NCBI GenBank assembly: GCA_030523725.1
Contig: JAUNHV010000003.1
Location: 62,001-126,000, forward strand
Length of the DNA stretch: 64,000 nt
From: Synergistaceae bacterium
GTDB taxonomy: Bacteria > Synergistota > Synergistia > Synergistales > Synergistaceae
Reading direction: 5' to 3'
The position numbers and the translations under genes are program-made. The notes beneath the pieces are model-generated. The model had not been told where the DNA came from and did not search any database. It saw only the letters and a list, made by a program, of their open reading frames with translations. Positions 1 through 64,000 of this stretch are shown here, in pieces (positions within the stretch are counted from its first letter, which is position 1; every line of letters starts with the position of its first letter).

Positions 1-762
1 CTCGATATTACTGACAAGCAGACAGTGGAAAACACCTTGCAAAAGGTCTCACCATCTGTCATAATTCACTGTGCTGCATGGACTGCAGTTGATGCAGCAG
101 AAGATGAGGCTAACAAGCCAAGGGTTTGGGCGGTCAATGTTAGCGGAACGGCAAATTTGGCACGAGTAGCAGCTTCAACCAATGCAAAGATAGTTTACAT
201 CAGTACAGATTATGTGTTTGATGGCAGTGGTAGTGAACCGTGGAAAGCTGATCAACAAAATTTTGCCCCACTCAATGTATATGGGGCTTCAAAGTTAGCT
301 GGAGAAAAAGCAGTGGCATCTGAAACAGACAAATTTTTCATAGTTCGCATTGCTTGGGTATTTGGTAAGAATGGGAATAATTTTATCAAAACTATGCTCA
401 AAATCGCCAGAACTCACGACACTCTTCGTGTAGTATGTGATCAAATTGGGAATCCAACTTACACAGAGGATTTGTCACGTCTCTTGGTCGATATGACACA
501 AACGGAAAAATTTGGTTATTATCACGCAACAAATGAAGGTGAATTTATTTCTTGGGCAGACTTTGCCAAAGAAATTTTTGCCAAGGCTAACTTGACTGCA
601 AAAGTTATTCCAGTAACCACACATGAATACGGGCTGTCAAAAGCTAAACGCCCTTTTAACAGCAGATTAGACAAAAGCAAGCTCACCGCAAACGGATTTA
701 CTCCTTTACCACATTGGAAAGACGCAATAAAAAAATTCATTATGGAAGTAAAAGAGAACTAA
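1..762 (+). CDS. rmlD: dTDP-4-dehydrorhamnose reductase, 5'-truncated by window edge
   Basis: Last enzyme of dTDP-L-rhamnose synthesis: reduces dTDP-4-dehydro-L-rhamnose with NAD(P)H. The reading frame is open from base 1, coding LDITDKQTVENTL, so the apparent GTG start at 25 is internal. The N-terminal GxxGxxG nucleotide-binding loop lies outside the window. STDYVFDGSG and the catalytic YGASK (YxxxK) of extended SDR enzymes are visible. It precedes rmlC by 13 bp in the same direction, a normal rml order. The dTDP-rhamnose made would feed the glycosyltransferases that follow. Confidence 0.93.
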   Translation, partial: LDITDKQTVENTLQKVSPSVIIHCAAWTAVDAAEDEANKPRVWAVNVSGTANLARVAASTNAKIVYISTDYVFDGSGSEPWKADQQNFAPLNVYGASKLAGEKAVASETDKFFIVRIAWVFGKNGNNFIKTMLKIARTHDTLRVVCDQIGNPTYTEDLSRLLVDMTQTEKFGYYHATNEGEFISWADFAKEIFAKANLTAKVIPVTTHEYGLSKAKRPFNSRLDKSKLTANGFTPLPHWKDAIKKFIMEVKEN

Positions 763-775
763 TAAGGAGCAAGGC

Positions 776-1378
776 ATGGCACAGATTAAGGTAACAAAAT
801 GTCCAATAGATGGACTTTATATAATTGAACCTACAGTTCACGGAGACGCAAGAGGTTTTTTCTTTGAAGCATACAACGAGCGAGAAATGGCAGAAGCAGG
901 ACTTGATATGCATTTTGTTCAGGATAATCAGAGTATGTCTAAAAAAGGTGTCTTGCGCGGGCTTCATTTTCAGAAGAAGTTTCCACAAGGAAAACTTGTT
1001 CGTACCCTTTCTGGTCGTGTTTTTGACGTTGCTGTTGATATCAGACACGGTAGCAAGACCTTTGGCAAGTGGTTTGGCATTGAACTCTCAAGCGATAACA
1101 AAAAACAATTTTATATCTCACCAGGCTTTGCGCATGGTTTTATAGTTTTGTCCGACACTGCTGAATTTCTCTATAAAACCACAGATTACTGGCATCCAAA
1201 TGACGAAGGTGGACTTGCCTGGAACGACCCTACAATAGGAATTGAATGGCCAGAAATTGTTGGAACATATACTGGCAGTGCTAGCCACATTGGCTACACC
1301 ATGAAAGATGGTACAGCGCTCATTATGGCTGAGAAAGATGAAAAATGGAATGGATTGTCAAATGGTAATAAGGAGTAG
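776..1378 (+). CDS. rmlC: dTDP-4-dehydrorhamnose 3,5-epimerase
   Basis: Epimerises dTDP-4-dehydro-6-deoxyglucose at C3 and C5, the third step to dTDP-L-rhamnose. The 200-aa cupin has the family landmarks: RGFFFEAYN near residues 26-34, catalytic His64 in LRGLHFQ, SPGFAHGF near 115-122, and Tyr133 in EFLYKTTDYW. Length is slightly above the usual 180-190. The ATG at 776 follows a clear AAGGAGC site. It is co-directional with rmlD, so both probably share a transcript. Confidence 0.94.
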   Translation: MAQIKVTKCPIDGLYIIEPTVHGDARGFFFEAYNEREMAEAGLDMHFVQDNQSMSKKGVLRGLHFQKKFPQGKLVRTLSGRVFDVAVDIRHGSKTFGKWFGIELSSDNKKQFYISPGFAHGFIVLSDTAEFLYKTTDYWHPNDEGGLAWNDPTIGIEWPEIVGTYTGSASHIGYTMKDGTALIMAEKDEKWNGLSNGNKE

Positions 1379-1392
1379 GTTATAGACAGCTG

Positions 1393-2244
1393 ATGAAGAT
1401 AGATGTTGTTTGTCCTTTGTATAAAGCCGAATCGCTTATTGACCAACTTATTGAGGGAATTAAAGGTCAAATTAGCGTAGAACTTTGTCACGTAATTTTT
1501 CCAATCACGCAATCTCAAAACGACGAAGAAGTGATTAGGAAAATCACTGAGGCAGGATTTGAGTATTTTCTGTTAAAAAAAGAAGACTTTTCCCACAGTC
1601 TTACCCGCCAAAAAGCAATGTTTAAGTTTTGCACAAGTGATATTGTTATCTTAATCACACACGATGTAAAATTCATTAAGCAAGATGCTTTTACCAAACT
1701 TGCAGCAGCTATAAAAGATGACATTGTTTTTGCTTACGGACGACAAATTTGCCCCAACAAATCCATTGAGTATTACATTAGGTGCAAGAACTATGGTGAT
1801 GAATCTGCAGTTGTTTCAATGGATGACATCTCTAGCCGCCAGCCCAACGCATTTTTTGCCTCAGATGCTTTTGCCGCTTATAACAGACATGTTTTCGTCA
1901 AACTTGGAGGTTATGGTACAGAAAGTATGCAATTTAACGAAGATACTTTCTATGCAAAAAAAGTTTTAGAGCATGGTTACAAGAAAGCTTATGTTGCGGA
2001 TGCAATAGTGGAACATTGGCATAATTTCACATTAAAGCAGCTTTATAACAGATATTACGAAACAGGAAAATGGATCTCTACACATCCTCATTTTTTAACT
2101 AATAGTGTCACAACTTCAGGTATATCACTTGCATATTACGTGTTTTTGCAAGCATTGAAGGATTTGAATTTCCCTGTTCTATTGACGTTTTTCCCAAACA
2201 TGTTAGCAAGGTATTTGGGCGTGGAAGCAGGAAAAAGAATGTAG
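1393..2244 (+). CDS. Glycosyltransferase family 2 (rhamnosyltransferase-like)
   Basis: A 283-aa GT-A type transferase. The N-terminus MKIDVVCPLYKAESLI is the typical nucleotide-sugar-binding start of GT2 enzymes. A later block, LGGYGTESMQFNEDTFYAKK, resembles the acceptor/ED region of rhamnosyltransferases of O-antigen and rhamnan pathways. It sits 14 bp after rmlC, so use of dTDP-rhamnose is a reasonable inference, but donor and acceptor cannot be read from sequence. It has no signal peptide and is probably cytoplasmic, acting on a lipid-linked intermediate. Confidence 0.8.
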   Translation: MKIDVVCPLYKAESLIDQLIEGIKGQISVELCHVIFPITQSQNDEEVIRKITEAGFEYFLLKKEDFSHSLTRQKAMFKFCTSDIVILITHDVKFIKQDAFTKLAAAIKDDIVFAYGRQICPNKSIEYYIRCKNYGDESAVVSMDDISSRQPNAFFASDAFAAYNRHVFVKLGGYGTESMQFNEDTFYAKKVLEHGYKKAYVADAIVEHWHNFTLKQLYNRYYETGKWISTHPHFLTNSVTTSGISLAYYVFLQALKDLNFPVLLTFFPNMLARYLGVEAGKRM

Positions 2245-2292
2245 TAACATACCCCCCTGCAAATTAACTTGTTAAAAACGAGGAATTTACCA

Positions 2293-3237
2293 ATGCAAGA
2301 CATAAAAGCGAAAATTTCTCTTGTTATGGCAACTTATAATGGAGAAAAGTACATTGTAGAGCAATTAGATTCAATAAAAAACCAAACTCGTTCTGCGGAT
2401 GAGGTAATAATTGCAGATGACTGTTCAACTGATGCAACAGTGGAGATAATTGAAAAATATATTACAGAAAATGATTTATCTTCCTCTTGGCGTTTAGTGG
2501 TTAATCCAGTTAACAAAGGCTGGCAAAAAAACTTTATGGATCTCATTAACATGGCAACAGGAGATATCATTTTTCTATCTGACCAAGATGATATTTGTCT
2601 TCCGAATAAGTTTGAACGGATGACAGATGTTCTTCTACAAACGCCAAATGCAACCTTGCTTGCCTGTTCTCCAGATACCCATTTTGTGAAGAAGCTGCAA
2701 TGGCTTGAGCGTTTGGGGAGTATTGAAGATAGACCTTACGGAAAACATGTACTTGAACAAGTGAAATTTGATAGAATTTGGCCACAATGTTATCGTCCTG
2801 GGTGTTGCTTTTGCTTCAAAAAGGAGATCATTCCAATAGTAACACAGCTTTGGTTTGAAACTTGTCCACACGATTTTCTTATTTGGGGAACAGCTTTAGC
2901 CAAAGGTCAAGTATATATATTGAATGAGCGGTTACATTATTTTCGCAAACATTATGCAAACAACTCTCCAAGTAACGCAAAAAAAATGCAAAAGCGTACC
3001 ATAATCCTAAATTGGTATATTTCTATTGCTAATACGGTTCTTCAGCATAAAAACGAATTAATACTTACCTCGGATATTGTAAAGAAGATTGAAATTCAAC
3101 GTAACTTTTATGCAATGCGAGTTAGTGCAATGACTAACAAAAATATTTTTTTACTCCTTTTTCTTTTAGCAAAGTTACATCTTTATCCGAAATACCTTGT
3201 TTCTTGGGTTGCAGATGTAATTAGCGCATTTAGATAA
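2293..3237 (+). CDS. Glycosyltransferase family 2
   Basis: A 314-aa GT2 enzyme. KISLVMATYNGEKYIVEQLD near residue 7, ADDCSTDAT, and SDQDDICLPNKF (the DxD-type metal/donor site) are all present. This arrangement resembles RgpB-like alpha-1,3-rhamnosyltransferases of cell-wall rhamnan synthesis. The frame is open from a TTG at 2269, but the ATG at 2293 is preferred because GAGG lies at a sensible distance upstream. It is probably co-transcribed with the preceding GT2 and the rml genes. Sugar specificity is inferred from context only. Confidence 0.78.
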   Translation: MQDIKAKISLVMATYNGEKYIVEQLDSIKNQTRSADEVIIADDCSTDATVEIIEKYITENDLSSSWRLVVNPVNKGWQKNFMDLINMATGDIIFLSDQDDICLPNKFERMTDVLLQTPNATLLACSPDTHFVKKLQWLERLGSIEDRPYGKHVLEQVKFDRIWPQCYRPGCCFCFKKEIIPIVTQLWFETCPHDFLIWGTALAKGQVYILNERLHYFRKHYANNSPSNAKKMQKRTIILNWYISIANTVLQHKNELILTSDIVKKIEIQRNFYAMRVSAMTNKNIFLLLFLLAKLHLYPKYLVSWVADVISAFR

Positions 3238-3257
3238 TGTGGAAAGGTTAGTTTACA

Positions 3258-3920
3258 ATGCAATTATTAAAAATAATTCTTCAAGAAATGAGAAATATTT
3301 TGAAAACTAAAATTCTCCGTTTTAAGTGGCGAAAACGGAACAAGCATAATATGACAGAAGTTAAGAACACAGCCAAAGAAAAATTTATTCCTGAAAATGT
3401 ATCTGTTGGCCACCACACATATGGAGAGCTTTTTGTTTTAACAAGTAATTATGGTGCAAAGCTTAAGATTGGAAACTTTTGCTCCATTGCACCTAATGTT
3501 ACCTTTGTTCCAATTGCAGATCATCCAACTAACCATATCTCCACGTATCCATTTAAGGTAAAGATAATGGGAAAAGAGTGTGAGGCTATTTCAAAGGGTG
3601 ACATTGTTGTTAATGATGATGTTTGGATTGGTGCAGGAGCTACAATTTTATCTGGTGTCACCATCGGGCAAGGAGCTATTGTCTCTGCGGGTTCTGTTGT
3701 AACAAAAGACATTCCGCCCTATGCAATCGTTGCTGGTGTTCCTGCTCATGTTATAAAATATCGTTTCGACGAGCAAACTATACAAAGGTTGCTTCAAATA
3801 GATTTCTCTGCACTCGATGAAAATTTGATTCGTGAACATATGGACGACCTTTATGCCCCTGTAACAAACAAAACAGATTTATCATGGTTGCCACAGAAAG
3901 CAACAATGTGGAAAAATTAG
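3258..3920 (+). CDS. Hexapeptide-repeat acetyltransferase (CatB/XAT type)
   Basis: A 220-aa left-handed beta-helix acyltransferase. [14 protein letters not shown] begins the helix and [10 protein letters not shown] carries the His expected to be the catalytic base of xenobiotic/CatB-type acetyltransferases. Hexapeptide repeats run through [20 protein letters not shown] to [13 protein letters not shown]. It probably O- or N-acetylates a sugar of the glycan made by this cluster, since antibiotic-resistance members of the family look similar but normally are not found in rml loci. The N-terminal 45 residues are basic and poorly conserved. Confidence 0.78.
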
Positions 3921-3955
3921 AGAACATTTTCTAAAACATACTAAAAATTATTACC

Positions 3956-5971
3956 ATGCTAAAAAAAATTTTTCATTTTTTTACAGATAATTACCAAAGT
4001 AAAAATCTTAAAGAACTAAAAGAAATGGTTAAGCATTACGATGTCATTTCTTTCGATGTCTTTGACACTTTAATCAAACGAGATATTCCACAACCCAAAG
4101 ATATGTATACCCTATTAGAACGTGAATTTGCAATTAAAAATTTTGCTAAAATGAGGGCTGAGGCAGAAAACCAGGCATATAGGAAAAGTGCAAATGCTGA
4201 GGTATCACTTGATGAAATCTATAGTTGCTTTGAAAAATGTAATTTTGATACACAGCTTGTTAAGGACAGGGAAAGACAACTAGAAATAGCCTTAGCCTGT
4301 CCAAATTTATTAATCCTAGGCATATACAATTACAGCATAGCAAACAAGACTGTTATATTAGTTTCTGACATGTATCTTGACAAGCAAACTATAGAAGCAA
4401 TGCTTCAAAAATGTGGAATTGTCGGATACCAAAAATTATACCTATCCAGTGAAATTGGCAAGCGAAAAAGTAATGGTGATCTATATGAATTCGTTTTGCA
4501 GGATCTTGCTCCTATTCATGATCAGAAAATTTTACACATTGGGAATTCATTCAAAGATGACTTTTGGATGGCAAAAAAAAGTGGAATTGATGCGGTAAAG
4601 ATTTCAACATTTTATGAACGCACGCAAAAGCATTACAGCTATTCGCATTGCAGTGATAAATTTTGTGCCAGTCTACTTAATACTTTTTTAAATAATCACA
4701 CAAACGGGAAAAATGAATGGCAATCTTTTGGATATGAAAGGTTGGGTTCCCTCCTTTATGGCTTCAGTGTATGGTTATTGCGTGAAATGAAGGCTGCAAA
4801 GATTGACCGTGTATTGTTTTGTTCCAGAGATGGATATATTATTCGCCAGGCATACCAGGCGCTTGGTTATGATAAGATTATTCCTTCAAGGTATTTTGAG
4901 GTATCAAGAAGAAGCTTGCGTGTTCCATTATTTCATCAGAACATGTCAATTGAGGATGTAGTAAATTTACTTGAATATTCTCCTCTATATAAAACAATGA
5001 CACAAATTTTTGATAATCTTGGGTTACGCGCTGATGACTATGAGGATATCATCCCACAATATGGATTTGATAAAACTACACCAATAAAGATGACTTCCCT
5101 AGTACATGATAATAGATTTAAAAAATTGTATCGTCACATTGAGAACGATGTTGTTAAAAATGCAGAAGAAGAAAGGCTTGCCTTGATTCATTACCTACAA
5201 CAAGTAGATTTTACAAATTCCCGTGTCGCTATAGTTGATATTGGTTGGGGTGGGTCAATTCAGAAGTATCTGTGCCAGACTATGGAAATGCTTAATGTTA
5301 AACACAATATTTGGGGCTACTATGTTGCTTTGGACAAACGAGCCAAGGTAGTTTTAAGAGAAAAAAAATATAGAGCTAAAGGATATTTAATTGATCACAG
5401 AGCATTTCCTCAAACGAAAATGACCTTACGTCCCCTATGTGTATTTTTGGAGCTATTCTTTCTTCATCTAGCTGGTTCAGTGAGACGATATCATTACGTT
5501 GAAGGAAAAACTGCTGTTGAATATTATCCAAGTGAGTATGTTGTAAGCGATACTATATATCCTGAATTGAAATATATTAGCGATATACAGGACTCGGCAA
5601 TTAAGTTTGTAAGAGATTTTGCAATTTCACCACTAGCAACTTTTGTTGGTGTTGATAAAAATGTAATGTTCACGAATTTGTGTAACGCAGCTTCTAAACC
5701 TAGTATACACGATGTAAATATGTTCTATCATTTTTATGCTTTAGATGGTGATGTTATAAAGTATTTTGCTGATGCTAAGTCTTTTTGGTACTACGTGTTT
5801 CACCCACGGCAATTAAAAAAAGACTTTTTGCTATCCGCATGGAAAACGGGTTTTTTGAAGAGATTAATTTGGTTACCACTACCTTACACTTCTATTTGTG
5901 ATATGTTTTTCAAGTTGCAATACAGATACTCAGTTGATAAAAAAGAGAGCAGCAATACTAACAAAGGTTAG
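3956..5971 (+). CDS. Large HAD-superfamily protein of polysaccharide loci (COG5610-like)
   Basis: A 671-aa protein with an N-terminal haloacid-dehalogenase-like domain. ISFDVFDTLI (nucleophile Asp34) is motif I, VSDMYLD is motif II, and HIGNSFKDDFWMAKKSG is motif IV. A second conserved part contains VLFCSRDGYIIRQAY and AIVDIGWGGSIQKYL, seen in large HAD proteins encoded among glycosyltransferases. The substrate is unknown; a glycan-phosphate or lipid-linked phosphate is conceivable. Base composition is somewhat more AT-rich than the biosynthetic genes nearby, as often in surface-glycan loci. Its stop codon lies inside the following terminator hairpin. Confidence 0.72.
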   Translation: MLKKIFHFFTDNYQSKNLKELKEMVKHYDVISFDVFDTLIKRDIPQPKDMYTLLEREFAIKNFAKMRAEAENQAYRKSANAEVSLDEIYSCFEKCNFDTQLVKDRERQLEIALACPNLLILGIYNYSIANKTVILVSDMYLDKQTIEAMLQKCGIVGYQKLYLSSEIGKRKSNGDLYEFVLQDLAPIHDQKILHIGNSFKDDFWMAKKSGIDAVKISTFYERTQKHYSYSHCSDKFCASLLNTFLNNHTNGKNEWQSFGYERLGSLLYGFSVWLLREMKAAKIDRVLFCSRDGYIIRQAYQALGYDKIIPSRYFEVSRRSLRVPLFHQNMSIEDVVNLLEYSPLYKTMTQIFDNLGLRADDYEDIIPQYGFDKTTPIKMTSLVHDNRFKKLYRHIENDVVKNAEEERLALIHYLQQVDFTNSRVAIVDIGWGGSIQKYLCQTMEMLNVKHNIWGYYVALDKRAKVVLREKKYRAKGYLIDHRAFPQTKMTLRPLCVFLELFFLHLAGSVRRYHYVEGKTAVEYYPSEYVVSDTIYPELKYISDIQDSAIKFVRDFAISPLATFVGVDKNVMFTNLCNAASKPSIHDVNMFYHFYALDGDVIKYFADAKSFWYYVFHPRQLKKDFLLSAWKTGFLKRLIWLPLPYTSICDMFFKLQYRYSVDKKESSNTNKG

Positions 5972-5983
5972 TATTGCTGCTCT
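5946..5983. terminator. Bidirectional intrinsic terminator, 17-bp perfect stem
   Basis: A perfect 17-bp inverted repeat (5946-5962 with 5967-5983) encloses the 4-nt loop AAAG. Six A residues at 5939-5944 give a good U-tract for leftward transcription from the hydrolase gene. The rightward side has a weaker T-rich tail. The stop codon of the HAD gene (5969-5971) is in the right arm. Confidence 0.85.
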
Positions 5984-6030
5984 TAGTTTATAAATACGAA
6001 AATTGTATGACTCTTGAGCATTCCACAAAT

Positions 6031-6546
6031 TTAACATCTCTTAATGTGGCAGACTTCCATTGCCTGTAATGCTCGCTCGTGGCTTTCGGGAGTAACGCCA
6101 GCTGAGCAGGATGCATTAGCAAAAATTGGAGTGTTTGGCATGAAAGTTTTTGCTATCAATGCGTTTGCCATAACACAAATGTCAGTGCAGAGTCCAAGCA
6201 ATTCAATGCTTTCTACCTTTTCCTTTTGGTTTAGCTTTTGTAATTTTTTGCCAAGTTCCATGCTACCGAAAGTTTCCTTTTCAAGAGCTGGTTCATCTGC
6301 GTGGGTTAAGAGCTCTGGCAAGATTTGCCAGCCTTTCGTTCCTTTAATGCAATGTGGCACGGGTAAATTTTTACCTTCTTCTGTTTGCAAATAATCTGCT
6401 CCATGTGTGTCTTGAGTAAAAATCTTGTAACCATCAAAATATTTCACACGTTCCAAAACTCTTGGCACTATTGCTACTGCTTCCTTTGTTCCAAGAGAAC
6501 CATCGATAAAATCATGCTGCATATCAACAATAATTAGGACTTTCAT
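6031..6546 (-). CDS. Cysteine hydrolase of the isochorismatase family, nicotinamidase-like
   Basis: A 171-aa isochorismatase-fold hydrolase. The Asp-Lys-Cys triad is visible as Asp8 (LIIVDMQHDF), Lys90 (ALEKETFGS) and Cys124 (GLCTDICVMANA). QDTHGADYL resembles the metal-binding DxH of nicotinamidases, and HCIKGTKGWQI is also typical. Nicotinamide deamidation for NAD salvage is therefore plausible, and pncB lies at 25457. Other amide substrates are possible, and the gene is shorter than E. coli PncA. It is a single-gene leftward unit ending at the hairpin 5946-5983. Confidence 0.75.
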   Translation of the reverse strand: MKVLIIVDMQHDFIDGSLGTKEAVAIVPRVLERVKYFDGYKIFTQDTHGADYLQTEEGKNLPVPHCIKGTKGWQILPELLTHADEPALEKETFGSMELGKKLQKLNQKEKVESIELLGLCTDICVMANALIAKTFMPNTPIFANASCSAGVTPESHERALQAMEVCHIKRC

Positions 6547-6610
6547 TTTTTAAACCTCAAAATATGGAAATTCGTGATGTTCACTTTTGTTCAAACTTGC
6601 CACAGATTAT

Positions 6611-6638
6611 ATTTTATTTGTTTTTAGGCCCATGTCAA
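6611..6638 (-). promoter_or_regulatory. Leftward promoter of the cysteine hydrolase gene
   Basis: On the minus strand, TTGACA (6638-6633) is followed by a 16-bp spacer and TAAAAT (6616-6611). The match is close to the vegetative sigma consensus. It lies about 65 bp upstream of the start at 6546. Confidence 0.6.
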
Positions 6639-6640
6639 TT

Positions 6641-6669
6641 TTGTACCTTTTTTTCTCTTTTGTGATAAA
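6641..6669 (+). promoter_or_regulatory. Rightward promoter of pyrC
   Basis: TTGTAC (6641-6646), a 17-bp spacer and GATAAA (6664-6669) with an upstream TG that makes an extended -10. The -35 is only 2 bp from the -35 of the divergent promoter. The ATG at 6684 would leave a leader of just a few bases. Confidence 0.5.
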
Positions 6670-6683
6670 ATTTAGTAAATAAA

Positions 6684-7811
6684 ATGCATCAGACGGTAAA
6701 TTTCATGGGACAAAATTTGACTGAAAATAATAAAATATTAAGATGCCCAACATTTGTTGATGTCCACGTTCATCTTCGTGAACCTGGCTTTTGCTACAAG
6801 GAGACAATAGCAACGGGAACAGCCGCAGCAAAAGCAGGCGGATACGGAATGGTTTTTGCTATGCCAAATCTTGACCCTGTACCAGATTCATTGGCACATT
6901 TGCAGATTGAGTTGGATGCTATAAGGCGTGACGCTGTGATTCCTGTTCTCCCATACGGGGCAATAACAGTTGGCCAAAAGGGAGAAAAAATCGCAGACCT
7001 TGAAGATATGGCTCCATATGTTTGTGCATTTAGCGACGATGGTCACGGTGTGCAAAATGACGAAGTTATGAGAGAAGCAATGACAAGAGCAAAAGAGCTC
7101 AACCGTGTTATCGTTGCACATTGCGAGGTAAATTCACTTCTCAATGGTGGTTACATTCACGACGGAGAATATGCAAAGCGACACGATCATCGTGGAATTT
7201 GTTCTGAAAGCGAATGGAGACAGGTCGAGCGTGACATCGCCCTCGTAGAAGAAACTGGTTGCTCTTATCATGTTTGTCATGTTTCAACAAAAGAAACCGT
7301 CGAGCTAATTCGTAAAGCAAAAAAACGTGGACTTGATGTAACGTGTGAAACAACACCACATTATCTTTTGCTTACGGAAGATGATTTAGAGGAAGACGGA
7401 CGTTTTAAGATGAATCCACCTGTTCGCACAAAAGAAGACAGACAAGCTCTTATCGAGGGTATAATTGATGGAACAATAGACATGATAGCAACAGACCATG
7501 CGCCACACACAGCAGAGGAAAAATCACGCGGACTAGAAAAAAGCCCGATGGGAATTGTTGGGCTAGAAACCGCTTTCCCATTACTTTATACATATTTTGT
7601 TCGTCGTGGAGTGATAACCTTAAACAAGCTGTTTTGGCTTATGGCTTGGTCACCACGTAAAAGATTCGGCTTGCCTCAATGTGACGAAACAAAAGATTTT
7701 TGTCTTTGGGACATTTCAACACCATATAAAATTAACCCTGACAACTTCAAATCAAAGGGGCACTCCACTCCATTTGAGGGCTGGGAAGTGTATGGGAAAT
7801 TAACAGGATAA
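6684..7811 (+). CDS. pyrC: Dihydroorotase
   Basis: Interconverts N-carbamoyl-aspartate and dihydroorotate in pyrimidine synthesis. The 375-aa protein has the metal-binding HxH (His28, His30) in VDVHVHLREPG, followed by GTAAAKAGGYG, AHCEVNSLL, CHVSTKETVELI and ATDHAPHTAEEK with the metal-site Asp. Only about 20 residues precede the HxH block, so most of the N-terminal beta-sandwich segment of class I enzymes (about 425 aa) is missing. No clear ribosome site precedes ATG 6684 or the alternative ATG 6705. It is followed closely by proA. Confidence 0.93.
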   Translation: MHQTVNFMGQNLTENNKILRCPTFVDVHVHLREPGFCYKETIATGTAAAKAGGYGMVFAMPNLDPVPDSLAHLQIELDAIRRDAVIPVLPYGAITVGQKGEKIADLEDMAPYVCAFSDDGHGVQNDEVMREAMTRAKELNRVIVAHCEVNSLLNGGYIHDGEYAKRHDHRGICSESEWRQVERDIALVEETGCSYHVCHVSTKETVELIRKAKKRGLDVTCETTPHYLLLTEDDLEEDGRFKMNPPVRTKEDRQALIEGIIDGTIDMIATDHAPHTAEEKSRGLEKSPMGIVGLETAFPLLYTYFVRRGVITLNKLFWLMAWSPRKRFGLPQCDETKDFCLWDISTPYKINPDNFKSKGHSTPFEGWEVYGKLTG

Positions 7812-7822
7812 GGGGAAATGAA

Positions 7823-9085
7823 ATGTTAAATTTAGAACAGTTAGGGCAAAATGCAGTTAAAGCAAAAATAAAACTGGCAACTCTTACAACAGAGCAAAAG
7901 AATAAAGCTCTCTGTCACATTGCGGAGTCACTTGAAAAATATTCTGCCTCTATTATTGAAGCAAACAAGATAGATTGCAAAAATGGAAAAGAAAAGGGAA
8001 TGTCTGCCGCATTTTTAGACAGGCTCTCATTGAATGAAGATCGTATTCATTCTTTTGCGGAAGGTATGAGAGCAGTTGCTACCTTGCCAGATCCTGTTGG
8101 TAGAATTTTGGAAGAAATCACACGTCCCAATGAGCTTTTTTTGCAAAAAATTGCTGTGCCAATTGGTGTTATTGGCATAATTTTTGAAGCAAGACCAAAT
8201 GTCACGGCAGACGCTTTTGCTCTGTGTTTCAAGAGCGGAAATGCCGTTATTCTTCGTGGTGGGAGTGACGCAATAAACTCAAACACAGCAATCTGCAATG
8301 TTATGCGTAATGCATTAAGTGAATTGTCTCTTCCTGCTGACGCAGTTCAGCTCGTTGAGGATACATCACATGAAAGTGCTAAAGAGCTTATGAGACTCAA
8401 AAAATATGTAGACCTCATAATTCCACGTGGAGGTAAACGTCTTATTCAAAGCGTGGTTGAAAATGCAACTGTCCCTGTAATAGAAACAGGAGCAGGTACG
8501 TGCCACATTTATGTTGATAAGGATGCAAATCTTGACATGGCAACGGATATTGTTTTTTGGGCAAAAACAAGTCGCCCATCCGTTTGCAACGCAGCTGAAT
8601 GTTTGCTAGTGCATAAGGACATTGCAGCCGTCGCATTGCCACAAATTGCCACAAAATTACAAGAAAAAAATGTTGAATTACGTTGTGACGATACGTCGTA
8701 TAAAATTTTATTAGGCAAAATTTCAAAGCAGAATTTGACACACGCAGCCGATGACGACTGGGGCATGGAATACAATGACTACATTTTAGCTGTCAAGGTA
8801 GTAAACACTATGGACGAAGCAATAGATCACATCAGAAACTTTGGCACAGGTCACAGCGAATGTATTGTGACAGACAGCAAAGAGACGGCTGAAGAATTTT
8901 TAACGCAGGTGGATGCTGCTGCTGTCTACCATAATGCTTCAACTCGCTTCACAGATGGTGGCGAATTTGGAATGGGTGCAGAAATTGGCATTTCAACACA
9001 AAAATTACATGCTCGTGGTCCTCTTGGGCTCCGCGAATTAACAAGCATGAAATATAAAATTTATGGAAAAGGACAATTAAGATGA
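7823..9085 (+). CDS. proA: Gamma-glutamyl phosphate reductase
   Basis: Reduces gamma-glutamyl phosphate to glutamate semialdehyde in proline synthesis. The 420-aa length is standard. The aldehyde-dehydrogenase-fold signatures include GVIGIIFEARPNVTADAFAL, KSGNAVILRGGSDA, and KTSRPSVCNAAECLLVH carrying the catalytic Cys. ATG 7823 follows an AGGGGAAA site 11 bp after pyrC. Its last 4 bases overlap the proC start (ATGA). proB, the kinase partner, is not in the window. Confidence 0.96.
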   Translation: MLNLEQLGQNAVKAKIKLATLTTEQKNKALCHIAESLEKYSASIIEANKIDCKNGKEKGMSAAFLDRLSLNEDRIHSFAEGMRAVATLPDPVGRILEEITRPNELFLQKIAVPIGVIGIIFEARPNVTADAFALCFKSGNAVILRGGSDAINSNTAICNVMRNALSELSLPADAVQLVEDTSHESAKELMRLKKYVDLIIPRGGKRLIQSVVENATVPVIETGAGTCHIYVDKDANLDMATDIVFWAKTSRPSVCNAAECLLVHKDIAAVALPQIATKLQEKNVELRCDDTSYKILLGKISKQNLTHAADDDWGMEYNDYILAVKVVNTMDEAIDHIRNFGTGHSECIVTDSKETAEEFLTQVDAAAVYHNASTRFTDGGEFGMGAEIGISTQKLHARGPLGLRELTSMKYKIYGKGQLR

Positions 9086-9888
9086 TTTATGGTTTTATTG
9101 GTCTTGGCAACATGGCAAGTGCCATTGTCCAGGGCATGACAAGAAGCGAATATTTCAGAAAAGCAACGCTTGTTGGCTTTGATGCAGATACTGCAAAGAT
9201 GCAGGCGCTTGCAAAACAGGCAGATCTAAAACCATTAGCTTCGCCAGTGGCGGTTGCACAAGTAGCAGATGTTGTTGTTCTCGCAGTTAAGCCACAAATT
9301 TTGTCAAGTGTCTTGGATGAGGAGCTAAAGGCAATCTTGCAAGGTGGCGAAAAGCTAATTGTATCTATCGCTGCTGGCAAAAAAATTGCATGGTATGAAG
9401 AAATTTTAGGCAAAAATATTGCGCTTGTGCGTGTTATGCCAAATTTGGCTGCCAAGGTTGGTGCTGCTTGCAGTGCCCTTTGCAAAAATGAAAAAGCAAG
9501 CAAATTACAACTTGAAATTGCGCAAAAGATTTTTGCAAGCATCGGAACAACGCATGTAATAGAGGAAAAACTTTTCTCTGCCTTTACTGCCCTTAGCGGT
9601 TCGTCTGGAGCCATTACCTTGATGTATATAAATGCAATGGCCACAATAGGAGTTAATGCAGGTTTTACCAAGGACACTGCTTTACTGATAGCAAATGAAG
9701 CAGTGATGGGGTCAAGCAAACTTTTGTCAGAAACTGGCAACCGCTTAATGGAGCTACAAGATGCTATCTGTTCCCCCGCCGGAACAACCATTGCAGGAGT
9801 ACTTGCTGCAAAAAAGTTGGGGCTTGAATCAATAATATTACAATCAATACAGGCCATTATCGATAAAGACATAGATATGGCAAAATAA
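9082..9888 (+). CDS. proC: Pyrroline-5-carboxylate reductase
   Basis: Final step of proline synthesis, reduction of pyrroline-5-carboxylate with NAD(P)H. The 268-aa protein begins YGFIGLGNMASAIVQGM, a Rossmann dinucleotide fold. VVLAVKPQ and RVMPNLAAKVGAACSALC follow, and the dimerisation domain has TALSGSSGAITLMYINAM and VMGSSKLL. Start and stop overlap proA by 4 bp, indicating translational coupling. It converges on xseA with only 7 bp between them. Confidence 0.95.
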   Translation: MIYGFIGLGNMASAIVQGMTRSEYFRKATLVGFDADTAKMQALAKQADLKPLASPVAVAQVADVVVLAVKPQILSSVLDEELKAILQGGEKLIVSIAAGKKIAWYEEILGKNIALVRVMPNLAAKVGAACSALCKNEKASKLQLEIAQKIFASIGTTHVIEEKLFSAFTALSGSSGAITLMYINAMATIGVNAGFTKDTALLIANEAVMGSSKLLSETGNRLMELQDAICSPAGTTIAGVLAAKKLGLESIILQSIQAIIDKDIDMAK

Positions 9889-9895
9889 AATATGT

Positions 9896-11107
9896 CTAAT
9901 TGTTGGTTTTTATTTCTTCTACCTTTGCTTTTGCTTGTCCGTCGCTATAGGTTATTTGCAGTACGTCTCCTTTGGCAAGGTCTGTGACACTTGCGATAGC
10001 ATGCCCATCTTTTTCTGTTATGGCGTAGCCTCGGCTCAAAATCTTCAAGGGCGAGGATGATTCAAGGCGTTTCGCATAATTCTGCAAGATTAATTTTTTC
10101 TCGCTTAATTTTCTTTTTACAGCATTGAGTGACCTTTCACCAATCAAGGCCAAATACATTTTTTTCTTAGCCAACTGCCTGTGTAAAATTGCTTCACGAC
10201 AGGCAGTGTTTAAGCTAATCAAGGTATTTTTTAAAAGAAAAATTCTCTGCTTCATGGTATTTTCCATTGTGTTTTGCCGTGAGAGCAGATATTTTTTTAT
10301 CTCTTCTCTATCCGGAAAAAGTCGCTCCGCTGCTCCACTTGGAGTTGGAGACGCAAAGTCCGCAGCATCGTCACAAAATGTTCTGTCAATCTCATGTCCT
10401 AGTCCTGTAATTACTGGAACAGGACACGAACGAACAGCACGGACAACCTCTTCTTCATCAAAAATATCAAGGTCATCTCTGCTTCCACCACCACGGACAA
10501 ACATTACAGCATCAAGTAATGGAAGATGTGCAACGGCTCTGAATGCTTTTAATATTGGTTCTTTTGCGTCAAGGCCTTGCATCAAACTCGGTACTATAAT
10601 TAGTTCTGCTTTTGGAAAACGTAAAGAATGGAGTTTTAACACATCTTGTAATGCTGCACCGGTTGGGCTTGTTATCACAGCTACACGATTTGGCCATGAA
10701 GGTAATGAGCGCTTGACACGGGGATCAAATAGCCCCTCTGCTTCCAGTTTTTTGCCTAAGGCGGCACGAAGACGAGACTTTGCACCAAGCCCTATAGGAA
10801 TCATAACTTCCCCTATGACCTTGTATTCTCCTCGAGGTGCATAGAGGTCAAGTTTCCCCTTTACAGCAACCTGTTCGCCTTCCTTTGGCCAAAGGAGAAT
10901 TCTGCTTGCATAGCCCTTAAAAATAGCACAAGAGACACGGCTATTTTCCCCCAAAAGGGTAAAATAGACGTGTCCACTTGAATGTTTTTTTAACTCACGC
11001 AACTCCCCAGTCACGACAAAATTTGTCAGAGTTGGATGTGCTAAAAGCGCGCCGCGAATCGTCGCGGTTAAATTATCAACAGTTATGGTGTTAGGCTTGT
11101 TCAACAT
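9896..11107 (-). CDS. xseA: Exodeoxyribonuclease VII large subunit
   Basis: Catalytic subunit of the single-strand-specific exonuclease VII. The 403-aa protein has an N-terminal OB fold (VTGELRELKKHSSGHVYFTL) and the catalytic core with ITSPTGAALQDVL, RGGGSRDDLDIFDEE and GLGHEIDRTFCDDAADF, followed by a coiled-coil region and a C-terminal LSRGYAI segment. It starts with ATG 11107 and overlaps the end of nusB by 17 bp. The small subunit gene xseB, usually next, is absent here; the next gene is convergent proC. Confidence 0.95.
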   Translation of the reverse strand: MLNKPNTITVDNLTATIRGALLAHPTLTNFVVTGELRELKKHSSGHVYFTLLGENSRVSCAIFKGYASRILLWPKEGEQVAVKGKLDLYAPRGEYKVIGEVMIPIGLGAKSRLRAALGKKLEAEGLFDPRVKRSLPSWPNRVAVITSPTGAALQDVLKLHSLRFPKAELIIVPSLMQGLDAKEPILKAFRAVAHLPLLDAVMFVRGGGSRDDLDIFDEEEVVRAVRSCPVPVITGLGHEIDRTFCDDAADFASPTPSGAAERLFPDREEIKKYLLSRQNTMENTMKQRIFLLKNTLISLNTACREAILHRQLAKKKMYLALIGERSLNAVKRKLSEKKLILQNYAKRLESSSPLKILSRGYAITEKDGHAIASVTDLAKGDVLQITYSDGQAKAKVEEIKTNN

Positions 11108-11552
11108 CTTTTGCTATTTGTGCCAAAACCCCATTTACAAAACTTGGGGATTTTTTCCCACCAAAAATATGCGTAATTGTAACAGCCTCAGAAATTGCAA
11201 CAGGAATAGGAACAGATTTTAAAACATGAAACTCAGTTACTGCAACAGAGATAATAGCTCTGTCAACAGGGGCAAGCCGCTCTGTTCTCCAGGAATGATT
11301 TAACTCCATACGGAGCAAGTCTTCCGTGTCGTCAAAATGATCCAATGTGGCAGAAAAAAGGGCAAGAGCATTTTTTTTGACGAAATCCTTTTCCTCTTGT
11401 GATAGAGAACTCTGTTTTTCTGAAACGTAAAAACTATCTTCCTCTATCATTTCTGCAAGATCGTCAGTCCTATAACCTTTATTTACTATTGTTGCATACA
11501 CAAGCTGAACAGCAATTTTTCTTGCTATGTGACGAAGTTGGTTTTCTGTCAA
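11091..11552 (-). CDS. nusB: Transcription antitermination factor NusB
   Basis: RNA-binding antitermination factor for rRNA transcription. The 153-aa all-helical protein begins RHIARKIAVQLVYA and has SWRTERLAPVDRAIISVAVTE, VPIPVAISEAVTI and KKSPSFVNGVLAQIAKD, all NusB landmarks. The start is TTG at 11552, supported by a strong GGGGAGGG site 4 bp upstream. No ATG fits the N-terminus. It is 12 bp downstream of the membrane protein gene and overlaps xseA. Confidence 0.93.
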   Translation of the reverse strand: MTENQLRHIARKIAVQLVYATIVNKGYRTDDLAEMIEEDSFYVSEKQSSLSQEEKDFVKKNALALFSATLDHFDDTEDLLRMELNHSWRTERLAPVDRAIISVAVTEFHVLKSVPIPVAISEAVTITHIFGGKKSPSFVNGVLAQIAKDVEQA

Positions 11553-11564
11553 GGTACCCTCCCC

Positions 11565-12050
11565 CTAACTTTTAAAACCATTAATTGTCTGTTGTATCTT
11601 CTTCAAAAATTGATCTGTATAATTCTTGCCTTTTGGGGTAACCAAAAACCAAGATACTGCATAGCCCAAAACGGCACAGAAAGCACACCAGAAAATCCCA
11701 GCAATACCAAGGCGTCCCAAAATGTAGAGGAGTGCGAAAAGTACCCCCCAAAAGAATGGGCTTTTATAGAACACAAGCTGATCAGTAAGTCTGATAATTT
11801 CTTGAATCCCTAGAGAGAAGGAAATACCGGCATTCTCAAACACAGGAGACAAAATTTCCTTGAGTTCTGCAATTCTCGCCTCATCAAAATGCCCCACTTG
11901 TAACATACATATAAGGCGAGAATTTTCCGTGTCAAGATAAAGATTTGAAACTTCCTCGTCCTTGTGTAGCTTGGAAGTTATAAAACTTTTTATGGCAGTA
12001 AGATTAAGAGCAATATGACCAATTTCGTTTTTTTGCCAAATTATGTGCAT
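11565..12050 (-). CDS. Small membrane protein between asp23 and nusB (AmaP-like position)
   Basis: A 161-aa protein with a soluble N-terminal part (1-95) and two adjacent hydrophobic segments (about 98-115 and 117-137). A basic tail follows. The segment KDEEVSNLYLDTENSRLICML resembles the soluble domain of Asp23-anchoring AmaP-type proteins, but AmaP has its membrane hairpin at the N-terminus. Position immediately after asp23 suggests it tethers or works with that protein; this is inference. ATG 12050 has an AGGAGAA ribosome site. Confidence 0.55.
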   Translation of the reverse strand: MHIIWQKNEIGHIALNLTAIKSFITSKLHKDEEVSNLYLDTENSRLICMLQVGHFDEARIAELKEILSPVFENAGISFSLGIQEIIRLTDQLVFYKSPFFWGVLFALLYILGRLGIAGIFWCAFCAVLGYAVSWFLVTPKGKNYTDQFLKKIQQTINGFKS

Positions 12051-12072
12051 TGTCTTTTTCTCCTACACAAAA

Positions 12073-12492
12073 TTATTTTTCTAGTGAGGCTGTATCTGGC
12101 TTGGGTTCTTCTTCAAAATAAATGCCTTGAACATAGATGTTTACACTATCAACAGATAGTCCCGTGACTTCTTCGACACGAGTCTTTATGCCCTCTTGGA
12201 CATCCCAGCAAACATCTGGAATCCGAAGCCCGTATTTCACAAGGACAAAGACATCTATTCTAATAACACACTTACCAGCTTCCTCACAAAAAACGCGTAC
12301 ACCGCTAGACGTCTTTTTACCGTGATAGAGATCAGACATAAAACCACTGGTTGATGGTTTTACATTGGTCACCTTGCTCAAGGTGTCTATTGCAACACTC
12401 ATAATAACATCTTCAGAAACAGTAATCTGACCTACTTCGTTTGTCTCTTTGTGTTTTTCAATTTCGTTAAAATCAAATTCTTCCGATGGCAT
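12073..12492 (-). CDS. Asp23/Gls24 family envelope stress protein
   Basis: A 139-aa member of the Asp23/Gls24 (YloU/YqhY-like) family. The signature is GQITVSEDVIMSVAIDTLSKV near residues 20-40, then GVRVFCEEAGKCVIRIDVFV and IKTRVEEVTGLSVDSVNIYVQGI. Members of this family coat the membrane in Gram-positives and in other species lie between accBC/efp and nusB, as here. Function in fatty-acid or envelope homeostasis is suggested for relatives. ATG 12492 follows a GAGGAAA site. The gene is in the leftward run to nusB-xseA. Confidence 0.88.
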   Translation of the reverse strand: MPSEEFDFNEIEKHKETNEVGQITVSEDVIMSVAIDTLSKVTNVKPSTSGFMSDLYHGKKTSSGVRVFCEEAGKCVIRIDVFVLVKYGLRIPDVCWDVQEGIKTRVEEVTGLSVDSVNIYVQGIYFEEEPKPDTASLEK

Positions 12493-12512
12493 TTATTTTT
12501 CCTCTTTTCTTT

Positions 12513-13028
12513 TTATTCGCTATACACGGAGGTCTTGCCACAATATGGGCAGATAAGCTTATCACCATCTTCATAGCTGGTAGCATCAAAATAAAATTTT
12601 TCGCCACAATGTGGACAGGTCATCTGGTCAAATTCTTCCATGTCGGAGTTATCCTCTTCGGAAGATTCGTCAGCGAGCTTTTTGCAGCCTTCACATCCGT
12701 CACAATTATCCTTATCCTCACAGTCATCACAATTGCTGGTGCAACCATCGCAACCATCGCAATTTCTTTCGAGATCATCACAATCGTCACAGTCGCAGGA
12801 AATGTTTGAGTTTTCTCGTTGTTTCATGCTTAACACATCCTGGCTAACAAGGTCAAGAAGATCACTTGTGTCTCGTGCTTCATCTTGCAAAACTTGAATT
12901 TCTTCAGTCAAAGTTTGCAAAGTATCAATAAGACCAGCAAGAAATTTTTCTTTGTTCTTATCGCCCTGTGCTAAATTGCAACCGTCGATAAGTCCTCTTA
13001 GATATGCTACCTTTGCCTCTGAGCTCAT
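12513..13028 (-). CDS. CD1247-type N-terminal domain protein with Cys/Asp-rich linker and zinc ribbon
   Basis: A 171-aa protein. Residues 1-70, starting KVAYLRGLIDGCNL and predicted helical, match the clostridial CD1247 N-terminal type that is coded next to asp23/efp in many Firmicutes. Residues 78-115 hold 11 Cys in CxxC spacing among Asp and Gly. A C-terminal zinc ribbon follows: CPHCGEKF at 138 and CPYCGKT at 160. The function is unknown. The Cys-rich part could bind metal or be a low-complexity expansion. ATG 13028 has a GGGGG-type site. First gene of the asp23-xseA run. Confidence 0.7.
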   Translation of the reverse strand: MSSEAKVAYLRGLIDGCNLAQGDKNKEKFLAGLIDTLQTLTEEIQVLQDEARDTSDLLDLVSQDVLSMKQRENSNISCDCDDCDDLERNCDGCDGCTSNCDDCEDKDNCDGCEGCKKLADESSEEDNSDMEEFDQMTCPHCGEKFYFDATSYEDGDKLICPYCGKTSVYSE

Positions 13029-13048
13029 TTGTGTGTCCCCCTTATAAG

Positions 13049-13157
13049 AATTGAGAGTTGAAATTTGGAATTATGAGTTAAGGTACTTGTATAATTACAA
13101 TTTGTGTCACGAAGTGACACCCCTTAGCCCGCAATTCTCCATTTTCAATTCACAATT
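13049..13157. repeat. MITE-like imperfect inverted-repeat element with central hairpin
   Basis: Arms 13049-13083 and 13122-13157 (35 and 36 nt) are imperfect reverse complements; most positions pair. The centre holds a perfect small hairpin, GTGTCAC-GAA-GTGACAC (13104-13120). The element lies between the CD1247-like gene and the 3' end of efp and contains no gene. The resulting RNA would form one long hairpin and could act as an efp terminator or processing site. Confidence 0.6.
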
Positions 13158-13165
13158 AGCTTTTA

Positions 13166-13738
13166 TTAGTTCTTTGCTCTTTCCAAATATTCGCCAGTTC
13201 TTGTGTCAACAGAAATATATTCCCCATTTTCAACAAAGAAAGGAACGGTAACTGCAAGGCCTGTCTCAGTTGTTGCAGGTTTTCCACCACCGGAGGCAGT
13301 GTCTCCTTTGAAACCTGGAGGTGTGTCTGTAATCTTCATAACAACCTGATTGGGGAGTTCAATTCCCATAACGCGACCTTCATACATATCAAAGCTAACT
13401 TCGAGGTCATCAACAAGAAACTTTACAGCGTCACCCAGGACATCCGCAGTGAGAGTAACCTGGTCATAGCTTTCCATATCCATAAAGACGTAATCTTCAC
13501 CGTCTCTATATTGATATTGGGCAGGGCGTTCATCAAAAATTATTCTTTCGAATCTTTCGCCAGATTTGAAAGACTGGTCGCATGAAGAACCGGTCTCAAG
13601 GTTACGCAACTTACCGCGAACGATTGCACCACCGCGACCCATCTTGTGGTGACTGCACTCAAGTACAACCCACATACCGCCTTCCCATTTAATTTTTAAT
13701 CCTGGACGGAAATCACTTGTGTCAACTATTTGAGCCAT
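13166..13738 (-). CDS. efp: Elongation factor P, Arg-tip variant
   Basis: Rescues ribosomes stalled on polyproline. The 190-aa protein has the KOW-like N-domain (AQIVDTSDFRPGLKIKWEGG), and the two OB domains end with TDTPPGFKGDTASGGGKPAT and VDTRTGEYLERA. ATG 13738 is chosen over an upstream in-frame ATG at 13756 because GGAGG lies between them at proper distance. At the domain-I loop tip it reads KMGRGGA: Arg35 occupies the place of E. coli Lys34, the residue that is post-translationally modified. Confidence 0.95.
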   Translation of the reverse strand: MAQIVDTSDFRPGLKIKWEGGMWVVLECSHHKMGRGGAIVRGKLRNLETGSSCDQSFKSGERFERIIFDERPAQYQYRDGEDYVFMDMESYDQVTLTADVLGDAVKFLVDDLEVSFDMYEGRVMGIELPNQVVMKITDTPPGFKGDTASGGGKPATTETGLAVTVPFFVENGEYISVDTRTGEYLERAKN

Positions 13739-13783
13739 AAAAACGCCTCCATTCAATTTTTCTTACATTCAATTTGTAGCGTG

Positions 13784-13812
13784 ATGATAGCATAAAACAA
13801 GTGTTTTAGCAA
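13784..13812 (-). promoter_or_regulatory. Probable efp promoter
   Basis: On the minus strand, TTGCTA (13812-13807), a 17-bp spacer and TATCAT (13789-13784) with an upstream TG forming an extended -10. It lies 46 bp before the efp ATG. Confidence 0.5.
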
Positions 13813-13849
13813 TAAATGTGAAATAATTTGGATAAAAATAGGTAAAAAA

Positions 13850-14575
13850 TTAAGAATTTTTGTTTATTATTTTTGTTTGAATTTTTGCGGTCTTGATGTT
13901 TCTATTGCAAACGAAAAGTGAAATTTTATTATCGAAATTCAGTGAGCTCCAAATTTCATCTGCAAATTTGTCGAGGTCTTGAGGAATTGAGACACTTATA
14001 GGCTCACCTTCAAAAGAAGGTAAGGGATTTCCATCCGTCTTGTATGTGCTAATAAAGTGTCCATTGCCTGCATAAGGTGCATAAGCAAAATTAAATCTAT
14101 TGCAAGATGTTCCCTTATCGTCGCTTGACTTCAAAATGTTTATTTTGTAAGAAAAAGTGCCCTTTGCAAAAGAAAGTAACGCACTGATGCGCGGTGTCCA
14201 GTTTGGTGAGTCTGGCTCAAATTGGCGTGTCTCTAATGCTGCCTCAAAGTGATAGCCTTTTGACGCAAGCTCAAGTATCGTATCTGTTTGGTCACCGTTT
14301 GTGATAACTATGTTGTCATTGTTACAAGGGCAACCAAATTTTGCCATTGCACGATAAATTATCAAACTGGGATCCTGCACATGTGATTCGTCATAAGCTT
14401 GTGTATATAGTCCGTCAGGCTTTTCCACAAAAATTCTATTCCTGCTGTTTGCACTACGTCCCATGATGAAATAAGCTGCCATAGCATTCTGTCCATCCTC
14501 TGATAAACCAACAATTATGCCACGTCCTGGATATGGGTTACCGCTCAATAAATCTTTGATTTTTATGTTCTCCAT
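13850..14575 (-). CDS. IMP cyclohydrolase, PurO-like
   Basis: Expected to close FAICAR to IMP, the last step of purine synthesis. The 241-aa protein has the IMP_cyclohyd-family opening LLSGNPYPGRGIIVGLS, then AAYFIMGRSANSRNRIF, NGDQTDTI and SPNWTPRISALL. This is the archaeal PurO-type fold, not the MGS-like domain of bifunctional PurH. ATG 14575 with AGAGG 8 bp upstream is preferred over an in-frame TTG at 14593. The separate AICAR formyltransferase is at 23115, so together they replace PurH. The C-terminal 25 residues are basic and Asn/Lys-rich. Confidence 0.85.
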   Translation of the reverse strand: MENIKIKDLLSGNPYPGRGIIVGLSEDGQNAMAAYFIMGRSANSRNRIFVEKPDGLYTQAYDESHVQDPSLIIYRAMAKFGCPCNNDNIVITNGDQTDTILELASKGYHFEAALETRQFEPDSPNWTPRISALLSFAKGTFSYKINILKSSDDKGTSCNRFNFAYAPYAGNGHFISTYKTDGNPLPSFEGEPISVSIPQDLDKFADEIWSSLNFDNKISLFVCNRNIKTAKIQTKIINKNS

Positions 14576-14692
14576 TGTGTTCGCCTCTTTCAAATATAAT
14601 GTTTTAATTAGTAACTTAATTATTATTCTAGCATAAATTAACTTCTTGTGCTAAAATAACCAAAATTATTTACTAAAAATGGGGAAGTAACA

Positions 14693-15787
14693 ATGTTTGA
14701 AACATTAAAAGAACTGAACTGGACGCTTATAATCTCATTGATAGTGCTTAGCGCACTTGTTTCCTACGCAGCGGATAGAATAGGACAGAAGTGTGGTAAG
14801 AAAAAAATTTCCATAGGAAAGTTGCGCCCTAAATATACATCTCGAATTATTTCTGCACTTAGCGGAATGTTGATCGCGATAGTCACAGTTGCACTGTTGG
14901 CAGCCGCATCAACAGAAGTGCGTACGGCCATTTTTTCCATGAAGTTTGTGCAACGTGAAATTAACAGACTTACGTTGGACTTGGACAAAAATCGTAGAAC
15001 TCTCGATGATACAAAAACACAATTGTTTGAAAGCAACAAGCAACTTGCAGAAAAGCAGACAGACCTTGCAACTCTTTCTCAAGAGATAGAAAAGAAGCAA
15101 AAAGAAAATGACGAAATTACTGCATTAAATAAAACATTAAAAGAGCAAACAGAAAAGCTTAAGGGGACCCTTGGTAAAGTTAGGTCTGGTAAAATTGCAA
15201 CGTTTAGCGGTGAAGTGTTAGCTCAAGGTACAATTACAAGCGGTAGCGTCAATTCACTCAACCATCTCATTGCCGCATTAAAGGATCAAGCACGTCACAT
15301 GATTTCTGAAAGAACGGGGACAGCCTTGAGTAAAGTTCCAGCACCAAATATTTCTGCTACTTCGCTTCAGTCTTTAAAAGGTACCTTGGCAAAATATCCT
15401 AATAAACGATTCTATGCAAGACTTATTGCACAAGACAATTTTGTTTCAGGAGAAGCTCTTGATGCTAAAATTGTTTTCAACAAGTCAAATCTAATATACC
15501 ATGAGGGGGCTACGTTAAAGACTTTAAAGTTTGCACCTGGGACAGAGCGTCAAAGGGCAGAAAGCATAATCTACTCAAACTTGAAAGAGCTAAACAGAGC
15601 TGCAGCATCAAGGGGTGTTTTGCGTGACCCAATTACAGGTAATATTGGTACGCTTGACAGTGAAAACCTTTTCGAGGTGCTGGGAAAAATTGCAGAAAAC
15701 GACAAAGAAACAACTCTCCTTGTTTTGGCTCATAACGATACCTTCACGGAGGGTCCTCTAAAAATAATTCTTCAAGTTAAGGAATAA
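14693..15787 (+). CDS. DUF3084-family membrane protein
   Basis: A 364-aa protein with two N-terminal membrane segments (about 11-27 and 52-72). A long coiled coil follows (about 90-160, with many Gln/Glu/Lys heptads), then a folded C-terminal domain containing SGEVLAQGTITSG. This architecture is that of DUF3084 proteins, found in Negativicutes and cyanobacteria; the function is unknown. The C-terminal part would be extracytoplasmic or cytoplasmic depending on topology, which cannot be fixed here. ATG 14693 follows GGGGAAGT. It is divergent from the cyclohydrolase and ends at a strong terminator. Confidence 0.75.
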   Translation: MFETLKELNWTLIISLIVLSALVSYAADRIGQKCGKKKISIGKLRPKYTSRIISALSGMLIAIVTVALLAAASTEVRTAIFSMKFVQREINRLTLDLDKNRRTLDDTKTQLFESNKQLAEKQTDLATLSQEIEKKQKENDEITALNKTLKEQTEKLKGTLGKVRSGKIATFSGEVLAQGTITSGSVNSLNHLIAALKDQARHMISERTGTALSKVPAPNISATSLQSLKGTLAKYPNKRFYARLIAQDNFVSGEALDAKIVFNKSNLIYHEGATLKTLKFAPGTERQRAESIIYSNLKELNRAAASRGVLRDPITGNIGTLDSENLFEVLGKIAENDKETTLLVLAHNDTFTEGPLKIILQVKE

Positions 15788-15798
15788 AAATAATAAAC

Positions 15799-15829
15799 AA
15801 AATAGCCACCCCCAAAGGGTGGCTATTTT
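15799..15829. terminator. Bidirectional intrinsic terminator between DUF3084 gene and dut
   Basis: A perfect 13-bp stem (15799-15811 with 15817-15829) has loop CCAAA. A/T tracts lie on both sides, so it can end both the rightward DUF3084 transcript and the leftward dut transcript. Confidence 0.9.
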
Positions 15830-15839
15830 TATACCAAAA

Positions 15840-16274
15840 TTACTGAACGCCGGTTGAGCCGAAGCCGCCGACACCACGTTCCGTTTCGTTTATTTTTTTT
15901 ACTTCCACAAGGTTTGCTTTGGTAACAGTTGCAAAAACTACCTGGGCAATTCTATCACCAACGTGAACCGTAAAGGGTTCACTGTTTAAATTGATAAGGA
16001 TAATTTTTATCTCGCCCCTGTAATCAGCGTCTATCGTACCAGGTGAATTCAAGACAGTTATTCCATTTTTTATTGCGAGTCCACTACGTGGACGGACTTG
16101 TGCTTCCGTGCCTTCTGGTAACTCAAAGTAGAGCCCTGTTGAAATTAAGGCTCTAGCAAGAGGAGCAATTGTTGCCTCTTCAATTGCACGAATATCCATA
16201 CCACTTGCGCCATCTGTGGCATAGGAAGGCAAGGTGGCACCATTTTCACAACGGATGCGAACTGTAACAGACAT
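15840..16274 (-). CDS. dut: dUTP diphosphatase
   Basis: Hydrolyses dUTP to dUMP, limiting uracil in DNA. The 144-aa trimeric-type enzyme shows all five motifs: ASGMDIRA (I), VRPRSGLA (II), [13 protein letters not shown] (III, catalytic Asp), GDRIAQVVF (IV) and [11 protein letters not shown] (V, nucleotide-clamping tail). ATG 16274 begins 3 bp after the stop of a 45-aa ORF whose end carries the GAGG ribosome site, implying translational coupling. It is the last gene before the terminator at 15799-15829. Confidence 0.95.
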
Positions 16275-16277
16275 CAG

Positions 16278-16415
16278 TTATTCCTCAATTGGAATGTTAT
16301 GTTCTTCTGCGCATTCATAACAGATGACAACGGGATTTCCGTTTTCATCTTCTGCCTCGTGGAACAAATCACAACATTCACGAAGTGGTTTGTCGCAAAT
16401 TGCACAATGTAACAT
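16278..16415 (-). CDS. 45-aa zinc-finger-like small protein
   Basis: A short ORF beginning MLHCAICDKPLRECCDLFHE and ending CYECAEEHNIPIEE. CxxC pairs at residues 4/7 and 32/35 would make a small zinc ribbon, and Cys14/15 and His19 lie between. ATG 16415 follows GGGGG at good spacing. The stop is 3 bp from the dut ATG. It resembles no family I can name with confidence. Coding is supported by the ribosome site, paired cysteines and tight fit between flavin reductase and dut. Confidence 0.65.
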   Translation of the reverse strand: MLHCAICDKPLRECCDLFHEAEDENGNPVVICYECAEEHNIPIEE

Positions 16416-16445
16416 TTTTGTATCCCCCTAAATCAATTCTCAATC

Positions 16446-17009
16446 TTATTTATTTTTCTTTACGCTAAAGCCAAATGTGCCTAATTGTCTTCCCAATGCA
16501 TGATATGTGCCGTGGACAAAAGAAACAAGATTTGCCTTTTCAAGGCAAAGACGTCCTTTGCTATCCAGCAAATTCTCTGCAACATTTACTACCTCAATTT
16601 TTGCTAGAAACATTGTGTGACTTCCAAGAGAAATTTTTTGTGTTACACGACACTCAAGGTTCAAAGGGCTTTCGTCTATCATGGGACAGGAAAGAACAGA
16701 AGACGGCACAGGTGTAAGTCCAAAACTCTTGAACTTATTGGTATTTCTTCCGCTCTTGACTCCAGCAAGATCAGTTGCTCTTGTTAACTTTTCATTAACA
16801 AGATTTATTACAAATTCTCCTGTTTCTTCTAGTATTTCGTATGAATGACGCTCTGGACGCAGAGAAATGTATGTCATCGGTGGCTCAGAATTTACAATTC
16901 CAGTCCAAGCTACCGTGATAATATTCTTTTTTTCTCCCTGACCAAGGCTTACCATGACAACTGGCAAAGGAAAAAGTTGAGTTCCTGCCTTCCAAGTTTG
17001 TTTCTTCAC
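16446..17009 (-). CDS. Flavin reductase-like FMN-binding protein
   Basis: A 187-aa split-barrel flavoprotein of the flavin_reduct/DIM6-NTAB type. FPLPVVMVSLGQGEKKNIITVAW, MTYISLRPERHSYEIL and EFVINLV match the FMN-binding barrel. The frame is open to 17135, but that would give an unrelated hydrophobic extension; GTG 17009, just after GAGGTG, gives the normal family N-terminus. The physiological substrate is unknown. It sits in the leftward run from the acyltransferase pair to dut. Confidence 0.8.
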   Translation of the reverse strand: MKKQTWKAGTQLFPLPVVMVSLGQGEKKNIITVAWTGIVNSEPPMTYISLRPERHSYEILEETGEFVINLVNEKLTRATDLAGVKSGRNTNKFKSFGLTPVPSSVLSCPMIDESPLNLECRVTQKISLGSHTMFLAKIEVVNVAENLLDSKGRLCLEKANLVSFVHGTYHALGRQLGTFGFSVKKNK

Positions 17010-17058
17010 TAAAAACACCTCATAAATAAAATTCCAGTAAATGCACCTCAGAAATACA

Positions 17059-18411
17059 CTAACGAAAATCCCACACGTTATTATGCCATTTGTAGTATAT
17101 TTCACCAAATAAATCATTAATACAGTACAAGACAATTACTATATCTGGTTTATGTTCTTTTATAAAACTACGTACACTACCATCAAATATACGTAAATCT
17201 AGTATGTCTAATTCTTTACATTGGGTTGCTAAAAATGGTGCTACAACATTGGCGAAAGATTCTCTTATAAGCAATATCTTCTTCTCATTATCAGCAAGCA
17301 AATTTTCTATGTGTATATATCCTCTAAGACCATAACAATATGCACTATAAGGATTTTTATTATAATAATCTTTTACTTCTATGTGTCTTTTATCATACAT
17401 TACACTAAAATTACCAACTGTATCTAATCCATATTCTGGTATTACACACCTAAATCGTGTCTTAAAATTAGGATAAATTAGAGATATATCATCAGGTGTT
17501 GTGCGTAGTAATGTAAGCTTCTTTCCTCTACTTCCTAAGAACCAATTTTTGTACACTTTTTTGTAATATTTCTTTGGATTCAATAATGATATATTACTTT
17601 TAATAATATCATTATCGTTCAAATATTTTACTATTATTCCAGTTGCCCACAGGCCTGTTTCAGGTAGCCAATGATGATCAGTCCTGAAAAATAAATTTGG
17701 TAATACTAATCCTTCTTGTTCTACGTTATCACGTATATCTATGTAATTTATTGTATTAGACTTTAAATTCGCTAAAAACTCATTAGCATTTTCGTTTGAG
17801 AAGTCGAGACCTTTATAGGTGTTATCGTTTCGGCCTATCTCGTTCGGTGCGTTCACATATAAAAAACCAATATCATGATTTTTACAAAAGTTTGCTAATT
17901 CTATAATATTAGTTGCCTTTTCGGCAATATTTCCCCTTTTGAGAAATGTTACTAACTGTCCATCTTGAATTTCAACAACACCATTGTAATCAGTAAGAGC
18001 AACAACATTCCACTTGAGGAATCCATCATACACTTTGCTAGCAAAAACTACATTTTTATACATTAGCAATCTTTCACCAGTCCATTTTGAAATTGGTGAA
18101 GCGTCTATAGCTATGGCTATCTTAGCAGTTGTGTTACCATCGTCTGTCTTTTTATTAGTAATATGTTCAACTTCAAATGGATATTGCTTTGCCCAATCTA
18201 TTTCTTCTTTTCTTGACGTTGGCTTTGTAACACCACGCAATTCATCATTGTCAAACAAAACAATCTGCGTAACAATATTATCCACCCCCAATTCATCCAC
18301 TAAAATATGTGCTGTAAGAGCGCGTATAAAAATACTTCCCATAACGGCAATCAAGATGCCAAAGCAAAGCATCATCATTTTGTTACTAAATTTCACTATC
18401 TTCATCCTCAT
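17059..18411 (-). CDS. DHHW/AlgX-J-like SGNH-type protein, O-acetylation partner
   Basis: A 450-aa protein with one N-terminal membrane anchor (about 14-34), the rest probably extracytoplasmic. FFRTDHHWLPETGLWAT is the DHHW motif of AlgJ/AlgX/DltD-related SGNH hydrolase-like proteins. ILLIRESFANVVAPFL carries the matching Ser block. Such proteins transfer acyl groups received from an MBOAT partner to a cell-surface polymer. The start ATG 18411 overlaps the stop of the MBOAT gene (TGATG), so the two are translationally coupled. Confidence 0.75.
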   Translation of the reverse strand: MRMKIVKFSNKMMMLCFGILIAVMGSIFIRALTAHILVDELGVDNIVTQIVLFDNDELRGVTKPTSRKEEIDWAKQYPFEVEHITNKKTDDGNTTAKIAIAIDASPISKWTGERLLMYKNVVFASKVYDGFLKWNVVALTDYNGVVEIQDGQLVTFLKRGNIAEKATNIIELANFCKNHDIGFLYVNAPNEIGRNDNTYKGLDFSNENANEFLANLKSNTINYIDIRDNVEQEGLVLPNLFFRTDHHWLPETGLWATGIIVKYLNDNDIIKSNISLLNPKKYYKKVYKNWFLGSRGKKLTLLRTTPDDISLIYPNFKTRFRCVIPEYGLDTVGNFSVMYDKRHIEVKDYYNKNPYSAYCYGLRGYIHIENLLADNEKKILLIRESFANVVAPFLATQCKELDILDLRIFDGSVRSFIKEHKPDIVIVLYCINDLFGEIYYKWHNNVWDFR

Positions 18412-19793
18412 CAAAAATTAAAATAAATAAATGGGTTGTAACCACTACTAATAACTTTTATTAGTGACAATATAAATATAATTGTGCACACCATAGGTTC
18501 TACCACATACCAATACTTGTATTTTTTCAACATCCTCATAACTGGTAAAGACAACAATATACCTAAAATTAATACGCTATACCCATTCCTTATGTAGTAT
18601 ATAAATACATTATCAATTACACTTGTCGTATCTATACCAAACATATTACCAATATATTTTAGCCCTTGTTCAACATTAATTGCTCTAAACATTGCAAAAG
18701 TGACTAACGTGGCCATCCAAACATACACGTGGGATAAAATTCCTAGTTTTTTTGTAAAACCGATTAATTTTTCTAAAAGCAATAGTATAAAATAAAGTAA
18801 CCCCCAACACAAATATGTCCAATTAGCACCATGCCACATTCCGGTTAATGCCCATATCACTAGCAAATTTAATCCCCATCTCAGCTTTGTAACACGACTG
18901 CCTCCAAGCGGGATATAGACATAGTCTCTAAACCATGTACCTAATGATATATGCCATCGTCTCCAATATTCAGTAATACTCTTGGCTATGTATGGATAAT
19001 TAAAATTTTCATCAAATTCAAAGCCAAACATCTTGCCCAGTCCTATTGCCATATCTGAATAACCTGAGAAATCAAAATATATTTGTATCGTGTATGCCAG
19101 GGTACCTAGCCATGCAGTTGCAACAGATAAAGGCACATCAACATCAAATATATTATCAGCTATTATTGCCACATAATTAGCAATTAGAACCTTCTTGGCT
19201 AAACCATAAATAAATCTTTGCATTCCATTGCAGAACTCATTTACACTTTCTTTACGATACATTATCTGATGCTCTATAGTATCATAGCGTACTATTGGTC
19301 CGGCTATCAACTGAGGAAACAGTGCTATGTATAACCCAACATTTAAGACATTGCGTTGAGCATGTGCTTTTTCATAGTATATATCAAACAAATAAGACAA
19401 CAACTGAAAAGTAAAGAAAGATATACCAATCGGTAAAGCGATATTTATCCATGAAAAATTTTTACTAAACAATAACCCTAATTGCTGTGCAATAAAAGTA
19501 AGATACTTAAAAATAAATAACACAAAAACATGAAAACCAGCACTGATAGTTAGTATTTTTTTCTTACTAGCCTTGTCCTTACTATCTTCAATTTTTAGAC
19601 CAGCATACCAACCAATGACTATGGATAGCATCATCAAAAATACAAATAGTGGTTCTCCCCACGCATAAAAAATTAAACTAACAAGAAGTAAAAATATATT
19701 CCTAAAATTTCTACTTTTAAATATTGGATTGTAATATATTAATACAACTAGAGGCAAAAAAAGGAATAAAAACTCTGTCGAGGAAAATACCAT
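18411..19793 (-). CDS. MBOAT-family O-acyltransferase (AlgI-like)
   Basis: A 460-aa polytopic membrane protein. MVFSSTEFLFLFLPLVVLIYY is the usual AlgI-type start, and IALPIGISFFTFQLLSY, YFDFSGYSDMAIGLG, YWRRWHISLGTWFRDYVYIP and GMWHGANWTYLCWG (invariant His) are the conserved MBOAT blocks. It probably passes acetyl groups across the membrane to the DHHW protein encoded next. The polymer acetylated is unknown. ATG 19793 follows AGGAGAG. Confidence 0.88.
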   Translation of the reverse strand: MVFSSTEFLFLFLPLVVLIYYNPIFKSRNFRNIFLLLVSLIFYAWGEPLFVFLMMLSIVIGWYAGLKIEDSKDKASKKKILTISAGFHVFVLFIFKYLTFIAQQLGLLFSKNFSWINIALPIGISFFTFQLLSYLFDIYYEKAHAQRNVLNVGLYIALFPQLIAGPIVRYDTIEHQIMYRKESVNEFCNGMQRFIYGLAKKVLIANYVAIIADNIFDVDVPLSVATAWLGTLAYTIQIYFDFSGYSDMAIGLGKMFGFEFDENFNYPYIAKSITEYWRRWHISLGTWFRDYVYIPLGGSRVTKLRWGLNLLVIWALTGMWHGANWTYLCWGLLYFILLLLEKLIGFTKKLGILSHVYVWMATLVTFAMFRAINVEQGLKYIGNMFGIDTTSVIDNVFIYYIRNGYSVLILGILLSLPVMRMLKKYKYWYVVEPMVCTIIFILSLIKVISSGYNPFIYFNF

Positions 19794-19902
19794 TTATCTC
19801 TCTCCTATTTAACAAATCATACATGGGCAAAGGGGAAAAGTTGTTCTAAGTTTGTTTCGTTACAAAAAAGCCTTTCACCCGTTTGGTGTAACTCTGATGA
19901 CC

Positions 19903-19908
19903 ATTATA
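19903..19908 (-). promoter_or_regulatory. Candidate -10 of the MBOAT operon
   Basis: A perfect TATAAT on the minus strand lies 110 bp upstream of the MBOAT start. No convincing -35 is seen at 16-18 bp. The 228-bp gap between the divergent MBOAT and ZnuA-like genes otherwise holds only A/T tracts. Confidence 0.3.
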
Positions 19909-20021
19909 CAATATTTTGTGTTTTTTTCCTTTTTTTTGATAAAACTATTCTTTTTTTTTACAAATTAGATTAGAATACAATAGTTTGTTTGAAATAATTT
20001 GTTAGGGGCTTTTATAGAGTC

Positions 20022-20936
20022 ATGATGAACAACAATGATATAGGTATTAGATTAAAAAAAACAAAGAATTTGTATAGCAAATTTTTCACATTTGCGATTT
20101 GTATTCTAATCCTTTGTCTTGCCTGCAGTGTTTCTTTTGCAGCCAAAGCAAAGACAAAAAAGAGGATTTACAGACCACGCATGCGTATTGCTGTATCAAA
20201 TTCTTTTTTATATGATGTTGCAAATTTCATCATAAAGCCAGAAATTTTTAGCGTTAGAAACATTGGTAATGGTACCCCTGGTGGAAGCGACATTTTTATC
20301 ACAATGACAAGCAACCAAAAGCGCTTTGCCTCTCGCAGCAAATCCCTAACCTACTTTGCTACAACCGTAGATTATGATGGCTCACCGTGCGAATATGATT
20401 ACTATGATTCGTCTAAAATTCCATACATCATATTAAACACTATGAAAGCTATCTCTGCCCATGACAAAAACAATTATCTACATTATCAAAAACGTTTGGC
20501 AATTTACCAATCCATACTTGATAGCACACTACAAGTTGGAGAGAAACTTTTGAAAAATATAACACTGCTTGATCTTACAGGTCATACTGGTTATATATTA
20601 TCCTCTTGTGCAAAAAGATGTGTGAAGCCGCCGAAGGAAGTTGTGCCTGCGTGGAAAAATGGCGATATAGAGCACTTACAGGCCACAATAAAACAAGCAA
20701 ATTTGCGAAATATGCTGATAGTAACAGATTTTGCAACAGATCCTATTATTGTGGAAAATGTAAAAAAACTTGCGACAAAGCATTTTCACATGACAGGCTA
20801 TGAGGGAGGTTCATTTTCTTCATACTTAGCAGAGAATTTTGGTGTACTAAGGGACTTATTGGCAAAACAAACAGAAATGGAGAAGGTTAATGGATCCAGC
20901 AAGACTAAACAGCAAAAAACTTACAAAAGAAGATAG
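20022..20936 (+). CDS. Exported protein resembling a degenerate ZnuA-like solute-binding protein
   Basis: A 304-aa protein with an N-terminal signal/membrane segment (about 21-40). The body resembles metal-binding periplasmic proteins: MRIAVSNSFLYDVANF, then HDKNNYLHYQKRLAIYQSIL (like the helix after the second ligand), LLDLTGHTGYILSS (third-ligand position His187) and LIVTDFATDPIIVENVKKLA. The other expected metal-ligand His residues are missing, so metal transport is doubtful. Its end overlaps the LptA-like gene by 47 bp and no permease is near. A role linked to LPS export is an inference from context only. Confidence 0.5.
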   Translation: MMNNNDIGIRLKKTKNLYSKFFTFAICILILCLACSVSFAAKAKTKKRIYRPRMRIAVSNSFLYDVANFIIKPEIFSVRNIGNGTPGGSDIFITMTSNQKRFASRSKSLTYFATTVDYDGSPCEYDYYDSSKIPYIILNTMKAISAHDKNNYLHYQKRLAIYQSILDSTLQVGEKLLKNITLLDLTGHTGYILSSCAKRCVKPPKEVVPAWKNGDIEHLQATIKQANLRNMLIVTDFATDPIIVENVKKLATKHFHMTGYEGGSFSSYLAENFGVLRDLLAKQTEMEKVNGSSKTKQQKTYKRR

Positions 20937-22302
20937 AAAAAAAATTTTTTTTATATGTACGCTTATGCTTTTTCTACTTTCTACGCCATGTGTGGCACAA
21001 GCAGATGTAGAATTGACTGCTAACTATATAAAATATAATATGGAAAACGCTACTGGCGTGGCAAATGGCAAGGTCCATATAACGCGTGGAAAAGATTCCA
21101 TAAAGGGCAATAGTTTAAAGGCTGATTTTAGGAATGGTATTTATATTCTAGAAAAAAATATAAATGGCTTTTTTGCAGAAAAAGATCTATATTTTTCCGG
21201 AGACCATCTGCATTGGACACACTCAGATGACAATGACGTATTAAACTTGACGGGAAATGTGCGTTTTGTACATAAAACAAAAGCGATGGACTATGATAGC
21301 CCGACAAAGACAAAAATCTTTGCAGATGTTGTAACCGGTACAACAGCGACAATGGAAACGAAGTTGGACAAATTTGTTCTTACCGGTCCTGTTAAGGCTG
21401 ATATTGCCTCGCAACGCACTAAAATTTTTGGAGATAATCTGGTCTGGGAAAGAGCCGGGGAAGAAAAGCTTAACGTCGATGGTAACGTCCGTATCGAACG
21501 AATAGCGCTCAAAGCATCTTCAAAGAAAAAACAACTTGTTACTGATACCTTGACAGCAGAAAAAGCTTTTTACTTAACACAGAAAGATTTTATACGTCTT
21601 GAAGGAAACGTGAAGGGTAACATCCTTTCACAAGATGCAACGAGTTTCTGTGATACCTTGACGTGGCAAAAAGAATCTGGCCATACCACTGTTGAAATGC
21701 AAGGCTCGTCACAAATTAGTCGCTTTGATGGACGCGAAACCTTAACGTCTGACAGAGCAAAATACATGGAGCTTGGCGAAGGTTACGAGCTTGAAAATAA
21801 TGTTGCGGTAGTTACAGAGACACGTCATATAAACTGTGACAAGTTTATTAAGCACGGTAAATATTTCAAATGCTTTAATATTACGCGTTTTGAGGACGTG
21901 AAGCAACAATATAATGTGACGGGAGAAAAACTTGTTGGTACAATGCAAAAAAACTTAAAGACCAATGAGGATGAAATTGCTGAATCAACTCTTACAGGTA
22001 ACGTTTATTTTGAGTTTACAAATAAGCAAAATCAGAAAAATGTCATAACCGGTGACGAGGCCTGCTACACTAAAGCAGATAATACCGTTACTGTTACAGG
22101 AAATCCCTTTGCTACGAGAAGTGATGGCAAAACGGTAACGGCAGACCGTTTTCGAGTGAATCTGGCCACAAAGGTTTATTATGCGGAAGGTAATGCGCAT
22201 CTCGTTTATATCAAAGAAAACGAGAAAAAAGATGAAGCTGGTAAAACAAAGGGTAAAAAGAAAGAGCGAAAAGAAGTATTTGAGGACGATCAGACACTGT
22301 AA
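20890..22302 (+). CDS. OstA/LptA-like LPS transport protein
   Basis: A 470-aa exported protein with signal segment FFICTLMLFLLSTPCVAQA. Repeated beta-jellyroll elements (GVANGKVHITRGKDSIKGN, LNLTGNVRFVHKTKAMDYDS, TLTGNVYFEF, TVTGNPFATRSDGKTVTADR) match the OstA_A fold that bridges the periplasm for LPS. It is more than twice the length of proteobacterial LptA. The last 35 residues are Lys/Glu-rich. ATG 20890 has GAGAAGG at 3 bp and lies inside the previous gene. lptB follows after 26 bp, supporting the call. Confidence 0.82.
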   Translation: MDPARLNSKKLTKEDRKKIFFICTLMLFLLSTPCVAQADVELTANYIKYNMENATGVANGKVHITRGKDSIKGNSLKADFRNGIYILEKNINGFFAEKDLYFSGDHLHWTHSDDNDVLNLTGNVRFVHKTKAMDYDSPTKTKIFADVVTGTTATMETKLDKFVLTGPVKADIASQRTKIFGDNLVWERAGEEKLNVDGNVRIERIALKASSKKKQLVTDTLTAEKAFYLTQKDFIRLEGNVKGNILSQDATSFCDTLTWQKESGHTTVEMQGSSQISRFDGRETLTSDRAKYMELGEGYELENNVAVVTETRHINCDKFIKHGKYFKCFNITRFEDVKQQYNVTGEKLVGTMQKNLKTNEDEIAESTLTGNVYFEFTNKQNQKNVITGDEACYTKADNTVTVTGNPFATRSDGKTVTADRFRVNLATKVYYAEGNAHLVYIKENEKKDEAGKTKGKKKERKEVFEDDQTL

Positions 22303-22328
22303 TTATTATTAGCGAAGGGACAGAAGAC

Positions 22329-23075
22329 ATGGAACAAATGATAAAGCAAACAAAGCAGTTATTAAAGGCAGAAAACTTGGTTAAAAATTTTGGGGAGAGA
22401 CGTGTCGTAAACAATGTTTCCCTAGAGGTTAGAGCTGGTGAGGTTGTTGGACTACTTGGTCCGAATGGCGCTGGAAAAAGTACCTCCTTTTACATGATAA
22501 CAGGACGTATCTTACCAGACGCTGGTATTGTTACACTTGATGGTGATGAACTAACAGGGCTTCCAATGTATATGAGAGCACGCGCTGGAATAGGCTACTT
22601 GCCACAAGAGGCATCAATTTTTCGTAATCTTACTGTACTTGAAAATCTTGGACTTGTCTTTGAAGAAAGTGGCATACCCCAAAAGGAAAGAGAGGAAATC
22701 ATAGAATTTCTCCTGGAAGAATATGGTTTAAGACACTTGAAGCAAACAATAGGTGTTGCCTTATCAGGTGGCGAAAGGCGCAGAGTCGAAATAGCAAGAG
22801 CTCTTGCAGTCCAACCTTCTTTTATCTTGTTAGATGAACCATTTTCTGGCATAGATCCTATTGCAGTTGCAGAACTTCAGCGCATCATAAAGAAATTAAA
22901 ACAAGACGGTTACGGCATACTCTTAACCGACCATAATGTGCGTGAGACACTTGCAATTACAGACAGAGCATATTTGATTTATGAAGGCAAGGTGTTCCTT
23001 GAGGGAAAACCATCAGAAATAATTCATAATCACGAAGCTAGGGTCAAGTATCTTGGCGAAGGTTTTACGTGGTAA
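22329..23075 (+). CDS. lptB: LPS export ABC transporter ATP-binding protein
   Basis: Energises LPS extraction by the LptB2FG complex at the inner membrane. The 248-aa ATPase has Walker A GLLGPNGAGKST, Q-loop GYLPQEASIFRNLTV (the LptB-specific form), signature LSGGERRRVEIARAL, Walker B FILLDEPFSGID and switch His in LLTDHNVRET. ATG 22329 gives the normal start. It forms an operon with the OstA-like and ZnuA-like genes. LptF/G and LptD are not in the window. Confidence 0.95.
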   Translation: MEQMIKQTKQLLKAENLVKNFGERRVVNNVSLEVRAGEVVGLLGPNGAGKSTSFYMITGRILPDAGIVTLDGDELTGLPMYMRARAGIGYLPQEASIFRNLTVLENLGLVFEESGIPQKEREEIIEFLLEEYGLRHLKQTIGVALSGGERRRVEIARALAVQPSFILLDEPFSGIDPIAVAELQRIIKKLKQDGYGILLTDHNVRETLAITDRAYLIYEGKVFLEGKPSEIIHNHEARVKYLGEGFTW

Positions 23076-23114
23076 CTAAATTTTTTTTGTTTTCGTTTTT
23101 TAGGGGGCAAACTA

Positions 23115-24293
23115 ATGACAGAATTTGAATTGAAATATGGCACAAACCCAAATCAAAAACCTGCGTCTATTTTTATGAAAGACGGATTCGATTTACCAAT
23201 AGAAGTCTTGAATGGTCGCCCAGGTTATATAAACTTTTTGGATGCCTTTAACTCGTACCAATTAGTTCGTGAGTTGAAAGAAGCAACAGGTCTTCCGTCT
23301 GCTGCATCATTCAAACACGTTTCCCCCGCCGGTGCCGCTGTCGGAACACCACTGACAGAACTCGACCGCAAGATGTATTTTGTCCCAGAAGGGCTTGAAC
23401 TTTCTCCAATAGCTTGTGCCTATATCCGTGCAAGAGGGGCAGACAGACTCTGCTCTTATGGTGACTGGGTTGCCCTTTCTGATACTTGCGACAGTGCCAC
23501 AGCAAACTACTTAAGACTGGAGGTATCTGATGGAATTATTGCTCCGGATTACACGTCGGAAGCTTTAGAAATTCTGAAGACTAAAAAAGGTGGAAAGTAC
23601 AACGTTGTCAAGATAGATAAAAATTACATTCCACGTGAAGTTGAGGAAAAGGATGTCTTTGGTATTACATTCCGTCAAGGCAGAAACAATTTCAAAATAA
23701 ACGAAGAACTTCTTAGAAACATCGTTACAAAAAACAAAAATTTACCTAAAAATGCTGTAATGGATCTAATTATTTCTTTAATTACCTTAAAATACACACA
23801 GTCAAATTCAGTTTGTTATGTTAAGGACGGACAGACAATTGGCGTTGGTGCAGGTCAGCAAAGCAGAATTCACTGCACACGTTTAGCAGGAAGCAAAGCT
23901 GACAATTGGTATTTAAGACGCAGTGAGCATGTGCTCAATTTACCATTCTTGGATAATATTAAACGTCCAGAGCGTGACAATGCGATAGACGTTTATATTA
24001 GCTCTGAATGTGACGACGTTTTACGTGACGGTGAATGGCAAAAGGTCTTCAAAACAAAACCAGCTCCATTTACAGAACAGGAGAAACGTGATTTTATTGC
24101 AACACAAACTAGTGTAACCTGTGGTAGCGATGCCTTCTTTCCGTTCGGTGATAACATCGAAAGAGCCCGGAAAAGTGGCGTATGTTTCGTAGCAGAGCCA
24201 GGTGGAAGCATTCGTGATGACAACGTTATAGAGACAGCAGATAAATATAACATGGTAATGTGCTTTACAGGAATGAGACTTTTCCACCACTAA
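23115..24293 (+). CDS. AICAR formyltransferase, monofunctional
   Basis: Transfers a formyl group from 10-formyl-THF to AICAR, giving FAICAR. The 392-aa protein corresponds to the AICARFT half of PurH: FELKYGTNPNQKPAS, the catalytic SFKHVSPAGAAVGTPL (Lys-His), KYTQSNSVCYVKDGQTIGVG, GQQSRIHCTRLAGSKAD and SDAFFPFGDNIERA. The N-terminal IMP-cyclohydrolase domain is absent; the PurO-like gene at 13850 supplies that step. ATG 23115 follows AGGGGGC. It is separated from lptB by 39 bp and followed by galE. Confidence 0.93.
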   Translation: MTEFELKYGTNPNQKPASIFMKDGFDLPIEVLNGRPGYINFLDAFNSYQLVRELKEATGLPSAASFKHVSPAGAAVGTPLTELDRKMYFVPEGLELSPIACAYIRARGADRLCSYGDWVALSDTCDSATANYLRLEVSDGIIAPDYTSEALEILKTKKGGKYNVVKIDKNYIPREVEEKDVFGITFRQGRNNFKINEELLRNIVTKNKNLPKNAVMDLIISLITLKYTQSNSVCYVKDGQTIGVGAGQQSRIHCTRLAGSKADNWYLRRSEHVLNLPFLDNIKRPERDNAIDVYISSECDDVLRDGEWQKVFKTKPAPFTEQEKRDFIATQTSVTCGSDAFFPFGDNIERARKSGVCFVAEPGGSIRDDNVIETADKYNMVMCFTGMRLFHH

Positions 24294-24321
24294 TCTTTTA
24301 ATATTTAGGAGACTGACGAGA

Positions 24322-25341
24322 ATGCAAAATATTTTGTTAACCGGGGGCGCGGGTTACATAGGTAGCCACATTGCAGTTGAACTTATAAATGCCGGATACT
24401 TTCCTGTCATAATAGATAACCTTGCTAACTCAAGTGAAAAGTCCGTTGAAAGAGTTGGTAAAATCACTGGTGTAACGCCAAAATTTTACAGGGGTGATTG
24501 TCGCGACGAGAAATTACTTGACAAAATTTTCGTTGAAGCACAGATTTCGTGCGTTATACACCTTGCAGGACTCAAGGCAGTTGGAGAGTCCGTTGAAAAA
24601 CCGCTTGAATATTACGACAACAACTTGAATGCGACAATAGCTTTGTGTCGTTCTATGAAGAAGGCCGGAGTAAAGAATTTTATTTTTTCTTCATCTGCAA
24701 CGGTCTACAATTCAAAGAACCCTATGCCTCTTTCGGAAGATTCCGTCACTGGTGGTTGCACAAACCCCTACGGTTGGACGAAGTACATGATAGAGCAAAT
24801 TTTGAGCGGTGTACAAAAGGCAAACCCAGATTGGTCTGTTACGCTACTTCGCTATTTTAATCCAGTTGGTGCACATAAAAGTGGTTTGATTGGTGAAAAC
24901 CCAAGGGGAATTCCAAATAATCTGATGCCGTTTATTACACAGGTTGCCACAGGCAAAAGAGAAAAATTAAATATTTTTGGCAACGACTATCCAACAAAAG
25001 ATGGTACATGTATTAGAGATTATATTCATGTTCTGGATCTTGCTAAAGGACACGTTAAGGCAATAGAATATACACTAAATCATAACGGTGTTGAGGTATT
25101 TAACTTAGGCACAGGACAAGGTTACTCTGTGCTTGATATGGTTGAGGCATTTCAAAAAGCAAATAACATAAAGCTTCCATACACCTTTGCACCACGTAGA
25201 GCTGGTGACTTGACAGAATGCTATTCAACTCCTGCAAAGGCGAATAAAATTCTAGGTTGGAAAGCAGAAGAGACACTTGAAACAATGTGCGCAGACAGTT
25301 GGAATTGGCAGAGACAAAATCCAAATGGCTATGAAGAATAG
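24322..25341 (+). CDS. galE: UDP-glucose 4-epimerase
   Basis: Interconverts UDP-glucose and UDP-galactose. The 339-aa extended SDR has the NAD site LLTGGAGYIGSHIA, FSSSATVYNS and catalytic YGWTK. GalE-specific blocks NPYGWTKYMIEQIL, RYFNPVGAHKSG, GIPNNLMPFITQVA and GTCIRDYIHVLDLAKGH are intact. UDP-galactose would feed the Glf mutase at 45659. ATG 24322 follows AGGAGACTGACGAGA. No UDP-glucose pyrophosphorylase or other gal gene is adjacent. Confidence 0.95.
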   Translation: MQNILLTGGAGYIGSHIAVELINAGYFPVIIDNLANSSEKSVERVGKITGVTPKFYRGDCRDEKLLDKIFVEAQISCVIHLAGLKAVGESVEKPLEYYDNNLNATIALCRSMKKAGVKNFIFSSSATVYNSKNPMPLSEDSVTGGCTNPYGWTKYMIEQILSGVQKANPDWSVTLLRYFNPVGAHKSGLIGENPRGIPNNLMPFITQVATGKREKLNIFGNDYPTKDGTCIRDYIHVLDLAKGHVKAIEYTLNHNGVEVFNLGTGQGYSVLDMVEAFQKANNIKLPYTFAPRRAGDLTECYSTPAKANKILGWKAEETLETMCADSWNWQRQNPNGYEE

Positions 25342-25456
25342 CATTAGAAAACAGCAAAATCTAAAATGATCTATTGGATGCTAAATTTTAGAATGAGAGA
25401 GTTCGATTATCTTTGACTGTGAAAAGATTCCATAAATTAAAGAGAGGTACAAGCCT

Positions 25457-26923
25457 ATGACAACAAAACGGAATTTAACTCTTTTGACAGACCTGTATGA
25501 ACTTACCATGATGCAGGGTTATTTCAAGAATGAAAAGAGGAACAAAATAGCCGTCTTTGACGTTTTTTATCGTAAAAATCCACTAGATGGTGGATATGCC
25601 ATTTTTGCGGGGCTTGAACAGGTAATAGAATATGTCAAAAATTTGCATTTTGACGAAGATTCTATTAATTATCTTCGTAGCCTGAATCTTTTTGGAGAGG
25701 ATTTTCTTGATTACCTTGCAAGCTTTCGTTTTACTGGCACGATTTATTCTGTGCCAGAGGGGACTGTGATATTTCCGTCTGAGCCTATAGTCAAGGTAAT
25801 TGCTCCAGTAATGCAGGCACAACTTGTAGAGACAGCAATATTAAACATTATAAATCACCAAAGCCTCATTGCAACTAAAGCTGCTCGTGTGTGTCATGCG
25901 GCTGGTGACAAACCAGTTTTTGAATTTGGTGCTCGCCGTGCGCAAGGACCAGACGCTTCCATTTATGGTGCAAGGGCAGCGATAATTGGTGGTTGCCTTG
26001 GAACGTCCAATGTTATCTCAGGTCAAATGTTTGATGTGCCGTTAACTGGAACAAATGCTCATGCTTGGATGATGAGTTTTGACACAGAACTTGAGGCTTT
26101 TGAAGAATATGCAAGAATCTATCCAAAAGGTTTTACATTCGTTGCTGATACATACGACACCTTGAAAAGCGGTGTGCCAAATGCAATAAAGGTTTTCCAA
26201 AAATATAAAGATAAAGGTGAATTACCTGCCGTTTATGGTATACGTCTTGATTCTGGTGACCTGGCGTACCTTTCAAAAGAAGTTAGAAAGATGTTCGACA
26301 AAGCAGGGTTTCCCGACGCACGCATAATTGTAAGTAATGACCTTGACGAATTTTTGATTCATTCACTAAAGACACAGGGCGCAAAGGTTGATGTTTGGGC
26401 TGTTGGAACGCATCTTATTACATCAAAAGATTGGGCATCTTTCGGAGGAGTTTACAAGCTTGCTGCGATTGAAAATGACAAGGGAGAATTAACGCCAAAA
26501 ATAAAGTTTTCGGAAAACATCGAAAAAAATACAAACCCAGGTAATAAAAAAATCTTCCGTATCTATGACAATGAAACTGGGAAAATTAAGGCAGATCTAA
26601 TTTGTCTGGCAGACGAAACCTTGAATGAATCAGAGGACTTGCTGCTTTTTGACCCGATGTCTCCGTGGAAAAAGACGTGTCTTGATGGTGGCACATATAA
26701 GGTACGTGAGCTTCTTGCGTGTATTTTTGACAAGGGCAACTGTATTTATAATAGCCCAACAACGAATGAAATTAAGGAAATTTGCAAAAAAGAGAAGGCA
26801 ACCCTTTGGGACGAAACCAAACGCTTTGCAAATCCGACACCCGTTTGGGTTGATTTATCACAAAAACTATTTGATTTAAAAATGGACTTATTCAACAAAA
26901 ACGCAAAGCATAAATATCATTAG
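25457..26923 (+). CDS. pncB: Nicotinate phosphoribosyltransferase
   Basis: Converts nicotinate and PRPP to nicotinate mononucleotide in NAD salvage. The 488-aa protein is of the longer Gram-positive type. TLLTDLYELTMMQGYF, FEFGARRAQGPDASIYGARA, GTNAHAWMM and YGIRLDSGDLAYLSKEVRKM are the recognisable substrate-site blocks. It is preceded by a 115-bp gap after galE and an AGAGAGG site. A terminator follows at 26937. The nicotinamidase-like hydrolase at 6031 could supply nicotinate. Confidence 0.95.
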   Translation: MTTKRNLTLLTDLYELTMMQGYFKNEKRNKIAVFDVFYRKNPLDGGYAIFAGLEQVIEYVKNLHFDEDSINYLRSLNLFGEDFLDYLASFRFTGTIYSVPEGTVIFPSEPIVKVIAPVMQAQLVETAILNIINHQSLIATKAARVCHAAGDKPVFEFGARRAQGPDASIYGARAAIIGGCLGTSNVISGQMFDVPLTGTNAHAWMMSFDTELEAFEEYARIYPKGFTFVADTYDTLKSGVPNAIKVFQKYKDKGELPAVYGIRLDSGDLAYLSKEVRKMFDKAGFPDARIIVSNDLDEFLIHSLKTQGAKVDVWAVGTHLITSKDWASFGGVYKLAAIENDKGELTPKIKFSENIEKNTNPGNKKIFRIYDNETGKIKADLICLADETLNESEDLLLFDPMSPWKKTCLDGGTYKVRELLACIFDKGNCIYNSPTTNEIKEICKKEKATLWDETKRFANPTPVWVDLSQKLFDLKMDLFNKNAKHKYH

Positions 26924-26936
26924 TAAAAATTATAAT

Positions 26937-26965
26937 GGAGGTTACTCATTGTCTGAGTAATCTCC
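26937..26965 (+). terminator. Intrinsic terminator of pncB
   Basis: Arms 26937-26948 and 26954-26965 form a 12-bp stem with a single G-U pair and loop TTGTC. They are followed by TATTTTGATT. It lies 14 bp after pncB. Confidence 0.75.
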
Positions 26966-27024
26966 TATTTTGATTATTAAACATTTCCTATCGTAAAAGC
27001 AAGCAGTATTTTTGCATAAATTAC

Positions 27025-27060
27025 TAGACAATTTCTTATAAAGGTATATAATCCTTATTA
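27025..27060 (+). promoter_or_regulatory. perR promoter with candidate PerR box
   Basis: TAGACA (27025-27030), a 16-bp spacer and a perfect TATAAT (27047-27052). The 15 bases 27046-27060 match the PerR box consensus TTATAATTATTATAA at 11 of 15 positions and overlap the -10. This would let a PerR-like protein repress its own operon. Confidence 0.55.
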
Positions 27061-27085
27061 GGACAAGTTACTAATTAGGAGCAAA

Positions 27086-27484
27086 TTGGCAAACATGGAA
27101 AGGCGAAGCACGATTCAAAAGGAGCTTATTCTAAACACTGTAAGAGGGCTGAAAACTCATGTCACAGCAGATTATGTTTACGAAAATTTGGCAAATAAAT
27201 ATCCGAGTATTAGCCGTGGCACAGTTTACAGAAATCTTAATATATTGTGCGAAGAAGGTCTAATAAAAAAAGTTAAAACATTATACGGAGCCGATTATTT
27301 TGATTTCTCACTTCACGACCATTATCACGTAAAATGTGTTTCCTGCGGGAAGATATCTGATGTTGATATGGAAGATCTGCCAGACATATTACCCAAGATT
27401 ACTGACAAGCATGGTTATGACATTTGCAGTTACAATTTGTTTTTTGAAGGTTATTGTCCTAATTGTAGAAAGGAGCAGAAGTAA
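27086..27484 (+). CDS. perR: Fur-family peroxide regulator, PerR-like
   Basis: A 132-aa winged-helix metalloregulator. The DNA-binding part has [27 protein letters not shown]. The metal region has [23 protein letters not shown], and the structural zinc site has VKCVSCGK and [13 protein letters not shown] and the downstream Asp fit the PerR iron site better than Fur. The start is taken as TTG 27086 (AGGAG 4 bp upstream); ATG 27095 is the alternative. The stop overlaps the rubrerythrin ATG (TAATG), a classic oxidative-stress pair. Confidence 0.82.
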
Positions 27485-28023
27485 TGGCAAACAAATATGC
27501 AGGCACAAAAACGGAAAAGAATTTAATGGAAGCATTTGCAGGAGAGTCTCAGGCAAGAAACAAATATAGCTATTTTGCTTCCAAGGCGAAAAAAGAGGGC
27601 TTTGAACAGATTGCGTCCCTCTTCCTCAAAACGGCAGACAACGAGAAGGAGCACGCAAAACTATGGTTCAAGGAACTAGAAGGAATTGGCGACACAAAAC
27701 AAAACCTCGCAGCTGCGGCAGATGGGGAGAGATTTGAGTGGACAGATATGTATGACAACTTTGCAAAAACCGCCGAAGAAGAAGGTTTTACAGATCTTGC
27801 AGCCAAGTTTAGAGCCGTTGCTGCAATCGAAAAGACGCATGAAGAAAGATATCGCAAACTCCTCAGGAATATTGAGATGAACGAAGTGTTTGCAAAAAGC
27901 TCAGTCAAAATTTGGGAGTGTCGCAATTGCGGCCACATTATCGTGAGTGATAAAGCTCCTCTTGTGTGCCCAGTCTGTGCTCATCCACAAGCATACTTTG
28001 AACTTAGAGAAGAAAATTATTAA
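27484..28023 (+). CDS. rbr: Rubrerythrin
   Basis: Peroxide-reducing non-haem di-iron protein of anaerobes. The 179-aa protein has a four-helix ferritin-like domain with [26 protein letters not shown] and [11 protein letters not shown] (di-iron Glu/His ligands). A C-terminal rubredoxin domain follows with [11 protein letters not shown] and [13 protein letters not shown]. It overlaps perR by one base and has AAGGAGCAGAAG as ribosome site. A strong terminator ends the operon. Regulation by the PerR-like protein is likely. Confidence 0.96.
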
Positions 28024-28040
28024 AGATAGTGCTCATTTAT

Positions 28041-28074
28041 AAAGGCCTTAACCATTATTGGTTAAGGCCTTTTT
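28041..28074 (+). terminator. Intrinsic terminator of perR-rubrerythrin operon
   Basis: A perfect 14-bp stem (28041-28054 with 28059-28072), loop TTAT, followed by a T run. Confidence 0.92.
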
Positions 28075-28113
28075 GTTGTGTGATTAAATTGCTCTTGCTG
28101 GCATTGCTTTTTA

Positions 28114-28141
28114 TTGCACAAAACTGAAACTATGCTATAAT
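28114..28141 (+). promoter_or_regulatory. his operon promoter
   Basis: TTGCAC (28114-28119), a 16-bp spacer and a perfect TATAAT (28136-28141), preceded by TGC as an extended -10. The leader to hisZ is about 50 nt, with no T-box or his-leader peptide visible. Confidence 0.65.
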
Positions 28142-28198
28142 ACACCGATTTTATACAGAAAATTAACTAGTAAAAAAGCAAAAGGGAATGACTATAGT

Positions 28199-29419
28199 AT
28201 GAATAGAGAACCAAAGGGAACACGAAATATAGGTGGGGCGGAGGCAGAAGCGATAGAAACAATTAGAGGAAAACTTTTGTCCTTCTTGGCTCGTCATGGT
28301 TACACAAGTTTTAGCCCTGCTGGCTTGCAAGGGGCAGAAGATGTGTGGAAAAATCTCCCATCGTCTGTTGCTAAGAGTGCAGTCCCTGTGATGTCGCCGT
28401 GGGGCGAGAGTTGCGTGTTGCCGAGAGATAACACCCTTTCTGCCGTTTCTTATTTGGCGTCTCATTTTGATAGGAGTGAATTACCACTTCGTATTTCCTA
28501 TGCTTCACGAATTTACAGCGTTCCACAGCTCTCAAAGGATAGCATTGAAGAAAATCAAATTGGTGCTGAGATTTTTGGTGCACCGGCAAAATCCGCTGAT
28601 GCAGAAATCGCTACACTTTTATTTGATATCTTGACACATCTAGGCATAGACAATCCATACATTGTCTTTGGCGATGTTTCTGTTGTGGTGTCTATTCTAG
28701 ATAAATTGCCACGTGAGCTTGCAGGTGCAATTTATTCTGCTTTGGAAAAGAGATCCTTTGTGGAATATAATGCAGTAATTTCCCAAAACAAAGATAAAAT
28801 TAGTGGCGAAATTTTGCCATTTTTGGAGAAATTAACTGACCTGCGTGGCGGAAACGAAGTTTTGTCAGAAGCAAGCAACCTCCTTGGCGAGAGTGATGCT
28901 CTTAAATATTTAACATCACTTTCAAATGTACTTTTTCTCCTTGGTTTCAATCATGAGGTTCGTTTTGATCTTAGCCTTGTAAAAGACCTTGGATACTATA
29001 ATGGTGTTATCTTTAACGTTTATACGCATGATGGAACAGCTCTTGGTTCTGGTGGTAGATATAATCCAGATTTTATCCGTGAGCATTTGTCTTGCGAAGC
29101 TGTCGGCTTTGGACTTAGCTTGAAGAAATTGGCAGCCGAAGCGACAGTGGCGTGTTCGCACCCAAATGTATGCATTTTTGCAGGTAATGCAACTATCGCA
29201 GATGTTATGTCTGTTTCCCGTCAAGTGACACGACCTCAAGTGATTTTTTGGAAAGAGTGTGACGGAGGAATTAACGCTACAATCAATAGGGCTATTTCAC
29301 TTGGTTTTAAGGACTTTGTAGATGTTGAGCATGGTCGAGTGTATGATCTTGTGAACAAGAAAGAATTGAAAATTCCAGATTATATAGCCTTTTCCTCAAG
29401 AACAAAGGAGACAGTATAA
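28199..29419 (+). CDS. hisZ: ATP phosphoribosyltransferase regulatory subunit
   Basis: HisRS-like but catalytically inactive subunit that activates and confers histidine feedback on short HisG. The 406-aa protein starts PKGTRNIGGAEAEAIETIRGKL and has YASRIYSVPQ, ENQIGAEIFG, FDLSLVKDLGYYNGVIFNVY and ALGSGGRYNP, corresponding to class II synthetase motifs without the tRNA-binding domain. Its stop overlaps the hisG ATG (TAATG). First gene of the operon after the 28114 promoter. Confidence 0.9.
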   Translation: MNREPKGTRNIGGAEAEAIETIRGKLLSFLARHGYTSFSPAGLQGAEDVWKNLPSSVAKSAVPVMSPWGESCVLPRDNTLSAVSYLASHFDRSELPLRISYASRIYSVPQLSKDSIEENQIGAEIFGAPAKSADAEIATLLFDILTHLGIDNPYIVFGDVSVVVSILDKLPRELAGAIYSALEKRSFVEYNAVISQNKDKISGEILPFLEKLTDLRGGNEVLSEASNLLGESDALKYLTSLSNVLFLLGFNHEVRFDLSLVKDLGYYNGVIFNVYTHDGTALGSGGRYNPDFIREHLSCEAVGFGLSLKKLAAEATVACSHPNVCIFAGNATIADVMSVSRQVTRPQVIFWKECDGGINATINRAISLGFKDFVDVEHGRVYDLVNKKELKIPDYIAFSSRTKETV

Positions 29420-30054
29420 TGTTAACCATAGCACTTCCCACCGGTAGATCACTGGATAACTGCGTAAAAATTTTGGAAACAGCTGGGCTTCCAGTTGAAA
29501 AATTAAAAGACGCGAAACGAAATCTTGTCATTGAGGAGGGAGTTTACAAATATTTGCTTGCAAAACCAACTGATGTACCATACATTGTTGAATGGGGAGG
29601 GGCATCACTTGGCATTGTTGGAAACGATGTTACAGAGGAATCAAATGCGCGTCTTGTGCATATTGCAGACACTGGACTTGGCAAATGCGTTATGGCAATT
29701 GCAGCACCAGAGGAAAGTTTAGAGCGTTATGAGATTGCAGGAAATGCGAAGAATCTTGCGGGGCTTCGTGTTGCTACAAAATATGTGCATCTGGCAGAGA
29801 GAACCTTCAAGGAACTTGGCATACAGATAAAAATCTTGAAATTAAATGGTTCTATAGAGCTTGCTCCTGTGCAAGGAATAGCAGATTGTATTTTTGACGT
29901 TGTGCAAACTGGTGCAACCTTAAAAGCAAATGGACTTGCTGTTGTAAAGGAGACTCTTGACGTTTCGCTTCATGTTGTTGCGCGAGAATCTGCTGTTGAA
30001 ATAAATGAGCCGCTATTTGCAAAAACTGTAATGGCTATAAAAAATAGTTTGTAG
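29419..30054 (+). CDS. hisG: ATP phosphoribosyltransferase, short form
   Basis: First committed step of histidine synthesis: PRPP plus ATP to phosphoribosyl-ATP. The 211-aa protein lacks the C-terminal regulatory domain of long HisG and so needs HisZ. It has LTIALPTGRSLDNCVKIL, YIVEWGGASLGIVGNDV, LRVATKYVHLAERTF and the PRPP loop GIADCIFDVVQTGATLKANG. The start overlaps the hisZ stop. hisD and hisC, often next, are missing here. Confidence 0.93.
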   Translation: MLTIALPTGRSLDNCVKILETAGLPVEKLKDAKRNLVIEEGVYKYLLAKPTDVPYIVEWGGASLGIVGNDVTEESNARLVHIADTGLGKCVMAIAAPEESLERYEIAGNAKNLAGLRVATKYVHLAERTFKELGIQIKILKLNGSIELAPVQGIADCIFDVVQTGATLKANGLAVVKETLDVSLHVVARESAVEINEPLFAKTVMAIKNSL

Positions 30055-30145
30055 GTGGTAAAAAAGATTAAAAATAAAACTGTGCTGATGACACATGATT
30101 TTGTAATTTTTGTGTCCTTGGCGTAGCGGAAAGGATGGTCAAAAA

Positions 30146-30724
30146 ATGGAAAAAATAGTTCGTAATACAAAAGAAACGCAAATTGAATTTTTTCTTGACC
30201 GCAAAAATTTGACACGGCAAATTGAAACTGACTGTGGTTTTTTGAGTCATATGTTAGATTTATTCATGGCTCGTGCAGGGTTGGGATGTCAGATTATTGC
30301 TAAGGGTGACGTTAAAGTGGATTATCATCACCTTACAGAGGACATGGGCATAGTGCTTGGCACGGCTTTGAACACCTTGGCAAAGGAAATTTTGGCGCAA
30401 AACTCGATAAAACGCTACGGGCATGCACTACTGCCAATGGACGGAAGTTTAGCACTCGTTGCTCTCGATTTTTCCGGTAGAGGTGGCTACTATTTTGACG
30501 GAAGTTTCCCAACGCAAAAATGTGGGGACTTTGACGCAGAGCTTGTGAACGAGTTTTTTAACGCAGTAGCAAGGAGCGGAAATATAACCTTGCATATGCA
30601 GATTTTGGCAAGCGACAATAGTCACCATGTTGCAGAGGCAATGTTTAAAGGTTTTGGTCTTGCTGTGAAAGAGGCACTTGAGGCGACGAACACGGAAACA
30701 TCCACGAAAGGCGTTTTACTATGA
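30146..30724 (+). CDS. hisB: Imidazoleglycerol-phosphate dehydratase
   Basis: Dehydrates imidazoleglycerol phosphate. The 192-aa monofunctional enzyme shows the metal-binding His clusters DYHHLTEDMGIVLG and DNSHHVAEAMFKGFG, plus CGFLSHMLDLFMARAG. The frame is open from GTG 30110, but ATG 30146 with AAAGGATGG upstream gives the family N-terminus (VRNTKETQIEFFLD). The last 4 bp overlap hisA (ATGA). hisH, normally after hisB, is absent. Confidence 0.94.
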   Translation: MEKIVRNTKETQIEFFLDRKNLTRQIETDCGFLSHMLDLFMARAGLGCQIIAKGDVKVDYHHLTEDMGIVLGTALNTLAKEILAQNSIKRYGHALLPMDGSLALVALDFSGRGGYYFDGSFPTQKCGDFDAELVNEFFNAVARSGNITLHMQILASDNSHHVAEAMFKGFGLAVKEALEATNTETSTKGVLL

Positions 30725-31446
30725 TAATTTTACCTGCCATTGACCTTTTTGGTGGTGAAGTTGTTCGCTTAGAACAGGGTGATTATGACAGAAAAAAATC
30801 TTACAACAAAAATCCTTTAGATATTGCAAAAAGCTATAAAGATACAGGTGCAACAAGCATACATATAGTTGACCTTGAGGGGGCAAAGGAAGGACATCCT
30901 TGTCACCTGCCTATTTTGGAACAAATTGCAAAGCTTGGACTCATCATCGAATGGGGTGGAGGTTTACGTACAAAGGAAGCGATAAAAAGCACAATTGAAA
31001 GTGGTGCAGCCCGTGTCATGGCTGGAAGCCTTATTTTTAAGAATTTTGATGCAGCACGTGACTTAGCAGAAGCATTTGGAAGCCATATTATGGCTTCTGT
31101 CGATGTTAAGAACGGACGAGTTGTTCATTCTGGTTGGCTCGAAACAACCGATCTAACGCCACTTGTAGCATATAAAAAATTGCGAGAAATGGGCTTTACA
31201 TCTTTTCTTGTTACCCAGACAAAATTTGATGGTTTGCTTTCTGGAACTGATGCGGAATTTTATTCGCCATTGATAGATAACGACGTAAAAAGTGGTTGCG
31301 TGTTTATTGCTGCTGCCGGTGGCGTAACTAATTTGTCTGATGTTGAAAATTTGAAAAAATGTGGACTTTCAGCTGCAGTTATAGGAAAAAGCTTATATGA
31401 GGGGCGTATTAGTCTACAGGAAGCGCTTGCGGTTGCGAGAAGGTAA
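30721..31446 (+). CDS. hisA: Phosphoribosylformimino-AICAR-P isomerase
   Basis: A 241-aa TIM-barrel isomerase (ProFAR to PRFAR). ILPAIDLFGGEVVRLEQGDY carries the catalytic Asp near residue 8, and the second half has ASVDVKNGRVVHSGW with the other catalytic Asp. Phosphate-binding EWGGGLRT and AAGGVTNLSD are intact. It overlaps hisB by 4 bp. The next gene is not hisF but a nucleotidyltransferase/HEPN pair. Confidence 0.94.
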   Translation: MIILPAIDLFGGEVVRLEQGDYDRKKSYNKNPLDIAKSYKDTGATSIHIVDLEGAKEGHPCHLPILEQIAKLGLIIEWGGGLRTKEAIKSTIESGAARVMAGSLIFKNFDAARDLAEAFGSHIMASVDVKNGRVVHSGWLETTDLTPLVAYKKLREMGFTSFLVTQTKFDGLLSGTDAEFYSPLIDNDVKSGCVFIAAAGGVTNLSDVENLKKCGLSAAVIGKSLYEGRISLQEALAVARR

Positions 31447-31517
31447 ACTCGGAGCTATCAATTAGATCAAGTCTAGGTCTATGCTCTGTATTTAGTTTGA
31501 AAAGGAGAACAAAACAA

Positions 31518-31832
31518 ATGCCAATAAACGAAATTGAAGAATTAAAAAATAGCTTTATTGAGAGTTTGGCACCGATAAAAATATATTTGTTTGGCTCCTT
31601 TGCAGAGGGCAAACAAACTGAAAATAGTGATTTTGACTTTTATATTGTTGTGAATGACGGTGAAAAAGATATGATTTCGCTTACAGCCAGAGCATATAAG
31701 GCTATTCGTCATAAACAGAAAAGATCTGTTGATATCATTGTTAATACAACAAAAACATTTGAGGATAAAAAAAATAAAGTAATGACGGTAGAGAAAGAAG
31801 TTTTACAGAAAGGAGTTCTTCTGTATGGATAA
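31518..31832 (+). CDS. MNT-type nucleotidyltransferase (putative antitoxin)
   Basis: A 104-aa minimal nucleotidyltransferase. IYLFGSFAEGKQTENSDFDFYI gives Gly26-Ser27 and the metal-binding Asp38/Asp40; a third acidic residue is in KRSVDIIV near 78. In known MNT-HEPN pairs this subunit modifies the HEPN partner. ATG 31518 with AAAGGAG 9 bp upstream is chosen over an in-frame TTG at 31497. It overlaps the HEPN gene by 8 bp and lies inside the his operon between hisA and hisI. Confidence 0.8.
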   Translation: MPINEIEELKNSFIESLAPIKIYLFGSFAEGKQTENSDFDFYIVVNDGEKDMISLTARAYKAIRHKQKRSVDIIVNTTKTFEDKKNKVMTVEKEVLQKGVLLYG

Positions 31833-32223
31833 TGATGCAGAAATCTGGTTGGAATTTGCAAAGACAGATTTGGGTGTTGCAAAGCATTTGAACAGTCAAT
31901 ACTATCCAAAACCGTTTGAGATTGTATGTTATCATTGTCAGCAAGCTGCTGAAAAAGCGATAAAGTCAATTATGATTGCGTGTAATGCACAAAGTGACAT
32001 TCCTCGCAAGCATAATTTATCATTTTTACTTGATCAAATAGAAAGTAAGATTGATATACCTGAAAAATACTATGATTACTGCGATATGCTTACACCTTAT
32101 GGTATAGCTGTAAGGTATCCCAATGGGATATTATTTCTTGAAGAAAGTCATGTGCAGGATGCCATTCACTATGCAGAAGAAATTGTTGAATGGGCAGAAA
32201 AAATAATTCTTGAAAAGATTTAG
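31825..32223 (+). CDS. HEPN-domain protein, partner of MNT
   Basis: A 132-aa helical HEPN protein. EIVCYHCQQAAEKAIKSIMI is the signature QQAxEKxxK helix, and the C-terminus has TPYGIAVRYPNG with EEIVEWAEKIILEKI. The RNase motif Rx4-6H of toxic HEPN proteins is not evident: the only candidate, Arg in VRYPNG, has no His at the right distance. It may be a substrate-binding or regulatory HEPN rather than an RNase. It overlaps the MNT gene by 8 bp and is 33 bp before hisI. Confidence 0.78.
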   Translation: MDNDAEIWLEFAKTDLGVAKHLNSQYYPKPFEIVCYHCQQAAEKAIKSIMIACNAQSDIPRKHNLSFLLDQIESKIDIPEKYYDYCDMLTPYGIAVRYPNGILFLEESHVQDAIHYAEEIVEWAEKIILEKI

Positions 32224-32256
32224 AAACATAATGATGCTATAAATGGAGCAAGAATA

Positions 32257-32583
32257 ATGGATTTATCAAAAATAAAATTTGATGATCATGGGCTTGTGCC
32301 TGTGGTTGTGCAGAGTGTTATAGATGGAGAAGTTCTCATGGTTGCCTGGGCTAACGAAGAAGCCTTAAAAAAAACCGAACAGCTTGGCGAGTGTGTGTTT
32401 TGGTCTCGTAGCAGAAAAGAAATTTGGCATAAAGGTGCAACCAGTGGAAACACGATGAAGGTGAGAGAGTTTCGTTCCGATTGCGATGGAGATACAATTT
32501 TGGCGCTTGTTGAGCCAAGTGGGCCAGCTTGTCATACAGGAGCAAAAAGTTGCTTTTTTAACGAGCTGTTCACCTGTAAATAA
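32257..32583 (+). CDS. hisI: Phosphoribosyl-AMP cyclohydrolase
   Basis: Opens the adenine ring of phosphoribosyl-AMP in histidine synthesis. The 108-aa protein is the cyclohydrolase alone, without the HisE pyrophosphohydrolase domain. It has VLMVAWANEEAL, VFWSRSRKEIWHKGATSGN, metal-binding DCDGD near residue 77 and GPACHTGAKSCFF with the zinc Cys. A separate hisE is not visible in the window. ATG 32257 follows GGAGCAAGAATA. hisF follows 46 bp later. Confidence 0.95.
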   Translation: MDLSKIKFDDHGLVPVVVQSVIDGEVLMVAWANEEALKKTEQLGECVFWSRSRKEIWHKGATSGNTMKVREFRSDCDGDTILALVEPSGPACHTGAKSCFFNELFTCK

Positions 32584-32629
32584 AAAGCATAAAGATTTTA
32601 TAATTTTTTAGATTTTGGAGGCACATATT

Positions 32630-33382
32630 ATGAAAAAGGTTCAGATTATTCCTTGCCTTGATATGAAAAATGGTAGGGTTGTTAAGGGAGTTCAGTTTGT
32701 TGAGTTGCGCGATGCAGGTGACCCTGTAGAGTGTGCTTTGTCCTATGAAAAGGCAGGTGCTACCTCTCTTGCGATGCTTGACATCTCTGCTACAAATGAA
32801 GAAAGAAAAACTCGCCTTGAATGGGTTAAGGCAGTTACAAATGCAGTGAAAATTCCTGTTACGGTTGGCGGTGGTATTTCCACATTAGAGGATATTAAAA
32901 GCGTGCTAGGCGCTGGTGCAAACCGCGTGTCGATAAATACAGCAGCTGTTCGTAATCCGTATTTCGTCCAAAAGGCAGTGCAAACCTTTGGTGGGGATAA
33001 AATTATTGTTGCGCTTGATGTCGTAACCTATGGCAGATCATGGCAGCTTGTTACAGCAGGTGGTTCTGTCCGTGAAAAGGCGGATTTAGTAGAGCTTTCA
33101 AGACAACTTGCAGATTTTGGTGCCTCTGCAATTTTGCTCACCAGTATGGACAGAGACGGAACAAAGGGTGGCTATGATCTTGGTGCAACAAGAGCTGTGG
33201 CAGATGCGGTTGATATTCCCGTTATCGCTTCCGGTGGAGCTGGAGCATATGAAGATTTTGCTTTAGCAGTTGAAGTTGGTCACGCCTCTGCGGTTCTTGC
33301 TGCATCTCTTTTCCACTTTGGTGAAGTAGAAATTCCAAAATTAAGGGAATTTTTACAGAAACGCGGAATTGAAGTGGAGTAA
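32630..33382 (+). CDS. hisF: Imidazole glycerol phosphate synthase, cyclase subunit
   Basis: Closes the imidazole ring, releasing AICAR to purine synthesis. The 250-aa barrel has the catalytic Asp in IIPCLDMKNGRVVKGVQF, VGGGISTLEDIKSVL, ALDVVTYGRSWQLVTAGG and TSMDRDGTKGGYDLG. ATG 32630 is preferred over an in-frame TTG at 32615, which is the GGAGG ribosome site itself. The glutaminase partner HisH is not in the window. Last gene before a hairpin at 33389. Confidence 0.95.
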   Translation: MKKVQIIPCLDMKNGRVVKGVQFVELRDAGDPVECALSYEKAGATSLAMLDISATNEERKTRLEWVKAVTNAVKIPVTVGGGISTLEDIKSVLGAGANRVSINTAAVRNPYFVQKAVQTFGGDKIIVALDVVTYGRSWQLVTAGGSVREKADLVELSRQLADFGASAILLTSMDRDGTKGGYDLGATRAVADAVDIPVIASGGAGAYEDFALAVEVGHASAVLAASLFHFGEVEIPKLREFLQKRGIEVE

Positions 33383-33388
33383 AAAAAT

Positions 33389-33437
33389 AAAACACCAGGG
33401 ATAAAGAATCTTTTTGTGTCTTTAATCTTGGTGTTTT
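33389..33437 (+). terminator. Long imperfect hairpin terminator of the his operon
   Basis: The outer stem AAAACACCA/TGGTGTTTT is perfect (33389-33397 with 33429-33437) and continues inward to 33407/33419 with wobble pairs and one mismatch. The tail is only moderately T-rich. Confidence 0.7.
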
Positions 33438-33634
33438 GTGTGTAGTAAAGAGAAAAAAATAATGACATTGCCTGTGTTTTTTATTGCTTGAAGGAATACT
33501 TGTAAATTCATAAAAATAAGCATAAAAAGCAGTTTTTTGTATAAGCTTTCAAAAAACACATAAAACTGTATTTCTTGGATTGTAAATAAACCAAATTGTT
33601 AGTGGCTCCTTTAATCATTTCGAATGATATCAAC

Positions 33635-35143
33635 ATGAAAAAAATTTTAGCAATGGTGATTTTAATAGTAATAGTTGTATTTGCTACAGATGCATTTGCG
33701 GTAGACAATCCATTGACGATGAGCAACCCCTTTGTGGACGTTCCGATGGGGCATTGGTCATATGACGCACTGTCATTCCTGGCAAGTCATGGGGTAATTT
33801 CAAACTATATAATCACTCAATACGGACATGACAATACTGCAACAAGATATGAGATGGCATCTTTCGTTGCTCGTGCTTTGTCAAAAACTGACCCAGAACA
33901 TACCCCAGAGGAAGTCTTAGAAGTAATAAAAAAACTTGTCACAGAATACAAGCCCGAGCTTGATACACTTGGAGTTAAATACGATGCTTCAAATGATGAG
34001 AGTGAGGGAGTTGAGAGTACCCCTAAAGACCTTCATGTGACGGGAACTTTCTGGCTTGATGCTGAAGTGGGAGGCAGTGACAATGATACAACACAGCCTA
34101 GATTTAAGTACTACACATCAAAATTTACCATAGAAAAGCATCTAGGACATAACTCCTCCTTCCAGTGTCGTTTTAACATGGAAAACCTTGAGGGCAAGGG
34201 TGACTTTTTCAAGGTGGACAGGCTTTTGTTTACGACAGTGCTTCCATGGAATATAGAGGCAAAATTTGGCTATCAGCTAAGCGACTGGGATAGTGAATAT
34301 AGACTTTACGATGAAAAGTATGCAGGTTGGGGCGATGAAGATTCTTTCTTGACTGGTCTTAAATTTTTAGGTGTGTGTCTATATAAAGACCTTGGTAAGT
34401 TTGATATCGATTTTTATGTTGGTAGAAATACGGATAGCACTGAACCTGTTATAACAGACACATTATGTGATCAGGCATATATGCGCTATGGTCTGAAGGT
34501 TGGTTACAAAAGTGAATCATTTCTGCTGGGTCTTTTTGGTCGTTACGCAAAGTTTGATGGTAATGGAAATTATTGTAAAAGGCTGGATGAGTCTAATATA
34601 TCCAATTATGGGGTCTATATTAACTATGTAATTCTAAATGGTCTTGAAGTTAAAGGGACCTACGGTCATCAACAGTTTCACGGTTTAGAGCCAATGTATA
34701 AAAATGTTGATTACTGGCAAATTGCAGCTGAAGCAGATCAAGATCTCTTAAAACTATTTTCCTTTTGGGTTCAATATGGTAGGGTTGGTGAAGGTTTTTT
34801 ACATAATTCCTATGCATTTGATGAAATTGGTTACCAAACAGTCATGTATAACTTTGATGGTGAGGAGTACTTGACTAGATCAGACTTTTCATTTTTTAAG
34901 GTATCTATTCACAGAAACTTTACAAAAAAGTTAATGGCGTTTTTGATGTATGAAAGATTTAACAATAGAGGTAATAAAAATATTGATGACACACTAAATT
35001 TTGCGCTAGGTGTGAGGTATCAATATACACCCTCAATTGCTTTTCAGCTTCAATATGACTGGAGAGACTATGGACAGGGACAAGATAACCTTGTTTCAGG
35101 TAGGGAAGATCTTGTCCGTTTCCGTACAACCTTTAGTTTCTAA
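33635..35143 (+). CDS. Outer-membrane porin with N-terminal SLH domain
   Basis: A 502-aa exported protein. The signal peptide MKKILAMVILIVIVVFATDA ends at FA. One SLH repeat follows (NPFVDVPMGHWSYDALSFLA to TRYEMASFVARAL), then a short helical linker and about 350 residues of alternating aromatic beta strands ending TFSF, typical of an outer-membrane barrel. In SLH porins of diderm Firmicutes the SLH domain ties the barrel to peptidoglycan polyamine. ATG 33635 is chosen because it begins the signal peptide. Substrate is unknown. Confidence 0.85.
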   Translation: MKKILAMVILIVIVVFATDAFAVDNPLTMSNPFVDVPMGHWSYDALSFLASHGVISNYIITQYGHDNTATRYEMASFVARALSKTDPEHTPEEVLEVIKKLVTEYKPELDTLGVKYDASNDESEGVESTPKDLHVTGTFWLDAEVGGSDNDTTQPRFKYYTSKFTIEKHLGHNSSFQCRFNMENLEGKGDFFKVDRLLFTTVLPWNIEAKFGYQLSDWDSEYRLYDEKYAGWGDEDSFLTGLKFLGVCLYKDLGKFDIDFYVGRNTDSTEPVITDTLCDQAYMRYGLKVGYKSESFLLGLFGRYAKFDGNGNYCKRLDESNISNYGVYINYVILNGLEVKGTYGHQQFHGLEPMYKNVDYWQIAAEADQDLLKLFSFWVQYGRVGEGFLHNSYAFDEIGYQTVMYNFDGEEYLTRSDFSFFKVSIHRNFTKKLMAFLMYERFNNRGNKNIDDTLNFALGVRYQYTPSIAFQLQYDWRDYGQGQDNLVSGREDLVRFRTTFSF

Positions 35144-35165
35144 TTAAAAACAGGAGAGAATTTCA

Positions 35166-36134
35166 ATGTGGAGTGACATTTTATATTTATGTTTTTTTGA
35201 GTTGTTTTTTGTTTTTTTTACACAGGTATTTTGCGAGAAATTGTTGATAAATTGCCTACACAAAAAACATGTTGAACAAGTGACAAAAAAATACGGACCA
35301 ACATGGCAAGAAAAAGAAAAAATAGGGACTCCTTCAATGGGAGGGTGTACATTTCCTATTGTTATGATTCTGCCAATAATTCTCAATTGTTATTTATTTA
35401 GCCAAAAGCCATTTGTAGATTTTATTGTGCTTTTTCTTTATCCTTTGTTCGTTGGGCTTATTGGTCTTTGTGATGATTTATTAAAGACCCTTAAACATTC
35501 AAGTGAAGGCTTGAGGAGTTTACAGAAACTATTTCTTCAAGTATTTGTCACTGCTCTTACAATTTTCTTTATATTGAAATGGCAAACGCCAAATTTCTTT
35601 GGCGTGGAAATTCCTATGTGGTTTTATGCTGTTATTCTTGTGTTTATAGGTGTGGGATTGCAGAATGCAGTTAATGTTACGGATGGTCTCGATGGGCTAG
35701 CGGCTGGTTTGTCGTTTTTCTCTTTTTTGGCACTCGCTTTAATATTATCGGACAATAACCTGTTGATGATTGTATCTTTTTCAACATGTGGACTTTGCCT
35801 TGGTTTTCTTTGGCATAATTCAAAACCGGCTACAATTTTTATGGGTGATACAGGCGCACATTTTTTAGCTGGACTCATTTTTGCAGTTTGTCTTATTGGC
35901 GACAGGGCATTTCTTTCTGTCCCTGTTTCGTTTCTTTTTGGAATAGAGATATTAAGCGTTGCTATACAAATTTTTGCAATACGAGTGCTTCATAGAAAGG
36001 TTTTTCGCATGAGTCCTATCCATCACCATTTTGAATTGCTAGGCTATAGTGAAACGAAGATTGTTGCAAGATTTTACATAATTCACATAATAGGAATGCT
36101 TTTATTATATTTATTGTTAAGACCTCTAATTTAG
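35166..36134 (+). CDS. mraY: Phospho-N-acetylmuramoyl-pentapeptide transferase
   Basis: Makes lipid I at the membrane. The 322-aa polytopic protein has the family blocks KEKIGTPSMGGCTF, GLCDDLLKTLKHSSEGLRS (catalytic Asp pair), NVTDGLDGLAAGLSF (Mg Asp), FMGDTGAHFLAGL and MSPIHHHFELLGYSETKI. It is outside any mur/dcw cluster. Neighbours are an SLH porin and cell-wall enzymes, so it may be a second, specialised copy or a displaced single copy. ATG 35166 follows AGGAGAG. Confidence 0.9.
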   Translation: MWSDILYLCFFELFFVFFTQVFCEKLLINCLHKKHVEQVTKKYGPTWQEKEKIGTPSMGGCTFPIVMILPIILNCYLFSQKPFVDFIVLFLYPLFVGLIGLCDDLLKTLKHSSEGLRSLQKLFLQVFVTALTIFFILKWQTPNFFGVEIPMWFYAVILVFIGVGLQNAVNVTDGLDGLAAGLSFFSFLALALILSDNNLLMIVSFSTCGLCLGFLWHNSKPATIFMGDTGAHFLAGLIFAVCLIGDRAFLSVPVSFLFGIEILSVAIQIFAIRVLHRKVFRMSPIHHHFELLGYSETKIVARFYIIHIIGMLLLYLLLRPLI

Positions 36135-36159
36135 TCTTAATAGGTTAGGAGAGAAGAAA

Positions 36160-36846
36160 ATGCCTAAATTTTTGCAAAAAACTCTCATGTTAATAATGTG
36201 TATGTGTTGCGTTTTTTTTGCAACTATTGCTTTTGGAGCTGAAGTGCCGACTTGGACTAGCTTGCTATGCAAATACCATGCAGATGAAACTGTTCGCACG
36301 GTTATCTTTGTGCAGCATAGGGAAGGTTCTTCCGCGCAAGTCTTACTTTACCAAAAGGACAAGGATAATTCCGATGCTTGGACGTTGCTCTTGCAATGTG
36401 AAGCTTTTGTCGGCAAAAATGGCATTTCGTTCGACAGGCAAGAGGGAGATGGCACAACACCATGTGGTGATTTTGGTGTGATAGAAGCAGTAGGCATAAA
36501 GAAAAATCCTGGCACAAAAATACCATATCGCACTACGGATAATGACCTTTTTTGTTCCGGTGCACATGACGAAAACTACAACAAAATTGTAAGCAAAAAA
36601 GAAATCAATCACGTCTGTAATGAAGATTGCATTTCGCATCTTTATGCAACGTCACCACAATTTAATTACTGCCTTTTCTTGGACTTTAACAAGGAGTGCG
36701 TTATCGGCAAGGGGAGCGGAATATTTTTTCATTGCATGGGTCCAAATTCATACACAGAAGGTTGTGTTGCAGTCAGCGAAGAAAATATGAAACGCATATT
36801 ACAGCTTGCAGATAAAAATGTAAGAATTTGCATATATCCGAAATAA
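36160..36846 (+). CDS. L,D-transpeptidase family (YkuD-like) protein
   Basis: A 228-aa exported protein with signal peptide ending FGA near residue 27. The YkuD-type core is seen in FDRQEGDGTTPCGDFGV and FFHCMGPNSYTEGCVAVSEENM, with His191 and catalytic Cys202. It probably forms or edits 3-3 peptidoglycan cross-links, or belongs to the related L,D-carboxypeptidase/amidase-like branch. Several extra Cys (near 164) lie in a loop HVCNEDCISH. Lies 25 bp after mraY, suggesting co-transcription. Confidence 0.8.
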   Translation: MPKFLQKTLMLIMCMCCVFFATIAFGAEVPTWTSLLCKYHADETVRTVIFVQHREGSSAQVLLYQKDKDNSDAWTLLLQCEAFVGKNGISFDRQEGDGTTPCGDFGVIEAVGIKKNPGTKIPYRTTDNDLFCSGAHDENYNKIVSKKEINHVCNEDCISHLYATSPQFNYCLFLDFNKECVIGKGSGIFFHCMGPNSYTEGCVAVSEENMKRILQLADKNVRICIYPK

Positions 36847-36881
36847 ATCAAAAATTTAGAAGATAGTAAGAGAAGATTACA

Positions 36882-37691
36882 ATGAAACAAATCAAGGGGA
36901 TTAGCATTTTTGACATGCAAATTTTGGCGATGCTATCCATGGTAGTTGATCATGTCACCTTTCCCTTTTTTAGTAAAACTGCACCATTAGCGATAGCAGC
37001 CCGTTGTTTTGGACGTTTTGCCTTTCCTCTTTATGCTTTTATGCTTGCAGAAGGTTATAGGCATGTCAGAGATGACGCAGAACGTATCATAAAGCATGTT
37101 GGAATATTACTCATTCTTACTGTAATATCGGAAATTCCTTTTGATCTTATGGAATTTTCACAAAAAACATTATCAATTTATCCATTATCCAAGGTAAACT
37201 GGGAACAAAGTGTTATGCTAACACTGCTACTCGGCTACGCTTCACTAATTGCCATTGATAAATGTTGGGAAAAATATTCAACCTACGTTGTGTTTTTTGT
37301 TATCGTAGCGTGTTTAATAACCTATTGGTCACATAGCAATCACTGTCTTTCCGGTGTTTTGCTTATATGCAGTTTATATCTGTATCTTAAGCACGCGGAG
37401 AAAAAGAAATATTTGCGTAGAGTTGGTGAATTGCTTTTATTGTTTGTTTTTTACATTCCAATTTACCACTGGGCAAAGATGCGTCTATGTGGTATGGAAA
37501 AATTTATCACAACATTCACAAGTATAATCTTTTTTCCTCGTTATATTACGCTTTTGTTTGTCCCTTTCTTGTTGGCAGCTTACAAGGGGCAACAGGGATA
37601 CCATGCACCATGGTTTAAGAAGATGTATGTATTCTTCTACCCAGCCCACGCTTTGATTATTGGAATCCTTAGACACATACCAGGTATGTAA
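36882..37691 (+). CDS. TraX-family membrane protein
   Basis: A 269-aa polytopic protein of the TraX family (first known as an F-pilin acetylase). FDMQILAMLSMVVDHVTFPFF, ARCFGRFAFPLYAFMLAEGYRH and SEIPFDLM match the family; about seven hydrophobic segments follow. Chromosomal TraX proteins are of unknown substrate and probably acylate a surface molecule. The context is cell-wall genes and no conjugation genes. ATG 36882 follows AAGAGAAG. Confidence 0.82.
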   Translation: MKQIKGISIFDMQILAMLSMVVDHVTFPFFSKTAPLAIAARCFGRFAFPLYAFMLAEGYRHVRDDAERIIKHVGILLILTVISEIPFDLMEFSQKTLSIYPLSKVNWEQSVMLTLLLGYASLIAIDKCWEKYSTYVVFFVIVACLITYWSHSNHCLSGVLLICSLYLYLKHAEKKKYLRRVGELLLLFVFYIPIYHWAKMRLCGMEKFITTFTSIIFFPRYITLLFVPFLLAAYKGQQGYHAPWFKKMYVFFYPAHALIIGILRHIPGM

Positions 37692-37713
37692 AAATTTTCA
37701 AAGGAGTAATATT

Positions 37714-38430
37714 ATGTCGCGTTTGATTTCCTTTGTAGCACTTGTTTTTGTAGCGGTAACAATTATTGCAACAAACACAGCCTTTGCCAATGCAAAGTGG
37801 GGGCTGTCAGGTAAATCAAAAGAGTTTTACGTATGTGAAATAGGCGATAACCTTTTTGCCTATATGCAGGGCAAATCATTTAAGGCAGAGTGTCCTGTTC
37901 CACGTGCTGATTTGCGTTACCTGCATATTTTGCATATTGGCTTTGACGGTAAAATTCATGAAGGTGAGATTGTGTGCCACAAGGCAATTGCTTCTGATCT
38001 GCTTGAAATTTTCCGCGAACTCTATAAAGCAAAATATCAAATTGAGCGTATCACGCTTGTTGATGACTATGGAGCAGACGATGAAACATCAATGCGTGCA
38101 AATAATACTTCCTCGTTTAATTTTCGTTTCATAAGTGGCACAAAGAGAATTTCAAAGCATGGCAAGGGACTCGCAATAGACATAAATCCACTTCAAAATC
38201 CTTGTGTTTCAAAGAGAAACGGTGGACAGCTTCTGATTGAGCCAGAAACTGCAAAAGCTTATACGGATAGAGCAAAAAACTTTGCACATAAAATCGACCA
38301 CAATGATCTCTGCTTTAAAATTTTCAAAGCCCACGGATATGAATGGGGTGGCGATTGGAAGAGCTTAAAAGACTACCAACACTTTGAATTGCCCACGGAA
38401 GCTATAGAAAAATTGCAGCTTGAATATTAG
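37714..38430 (+). CDS. M15-type peptidoglycan D-Ala carboxypeptidase-like protein
   Basis: A 238-aa exported protein. The signal peptide starts MSRLISFVALVFVAV and ends TAFA near residue 26. The zinc peptidase core has ISKHGKGLAIDINPLQNP (His and Asp ligands) and WKSLKDYQHFELP (final His), the pattern of M15 D,D- or L,D-carboxypeptidases related to VanY. ATG 37714 with AAAGGAG is chosen over a longer frame from 37660 that overlaps the TraX gene. It completes a set of cell-wall enzymes with mraY and the L,D-transpeptidase. Confidence 0.82.
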   Translation: MSRLISFVALVFVAVTIIATNTAFANAKWGLSGKSKEFYVCEIGDNLFAYMQGKSFKAECPVPRADLRYLHILHIGFDGKIHEGEIVCHKAIASDLLEIFRELYKAKYQIERITLVDDYGADDETSMRANNTSSFNFRFISGTKRISKHGKGLAIDINPLQNPCVSKRNGGQLLIEPETAKAYTDRAKNFAHKIDHNDLCFKIFKAHGYEWGGDWKSLKDYQHFELPTEAIEKLQLEY

Positions 38431-38492
38431 ACTGAGCAATGGTTCAGATCCAAGAGTAGTAAAATTAGCAGCTTAGTATAAGGAGCATAAAA

Positions 38493-39773
38493 ATGTATAA
38501 AAACGCATTAAAAATTATGAGAGAGCGTGGCTTTGTTGAATGGTCAAGCCATGATGAAGAACTTTCCAAACATTTTGAAGAAAAAATGGTAACTGGTTAT
38601 GTTGGTTTTGACCCGACGGCAGACAGCTTGCACGTGGGAAACCTCGTCGCTATCATGGGGCTTGCGTGGCTTCAACGCCTTGGGCATAGACCCGTTGCCC
38701 TTTGTGGTGGTGGCACCGGACGTATTGGCGACCCATCGGGGAAAACGGCGGAGCGTCAACTTTTGCCAGAGGAAACAATTGAGCATAATGTCTCCTGTAT
38801 AAAGTCACAGCTTGAGCATTTTCTTGATTTTAACTGTGGTGAAAATTCCGCAATTCTCAAAAATAACAATGAATGGCTGTCTCGCTTAAACTACATTGAA
38901 TTTTTGCGTGATATTGGCAAATTCTTCTCTGTAAGTTTCCTTGTAAACAGAGAATATGTTCGTAGCCGTGTTACAGACCCAGACAAATCCATTACATACA
39001 CGGAGCTTTCATACATTTTGCTCCAAGCATACGACTTTAACCAACTCTACAATGACCACGGTGTTACATTGCAGATGGGGGGCAATGACCAGCAGGTGAA
39101 TATAATTGCTGGTATTGACCTTGCGAGAAAAAAATCCGGCGGCTCTTGTTACGGCATGACCTTCCCACTCCTTTTGAACTCACAGGGGCAAAAATTTGGC
39201 AAGTCTGAAGGTGGAGCAGTTTACCTCTCTGCAAAACGCACAAGCGTTTACAAGTTCTACCAGTTCTGGATAAACGTTGATGACAATGACCTTGAAAAAC
39301 TATACAAGCTCTTTACATTCCGTGAAATTGACGAGATAAAGGAGCTTTTAGCCCGTCATGCGGAAGCGCCGCACAAGAGAATGGCACAAAAGGAGCTTGC
39401 ATGGGAGATGACCTGCCGTGTGCATGGAGAAGAAGCCGCAGGGAGAGTTCGTAATGCTTCTGCCGTTCTTTTTGGAGAGACACGCATCACAGAAGCACCA
39501 CTTGAAGTGCTGGACACCTTGGCAGCGGAAATTCCAACAGTGGAAGTGGCTTTAGCTGAAGCGAATGGTGTGCTTGATTTGCTTGTTGCAAGTGGCGCTG
39601 CTGATTCACGAGGCACGGCAAAAAAGAAAATTAAAGAGGGTGGTGCCTATTTGAATGGTGCAAAGATTACTGACCAGAGCAAAACTGTCACGGACGACGA
39701 TTTGCTTTGTGGTAAATATTTGCAGATGAACATAGGCAAGAAAGATTTCCGCCTTGTTAAGGCTATAAGGTAA
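38493..39773 (+). CDS. tyrS: Tyrosyl-tRNA synthetase
   Basis: Charges tRNA-Tyr. The 426-aa class I synthetase has the HIGH-like HVGN at residues 47-50 (ADSLHVGNLV), the KFGKS loop near residue 234, and the Tyr-site sequence LLQAYDFNQLYNDHGVTLQMGGNDQ. A C-terminal S4 RNA-binding domain is visible in LLVASGAADSRGTAKKKIKEGGAYLNGAKI. ATG 38493 follows AAGGAGC. No T-box leader is seen in the 62-bp upstream gap. Confidence 0.96.
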   Translation: MYKNALKIMRERGFVEWSSHDEELSKHFEEKMVTGYVGFDPTADSLHVGNLVAIMGLAWLQRLGHRPVALCGGGTGRIGDPSGKTAERQLLPEETIEHNVSCIKSQLEHFLDFNCGENSAILKNNNEWLSRLNYIEFLRDIGKFFSVSFLVNREYVRSRVTDPDKSITYTELSYILLQAYDFNQLYNDHGVTLQMGGNDQQVNIIAGIDLARKKSGGSCYGMTFPLLLNSQGQKFGKSEGGAVYLSAKRTSVYKFYQFWINVDDNDLEKLYKLFTFREIDEIKELLARHAEAPHKRMAQKELAWEMTCRVHGEEAAGRVRNASAVLFGETRITEAPLEVLDTLAAEIPTVEVALAEANGVLDLLVASGAADSRGTAKKKIKEGGAYLNGAKITDQSKTVTDDDLLCGKYLQMNIGKKDFRLVKAIR

Positions 39774-39902
39774 GGTACAGTTTTTTATTTAACTGAATTT
39801 TTGACGACGTGGCCTTGATAGTTTCTCTGGAAGCCCTACTGCCTACATTTTGTAGGTTAAATTAAAAATTTCCTGTAGATATCTGTGAAAAAATGACCTT
39901 TA

Positions 39903-39911
39903 TGTTATAAT
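39903..39911 (+). promoter_or_regulatory. Extended -10 element upstream of dapA
   Basis: TGTTATAAT (39903-39911) is a perfect extended -10; no good -35 is seen. The 220-bp gap also holds a 6-bp hairpin (39842-39856). No lysine riboswitch structure is recognised. Confidence 0.5.
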
Positions 39912-39993
39912 AACTGACTAGTGGTCTGGTACTAAATTTACAGGGAATGTTACATACAATAAAAATCGTTTTTCACAAGGAGACGTTAGTAAA

Positions 39994-40881
39994 ATGAAAA
40001 AAACAATTTTTAGGGGAGCTGCAACAGCAATCGTTACGCCACTCACAAAAGATGGAGTGGATTTTGAAACATTTGGCAGATTAATTGACTGGCAAATAGG
40101 CGAGGGCATTGCAGCTCTTGTTGTTGCTGGAACAACGGGCGAGGGTTCAACCTTAACGGACGATGAGCACAGAATGGTGTTGCGTTTTGCTGTTGAACGT
40201 GCTGCTCACAGAGTCCCAATAATTGCTGGTACTGGTTCAAATGATACAGAATATGCAATAAGCCTTTCAAAATACAGCTGTGATATCGGTGCTGATGCTT
40301 GTCTTCTTGTGACGCCATATTACAACAAGGCAACACAAAAGGGACTTGTAAAGATGTATACTGCAATTGCAGACGCTGTGACAAAACCAATCATCCTTTA
40401 CAACGTGCCTTCACGTACAGGCGTTGGCCTAGAACCAACAACATACCTTGAGCTTGCTGAACACCCAAATATTGTAGCAATCAAGGAAGCAAACGGAAAT
40501 ATTGCAAAAATCACAGAAACTGCTGCACTTGTGGGAGACAAACTGGATATATACTCTGGTAATGATGATCAGGTTGTGCCTATTTTATCACTTGGTGGCA
40601 AGGGGGTTATTTCTGTTCTTAGCAATGTTGCTCCTCGTGAAACACAGATGATGTGTGATCTTTTCTTTGAAGGGAAAATTAAAGAGTCGGCTGCGCTACA
40701 GTTTAAATATATGCCACTCATTAAGGCACTCTTTTCAGAAGTAAATCCAATTCCAGTAAAGTCTGCAATGGCTGCAATGGGCTTTGGAGAAAACTCCTTG
40801 CGTCTACCACTGACACAAATGGAAAAAGCGAACGAAGAAAAATTGTTTGCCGAAATGAAGCGTCTTGGTCTCATTAAGTAA
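39994..40881 (+). CDS. dapA: 4-hydroxy-tetrahydrodipicolinate synthase
   Basis: Condenses pyruvate with aspartate semialdehyde, entry to lysine and diaminopimelate. The 295-aa barrel has GAATAIVTPLTKDGVDF, VVAGTTGEGSTLTDDEH, YNVPSRTGVGL (catalytic Tyr) and NIVAIKEANGN with the Schiff-base Lys. ATG 39994 has an AAGGAGA site. It begins a dapA-dapB-[MNT-HepT]-dapH run that ends in diaminopimelate precursor for peptidoglycan. Confidence 0.95.
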   Translation: MKKTIFRGAATAIVTPLTKDGVDFETFGRLIDWQIGEGIAALVVAGTTGEGSTLTDDEHRMVLRFAVERAAHRVPIIAGTGSNDTEYAISLSKYSCDIGADACLLVTPYYNKATQKGLVKMYTAIADAVTKPIILYNVPSRTGVGLEPTTYLELAEHPNIVAIKEANGNIAKITETAALVGDKLDIYSGNDDQVVPILSLGGKGVISVLSNVAPRETQMMCDLFFEGKIKESAALQFKYMPLIKALFSEVNPIPVKSAMAAMGFGENSLRLPLTQMEKANEEKLFAEMKRLGLIK

Positions 40882-40896
40882 TTTGGTTGAATTAGT

Positions 40897-41634
40897 ATGA
40901 AAATAATAATAACAGGTGCAACTGGTAGAATGGGGCAAAAAATGCAGGAGGCATCACGTGAAACTGGAACAGAGGTAGCGGCTCTTATTTCTCCTGATTT
41001 TACTAAAACAGAGGGGTTAAACTACCAGTATATAAATGAATTTACTGGGACTGCTGATTGTGTTGTAGATTTTTCTAATCATCTTGGCACAGTTGAATTG
41101 CTAGACTGGTGTGTGAAAAAAAATGTCCCTGTCGTTATTGCAACAACAGGACATTCGGAAGAAGAAAAAAAAGCTATTGAGCAGGCAAGCAGTAAAATTG
41201 CAGTTTTTTATTCTGGTAATATGTCGCTAGGAATTGCTACCCTTTGTAATGTTGCGAGGAGAGTCGCTTCCGCTTTCCCAAATGCGGACATAGAAATAAT
41301 AGAAGTGCATCACAATAAGAAACTAGATGCTCCTTCTGGCACAGCTTTGATGCTAGGTAATGCCTTAAAAGATGTTCGCCCCAACGCAGAATTTGTTGTT
41401 GGCAGAAGTGGAAATTGCCCACGCCAGAAGAATGAGATTGGTATTCAGTCAATTCGAATGGGCAATATCGTTGGAATTCATGAGATAATGATTTCAACAG
41501 GGAGCGAAACAATAACGCTAAAACACGAAGCACACGACAGAAAGCTTTTTGCTGATGGTGCGATCGAAGCCGCAAAATTTTTGATTGATAAACCAGCAGG
41601 ACTATATTCAATAAGCCAACTTGTAAAAAATTAA
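40897..41634 (+). CDS. dapB: 4-hydroxy-tetrahydrodipicolinate reductase
   Basis: NAD(P)H-dependent second step of the diaminopimelate route. The 245-aa protein begins IIITGATGRMGQKM, then DFSNHLGTVELL, IATTGHSEEEKK, GNMSLGI and the catalytic EVHHNKKLDAPSGTALMLG. It lies 15 bp after dapA with a weak ribosome site (GGTTGAATTAG). The next genes are a nucleotidyltransferase/HepT pair. Confidence 0.95.
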   Translation: MKIIITGATGRMGQKMQEASRETGTEVAALISPDFTKTEGLNYQYINEFTGTADCVVDFSNHLGTVELLDWCVKKNVPVVIATTGHSEEEKKAIEQASSKIAVFYSGNMSLGIATLCNVARRVASAFPNADIEIIEVHHNKKLDAPSGTALMLGNALKDVRPNAEFVVGRSGNCPRQKNEIGIQSIRMGNIVGIHEIMISTGSETITLKHEAHDRKLFADGAIEAAKFLIDKPAGLYSISQLVKN

Positions 41635-41659
41635 ATCTAATTTCTTGGTGGTGATTGAA

Positions 41660-41986
41660 ATGGTATATACACTTCAGGAGATAAAAAATAAAATTTCTCC
41701 AATCATATTGAAGTACAACATCCCTTCCGTTTATATTTTCGGCTCGTACGCTCGTGGAACAGCAAACGAAGCAAGTGACATTGATTTTTTAATTGATACT
41801 ACGGGGACGGAATTAAAAAGCATGTTCAAATTGGGAAAATTGTTTGACGAACTGTGTGGAGTTCTTGGTAAGAAGATTGACCTTATTACCGTAAGTTCTT
41901 TACAACAAAAACCACTGATGCAAAGTGATGTCTTGTTTCACGATAACATTATGTCTGAAAGGGTGAACCTAGACGATGTTGCCTGA
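41660..41986 (+). CDS. MntA-type nucleotidyltransferase antitoxin
   Basis: A 108-aa minimal nucleotidyltransferase. IFGSYARGTANEASDIDFLID supplies Gly28-Ser29 and metal-binding Asp40/Asp42, and KKIDLITVSSL gives the third carboxylate. MntA proteins AMPylate a Tyr of the HepT toxin. ATG 41660 is chosen over TTG 41645 because GGTGGTGA lies at ribosome-site distance. It overlaps the HepT gene by 11 bp, the usual MntA-HepT arrangement. It lies within the dap operon. Confidence 0.85.
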   Translation: MVYTLQEIKNKISPIILKYNIPSVYIFGSYARGTANEASDIDFLIDTTGTELKSMFKLGKLFDELCGVLGKKIDLITVSSLQQKPLMQSDVLFHDNIMSERVNLDDVA

Positions 41987-42317
41987 TTTACAGCGTATTT
42001 TTCGCATAAAAGAGTATTGTGAGGAGATACAGAAAACAATAGCTCGTTATGGAAACAATTTTGAAGCATTTGATGATGATTTGGATTTCCAGCGCTCTGT
42101 AGCATTTTCAATTCTGCAAATTGGTGAGCTTGCAACAGGATTGTCTGAATCGTTTAAGGAAGCAACAAATGACAAAATTCCTTGGGGTGCAATAAAAGGA
42201 ATGAAGAACTGGATGGTTCACAATTATGGTAACATGAGTCGTGATGTCATTTGGCAAACAATTCAAGAAGATATACCTTTACTACTAGAATTTTGTAAAG
42301 AAACTTTAGAAGGATAA
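41976..42317 (+). CDS. HepT-like (DUF86) HEPN toxin with altered active site
   Basis: A 113-aa helical DUF86/HepT protein. [17 protein letters not shown] and [20 protein letters not shown] are family hallmarks. The RNase/AMPylation motif RX4HXY reads KNWMVHNY: His82 and Tyr84 are kept, but the Arg is Lys77. This could weaken RNase activity while keeping the AMPylation-site Tyr. It overlaps the MNT gene by 11 bp and precedes dapH by 25 bp. Confidence 0.85.
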
Positions 42318-42342
42318 ACATAAAATAATTGGAGAAAATTAT

Positions 42343-43035
42343 ATGAATGCAGAAGAAATAATCCGCTATATTTCGGAGTCAAAAAAAAAGACCCCTGTAA
42401 AAATATATGTCAAGGAAAAATCACCAATTAACTGGGGTAGCGCAACAGTTTTCGGCTGTTCTGACAAGATTGTTTTTGGTGACTGGGAAGAATTGCAAGA
42501 TATTATAGAAAAAAATAGCTCAAAAATAGGTGCGATAATCGTCGAAAATGATCGCAGAAATTCTGGAGTTCCACTTCTTGACATGAAAAACATCAAGGCT
42601 CGTATTGAACCAGGTGCAATCATTCGTGAAAAGGTGGAGATTGGTGAAGGTGCTGTCATCATGATGGGTGCTGTCATCAATATTGGTGCCATTGTTGGAA
42701 AGGGCACCATGATAGACATGGGAGCTGTGCTTGGTGGCAGAGCGACTGTCGGAGCGAATTGCCACATTGGTGCAGGAGCTGTGCTAGCCGGTGTGGTTGA
42801 ACCAGCGAGCGCCACGCCTGTTATCGTGGAAGATGGCGTGCTTGTAGGCGCAAATGCTGTTGTGATAGAGGGTGTGCATGTTGGCAAAAATGCAGTCGTA
42901 GCAGCGGGCGCAGTTGTTGTGGACGATGTGCCAGAAAACGCTGTCGTTGCAGGTTGCCCAGCAAAAATTATCAAATATAAGGACGAAAAAACAGCGGATA
43001 AAACGGCACTTGTTGATGCATTGAGAAAACTATGA
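42343..43035 (+). CDS. dapH: Tetrahydrodipicolinate N-acetyltransferase
   Basis: Acetylates tetrahydrodipicolinate in the acetylase branch of lysine/DAP synthesis. The 230-aa protein has the DapH N-terminal domain ([20 protein letters not shown]) and a left-handed beta helix with many hexapeptides ([19 protein letters not shown] through [19 protein letters not shown]), ending [17 protein letters not shown]. It follows the MntA-HepT insertion, so it was probably contiguous with dapB originally. ATG 42343 follows GGAGAAAATTAT. Confidence 0.94.
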
Positions 43036-43129
43036 GCAATTAACATCTTTGCGACCTAGACGAAAATGTTAAAACAAAATTATTTACGAAGAAATGCTAT
43101 AACCCCAAAACACAGGAGGAGTTTATGTA

Positions 43130-44590
43130 ATGATGGATAGCAAAAAAGTACAAGCTGAATTGAAGTATAACAAATATGCGCACTTGCTGTGTACAACACT
43201 CCGCATAGTGCTAGATTACATCATTGTTGTTCTCGTTGTGTTTTTATGCGAAAAATTAAGGGATGTTTTTTTAGCAGTGCATTACGCTGTCCCGCTATCT
43301 AGACCCGATACCTATAGGTTTGTAATTCTACCACTTTGCTATATGACTTTTGCAAATATGTATGGACTATACACCAAACGGCAGCAATTTGCAGATGAGA
43401 TTTTGTGTGTGTTGAAGGCTTCTTGCCTGGGAACATTAGCTGCTACTCTTGTGCTTTATTTAACGCAAGATGCAGCTTCTACCTCGCGGCTTTTTATCAC
43501 TTTTTTTGCTCTCCTGATTTTCCCATGCATATCTGTAGGTAGACTCATTCTTAAAAACATAGTGAAAAATAACAGATTCCTTGCTACTCCCGCACTTATT
43601 CTGCTGGGTGGTGATGTTGATATGAAGGTTGTTGAAGAGATACATCATACCATAAGTGTTGGCTATAACTACATAGGCTATCTTTCTTATAATATTGTTC
43701 AACAAAGCCAGATAGAGGAAGAAAAAATTCCACATCTTGGCATATGGGAAGATGCGCCAAACATAATAAAAAAACATGGAATAGATGATGTTTTTATCAT
43801 TGCGCACAAATTACCACTTGCTGGCATAGAACAACTTGTTGCAACATTACAGCCCCTTGTGAAACACCTCTCTATCGTTCCGACACTTGGTAGGTTGCCT
43901 CTTAATAGCGTGGATTTAACCATAATGTTAGATGGACGATATGTTATGTTAAATCTCCACAACAATTTAAAAATTTGGTATAACAGATTGGGTAAGTTTA
44001 TATTTGACTATATGATTACCATTTTATTGACAATTTTAGTTGCACCGATATTGTTAATTATTGCAATAGCTATAAAGCTTGATTCAAAAGGTCCAGTGTT
44101 CTTCGTACAAGATCGAATTGGACGTGGTGGCAAACATTTTAACTGTTACAAATTTCGCTCCATGTGGCAAGATGCGGAAAAAAGATTGTCACAGATTTTG
44201 GCAGATGATCCAGCACTTCAACAGGAATGGAATACCTTCCACAAAATGAAGAACGATCCCAGAATAACACGTGTTGGCAAATTTTTAAGGGCAACTAGCC
44301 TTGATGAATTGCCACAGTTGTTCAATGTTTTAAAAGGGGACATGAGCCTTGTTGGTCCACGCCCATGTTGTGAATCTGAAGTCATTGATTATGGCGATTT
44401 AATAGAGGATTATTATATAGTTCGTCCAGCAATTACGGGACTTTGGCAGACTAGTGGCAGAAATTCTCTTGATTTTTCCGATAGGGTTTATCTTGATACA
44501 TGGTATGCCAAAAACTGGACTCCCTGGCTTGATATAGTTATCATTTGGAAAACTATTAAAGTTGTGCTTAAAAAAGGTGGAGCATATTAA
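43130..44590 (+). CDS. wbaP: Undecaprenyl-phosphate sugar-1-P transferase (WbaP type)
   Basis: Initiates glycan assembly by putting a sugar-1-phosphate, classically galactose-1-P, on undecaprenyl phosphate. The 486-aa protein has about five membrane segments in residues 15-160 and a central nucleotide-binding-like domain. The C-terminal bacterial sugar transferase domain contains QDRIGRGGKHFNCYKFRSMW, DELPQLFNVLKGDMSLVGPRP and PAITGLWQTSGRN. ATG 43130 follows AGGAGGAG. First gene of the polysaccharide locus that runs to 57859. Confidence 0.88.
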   Translation: MMDSKKVQAELKYNKYAHLLCTTLRIVLDYIIVVLVVFLCEKLRDVFLAVHYAVPLSRPDTYRFVILPLCYMTFANMYGLYTKRQQFADEILCVLKASCLGTLAATLVLYLTQDAASTSRLFITFFALLIFPCISVGRLILKNIVKNNRFLATPALILLGGDVDMKVVEEIHHTISVGYNYIGYLSYNIVQQSQIEEEKIPHLGIWEDAPNIIKKHGIDDVFIIAHKLPLAGIEQLVATLQPLVKHLSIVPTLGRLPLNSVDLTIMLDGRYVMLNLHNNLKIWYNRLGKFIFDYMITILLTILVAPILLIIAIAIKLDSKGPVFFVQDRIGRGGKHFNCYKFRSMWQDAEKRLSQILADDPALQQEWNTFHKMKNDPRITRVGKFLRATSLDELPQLFNVLKGDMSLVGPRPCCESEVIDYGDLIEDYYIVRPAITGLWQTSGRNSLDFSDRVYLDTWYAKNWTPWLDIVIIWKTIKVVLKKGGAY

Positions 44591-44719
44591 GGATAAGGAA
44601 TTTCAGTGTGACTACAAGTATGCTTATATAGTAATGTGACATATGTCTGAATAGAGATTTAATAATAAAAAATATTTGCGATTAAATTTGGGAATCAATA
44701 CTTACGAGGAATAATTGCT

Positions 44720-45583
44720 ATGATAAAAATATTGATTTGTTGCCATAAGGCAACATCTTTACCAGACGACGATTTATATTTACCCATTCAAGTCAATAGC
44801 GAACTATCCAAATTTAGTCTTAATATGGAGCATGATAACAAGTGTCTAGGAGACAAGTGTCAGAATATTAGTAATTTGAATTCTATATATTGTGAAATGA
44901 CTGCAGCATACTGGGCATGGAAAAATATACGCTCAATATATCCTAATTTAGATTATATTGGGCTATGTCACTACAGAAGGTTTTTTTCTGATATTGAAAC
45001 TGACAAAATTCCGAAAAGATTATTCTATCAAAGAATAAAAGCGTTTATAAAAAAATATATAGGGAAAAGACAGTGCTATGTTTATGACAATGCACTCTGC
45101 ATAGATAGCATTGAAGTGCTTAAAAGTTTAAAAGTTGAATCTAAATTAACAGAGCTGATACGTAATTCAGATATTGTTTGTACTGAAGAAGTTGTTATCT
45201 TTAATGGAAATGTATATGATTTCTTTTCGCAAATAGGAAAAAAGTATTTAGATGATTTACTATACATAGTAAAGAGTCAAGCGCCTGAATATTATAAATC
45301 TTTATGTGCTGTATTGTATGGTAACGAAATAATTCCTGCAAATATGGTAGTAATGAAGATGCACATATTTGATAAATACTGTGATTTTGTTTTCAGGATA
45401 TTGGGTGCACATATATCTATGACGAAAAAAAGATGGACTACCGGAAATCCAGTTGATGATGCACGATATTCAAGGGTTTCTGGGTATTTAGCTGAGATAC
45501 TAACATGTACTTTCTTAAATGAACATTTGAACGATTATAAAGTAAGAAGAGTGAAAAGAATTTTTATCAAGCAAACGGGCTAG
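44720..45583 (+). CDS. DUF4422 protein, putative glycosyltransferase
   Basis: A 287-aa protein of the DUF4422 family. KILICCHKATSLPDDD is the N-terminal block, and SNLNSIYCEMTAAYWAWKN followed by YIGLCHYRRFF is the family signature. Members occur in capsule and O-antigen loci and are regarded as glycosyltransferases, with no fixed sugar. It follows WbaP, so it may add the second sugar, but that is inference. ATG 44720 has a GAGGAATAA site. Codon use is notably AT-rich. Confidence 0.72.
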   Translation: MIKILICCHKATSLPDDDLYLPIQVNSELSKFSLNMEHDNKCLGDKCQNISNLNSIYCEMTAAYWAWKNIRSIYPNLDYIGLCHYRRFFSDIETDKIPKRLFYQRIKAFIKKYIGKRQCYVYDNALCIDSIEVLKSLKVESKLTELIRNSDIVCTEEVVIFNGNVYDFFSQIGKKYLDDLLYIVKSQAPEYYKSLCAVLYGNEIIPANMVVMKMHIFDKYCDFVFRILGAHISMTKKRWTTGNPVDDARYSRVSGYLAEILTCTFLNEHLNDYKVRRVKRIFIKQTG

Positions 45584-45658
45584 TGTATTTCATAATAGTA
45601 ATGATGATGTTTTAAAATGGTTGTTTGTTAGGTCACCAAAATTAGAGGCAAAAATGAA

Positions 45659-46768
45659 ATGTATGATTATTTAGTTGTTGGTACAGGGCTTTTTGGGGCG
45701 GTGTTTGCGAGGCAAGCAAAGGAAAAAGGCAAATTGGTTTTAGTAATTGATAAGAGAAATCATATCGCTGGCAATTGCTATACAGAAAAAATTGAAGGAA
45801 TCAACGTCCATAAGTATGGGGCACACATTTTTCATACAAATAATCAAGAAGTATGGAACTATGTCAATCGTTTTGCGACGTTTAATCGTTATACAAATTC
45901 GCCAGTAGCAAACTATCATGGCGAATTGTTTTCACTTCCCTTCAATATGTATACATTCAACAAAATGTGGGGTGTGGTAACTCCAAGGGAGGCTGCTGCA
46001 AAAATTGAAGAGCAAAGGAAAGAAATTGCTGGTGAACCAAAAAATTTGGAGGAACAAGCAATTTCTCTTGTTGGTCGAGATATATACGAAAAACTAATAA
46101 AAGGTTATACAGAAAAACAATGGGGCAGAGATTGTAAGACTTTGCCTGCTTTTATTATTAAGCGTTTGCCTGTTCGCCTTACTTTTGACAACAACTACTA
46201 CAATGCGCTTTATCAAGGCATCCCTGTTGGTGGTTATACAAAAATGGTAGAAAAAATGTTAGCTGGCATAGAGGTAAAGCTAGGTGAAGATTACCTAGAA
46301 AATAGAGAGCATTGGAACAGCATAGCTAGGAAGATTGTATATACTGGTCCAATAGATGCATTTTTTGATTACTCTCTTGGCGCCTTGGAATATAGGAATG
46401 TCCGTTTTGAAAATGAAATTTTGGATACAGCTAATTTTCAAGGAAATGCTGTTATTAATTATACTGACTGTGAAACCCCATGGACTCGTACTATTGAGCA
46501 TAAATGGTTTGAATTTGGTAAAGATGGAAATGAAAATGACCTGCCAAAAACTGTGATCAGCCGTGAGTTTAGTGCGGAATGGAAGCCAGGAGAAGAACCA
46601 TATTATCCCGTCAACGATGAGAGGAATGCGTCGCTTTATTTGAAGTATAAGGCGTTAGCTGACAAGGAAGAACATGTAATTTTTGGTGGGCGACTAGCTG
46701 AATATAAATATCATGATATGGATGCTACAGTAGCTTCAGCATTGAAAAAGCATAATGGGGTAATATGA
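45659..46768 (+). CDS. glf: UDP-galactopyranose mutase
   Basis: Flavoenzyme interconverting UDP-Galp and UDP-Galf. The 369-aa protein has the FAD site YLVVGTGLFGAVFARQ, VIDKRNHIAGNCYTE, YGAHIFHTNNQEVWNYV, YTEKQWGRD and VYTGPIDAFFDYSLGALEYR. It implies galactofuranose in the glycan. UDP-Gal can come from galE at 24322. ATG 45659 follows AGAGGC. The downstream glycosyltransferase starts directly after its stop. Confidence 0.95.
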   Translation: MYDYLVVGTGLFGAVFARQAKEKGKLVLVIDKRNHIAGNCYTEKIEGINVHKYGAHIFHTNNQEVWNYVNRFATFNRYTNSPVANYHGELFSLPFNMYTFNKMWGVVTPREAAAKIEEQRKEIAGEPKNLEEQAISLVGRDIYEKLIKGYTEKQWGRDCKTLPAFIIKRLPVRLTFDNNYYNALYQGIPVGGYTKMVEKMLAGIEVKLGEDYLENREHWNSIARKIVYTGPIDAFFDYSLGALEYRNVRFENEILDTANFQGNAVINYTDCETPWTRTIEHKWFEFGKDGNENDLPKTVISREFSAEWKPGEEPYYPVNDERNASLYLKYKALADKEEHVIFGGRLAEYKYHDMDATVASALKKHNGVI

Positions 46769-47944
46769 ATGAAGGTATTGTTAGTTGCATCGGATAATAG
46801 CATACATTCAGGTGCATTTAGAAGTCTGGCTACTTTAGCGAAACATTTAACAGATGATTTTGATGTTGAAGTTTTAGTTTTGACCCCGATTTCTGGTGTT
46901 GGAACTAAATTATTGGACGAGCTTAATATTAAAAGTGTTACGATTAAAAATTTCCCATGGGTATTGAGTGTAAATGCTAATTATCTTGCAAAAGTAAAGT
47001 GTGCTGTCAAAGGCATATTGAATTTATTGTGTGTAAAAAAAATAGATAATTTAATAAAAGACTACAATCCTGATATTATACATATCAATACATCATGGAC
47101 TTATTTGGCTGCGAAAAGTGCAAAAATGGCTAGAGTCCCTGTGATTTGGCATATTAGAGAATTTCTCGAAGAAGACCAAAATCTAAGGTTTTTTGATAGA
47201 AAAAAATCTGTTGCGTTGATTAATGATTCTTATAAAGTTATATGTGTTAGTAATCTTTTAAGGGACAAATATAAATCCCTAATTCATTCCGATGCTTTAA
47301 TTACTATATACAACGGAATTGATCCAGCTAAATATTATCGAAAGGAGCATGAAATTTTAAAAGGCTCAGTTTTAAAATTGATCTTCATAGGTGGAGTTAG
47401 TTACAAAAAAGGACAACCACAAATTATACAGGCATTGTGTAGGCTTAATAGTGAGTATCCAAATTTTCATTTTGATTTAAAGATAGTTGGTGAAATTTCT
47501 GTTGAGTTAAAGATTAAGCTGCAAAGGGTAGTTGATGAGAATGGTTTAAGTTCAAAAATTCATTTCTGTGGGATAAGGAATGATGTTGATGTGTTACTCA
47601 AACATAGTGATGTGTCCATTGTTAATTCTTATTCAGAAGCCTTTGGAAGGGTAACTGTAGAATCAATGATGGCAGGATGTTTAATGCTTGCGGCTAACAC
47701 AGGTGCCACTTCTGAAATTATTACATCAAGTGGGTATGGGGTTTTATTCGATCCTTTGGATATTAGTGATGTGGTCAGTAAGCTTCTTTTTGTTAATGAA
47801 AATAGACAAAAATGCCAAATAATTGCAAAAAATGGTCAAGAGTATGTTCTTGACAGATTTAATTCATATAGAAATGCAAAAGAAATATATGATGTGTACT
47901 GCGAAACGCAAATAAGGTTACACGAGAATTTTGCATGCAGATGA
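46769..47944 (+). CDS. Glycosyltransferase family 4
   Basis: A 391-aa GT-B fold transferase. The N-terminus KVLLVASDNSIHSGAFRSLA binds the acceptor. The C-terminal donor half has LKLIFIGGVSYKKGQPQII, KIVGEIS, FCGIRNDVDVLLKHSDVSIVNSY and EAFGRVTVESMMAGCLMLAANTG (E-x7-E). It begins at the base after the glf stop, so the two are translationally coupled and a galactofuranosyl or neighbouring-sugar role is possible. Specificity is not readable. Confidence 0.85.
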   Translation: MKVLLVASDNSIHSGAFRSLATLAKHLTDDFDVEVLVLTPISGVGTKLLDELNIKSVTIKNFPWVLSVNANYLAKVKCAVKGILNLLCVKKIDNLIKDYNPDIIHINTSWTYLAAKSAKMARVPVIWHIREFLEEDQNLRFFDRKKSVALINDSYKVICVSNLLRDKYKSLIHSDALITIYNGIDPAKYYRKEHEILKGSVLKLIFIGGVSYKKGQPQIIQALCRLNSEYPNFHFDLKIVGEISVELKIKLQRVVDENGLSSKIHFCGIRNDVDVLLKHSDVSIVNSYSEAFGRVTVESMMAGCLMLAANTGATSEIITSSGYGVLFDPLDISDVVSKLLFVNENRQKCQIIAKNGQEYVLDRFNSYRNAKEIYDVYCETQIRLHENFACR

Positions 47945-48097
47945 ATGTGGTGAAAAACGCGAAAAAAAGCTACCTTCAAAACTTATGCTTAATCCGAATA
48001 GACTAGATATTATTTTACGAAGTTCTTTGATGTATGTTGTTAGGCAGAATTGAGATTGAGTAAAATAATATACAAATACTCAAAGGAGATTGTCGCA

Positions 48098-49123
48098 ATG
48101 AAAAATAGAGCAGCAGAGTTTTCGCAACGATTAATGCATGACAATCGATCTGTATCTGTGGATATATGGTGTCTTGTTTATAACCATGAAAAGTATCTGC
48201 ATAGTGCACTAGATGGAATGTTGATGCAGCGTACAAATTTTCCATATCGAATTATTATTCATGATGATGCATCTACGGATAACAGTGCGAAAATTATTAA
48301 AGAGTATCAAAGACAGTTTCCTGACAAAATTATAGCAATTTTCGAGGCGGAAAACCAAATGCAAAAAGGGGTTTCCTTTTTTAGAAAAATGCTCGCCAAT
48401 GCTACCGCAAAATATATAGCATATTGTGAAGGGGATGACTATTGGATTGATAAAAACAAGCTACAGAAACAAGTGACTTATCTAGAAACACACCAAGATT
48501 GCGTATCTTGTTATCACAATATTTTGCCTGTGAATGAGTTTGGACAGTATGACGAATCTTTGAGAAAAGGATATGTCTACCTGAAGGATGGAGATTACAC
48601 AAAGAAAGAAATTCGCAGTTTTGTTCTTAAGACGCAGTTGGCATCTTTAGTAATGAAAAATTATTTAACGTTTTTTAATGAAAATGATATTCAAGTCTAT
48701 CAAGGAGTAAAATGCAATGGTGATCGACGTATATTATTGTTGTGCGGTATCCTTGGTCGGGTTCACTATCTGTCTGACGTAATGGCAGCGCACAGACGTG
48801 TTTTTTATGGCGACTCATATACTGCAAGACTGTCAAAAAAAAGTACTGTTGATATTTTTATAAATGAGCAAAAGGGAAAGTTGGAAATACGTAGGCTCTA
48901 CAAGTACTTTACTGGAAAACCGATTTATCCATATAATGATATATTACATGCTATAGTCACTGGTTTTCTTTTAAGACAGTTTTGCATAAAGAATGGTGAT
49001 CACAAAAAAATTTTTAAGGAAATTAACCTTCCATTTTATGCCTTTTTTATATATGTTCCCTTTTTCTTTTACAAGTGTTTGTTGAAAACGTGGAAAATAT
49101 TTGTCTCCAACACGTTAGAATAA
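48098..49123 (+). CDS. Glycosyltransferase family 2
   Basis: A 341-aa GT2 protein. SVDIWCLVYNHEKYLHSALD is the opening fold, and IIHDDASTDNSAKII with AYCEGDDYWIDKNKLQKQV supplies the DxD-like donor site. FFYKCLLK near the C-terminus is hydrophobic and may sit at the membrane. The frame is open from TTG 48050, but ATG 48098 has AAAGGAG 9 bp upstream and is used here. It belongs to the WbaP-Glf locus; sugar specificity is unknown. Confidence 0.82.
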   Translation: MKNRAAEFSQRLMHDNRSVSVDIWCLVYNHEKYLHSALDGMLMQRTNFPYRIIIHDDASTDNSAKIIKEYQRQFPDKIIAIFEAENQMQKGVSFFRKMLANATAKYIAYCEGDDYWIDKNKLQKQVTYLETHQDCVSCYHNILPVNEFGQYDESLRKGYVYLKDGDYTKKEIRSFVLKTQLASLVMKNYLTFFNENDIQVYQGVKCNGDRRILLLCGILGRVHYLSDVMAAHRRVFYGDSYTARLSKKSTVDIFINEQKGKLEIRRLYKYFTGKPIYPYNDILHAIVTGFLLRQFCIKNGDHKKIFKEINLPFYAFFIYVPFFFYKCLLKTWKIFVSNTLE

Positions 49124-49148
49124 TAAAAATGAACAGATTGAGTTTAAG

Positions 49149-50597
49149 ATGATGAACAGTAGAACAACATTTACAAATTTCTTTTGGCGTTTTATGGAAC
49201 GTTGTGGTGCACAGGCAGTGACCTTTGTTGTATCTATAATTTTAGCCCGTCTTCTTGAGCCTAAGGTTTATGGTATGGTTGCACTGATTACAGTCATAAC
49301 ATCCATTCTTTATGTATTCCTAGATGGAGGATTTAGTACTGCACTAATACAAAAAAAAGATGCCGATGACTTGGATTTTTCATCGACATTCTATTTTAAT
49401 GTTGTTTTTGGTGTTGTTTTATATATCTTGTTATTTATCTGCGCACCTAGGATTGCAGGCTTCTACAGGATGTATGAGCTCGTACCCGTAATACGTGTGC
49501 TTGGACTAACTTTGATTATATTTTCACTGAAAAGTGTTCAGCAAGCCTATGTCTCAAGGCATCTAATGTTTAAGAAGTTTTTTTTCGCAACACTAGGTGG
49601 AACCATAGGTGCTGCTTTCATTGGAATTTTTATGGCATACAAAGGCTTTGGTGTTTGGGCACTGGTCTTGCAGCATCTTTTTAATATGACAGCTGACACC
49701 TTAATTCTGTGGATTATGGTTAAGTGGAAACCAATAAGAGCATTTTCCTTTTCAAGATTGAAGAAGTTGTTACAATTTGGGTGGAAGATGCTTGCCTCAG
49801 GGCTTTTGGATGTTACATACAATAACCTTCGACAATTAATTATTGGGCGTATGTATACAGCATCTGATTTAGCTTTTTATAACAAGGGAAATCAGTTCCC
49901 TAATATTTTGGTTACAAATATAAATTCTTCTATTGATTCTGTCTTGCTTCCAACTATGGCAAATCATCATGAAAACGTTTCTGCTGTAAAATCTATGACA
50001 AGGCGTGCAATAAAAACAAGCACATTTTTGCTTATGCCTATGATGATGTCGCTTGCGGTTTGTGCCAAGCCATTGATAGAATTAATTCTAACAGAAAAGT
50101 GGCTTCCTTGTGTGCCTTATCTTAGGATATTTTGTTTTACATATTCATTTTACACTATTCACACGGCGAACTTAAATGCAATTAAAGCACTTGGTAGGAG
50201 TGATTTGTTCTTAAAACTTGAAATAATAAAGAAAATAATGGGCTTTACTGTCCTTGCTTGCACAATATGGTGGGGACCACTGATAATGGCGTATAGTTTA
50301 CTTTTAACAAGTGTGTTATCTCAAATCATCAATTCTTGGCCAAACAAAAAACTTTTGGATTATTCCTATTTTGAGCAGGTAAAAGATATGTTACCTCAAA
50401 TTGGTTTGTCTTGCCTTATGGGCGCATTGGTGTTCTGTGTTACACTATTTAAATTGTCTGATATTAGTACGCTTTTGATTCAGATGCCATTAGGACTTTT
50501 AATTTACGTGATTGGATCAAAAATATTTCATATAGATAGCTACGAATATATTATTTCTATTGTAAACCAATATATTCCCAGGAAGAAAAAATCATAA
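49149..50597 (+). CDS. Wzx-type polysaccharide flippase
   Basis: A 482-aa polytopic membrane protein of the MOP/PST superfamily. FWRFMERCGAQAVTFVVSIILARLL is the typical first segment (WzxC/RfbX-like), followed by 11-12 more hydrophobic segments. Conserved EPKVYGMVALI and SDLAFYNKGNQFPN are characteristic. It would move undecaprenyl-linked repeat units outward. No Wzy polymerase or Wzz chain-length regulator is recognisable in the locus. ATG 49149 follows GAGTTTAAG, a weak site. Confidence 0.85.
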   Translation: MMNSRTTFTNFFWRFMERCGAQAVTFVVSIILARLLEPKVYGMVALITVITSILYVFLDGGFSTALIQKKDADDLDFSSTFYFNVVFGVVLYILLFICAPRIAGFYRMYELVPVIRVLGLTLIIFSLKSVQQAYVSRHLMFKKFFFATLGGTIGAAFIGIFMAYKGFGVWALVLQHLFNMTADTLILWIMVKWKPIRAFSFSRLKKLLQFGWKMLASGLLDVTYNNLRQLIIGRMYTASDLAFYNKGNQFPNILVTNINSSIDSVLLPTMANHHENVSAVKSMTRRAIKTSTFLLMPMMMSLAVCAKPLIELILTEKWLPCVPYLRIFCFTYSFYTIHTANLNAIKALGRSDLFLKLEIIKKIMGFTVLACTIWWGPLIMAYSLLLTSVLSQIINSWPNKKLLDYSYFEQVKDMLPQIGLSCLMGALVFCVTLFKLSDISTLLIQMPLGLLIYVIGSKIFHIDSYEYIISIVNQYIPRKKKS

Positions 50598-50632
50598 TTC
50601 TTTTCGTTTGAATACTTTGGGGGATTTTTCAA

Positions 50633-51730
50633 ATGATTAATGTAACTCGTTCTTCAATGCCTGATTTTGATGAGTATTGTGACGAAATAAAGGAGCTTTG
50701 GGATAGTCACTGGCTAACTAATATGGGGAAAAAGCACAAACAATTAGAAGCGAGTCTTGAAAAGTTCCTTGATTGTCCACATGTTGTTCTGCACACAAAT
50801 GGACATTTGGCTCTTGAAAATGTTATTGCTGCAATGAATTTTCAAAAAGGTGGAGAGGTGATTACTACACCTTTTACTTTTGTTTCAACAACTCATGCGA
50901 TCGTTAGAAATAATCTTGTCCCAGTATTCTGTGATATCAATCCAGAAGATTTTACGATAGACGTGAGTAAAATTGAGAAACTAATTACGAAAAAAACTGT
51001 GGCAATTATTCCCGTACACGTTTATGGAAAAATTTGTGATGTGGAAGCAATTGAAGCAATTGCAAAGAAGCACAATTTGAAGGTAATCTACGATGCTGCC
51101 CATGCATTTGCTGTGAAATATAAAAGTGTGTCTGCAGTAAACTTTGGGGACGCATCTATGCTTTCTTTCCATGCAACAAAAGTTTTTAATACTATTGAAG
51201 GTGGGGCAGTATGTTGCCATGATGATGATCTTGTAACTACGTTGAATAATTTGAAAAATTTTGGTTTTCACGGACCTGAATCGGTTACATATATTGGTGG
51301 TAACGCCAAGATGAGCGAATTTCAGGCGGCTATGGGGATCTGTAACCTCAGACACTTGAGGGAAGAGATTGCCAAACGCAAGAAGGTTGTTGAACGATAT
51401 AATGAACGTCTTGTGAGTATTAGTGGCATTCGGATTGCTGGGCCTCAAAAGAATGTGGAATCAAATTTTGCATATTACCCGGTAATATTTGATGGATTCA
51501 AAAAAACTCGTGATGAAGTATTTGCTGAACTTTGTGCGGAAGGCATTACAGCAAGAAAATATTTTTACCCAATTACAAACAACTTTGAATGTTATAGGGA
51601 TTATCCTACTGCTAAACCGGATAAGACTCCGGTGGCAAGATATCTTGGAGACAGAGTCTTGACATTGCCACTGTATGCTGACCTTGCACTTAATGACGTT
51701 GACAGAATTTGTAATATTATTTTGAGGTAA
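50633..51730 (+). CDS. DegT/DnrJ/EryC1 sugar aminotransferase (VioA-like)
   Basis: A PLP-dependent aminotransferase of 365 aa. TNMGKKHKQLEASL, HTNGHLALENVI, PFTFVSTTHAIV, IYDAAHAFAV (Asp164) and SFHATKVFNTIEGGAV (Lys193, Schiff base) are the family landmarks. It would make a 4-amino-4,6-dideoxy or similar sugar nucleotide for the glycan. ATG 50633 lies after a GGGGGATTT site. It is followed closely by an acyltransferase, and further by ATP-grasp enzymes that could acylate the new amino group. Confidence 0.88.
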   Translation: MINVTRSSMPDFDEYCDEIKELWDSHWLTNMGKKHKQLEASLEKFLDCPHVVLHTNGHLALENVIAAMNFQKGGEVITTPFTFVSTTHAIVRNNLVPVFCDINPEDFTIDVSKIEKLITKKTVAIIPVHVYGKICDVEAIEAIAKKHNLKVIYDAAHAFAVKYKSVSAVNFGDASMLSFHATKVFNTIEGGAVCCHDDDLVTTLNNLKNFGFHGPESVTYIGGNAKMSEFQAAMGICNLRHLREEIAKRKKVVERYNERLVSISGIRIAGPQKNVESNFAYYPVIFDGFKKTRDEVFAELCAEGITARKYFYPITNNFECYRDYPTAKPDKTPVARYLGDRVLTLPLYADLALNDVDRICNIILR

Positions 51731-51736
51731 TTTTTT

Positions 51737-52831
51737 ATGCAAGATATTAATAAAACAGTTACTCCCCTAATTTTACAAGGGGAAAAGGAAGCCTTGCCTA
51801 AAAAGGAGCGAAGTTCAAATTTAGAATTATTTCGTATCATAGTGATGTTGCTGATTATTGCACATCACTATGTAGTTAATTCTGGACTGACAGATCCTGG
51901 CGGTCCAGTTTTTGCTTGTCCTTTTTCATGTAAGTCAATTTTCCTACTATTGTTTGGTATGTGGGGAAAAACAGGCATTAATTGTTTCGTTCTGATTACC
52001 GGTTACTTTATGTGTACAAGCAATATAACACTTAAAAAGTTTTTGAAATTACTGTTAGAGGTGTATTTTTATAGAATTATTTTTTATTTAATATTCTCGA
52101 TTTCCCAATATCAGCACTTTTCTTTGACAGCTCTCGCAAAGGTGCTTTTCCCTGTCTCTAATGTATCAAATGGATTTACAAGTTGTTATCTTTTGTTTTT
52201 TCTATTTATTCCATTTTTGAATATACTCATTCAGAATATAACGGAAAAACAGCATGCCTTGCTAATTGCACTTTGTGCGTTTGTTTATGTGATACTTGGA
52301 ACAATACCGCAGATGCTTGTAACAATGAATTACGTTTCCTGGTTTATAGTTTTGTACTTTATGGCGTCATATATCAGGTTATACCCCAAAAAGTATTTTG
52401 ATGATACCAAAATTACAGGATGGATGACCATGCTACTTGTATTTGTTTCAATGTTAAGTGTCGTAGCGATGCTGTGGCTAGGTAAATTACCGTATTCCCT
52501 TGTCGCAGACTCTAATAAACTTCTTGCTGTGTTGACGGGGGTGTTCTCCTTTTGTTTCTTTAAAAATATACAAATTAGAAATAGCAAATTTATCAATACG
52601 GTTGCTGCATCAACATTCGGCGTATTGCTAATCCATGCCAACTCAGACACCATGCGTCAATGGTTGTGGAAAGATACTTTGAATAATGTCGGAATGTATA
52701 ACAGCTCCTTGCTCTATATTCATGCATTTGCTTCTGTCGTTGGTATATTTGTAGTTTGTACGATTATTGATGTTATTAGACGAAAACTGTTTGAAACACC
52801 GTTCTTTAGATGGTTTGACAAAAAAAACTAA
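51737..52831 (+). CDS. Acyltransferase family 3 membrane protein
   Basis: A 364-aa polytopic protein of the acyltransferase 3 (OafA/WecH-like) family. RSSNLELFRIIVMLLIIAHHYV has the conserved Arg and His of the first helix. Around ten hydrophobic segments follow. Such proteins O-acetylate surface sugars from cytoplasmic acetyl-CoA. It starts 6 bp after the aminotransferase; ATG 51737 has TTGAGGTAA as a weak ribosome site. Confidence 0.85.
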   Translation: MQDINKTVTPLILQGEKEALPKKERSSNLELFRIIVMLLIIAHHYVVNSGLTDPGGPVFACPFSCKSIFLLLFGMWGKTGINCFVLITGYFMCTSNITLKKFLKLLLEVYFYRIIFYLIFSISQYQHFSLTALAKVLFPVSNVSNGFTSCYLLFFLFIPFLNILIQNITEKQHALLIALCAFVYVILGTIPQMLVTMNYVSWFIVLYFMASYIRLYPKKYFDDTKITGWMTMLLVFVSMLSVVAMLWLGKLPYSLVADSNKLLAVLTGVFSFCFFKNIQIRNSKFINTVAASTFGVLLIHANSDTMRQWLWKDTLNNVGMYNSSLLYIHAFASVVGIFVVCTIIDVIRRKLFETPFFRWFDKKN

Positions 52832-52989
52832 GACTATACAAAAAGGTTTTGTAAAATATGAGGTTTTTGTAATGGATAAAAAGGATAGAAAGAAGAAAGG
52901 GAACACTCTGACCAGATGTACGAATATATAAGAGGTGCTCATATGAAATATTATGAGAAAATTTATATGAAAAGAACAGAGAACGCAAA

Positions 52990-54198
52990 ATGAAAAAACT
53001 TATGATTTTAGGAGGTTCACGATACGCACTTCCTGTAATAAAGGCAGCACACTGTCTTGGCTTATATGTAACAACGTGTGATTACCTCCCGAATAACATT
53101 GCACACAAGTATTCTGATGAATATTGCAACGTTAGTATTATTGACAAAGATGCAACTCTTGCAGCTGCACGACGTCTTGAAATAGATGGTATCATTTCAT
53201 TTGCTTGTGATCCTGGTGTTACCACTGCGGCATATGTGGCGGAGAAGATGGGACTACCCTTTCAAGGATCGTATAAATCAACTTGCATTTTGCAAGATAA
53301 AGGATTATTTAGAAAATTTTTGATAAATAATGGTTTTAATTGTCCCAAGGCAAAACGTTATGAAAATGTTAATGCACCACTTGCCGATATTGATTATTTT
53401 ACTTGGCCTGTAATAGTAAAACCTACGGACTCAGCTGGAAGCAAGGGCGTGACCTGCGTCGATTCACCTGAAGATTTGCCTGCTGCTATTCAAACGGCAC
53501 TAAATGGTGCGCATAACGGTGCATTTATTATCGAAGATTTTCTTACATTTAGAGGCTATCATTCTAGTGCAGATCCTTTCACTGTGGATGGAATATTGAA
53601 ATTTATATCATACTCTGATCAATTGTTTGACAAAAAAGCAGACAATCCTTATACACCCGCATTTATTATTTGGCCAACAACAATGGAACAGACATGTCAA
53701 GATGAGCTAACTTCGGAGATTCAACGTTTGATGGCTTTGTTAGGTATGGGGACAGGTATTTATAATATTGAAACCTGTGTTGCTACAGACGGAAAGTCAT
53801 ACATCATGGAGGTATCTCCAAGGGGCGGTGGCTGTAAGATTGCCGAATTACAACAAATGGCATATGGGATTGATTTTATTGAAAATGAAGTGAGAAAAGC
53901 TGTGGGGTTGCCTATTAAAACCATTGAACAAACTCCGTGTGACGGATACTGGTGTATTATGATTATCCACGCTAAATCGAATGAGAGTGGAACCTTGAAA
54001 AAAATATGGTTTGATGCAGAGATTGAACAAAAATATATAAAATTGATAGATTTGTCTGTCAATGCAGGAGACAAGGTGCTGCCATTTACCGGTGCCAATA
54101 TGTCGTTGGGGGATATATTTCTCAGATTTAATAGTCGTGAGGAATTAAATTCTGTGATATCACGTGCAGATGAATGGGTTCACATTGATTTAGAGTGA
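52990..54198 (+). CDS. ATP-grasp ligase
   Basis: A 402-aa ATP-grasp enzyme. The N-terminal fold begins KLMILGGSRYALPVIKAAH. WPVIVKPTDSAGSKGVTCV is the ATP-binding lid, FIIEDFL follows, and ETCVATDGKSYIMEVSPRGGG carries the Mg-binding Glu/Asn-type block. It catalyses carboxylate-amine ligation through an acyl phosphate; substrates are unknown. Placement after a sugar aminotransferase suggests coupling an amino acid to an amino sugar or to another carboxylate of the glycan. It is a paralogue of the ligase at 54748. Confidence 0.8.
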   Translation: MKKLMILGGSRYALPVIKAAHCLGLYVTTCDYLPNNIAHKYSDEYCNVSIIDKDATLAAARRLEIDGIISFACDPGVTTAAYVAEKMGLPFQGSYKSTCILQDKGLFRKFLINNGFNCPKAKRYENVNAPLADIDYFTWPVIVKPTDSAGSKGVTCVDSPEDLPAAIQTALNGAHNGAFIIEDFLTFRGYHSSADPFTVDGILKFISYSDQLFDKKADNPYTPAFIIWPTTMEQTCQDELTSEIQRLMALLGMGTGIYNIETCVATDGKSYIMEVSPRGGGCKIAELQQMAYGIDFIENEVRKAVGLPIKTIEQTPCDGYWCIMIIHAKSNESGTLKKIWFDAEIEQKYIKLIDLSVNAGDKVLPFTGANMSLGDIFLRFNSREELNSVISRADEWVHIDLE

Positions 54199-54677
54199 TA
54201 AATTGCGAATGTAAGGGTTATTATCAAATGAAAGAAATAGGTGGTTATTTTGAATTAGACAGATTAACAAGCGATAAAGGGGAGTATTACAAAGATTTGA
54301 TTGCTTTGAATACGGCTCGTAATGCGTCGGTTTATCTTGTTAAGGTCAAAGGGATAAAAAAGATATACATTCCATATTTTCTCTGTGATTCTATTTCGCT
54401 AGTGTGTGATAGGGAAAAGATAGTCTATGAATATTACCACGTGGATGAATCCTTCCAACCTGTATTTGCAAAAGCTTTGAATGACGATGAATACCTTTAT
54501 ATTGTTAATTTTTACGAACAACTCAGTAATGAGCGTATATTGGTATTGGTATTGAAAAACAAATGTGAAAGAATTATTGTGGATAATACACATGCCTTTT
54601 TCCAGCAGTCAACAGAGGGAATAGATACGATTTTTTATTCTTGCCATAAAAGAATCCGTTGGAATGTTAGTATGTAA
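54195..54677 (+). pseudogene. Truncated DegT-like aminotransferase remnant
   Basis: A 160-aa reading frame. MKEIGGYFELDRLTSDKGEY, LIALNTARNASVYLVK, KKIYIPYFLCDSISLVC and RIIVDNTHAFFQQSTEGIDT match the N-terminal third of a PLP aminotransferase family seen in surface-glycan loci. Those enzymes continue beyond YSCRK-like residues to about 370 aa with the PLP Lys. Here the frame ends FYSCHKRIRWNVSM and stop, and the next gene starts 70 bp later, so the catalytic part is gone. It overlaps the preceding ATP-grasp gene by 4 bp. Confidence 0.65.
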
Positions 54678-54747
54678 GTTTTAAGAAGAATTTGTGGCAG
54701 TATGCATTATTAAAATTTCATTGAGTTTGAATTGGAGCAGATATACA

Positions 54748-56046
54748 ATGAAACAATTTGAAGGTAAGAAACTCTTAATTCTGGGTTCCAATACTATGGC
54801 TCCAGAGATAGTAGAATATGCAAAGGAGAATGGTGCATATACGATAGTTACCGATTACCTGCCAATTGAGAAGTCGAATGCAAAAAAAATTGCAGATGAG
54901 GTATTAAATATCAGTACAGCGGATACGGATAAATTAGTTTTATTTTGTAGAGAAAACAACGTAAATGGTGTGTTTGCAGGGATAAGTGAGTTTAATCTCC
55001 TACAGGCTTATGAAATTAGTAGGCAACTTGGATTAAGATTCTATTTTGATATGGAACAGTGGTGTCAAATTGAAAAGAAGGATCAGTTTAGAGACTTATG
55101 CAGCAAAAATAACGTTAATGCCCCCCAAAAATACTTCTCAGGAACAGAAAAGGAATATGAGTTATTTAATAATGGTTGTCTTACATTTCCTGTTGTGATT
55201 AAGCCTGTGGATGGTTCATCATCACAAGGAGTTACAATCTGCAATGATAAGAAAACTTTGCAGCTCGCAGTAAAAAATGCATTCGGTGTGTCTGTTACAA
55301 AAAAAATAATTATTGAGCAGTTTGTTTATGGTTATGAATTTACAGCACATTATGTAATTTGTAATGGAAAAGCTGCGTTATCTTGTGTTGATAATAGGTA
55401 TCCAGTTTCAATACATGAGGGAAATGTAACAACAATTCCTATTGCAAGAGTGTATCCTGCATTATTTCAAGATCTTTATGAAAGGGAAATTAATGCTCAA
55501 ATTCTTGCATTATGCGAAAGCGTTGGTCTTAAAAATGCAGTTCTATTTGTTCAAGGTATTTTTAACGAGAATGAGCGAAAATTTTATATATTTGAGGCCG
55601 GACTTAGAAGTGCAGGAGAAGCACCTTGCAGGTTTATAGAAAGGATTACTGATCAAAATCATTTTTTCATGTTGCTTGATTACATCTTATTGGGGAAAAC
55701 AAATTATGATCTTCAAAAAGAACAGCCGAAATTAGGTGGAAAATGCTGCGCAACGATTTCTTTTGCAGCAAAAGGGGGTATTGTTGGCAATATAATTGGT
55801 GTAGACTCCGTTATAAAGGAAATTCCACAAATTGTCCAATTTGAGAACAGATATCCAGTAGGATCGGAAACGCCGAATGGAGATACGCTTAGACAGCTTA
55901 TGTTGAGATTTGTAATAATCAGTGAAAGCAGAGAAGAATTGGCTAGTATAGTAGAATTGTTAAACAAAAAAATTCAGGTTGAAGATGTTCAAGGTAATAA
56001 TATGGTTGTAACAATGGATCCGTGGCGCGTTTTCGGCCTTGTATGA
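54748..56046 (+). CDS. ATP-grasp ligase, second copy
   Basis: A 432-aa ATP-grasp protein. KKLLILGSNTMAPEIVEYAK and VTDYLPIEKSNAKKIADEVL parallel the first ligase. FPVVIKPVDGSSSQGVTI is the ATP lid, IIIEQFVYGYEFTAHYVI follows, and IFEAGLRSAGEAPCRF holds the metal site. ATG 54748 (GGAG 10 bp upstream) is preferred to an in-frame start at 54694 that encodes an unrelated 18-residue leader. It presumably joins a carboxylate to an amine in glycan modification. Two similar but not identical ligases could act on different substrates. Confidence 0.8.
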   Translation: MKQFEGKKLLILGSNTMAPEIVEYAKENGAYTIVTDYLPIEKSNAKKIADEVLNISTADTDKLVLFCRENNVNGVFAGISEFNLLQAYEISRQLGLRFYFDMEQWCQIEKKDQFRDLCSKNNVNAPQKYFSGTEKEYELFNNGCLTFPVVIKPVDGSSSQGVTICNDKKTLQLAVKNAFGVSVTKKIIIEQFVYGYEFTAHYVICNGKAALSCVDNRYPVSIHEGNVTTIPIARVYPALFQDLYEREINAQILALCESVGLKNAVLFVQGIFNENERKFYIFEAGLRSAGEAPCRFIERITDQNHFFMLLDYILLGKTNYDLQKEQPKLGGKCCATISFAAKGGIVGNIIGVDSVIKEIPQIVQFENRYPVGSETPNGDTLRQLMLRFVIISESREELASIVELLNKKIQVEDVQGNNMVVTMDPWRVFGLV

Positions 56047-56122
56047 TTTTGTGGGAATGTTTCAGGAAATGGTAATAGATAGATAAAAGAGAGTAAAAAA
56101 AATATATATGGAGAATATAGTG

Positions 56123-57019
56123 ATGAAAAAGCTAATCATTACAGGTGCTAGTGGCTTGGTTGGAACAGAATTGGTATATACTGTTTTAAATAATAGTAAC
56201 TATTCTCTTTTTCTTATATCAACGCACCCAGACATTCTTAAAGAAAAATATAAAAGCAATTCCCAAATTACAAGTTTAAGCATAGATGAATTAGAAAGAA
56301 AAACAGAGAATGAGTTTGATTGTATTGTTCATCTAGCTTTTGCAAGGAGCAAGGATCCAGAGCAGTTAGCAAAATCGCTGGATTATACAAGAAAAATTCT
56401 AACCATAGCTAAACATATTAGGATCCCTTCATATATTAATATTTCATCGCAAAGCATTTATGGAGATATCCATAGACCATTGTGGGAGGAACAGATGAAT
56501 GCTGCTCCGAATTACCTGTATGCTCTTGGAAAATACGCTACTGAATTGATGACACAGTTGGCTTTGCAAGGAACAAACACAAATTGGACCAATATTCGTT
56601 TAGCTTCTGTGATTGAAAATGCTCGCTTCGTTAGCGTCTTTGTTCGAAATATGATTGAAGGTAAGCCGCTGAATATTGTCGGAGGAAGTCAAAAGTGCTC
56701 ATTTATAGATGTACAAGACGTAGCAAACGCTATATACAAGGTCATAACGATGCAGGATAAGATCATGTACAAAGAAGTGTATAATTTAGGCACAGGGATT
56801 CAAACACCGATCGTGGAAATAGCAAATTTAGTAAATCGAATTGGGCACGAGGAGTATTCTTTGCCCCTGACAAGCATTAATATTGAGCAAAAAGACATAC
56901 ATCTTGATGTTGGAATGGATAATAGATTGTTTATGAAAGAGTTTAACTGGAAGCCTCTCTATAGCATTGATGATATGATACGCTCTCTGTTTGAGTTACA
57001 TACGGGGGGGCATTCCTAA
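56123..57019 (+). CDS. NAD-dependent epimerase/dehydratase
   Basis: A 298-aa extended SDR protein. KKLIITGASGLVGTELVYTV is the nucleotide site, then IVHLAFARSKDP, ISSQSIYGD and catalytic YALGKYATE (YxxxK). The C-terminal half has FIDVQDVANAIYKV and VYNLGTGIQTPIVEIA. The sugar substrate is unknown; NAD-sugar epimerases in these loci make deoxy or amino sugars. ATG 56123 (GGAG 9 bp upstream) is chosen over ATG 56108, which has no ribosome site. Confidence 0.82.
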   Translation: MKKLIITGASGLVGTELVYTVLNNSNYSLFLISTHPDILKEKYKSNSQITSLSIDELERKTENEFDCIVHLAFARSKDPEQLAKSLDYTRKILTIAKHIRIPSYINISSQSIYGDIHRPLWEEQMNAAPNYLYALGKYATELMTQLALQGTNTNWTNIRLASVIENARFVSVFVRNMIEGKPLNIVGGSQKCSFIDVQDVANAIYKVITMQDKIMYKEVYNLGTGIQTPIVEIANLVNRIGHEEYSLPLTSINIEQKDIHLDVGMDNRLFMKEFNWKPLYSIDDMIRSLFELHTGGHS

Positions 57020-57094
57020 AGCCTTTGAAATTTATAGGTAACCTTTTTGTTGAATTATACAAAGCAAGTAATATTAGAATGAGGAGAATATGGA

Positions 57095-57859
57095 ATGAGA
57101 AGAATTATTCAGTTGCTTAAGTATGGCGTTATCCATTCTAAAGAAATTGCAAATCAGACAGATAGATTAGAGATTAAAATTTTCTTGGATATTTTGTACT
57201 GCTTTTTTAAATATAAGATGTGGAGCAATGAATATAAGCAGGAACATTTCTATTTGCTTAATAATGCAGAAAGAATGAGAATTGGTAAAAAATATAAAAC
57301 GGCTGGAATACGGCGTGACTTATGGCAAAAGGGCTTCGTTAAAAATAGAAGATTTATCGCAAAATACTCTGATATCAAATATGAGTGTGGTGGCAGGAGA
57401 GCAATAAGAAATGCGAAGTACACGAAAGAATTCTCTGCAGGTAAAAATTTATTCGTAGAATATGGGGTAGATATATATAGACAGCATTACCTAGATGGCA
57501 AGATTTTTATTGGGGATAGTGTAATTCTTTCTAAAGGATGTATGATTGATTATTCTGGTGAGGTACTAATTGGTAATAATGTAGTCATATCTGAGAGTAG
57601 TATCATATTATCACATGAGCATGATATTCCTGAATTGCAAGCAAGAACTGAAAAAAAACCTATTCCGAAAAGAACAGAAATAAAAGCTTTTGCATGGATT
57701 GGAGCCGGAGCAACAATTCTTCCTGGCAGAGTTATTGGAGAACATGCTGTTGTAGGTGCAGGTTCCGTAGTAACACATGATGTTGAGCCGTATGATATTG
57801 TTGCTGGTAATCCTGCGAAATCAATTAAGAAAAGAAAAGGTTCAACAGATATAGGCTAA
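57095..57859 (+). CDS. Hexapeptide-repeat acyltransferase
   Basis: A 254-aa protein with a basic N-terminal helical part (1-120) and a left-handed beta-helix acyltransferase. The helix part has KIFIGDSVILSKGCMIDYSG, VLIGNNVVISESSIILSHEHD (active-site His) and [21 protein letters not shown], ending IVAGNPAKSIKKRK. It resembles WbbJ/maltose-acetyltransferase-like enzymes that acetylate O-antigen. It is the last gene of the polysaccharide locus. ATG 57095 follows GAGGAG. Confidence 0.82.
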   Translation: MRRIIQLLKYGVIHSKEIANQTDRLEIKIFLDILYCFFKYKMWSNEYKQEHFYLLNNAERMRIGKKYKTAGIRRDLWQKGFVKNRRFIAKYSDIKYECGGRRAIRNAKYTKEFSAGKNLFVEYGVDIYRQHYLDGKIFIGDSVILSKGCMIDYSGEVLIGNNVVISESSIILSHEHDIPELQARTEKKPIPKRTEIKAFAWIGAGATILPGRVIGEHAVVGAGSVVTHDVEPYDIVAGNPAKSIKKRKGSTDIG

Positions 57860-57952
57860 AAGAAATTTAATTCTCCCAACTTACAATTTGAAAAAGAATA
57901 ACCAATAATATTGAGAGGATACGTTTAACGGTAAAAGGAAGTAAATTTTTTC

Positions 57953-57988
57953 TTGAAAACGTAGTCAAATTAGAATATAATATGACTA
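57953..57988 (+). promoter_or_regulatory. Toxin-antitoxin promoter with dyad operator
   Basis: TTGAAA (57953-57958), a 17-bp spacer and a perfect TATAAT (57976-57981). TAGTCA (57962-57967) and TGACTA (57983-57988) form an inverted repeat centred on the -10, a likely site for the Phd-like antitoxin. Confidence 0.65.
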
Positions 57989-58018
57989 TTGTTAAAGTGA
58001 AGGGAAGGGGCAACCATA

Positions 58019-58303
58019 ATGGGTGCAACAATTTCAATAAGACCGTCTAAAGATCTTAGAAGCAATTACTCTCAAATATCCTTATTGACGAGACAGAATC
58101 CTGTTGCAATTACAGTAAACGGCAAGGAAGATACTGTCGTATTATGTCACGAAGATTTTGTAAACAGAGAAAATTATATTTCTGAAATAGAAGCCAAGCT
58201 TAAAGTGTATGAGCATCTTGCACAAGCTGCAGATGATATCAAACTTGGTAGAATTCAGAATGCTGACGAAGTTTTTGACGATATCTTAAAAGTGTTGGAC
58301 TAG
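58019..58303 (+). CDS. Phd/YefM-type antitoxin
   Basis: A 94-aa antitoxin. The N-terminal DNA-binding part has ISIRPSKDLRSNYSQI and NPVAITVNGKEDTVVLCHEDF, the Phd/YefM signature. The acidic C-terminal helix (KLKVYEHLAQAADDIKLGRI onward) is the toxin-neutralising part. GTG-free ATG 58019 follows GGGAAGGGG. It is 8 bp from the toxin start, so the pair is co-transcribed and probably autoregulated from the promoter at 57953. Confidence 0.9.
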   Translation: MGATISIRPSKDLRSNYSQISLLTRQNPVAITVNGKEDTVVLCHEDFVNRENYISEIEAKLKVYEHLAQAADDIKLGRIQNADEVFDDILKVLD

Positions 58304-58311
58304 GTGTGCAT

Positions 58312-58635
58312 ATGCATTACAAAATTGTCGTGACCGACACGGCAAAGCACGATTTAAGAAAAATTGTGCTATATATTGCAGAGGAATCTAAAAACAAAGA
58401 TATAGCTAGAAACTTTGTAAATGAGCTCCGTGCAAAAACCAAGGTGCTAGAAGCATATCCTAATTCTGGTGCAATTCCAGACGACAGAGTCCTCAAATCT
58501 TTGGGATATCGTTTCTTGGTTCATAAATATTATATGTTGTTTTATCTTGTGAACGAAACGCTAAAGGTAATCTACATAATAGCAATATTTAACAGCAAAC
58601 GGGATTATGTAAGAGCAATGATGAAATTTATCTAG
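58312..58635 (+). CDS. RelE/ParE-family toxin
   Basis: A 107-aa toxin of the RelE/ParE superfamily. YKIVVTDTAKHDLRKIVLYI, NSGAIPDDRVLKSLGYRFLV and YYMLFYLVNETLKVIYIIAIF are the ParE-like blocks. The ParE form poisons gyrase and the RelE form cleaves mRNA; sequence alone does not separate them, although the C-terminus resembles ParE. ATG 58312 with AGGTG is preferred over GTG 58306. A perfect 16-bp terminator follows at 58676. Confidence 0.88.
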   Translation: MHYKIVVTDTAKHDLRKIVLYIAEESKNKDIARNFVNELRAKTKVLEAYPNSGAIPDDRVLKSLGYRFLVHKYYMLFYLVNETLKVIYIIAIFNSKRDYVRAMMKFI

Positions 58636-58675
58636 ATACAAAATCATAAAGTTTGTGGCAAGGAGACTGTATTAC

Positions 58676-58723
58676 AACAACACAGTCCAACTATGAAAGC
58701 ATGGGTTGGACTGTGTTGTTTTT
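58676..58723 (+). terminator. Terminator of the toxin-antitoxin operon
   Basis: A perfect 16-bp stem (58676-58691 with 58705-58720), a 13-nt loop and a T tail. Part of its right arm and tail (58710-58725) is repeated exactly at 60253-60268. Confidence 0.85.
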
Positions 58724-58768
58724 AGAAATCATTTATATGGCGGATATGCCAAGAGTTGAGGTAAAGAG

Positions 58769-58821
58769 AAAACACCCTGTTGGGTTAAGAGTTTGTAGCT
58801 CTATATCCAGCAGGGTGTTTT
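58769..58821 (+). terminator. Second terminator-like hairpin
   Basis: A 15-bp stem with one wobble (58769-58783 with 58807-58821) and a 23-nt loop, followed by TTAGG. It could end transcription arriving from either side. Confidence 0.6.
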
Positions 58822-58996
58822 TAGGTTTTCTATTCCAAAACTTTTTCGCCCATGTCCTATTTTTATTGTTGCAAACAGATGATCAAATCTGTCATTGTGG
58901 GGGTATATTCTCAAAAATAAAAAGAAATATCCCCCATAACTTGAAAAAACAGGTTCTGAGTGATAAAATAAAGCACAATTCTGGAGGTAATTCATA

Positions 58997-60247
58997 ATGG
59001 AATGCGAACTTAATAAGGAATTATTTTCGAGGGAAAAGTATCTGTCCAAAATCAGAGGATTTTATCACGAATGTGAAATTATTAAAGTCATCACCGGTGT
59101 CAGACGGTGTGGAAAATCTTCTTTAATGAATTTGATCATCCAGGAACTGCTGAAAGATGGTATTTCCCAGAATAATATTTTGTATTTTAATCTGGATAAA
59201 AGACCTTATCGAAGCCTTTCCAAACCTGATGAGTTGGATGCACTGATTGAAAAGCATGCTACAGCTCAAGGTAAAAAGTTTCTCTTTATTGATGAGATTC
59301 AGAATATATCTGAATTTGAAACGGTTATCAATTCTTGGAGAGAGGAAGGAGATGTTTCAATTTTCATCACAGGTTCCAATTCCTACCTTCTTTCTGGAGA
59401 ACTTGCTACAAAATTGACTGGACGATATCTTGAATTCAATGTTCTACCTTTAACCTTCGATGAGTACCTTGCTATGAAGTCATTTTTGCATAAAGAGGTT
59501 TCTGCTGATTTCATGACAGAACTGGTAAACTATATTCATGAAGGTGGATTTCCTTATGCCTTACGATTGGATTCACTGAGCGATAAGAGAGCTTATGTCC
59601 GGGGATTGATTGATGAAATATATCAAAAGGACATCAGAAAAAAAGTTATTATCAAGAATAAGTCCGTCTTTGATACTGTCATGAACTATATTATCAATAA
59701 CTTTGGGGCAACCACAAGTATTACAAACATTGTGGACGATCTAGCAAAGAACAAAGTCTCCATTAAGAGAGAGACTGTCAATAAGTATATTGACGCACTG
59801 AAAAGTGCAAAAGTCCTAATGGAATGCAAGCGATTTGATATGAAGTCCAGAAAATCACTTTCCGGTGAAAAGAAATACTATTTGAGTGACCTATCATTCT
59901 ATTATGCCTTGAATACAGACAATCGGATTAATTTTGGTCCCACACTTGAAAATATCGTCTATTCATATGCTGCCAGTAAAGGCTATGAAATAAGCGTTGG
60001 AAAAATCGGCAAGTTGGAATGCGATTTTATTTTGCGAGACCGTGAATTGTCTTATGCCTATGTTCAGGTCGCATACACCATACTAGAAAGCAGAAAGACA
60101 GAAGACAGAGAGTATGCCAGTCTTGAAAGTATCACGCGTGACAATTATCCACGATACGTGATGACAACCGATAAACTACTTCAAAAGCGTAACGGAATCC
60201 AACACGTTAATATTATGGATTTTATCTCGGGCGATAAAAATTTCTGA
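58997..60247 (+). CDS. AAA-type ATPase with DUF4143 C-terminus
   Basis: A 416-aa P-loop ATPase. Walker A is VITGVRRCGKSSLMNL (residues 34-41 core) and Walker B KFLFIDEIQN near residue 95. FITGSNSYLLSGELATKLTGR is the typical sensor block of AAA_14 proteins, and the C-terminal DUF4143 half ends YVQVAYTILESRKTEDREY, a nuclease-like region. The function of this family is unknown and it is common in gut anaerobes. ATG 58997 follows GGAGG. It converges on a paralogue at 61466. Confidence 0.82.
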   Translation: MECELNKELFSREKYLSKIRGFYHECEIIKVITGVRRCGKSSLMNLIIQELLKDGISQNNILYFNLDKRPYRSLSKPDELDALIEKHATAQGKKFLFIDEIQNISEFETVINSWREEGDVSIFITGSNSYLLSGELATKLTGRYLEFNVLPLTFDEYLAMKSFLHKEVSADFMTELVNYIHEGGFPYALRLDSLSDKRAYVRGLIDEIYQKDIRKKVIIKNKSVFDTVMNYIINNFGATTSITNIVDDLAKNKVSIKRETVNKYIDALKSAKVLMECKRFDMKSRKSLSGEKKYYLSDLSFYYALNTDNRINFGPTLENIVYSYAASKGYEISVGKIGKLECDFILRDRELSYAYVQVAYTILESRKTEDREYASLESITRDNYPRYVMTTDKLLQKRNGIQHVNIMDFISGDKNF

Positions 60248-60252
60248 TTATA

Positions 60253-60268
60253 ACTGTGTTGTTTTTAG
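60253..60268 (+). repeat. 16-bp direct repeat copy downstream of AAA gene
   Basis: ACTGTGTTGTTTTTAG is identical to 58710-58725, in the right arm and tail of the TA terminator. The two copies flank the AAA gene. The gap between the two convergent ATPase genes (60248-60275) is only 28 bp. Confidence 0.6.
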
Positions 60269-60275
60269 GAACGAA

Positions 60276-61466
60276 TCATCCTTCAAGGCTGTGCATTTTT
60301 AGGAAATTGGTTAGCGAAATATGCTGGACTGTGCTGGTTGAAAAATCAAAGTCATCATTTGTGATGATAATCTTTTTCTTGGATTGATCGAGAACGTTAA
60401 ACAGAGCAAATTCTCGTTGATACGTTTTTTCTTCGACAATTGAGTAGGCAACCTGGATCAAGTATTCTTTTCCATCTTTGGAAGCCATGAAGTCAATTTC
60501 CTGACCGTTCTGAGTGAAGACGGAAAGCTCATATCCCATGAAGAACAATTCATTATAGACGATATTCTCAAGGTTGTGTGTCAAATCAAAACGTTTGTTA
60601 CGTTGACGAATACTGTTAAAGGATACATCTTCGTCATAGAGCTTGGCATAGAAAGTAAGTTCGCGCTTTGCTCTCGTGGAATATTGAGGTAGGTGGCGAA
60701 TGATGTATGCTTCCTCCAAGTAGGCGAGATACTTCAAAATTGTATTTACAGAGCATTCCAGTTTTTCTGAAGAAAGGTAATGTTGCACTGAATTAGCACT
60801 AAAGATTCTAGCGTTAGAAATCAAAATGTAATTCACTAAACGCTTGAAAAGTTCGGCTTTGCGAATATGGTAACGGTTCATAATGTCGTTGATAATGATG
60901 GTCTGATTCAGATCATTCAGATAATCAGTTATAGCTTCTTTATCAGAAAACTCAATGACTTTCGGGAAACCGCCATACACAAGATAATCACCTATTGAAT
61001 AGGTTTTGCCAAGTTGCTCGGCATATTCAGCAATTTCCTTGTAAACAAACGGACGAATGCAGAACGAAACATAACGACCGCTGAGTTCTTTGGTAAATTC
61101 TTTTGACAGCAGCTTGGAATTACTGCCTGTGATAAACAGAGATAAGTTTTCCAAACGTAGTGATCGGCACGCGATGTTCCAGTCTTTTACAAGTTGAATT
61201 TCATCGAGGAAAACATACAACTTCTGATTTTCTGGCATCCTTTGATGGATGTAATTTACCAGTGTCTGCGTATCGGGTATTGCATCAGCATATTCAATCA
61301 TTTCAAAATTGATGGTTAGGGTCTGCTTTCCCAGTAATTTTAGCTCATTGGCAATTTGTGAGAGAATGATGGACTTTCCGCATCGGCGAATCCCTGTGAT
61401 GACCTTAATAAGGTCGCTATCATAGAATGGTCTGATTTGGCGAATATATTGTTCTCGAATAATCAT
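60276..61466 (-). CDS. AAA-type ATPase with DUF4143 C-terminus, paralogue
   Basis: A 396-aa protein. Walker A is VITGIRRCGKSIILSQ (24-32 core), then VFLDEIQLVKDW, FITGSNSKLLSKEFTKELSGR and RYVSFCIRPFVYKEIAEYA. The DUF4143 half has NIVYNELFFMGYELSV and EIDFMASKDGKEYLIQVAYS, a restriction-endonuclease-like DxExK-type region. It shares fold and motif order with the gene at 58997 but is not a recent duplicate. ATG 61466 follows GGGGGG. The operator-like array lies just upstream. Confidence 0.82.
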   Translation of the reverse strand: MIIREQYIRQIRPFYDSDLIKVITGIRRCGKSIILSQIANELKLLGKQTLTINFEMIEYADAIPDTQTLVNYIHQRMPENQKLYVFLDEIQLVKDWNIACRSLRLENLSLFITGSNSKLLSKEFTKELSGRYVSFCIRPFVYKEIAEYAEQLGKTYSIGDYLVYGGFPKVIEFSDKEAITDYLNDLNQTIIINDIMNRYHIRKAELFKRLVNYILISNARIFSANSVQHYLSSEKLECSVNTILKYLAYLEEAYIIRHLPQYSTRAKRELTFYAKLYDEDVSFNSIRQRNKRFDLTHNLENIVYNELFFMGYELSVFTQNGQEIDFMASKDGKEYLIQVAYSIVEEKTYQREFALFNVLDQSKKKIIITNDDFDFSTSTVQHISLTNFLKMHSLEG

Positions 61467-61496
61467 GATAAAGCCCCCCGTGGATTGATAATGCCA

Positions 61497-61577
61497 TTCT
61501 ACTGAACAAAATGTAAAAAGTCAAATAAATTGTTCAGTAGAAGTGAACAAAATTATATAACTAACTCATTTTGTTCA
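61497..61577. repeat. 41-bp-period array of TGAACAA inverted repeats
   Basis: TGAACAAAAT occurs at 503-512 and 544-553 (61xxx), and its reverse complement at 527-536 (one arm differs: TGAACAATTT) and 568-577. Dyads are centred 41 bp apart. The first dyad extends to perfect 13-bp arms (61497-61509, 61530-61542). It lies 31-111 bp upstream of the minus-strand AAA start. Confidence 0.75.
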
Positions 61578-61615
61578 ATATAAATTGAATTTTCGCATTG
61601 ATAATAAAACAGACA

Positions 61616-61661
61616 AAGCGGTGTATCAATACTAACATTTGTTAGCATTGATGCACCGCTT
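61616..61661. terminator. 21-bp hairpin upstream of the minus-strand AAA gene
   Basis: Arms 61616-61636 and 61641-61661 pair at 19 of 21 positions around a 4-nt loop (AAC/GTT close it). The neighbouring bases are not strongly T-rich. It could end leftward read-through or act in the AAA mRNA leader. Confidence 0.5.
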
Positions 61662-61828
61662 GTTATCTTTGGGCTCTCCACGGAAAAGTGTGGAATGGTA
61701 AAGTGGAGAAACGAATCAAAGTAAAGAAGTATGAATCATCTCTGTAACCATGGGCTAATCGTTTTAGTTCTTCACGTTTTTTTAGGGGATTTAAGAAAGG
61801 GTAAAACTTAGCAGAGAGGTATGAATAT

Positions 61829-61856
61829 AAAAAAAACAGTGCGATAAAGCACTGTT
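61829..61856 (-). terminator. Leftward intrinsic terminator
   Basis: A perfect 8-bp stem (61835-61842 with 61849-61856), 6-nt loop, followed on the minus strand by an eight-T run. It would end the transcript of the exported protein gene about 130 nt downstream of its stop. Confidence 0.75.
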
Positions 61857-61987
61857 GTAATTGGTGATATGCCTTGAGACACAAGTATCTTTGAAAAAGG
61901 CACAGCCATCCCATAGCAGTGCCCTATAAAAAGAGATAAAAAAACACCCCAAATGTAGCGTGTATTTTTCTTCATTTTTTTATCTTG

Positions 61988-62764
61988 CTACCAATATCGT
62001 GGAGAGCAAGGAGTAGAAACTACATAGTAAAAACGTCCTCTTCTTCTATCCCATGCATAAGGACCATAAGATGCGAGCTGATACATACCATTAAAGAATT
62101 GCATATTTTCCTGCACAGCATAGTCATCTGATATACAGCCACCATAACGTGGCGTTAGGGGCAAATGTCCAGTTATATTGTCAGATGTCCAGATTCCTGG
62201 CACCATTAAAGTTTTGTCCACAAGGATGTCCATAGCTTTACGGAATTCAACAGGTGTTTCTGTAATAAAATAATATTTACCATAAGAAGAAGAGCCGAGC
62301 CTCTCAACAAGGTAACGTGCAGTTAACAAAGATTCCTCACTGCCGTCCTGCACAAAAATCACAACAGCCTGCATTAGAGCATCAAGGGCACAGAGTTGCA
62401 AGGGGATGTTTGTGTTACAAGGCAGAAAACCGTCAACTGTTTCCCAATTTGCCGGATCGCTATTTGGAAACACCTGTGACATGAGAGCACATGCGAGAGT
62501 AAGTTTTTTACCGATTTCTTTTTCTTTCAAGAACTGTGGTACAAGATGCTTCAAATTTTTTTCTTCCACGCTGTCCGCAAGCTCCAAATAGTGAAATTTG
62601 CCAAGTTTTTCAGCCTTTTCTTTCATCTCGTTTGCCTTGAGCAACTGATCAAAACTGCTTTTATTTGTGTCTACTGTGTTTGCCATAGATGATGCTGGCA
62701 AGGTAAAAGCGAGGATGCACAGTAAGGTTAAAAACAGTAAACAGATTTCCCCTGATTTTTTCAT
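61988..62764 (-). CDS. Exported protein of unknown function
   Basis: A 258-aa protein. The signal peptide has a basic start (MKKSGE), a hydrophobic core CLLFLTLLCILAF and a likely cut after SSMA near residue 28. The mature part is helical at first (FDQLLKANEMKEKAEKL) and later rich in Tyr/Pro/Gly, with four Cys. I do not recognise the family. ATG 62764 has a strong GGAGGAGG site. It is divergent from miaB and followed by terminator-like hairpins. Confidence 0.7.
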   Translation of the reverse strand: MKKSGEICLLFLTLLCILAFTLPASSMANTVDTNKSSFDQLLKANEMKEKAEKLGKFHYLELADSVEEKNLKHLVPQFLKEKEIGKKLTLACALMSQVFPNSDPANWETVDGFLPCNTNIPLQLCALDALMQAVVIFVQDGSEESLLTARYLVERLGSSSYGKYYFITETPVEFRKAMDILVDKTLMVPGIWTSDNITGHLPLTPRYGGCISDDYAVQENMQFFNGMYQLASYGPYAWDRRRGRFYYVVSTPCSPRYW

Positions 62765-62845
62765 AATTTGTTCAAACCTCCTCCTGTTAGTGTATAATAA
62801 TTATAATACTTTTTGTGTAAAATTATAGTTGTGAGGAATGTTATT

Positions 62846-64000
62846 TTGAATAAATTTGCTATAAAAATTTATGGTTGCCAGATGAATGTTTACGATGGAG
62901 ACAGACTTCGTACTGCCATGATGAATCGTGGTTGGCAGGAAACAACAGAGGAAGAAGCAGATGTAATTTGTTTTGTGACCTGCTCTATTCGTGACAAGGC
63001 GGAACAAAAAGCGGTGAGCGAAATTGGTCGCCATGAATGTCTCTATAAAAAGACTGGTCGTCCCATGATTGTCTTGCTTGGCTGTATGGCACAGAGGGTG
63101 GGGCAGGAAGTAGCAAAAAAATTTACATCTATTAAGGTTGTGGCTGGACCTCGTCACATTGGGCTTGTACCAGATGCCTTGGAGCGTGTCATGAAAACGA
63201 GCGAAAAGGAATTTTTTATGGATACAGATCCTCGTGATTTGGAAGATTTGCACGTCTGTCCAACTGCTGGGACAAATCCATTCAAGTCTTATCTCACTAT
63301 TTCTTATGGTTGCGATAGGTTCTGTTCATATTGCATTGTGCCATATGTTCGTGGTAGACTGCAATCACGAAATCCTGATGAAATATTGGTAGAAGCAAGA
63401 CAGCTCGTTCAAAACGGCGTAACAGAAATAACGCTCCTTGGACAAAACGTTGATGCATTTGGTAAGGATTTTACAGCCCAAAAATATTCCTTTGCTAAAC
63501 TTTTGGATGCAACGTCACAAATCGAGGGCTTACAGCGTCTCCGTTTTGCCACAAGTCACCCAAAGGATTTTGATGCAGATATTTTGGACGTGATGAAGAA
63601 TAACGATAAAATTTGCCGAGCAATAAATTTGCCAGTTCAGTCTGGCAACACAAGAATCTTGAAAGAAATGAACCGTGGTTACACAAGAGAAGATTATCTT
63701 GTACTTGTTGAACGCATAAAAACAGCCTTGCCCGATGTCAGCCTCACAACGGATTTAATCGTAGGCTTTCCAACAGAAACAGAAGAAGAATTTTTGGATT
63801 CTTGCTCGCTTTTGGAACAGGTGAAATTTGATATAGTTCATACGGCAGCATATAGCATCCGCCCTGGCACGAGAGCAGCAACCATGGTGGGGCAAATTGA
63901 TGAGGTAACGAAAAACAGACGCTTGAACGAGATAAATGCAATTCAATTTAAGATAGCAAAAGAAGCAAACGAAGCCTACATAGGACAGACTATGGAAATT
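62846..64000 (+). CDS. miaB: tRNA-2-methylthio-N6-dimethylallyladenosine synthase, 3'-truncated
   Basis: Radical-SAM methylthiotransferase that modifies A37 of UNN-reading tRNAs. The 385 codons visible begin FAIKIYGCQMNVYDGDRL, then CFVTCSIRDKAEQKA and LLGCMAQR (N-terminal UPF0004 Fe-S cysteines), and the radical-SAM motif GCDRFCSYCIVPYVRGR, followed by TSHPKDF and LPVQSGNTRIL. The AEQK form points to MiaB rather than MtaB. Start is TTG 62846, with GAGGAA 9 bp upstream; no ATG is in frame. The frame is open to the window end, so the TRAM domain is cut off. Confidence 0.93.
   Translation, partial: MNKFAIKIYGCQMNVYDGDRLRTAMMNRGWQETTEEEADVICFVTCSIRDKAEQKAVSEIGRHECLYKKTGRPMIVLLGCMAQRVGQEVAKKFTSIKVVAGPRHIGLVPDALERVMKTSEKEFFMDTDPRDLEDLHVCPTAGTNPFKSYLTISYGCDRFCSYCIVPYVRGRLQSRNPDEILVEARQLVQNGVTEITLLGQNVDAFGKDFTAQKYSFAKLLDATSQIEGLQRLRFATSHPKDFDADILDVMKNNDKICRAINLPVQSGNTRILKEMNRGYTREDYLVLVERIKTALPDVSLTTDLIVGFPTETEEEFLDSCSLLEQVKFDIVHTAAYSIRPGTRAATMVGQIDEVTKNRRLNEINAIQFKIAKEANEAYIGQTMEI

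Follow-up and report, generated by a model that had tools for sequence, protein, structure and literature searches.

The window, by which we mean the whole stretch of 64,000 nucleotides analyzed here (Synergistaceae bacterium, contig JAUNHV010000003.1), carries a dap operon on its forward strand, with two small genes situated between dapB and dapH.

39994 to 40881, forward strand: dapA (PF00701, 8.3e-89; TIGR00674, 339.9 bits, cutoff 206)
40897 to 41634, forward strand: dapB, the 5' neighbor of the MNT-HepT module (TIGR00036, 196.6 bits, cutoff 122)
41660 to 41986, forward strand: MNT (minimal nucleotidyltransferase), presumed antitoxin (PF18765, 3.6e-13; PF01909, 7.2e-12)
41976 to 42317, forward strand: HepT-like HEPN protein, presumed toxin (PF01934, 1.7e-17, 63.7 bits, cutoff 23.5)
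42204 to 42227, forward strand: KX4HXY stretch, HepT codons 77 to 84, read from the sequence (Lys codon, 42204 to 42206)
42343 to 43035, forward strand: dapH, the 3' neighbor of the module (TIGR03532, 339.5 bits, cutoff 231.75)

All three dap products score above the NCBIfam cutoffs, that of dapH being of the tetrahydrodipicolinate N-acetyltransferase type (TIGR03532). The MNT ORF (108 aa, with an alternative upstream TTG start at 41645) and the HepT ORF (113 aa) overlap by 11 bp, lie on the same strand as dapA, dapB, and dapH, and are set off by spacers of 25 bp from dapB and 25 bp from dapH. Their Pfam labels are Polbeta/NTP_transf_2 (MNT) and HepT-like (HEPN). The PF01934 score, the adjacent upstream MNT with a GSX10DXD motif, and the helical-bundle fold of the HEPN protein identify the pair as an MNT-HEPN two-gene module with a PF01934 HEPN; the original prediction had named it an MNT-HepT pair, and the matches to PF01934, PF18765, and PF01909 together with the gene order confirm this. 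The NCBIfam HepT/MntA equivalogs (NF047751 and NF047752) give 32.9 and 45.9 bits, under their cutoffs of 60, a shortfall that divergent members may show too. Among the PADLOC models, those of the candidate defense system PDC-S09 match the MNT (best, 8.5e-19), and HepT has no match to PADLOC models at an E value of 0.1. The G+C content is 0.367 for the MNT gene and 0.351 for the HepT gene, against 0.394 to 0.447 for dapA, dapB, and dapH and 0.375 for the window; a foreign composition of the module was considered and rejected, the third codon positions not being distinctive.

The AlphaFold2 model of HepT is a confident helical bundle (pLDDT, 93.3). Foldseek searches with this model ranked the Shewanella HepT first (E = 6.3e-3; probability, 1.00) and recovered no match at an E value of 1e-3 or better. 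In VIA-align, the best 12 rows comprise 11 HEPN toxin chains of MNT pairs and YutE (Z = 8.7 to 12.4), and unrelated helical bundles begin at Z values of 8.5 and below. The best structural matches, the Shewanella and Aphanizomenon HEPN toxins, have Z values of 11.7 to 12.4, to be read with the caveat that helical bundles can reach Z values of up to 12.4 by chance; the sequence profile agrees with them (3e-7 for the HepT alignment profile against the Shewanella HepT). This alignment profile was needed, direct phmmer searches of the PDB with HepT having recovered chance-level matches only.

The HepT motif and its lysine

The motif residues of the window HepT are K77-N-W-M-V-H82-N-Y84, i.e., KX4HXY with Lys77, His82, and Tyr84 exactly as in the original prediction. 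Two peptide patterns were used to collect homologs from about 85,000 species, each represented by one genome; one pattern required Arg or Lys at column 77, and the other left that column free. The best 80 of the 290 relatives found this way serve as our homolog set, which is fit for a comparison of Arg with Lys, other residues being undersampled at column 77. Within this best 80 of 290, where the nearest homolog (a Monoglobus MAG) has 48% identity, column 77 is Arg in 80/80, and so are the His and Tyr positions invariant. The other columns invariant in 80/80 are Glu51, Ile68, Trp70, Ile73, His82, and Tyr84, all six intact in the window HepT; among columns conserved in at least 75% of the same set, it deviates only at 71 (Gly versus Arg in 70/80), 77, and 88 (Ser versus Asp in 64/80). 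The MNT partner likewise has its motif residues G28 and S29, X10, D40, X, and D42, plus D74. Near the best 80 of the 290 HepTs we recovered 72 MNT homologs; the set of five residues is complete in 66, 5 are unaligned at some positions, and 1 has Glu at one position.

Within the order, PF01934 is found at 101 places in 59 of the 180 genomes, and 91 of these places were fetched, with ten of the weakest omitted. The profile recovered 82 of the 91 HepT loci; with the window's own excluded, 75 were aligned, and the motif itself could be aligned in 69. These 69 have RHY in 66 cases, SHY in 1 (L005), QHY in 1 (L022), and RHC in 1 (L014), and none has Lys at the position of the motif Arg. L005 (Ser) and L022 (Gln) are two further HepT-like genes without the motif Arg, the match in L022 including a stop codon. 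The order set overlaps with the best-80 set (L031 and L060, named Fretibacterium, are the same protein). Both of the viral HepT loci found in IMG/VR have Arg.

As judged from these alignments, the exchange of Arg for Lys77 is rare and isolated and is not part of a general decay, because the homologs have Arg while the other invariant residues are kept in the window HepT. Pairs of this type are well known, and Lys for the motif Arg is unusual; a literature search with the single phrase 'arginine to lysine' for such an exchange in a HEPN ribonuclease found no paper. The further claim that the AMPylation Tyr remains and the RNase Arg does not holds for both residues, Tyr84 being present and the Arg gone. 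What the loss entails is ambiguous, as the published mutants conflict. In the Shewanella HepT, R97G and H102A are each reported to abolish toxicity (PMC4621449), whereas R98A and H103A of the Legionella HEPN are reported to have negligible effect on RNase activity, with toxicity kept, and a Mg site (Q44/E47) is proposed there as the catalytic alternative (PMC11586414). Q48 and the invariant E51, putative counterparts of Legionella Q44/E47, are both retained in the window HepT. PMC3710099 puts conservation of the motif at 83% within the HEPN-M (PF08780/DUF86) family and says that HEPN proteins without it are able to remain toxic. The title of PDB entry 7ae6, di-AMPylated HEPN(R102A), suggests by analogy that a HEPN without the Arg can still receive AMP.

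The junction of dapB and dapH

A DapH of the TIGR03532 type is found in 93 of the 180 genomes of the order. We counted 94 dapH places outside the window genome and examined 93 of them (33 plus 60), none of which has an MNT or a HepT at an E value of 1e-3; dapB lay within the fetched stretch at 89 of these loci, and the other four say little. A comparison by eye of the places listed for PF01934 and PF05168 with those of dapH gave no coincidence except the window's own. The gap between dapB and dapH is 708 bp in the window, and at the 89 loci it is at most 60 bp in 73, 61 to 300 bp in 13, and wider in 3. Two of the wide gaps (L205 and L229) hold, by eye, an aspartate kinase-like ORF on the operon strand. 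The third (L222, genome G028, positions 907 to 1520) encodes a HicA toxin (PF07927, 6.4e-16) and a HicB-like antitoxin (PF15919, 2.8e-9) and is thus a second, unrelated toxin-antitoxin (TA) pair at this junction.

A repeat search of positions 41500 to 42420 found no direct repeats flanking the module, only short imperfect pairs. Two candidates were tried and rejected, namely a promoter or terminator of the module's own (the match count is no higher than in shuffles) and a tRNA-linked integration (tRNA is absent from the window).

The window dap genes have identities of 62 to 73% (dapA), 44 to 53% (dapB), and, where the full gene aligned, mostly 65 to 74% (dapH) to those of two genera, g37 and g38, of another family (f6), against 42 to 44%, 29 to 31%, and 52 to 56%, respectively, to the three recovered from its own family. 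The operon as a whole may therefore have been exchanged between families, its genes being closer to those of f6 than to those of its own family, where only 4 of the 52 genomes, the window genome included, have this DapH type.

Modules in amino-acid operons across the order

The window has a companion module in its his operon:

31518 to 31832, forward strand: MNT of the his-operon pair (PF01909, 3.3e-12)
31825 to 32223, forward strand: HEPN of the his-operon pair, between hisA and hisI (PF05168, 4.4e-23)

The HEPNs of the dap and his modules belong to different Pfam families (PF01934 versus PF05168), and the alignment of their MNTs spans only 45 aa (38% identity), in keeping with the claim that two unrelated modules sit in amino-acid operons within 10 kb. 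They lie within 10.4 kb of each other, for which the chance is about 1.3% for two random points, an after-the-fact figure. The 1.55-Mb assembly, searched for the HEPN families PF01934 and PF05168, has one match to each, along with three to PF01909, two of which are the dap and his MNTs. A tblastn search (E value of 1e-4) with the his pair gave no match in 29 other hisI loci, which were fetched from among the 137 other genomes that matched hisI. HisI itself (32257 to 32583) is separate and of 108 aa in the window, and the matching frames in most relatives are of about 210 to 250 aa, as expected of HisIE fusions. Elsewhere in the window, a further TA pair (58019 to 58635; ParE toxin, PF05016, with an antitoxin named by eye) is followed on its 3' side by two ATPase-like ORFs, recognized by eye (58997 to 60247 and 60276 to 61466).

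We surveyed the neighbors of such modules with a reference of 63 amino-acid enzymes, scoring a same-strand gene if it ends no more than 650 bp upstream of the toxin match. Such a gene lies just upstream of HepT at 3 of 91 loci (dapB in the window and argH in L263 and L268), 84 of the 91 having at least 400 bp upstream, and upstream of the PF05168 HEPN at 19 of 50 loci tested out of 52 places listed (hisA in the window and hisB in 18). All 18 hisB loci (L305-L307, L312, L314, L316-L320, L322, L324, L383, L385, L387-L389, and L394; e.g., L306:543-2382) are in genus g37. They are probably a single insertion, and the arrangement is possibly an old one that was retained; in L385 the order is hisB-HEPN-MNT, the reverse of the MNT-HEPN order of the others. 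A nitroreductase and an rsmG-like gene follow 3' of the pair in L306, L314, and L385, the nitroreductase being fused to the HEPN ORF in L306. In two genomes, argH is followed at 0 to 3 bp by an MNT-HepT pair (L263:395-2400 and L268:348-2340); one genome, G056, has both an argH module and a hisB module and is the second with two such modules. A threonine synthase-like gene overlaps an MNT-HepT pair by 4 bp in L026 and L027 (about 2000 to 3337, minus strand); it scores under the NCBIfam threonine synthase cutoffs, was named by eye, and was missed by the neighbor test. A biosynthetic neighbor outside amino-acid metabolism is seen in L009, where an MNT-HepT pair lies directly 5' of hemB with a 4-bp overlap.

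Controls with the 30 best-scoring loci each gave 1/30 for PIN (a trpB-like match of 28.6%) and 0/30 for ParE (28 usable). The background, i.e., an amino-acid gene upstream in close codirectional pairs, was taken from 400-kb samples of three genomes and amounts to 3/221, 6/200, and 4/170, or 13/591 (2.2%). Upstream neighbors within 100 bp form 30 classes from 50 loci, one class being that of the MNT itself and a few others doubtful ORFs. With the window's two excluded, 2 of 27 classes are of amino-acid genes (argH and hisB; P about 0.12); with the threonine synthase-like case added there are 3 (P about 0.02); and with the window's two included, which had prompted the test, there are 4 of 29 (P about 0.004). 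A lysine biosynthesis operon with an inserted MNT-HEPN module, similar by description to ours, is reported for Thermus thermophilus HB8; it is absent from HB27 and was read by Makarova and coworkers as a sign of mobility (PMC2701414), the only paper that our search for TA insertions in a biosynthesis operon together with HEPN brought up. Placement in amino-acid operons is thus known in kind and recurrent, and at present it is only weakly beyond chance.

Interpretation and comparison with known systems

Our preferred reading, with a probability of roughly 0.6, is that a mobile MNT-HEPN module was inserted in the lysine operon, where, its toxin probably weakened, it is a passenger and not a regulator. 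A module of the PF01934 kind would have entered between dapB and dapH in the lineage of the window and is probably transcribed together with the dap genes. Its MNT would adenylylate HepT at Tyr84, and Lys77 would lower or abolish the HEPN RNase activity, given that the close homologs invariably have Arg there and that the Shewanella HepT requires it. Weakened or close to harmless, the pair would then persist as a passenger in an operon needed by the cell, with no part in regulating lysine synthesis. Four points argue against a weakened toxin: the Legionella R98A/H103A proteins reportedly stayed toxic (PMC11586414), a HEPN lacking the motif can be toxic according to PMC3710099, Lys is a mild exchange for Arg, and Q48 and E51, the putative Mg-site counterparts, are kept.

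The same observations bear on whether the pair is instead a fully working TA system, in which Lys77 supports catalysis or another site does so, as proposed for the Legionella HEPN. Its ORFs are intact and overlapping, neither the other invariant HepT residues nor those of the MNT have been lost, and Legionella R98A is described as still active (PMC11586414); with Arg in 80/80 of the close homologs (best 80 of 290) and Shewanella R97G reported as nontoxic (PMC4621449), we consider this reading unlikely.

Selection or a site preference for amino-acid operons, the former raised by the original prediction, is compatible with the passenger reading; the toxin supply would then follow amino-acid starvation. 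Pairs recur after hisB (18 g37 genomes), argH (2), and a threonine synthase-like gene (2), G056 resembles the window genome in having two such modules, the T. thermophilus HB8 module (PMC2701414) lies in a lysine operon, and the PIN and ParE controls (30 best-scoring loci each) are low; the HicA-HicB pair at the dapB-dapH junction makes a preference slightly more likely. Set against this are the 3/91 HepT loci, the window's included, and a comparison (2/27 versus 13/591) whose P value of about 0.12 falls to about 0.02 only with the threonine synthase-like case, the 18 hisB loci being probably one insertion and some of the 27 classes doubtful ORFs. Such placements recur at his, arg, and possibly thr sites, the enrichment outside the window is weak, and we regard selection for such sites as rather improbable.

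A domesticated regulator, i.e., an RNase-dead, RNA-binding HEPN with MNT AMPylation tuning the dap operon, is very doubtful. Its location within the operon and the retained MNT residues would suit such a role, and there is a precedent in MtlR, described in PMC3710099 as the mannitol operon repressor; many members of its HEPN family lack the motif, and a regulatory role is suggested there for such proteins. An MtlR-like association with the operon is not kept across species, the module being absent from all 93 other dapH loci (89 with dapB in view), and the window has no Rfam match at gathering scores; the suggestion that such modules are kept as regulators is not borne out. Still bolder, and to our mind highly improbable, is the notion that MNT-HEPN modules were repeatedly recruited to amino-acid operons and that the dap copy is a noncutting, RNA-binding brake switched by AMPylation. 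If the recruitment were real, operon output and amino-acid supply would set the TA balance (his twice, dap, arg, and possibly thr), and if the brake were, the dap copy, its catalytic Arg lost, would restrain either the lysine operon or translation. Equally improbable is an assembly or sequencing error at Lys77, for which a single-base error in the codon would suffice in this draft of 15 contigs, as no frameshift or other defect is seen in the module.

The recurrence in amino-acid operons, above all that of hisB in 18 g37 genomes, would matter if a larger survey showed it to go beyond chance. The published models disagree on the motif Arg, essential in Shewanella and dispensable in Legionella, and a natural HepT that has Lys77 but retains its other invariant residues offers a direct test for separating the two catalytic models.

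Class I HepT/MntA pairs of type VII TA systems are defined by RX4HXY and GSX10DXD, with AMPylation at the Tyr reported as demonstrated (PMC7641770). The dap-operon pair is not a strict member of this class because the defining RX4HXY is absent, its HepT having KX4HXY. It probably works like class I HepT/MntA in weakened form, and a reduced HepT activity through Lys77 is likely by analogy. With the Shewanella oneidensis pair (SO_3166/SO_3165; PDB codes 5yep and 6m6u; type VII TA, class I), it shares an MNT 5' of the HEPN, a PF01934-type HEPN, GSX10DXD, the His and acceptor Tyr, and the fold (6m6u against the HepT model: Z = 12.4, 2.8 Å, 107 residues). It differs in having Lys for Arg, in a structural alignment with 18% identity, in its shorter HepT (113 aa), in its place within a dap operon, and in scoring under the NCBIfam HepT/MntA cutoffs. 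The HEPN-MNT structures 7ae2, 7ae6, 7ae8, and 7ae9, which we take, with PMC11586414, to be from Aphanizomenon flos-aquae, share the HEPN fold with the window HepT; the 7ae6 protein has a natural Arg102, as read from the name of its mutant, whereas the window HepT has a natural Lys. The Legionella pneumophila HEPN-MNT pair (8xeh, 8xdj, and 8yuf, tied to PMC11586414 by title) has the same HEPN fold (Z = 8.7 to 9.3) and an MNT partner; its HEPN keeps RX4HXY yet reportedly uses a Mg site (PMC11586414), whereas the window HepT has KX4HXY.
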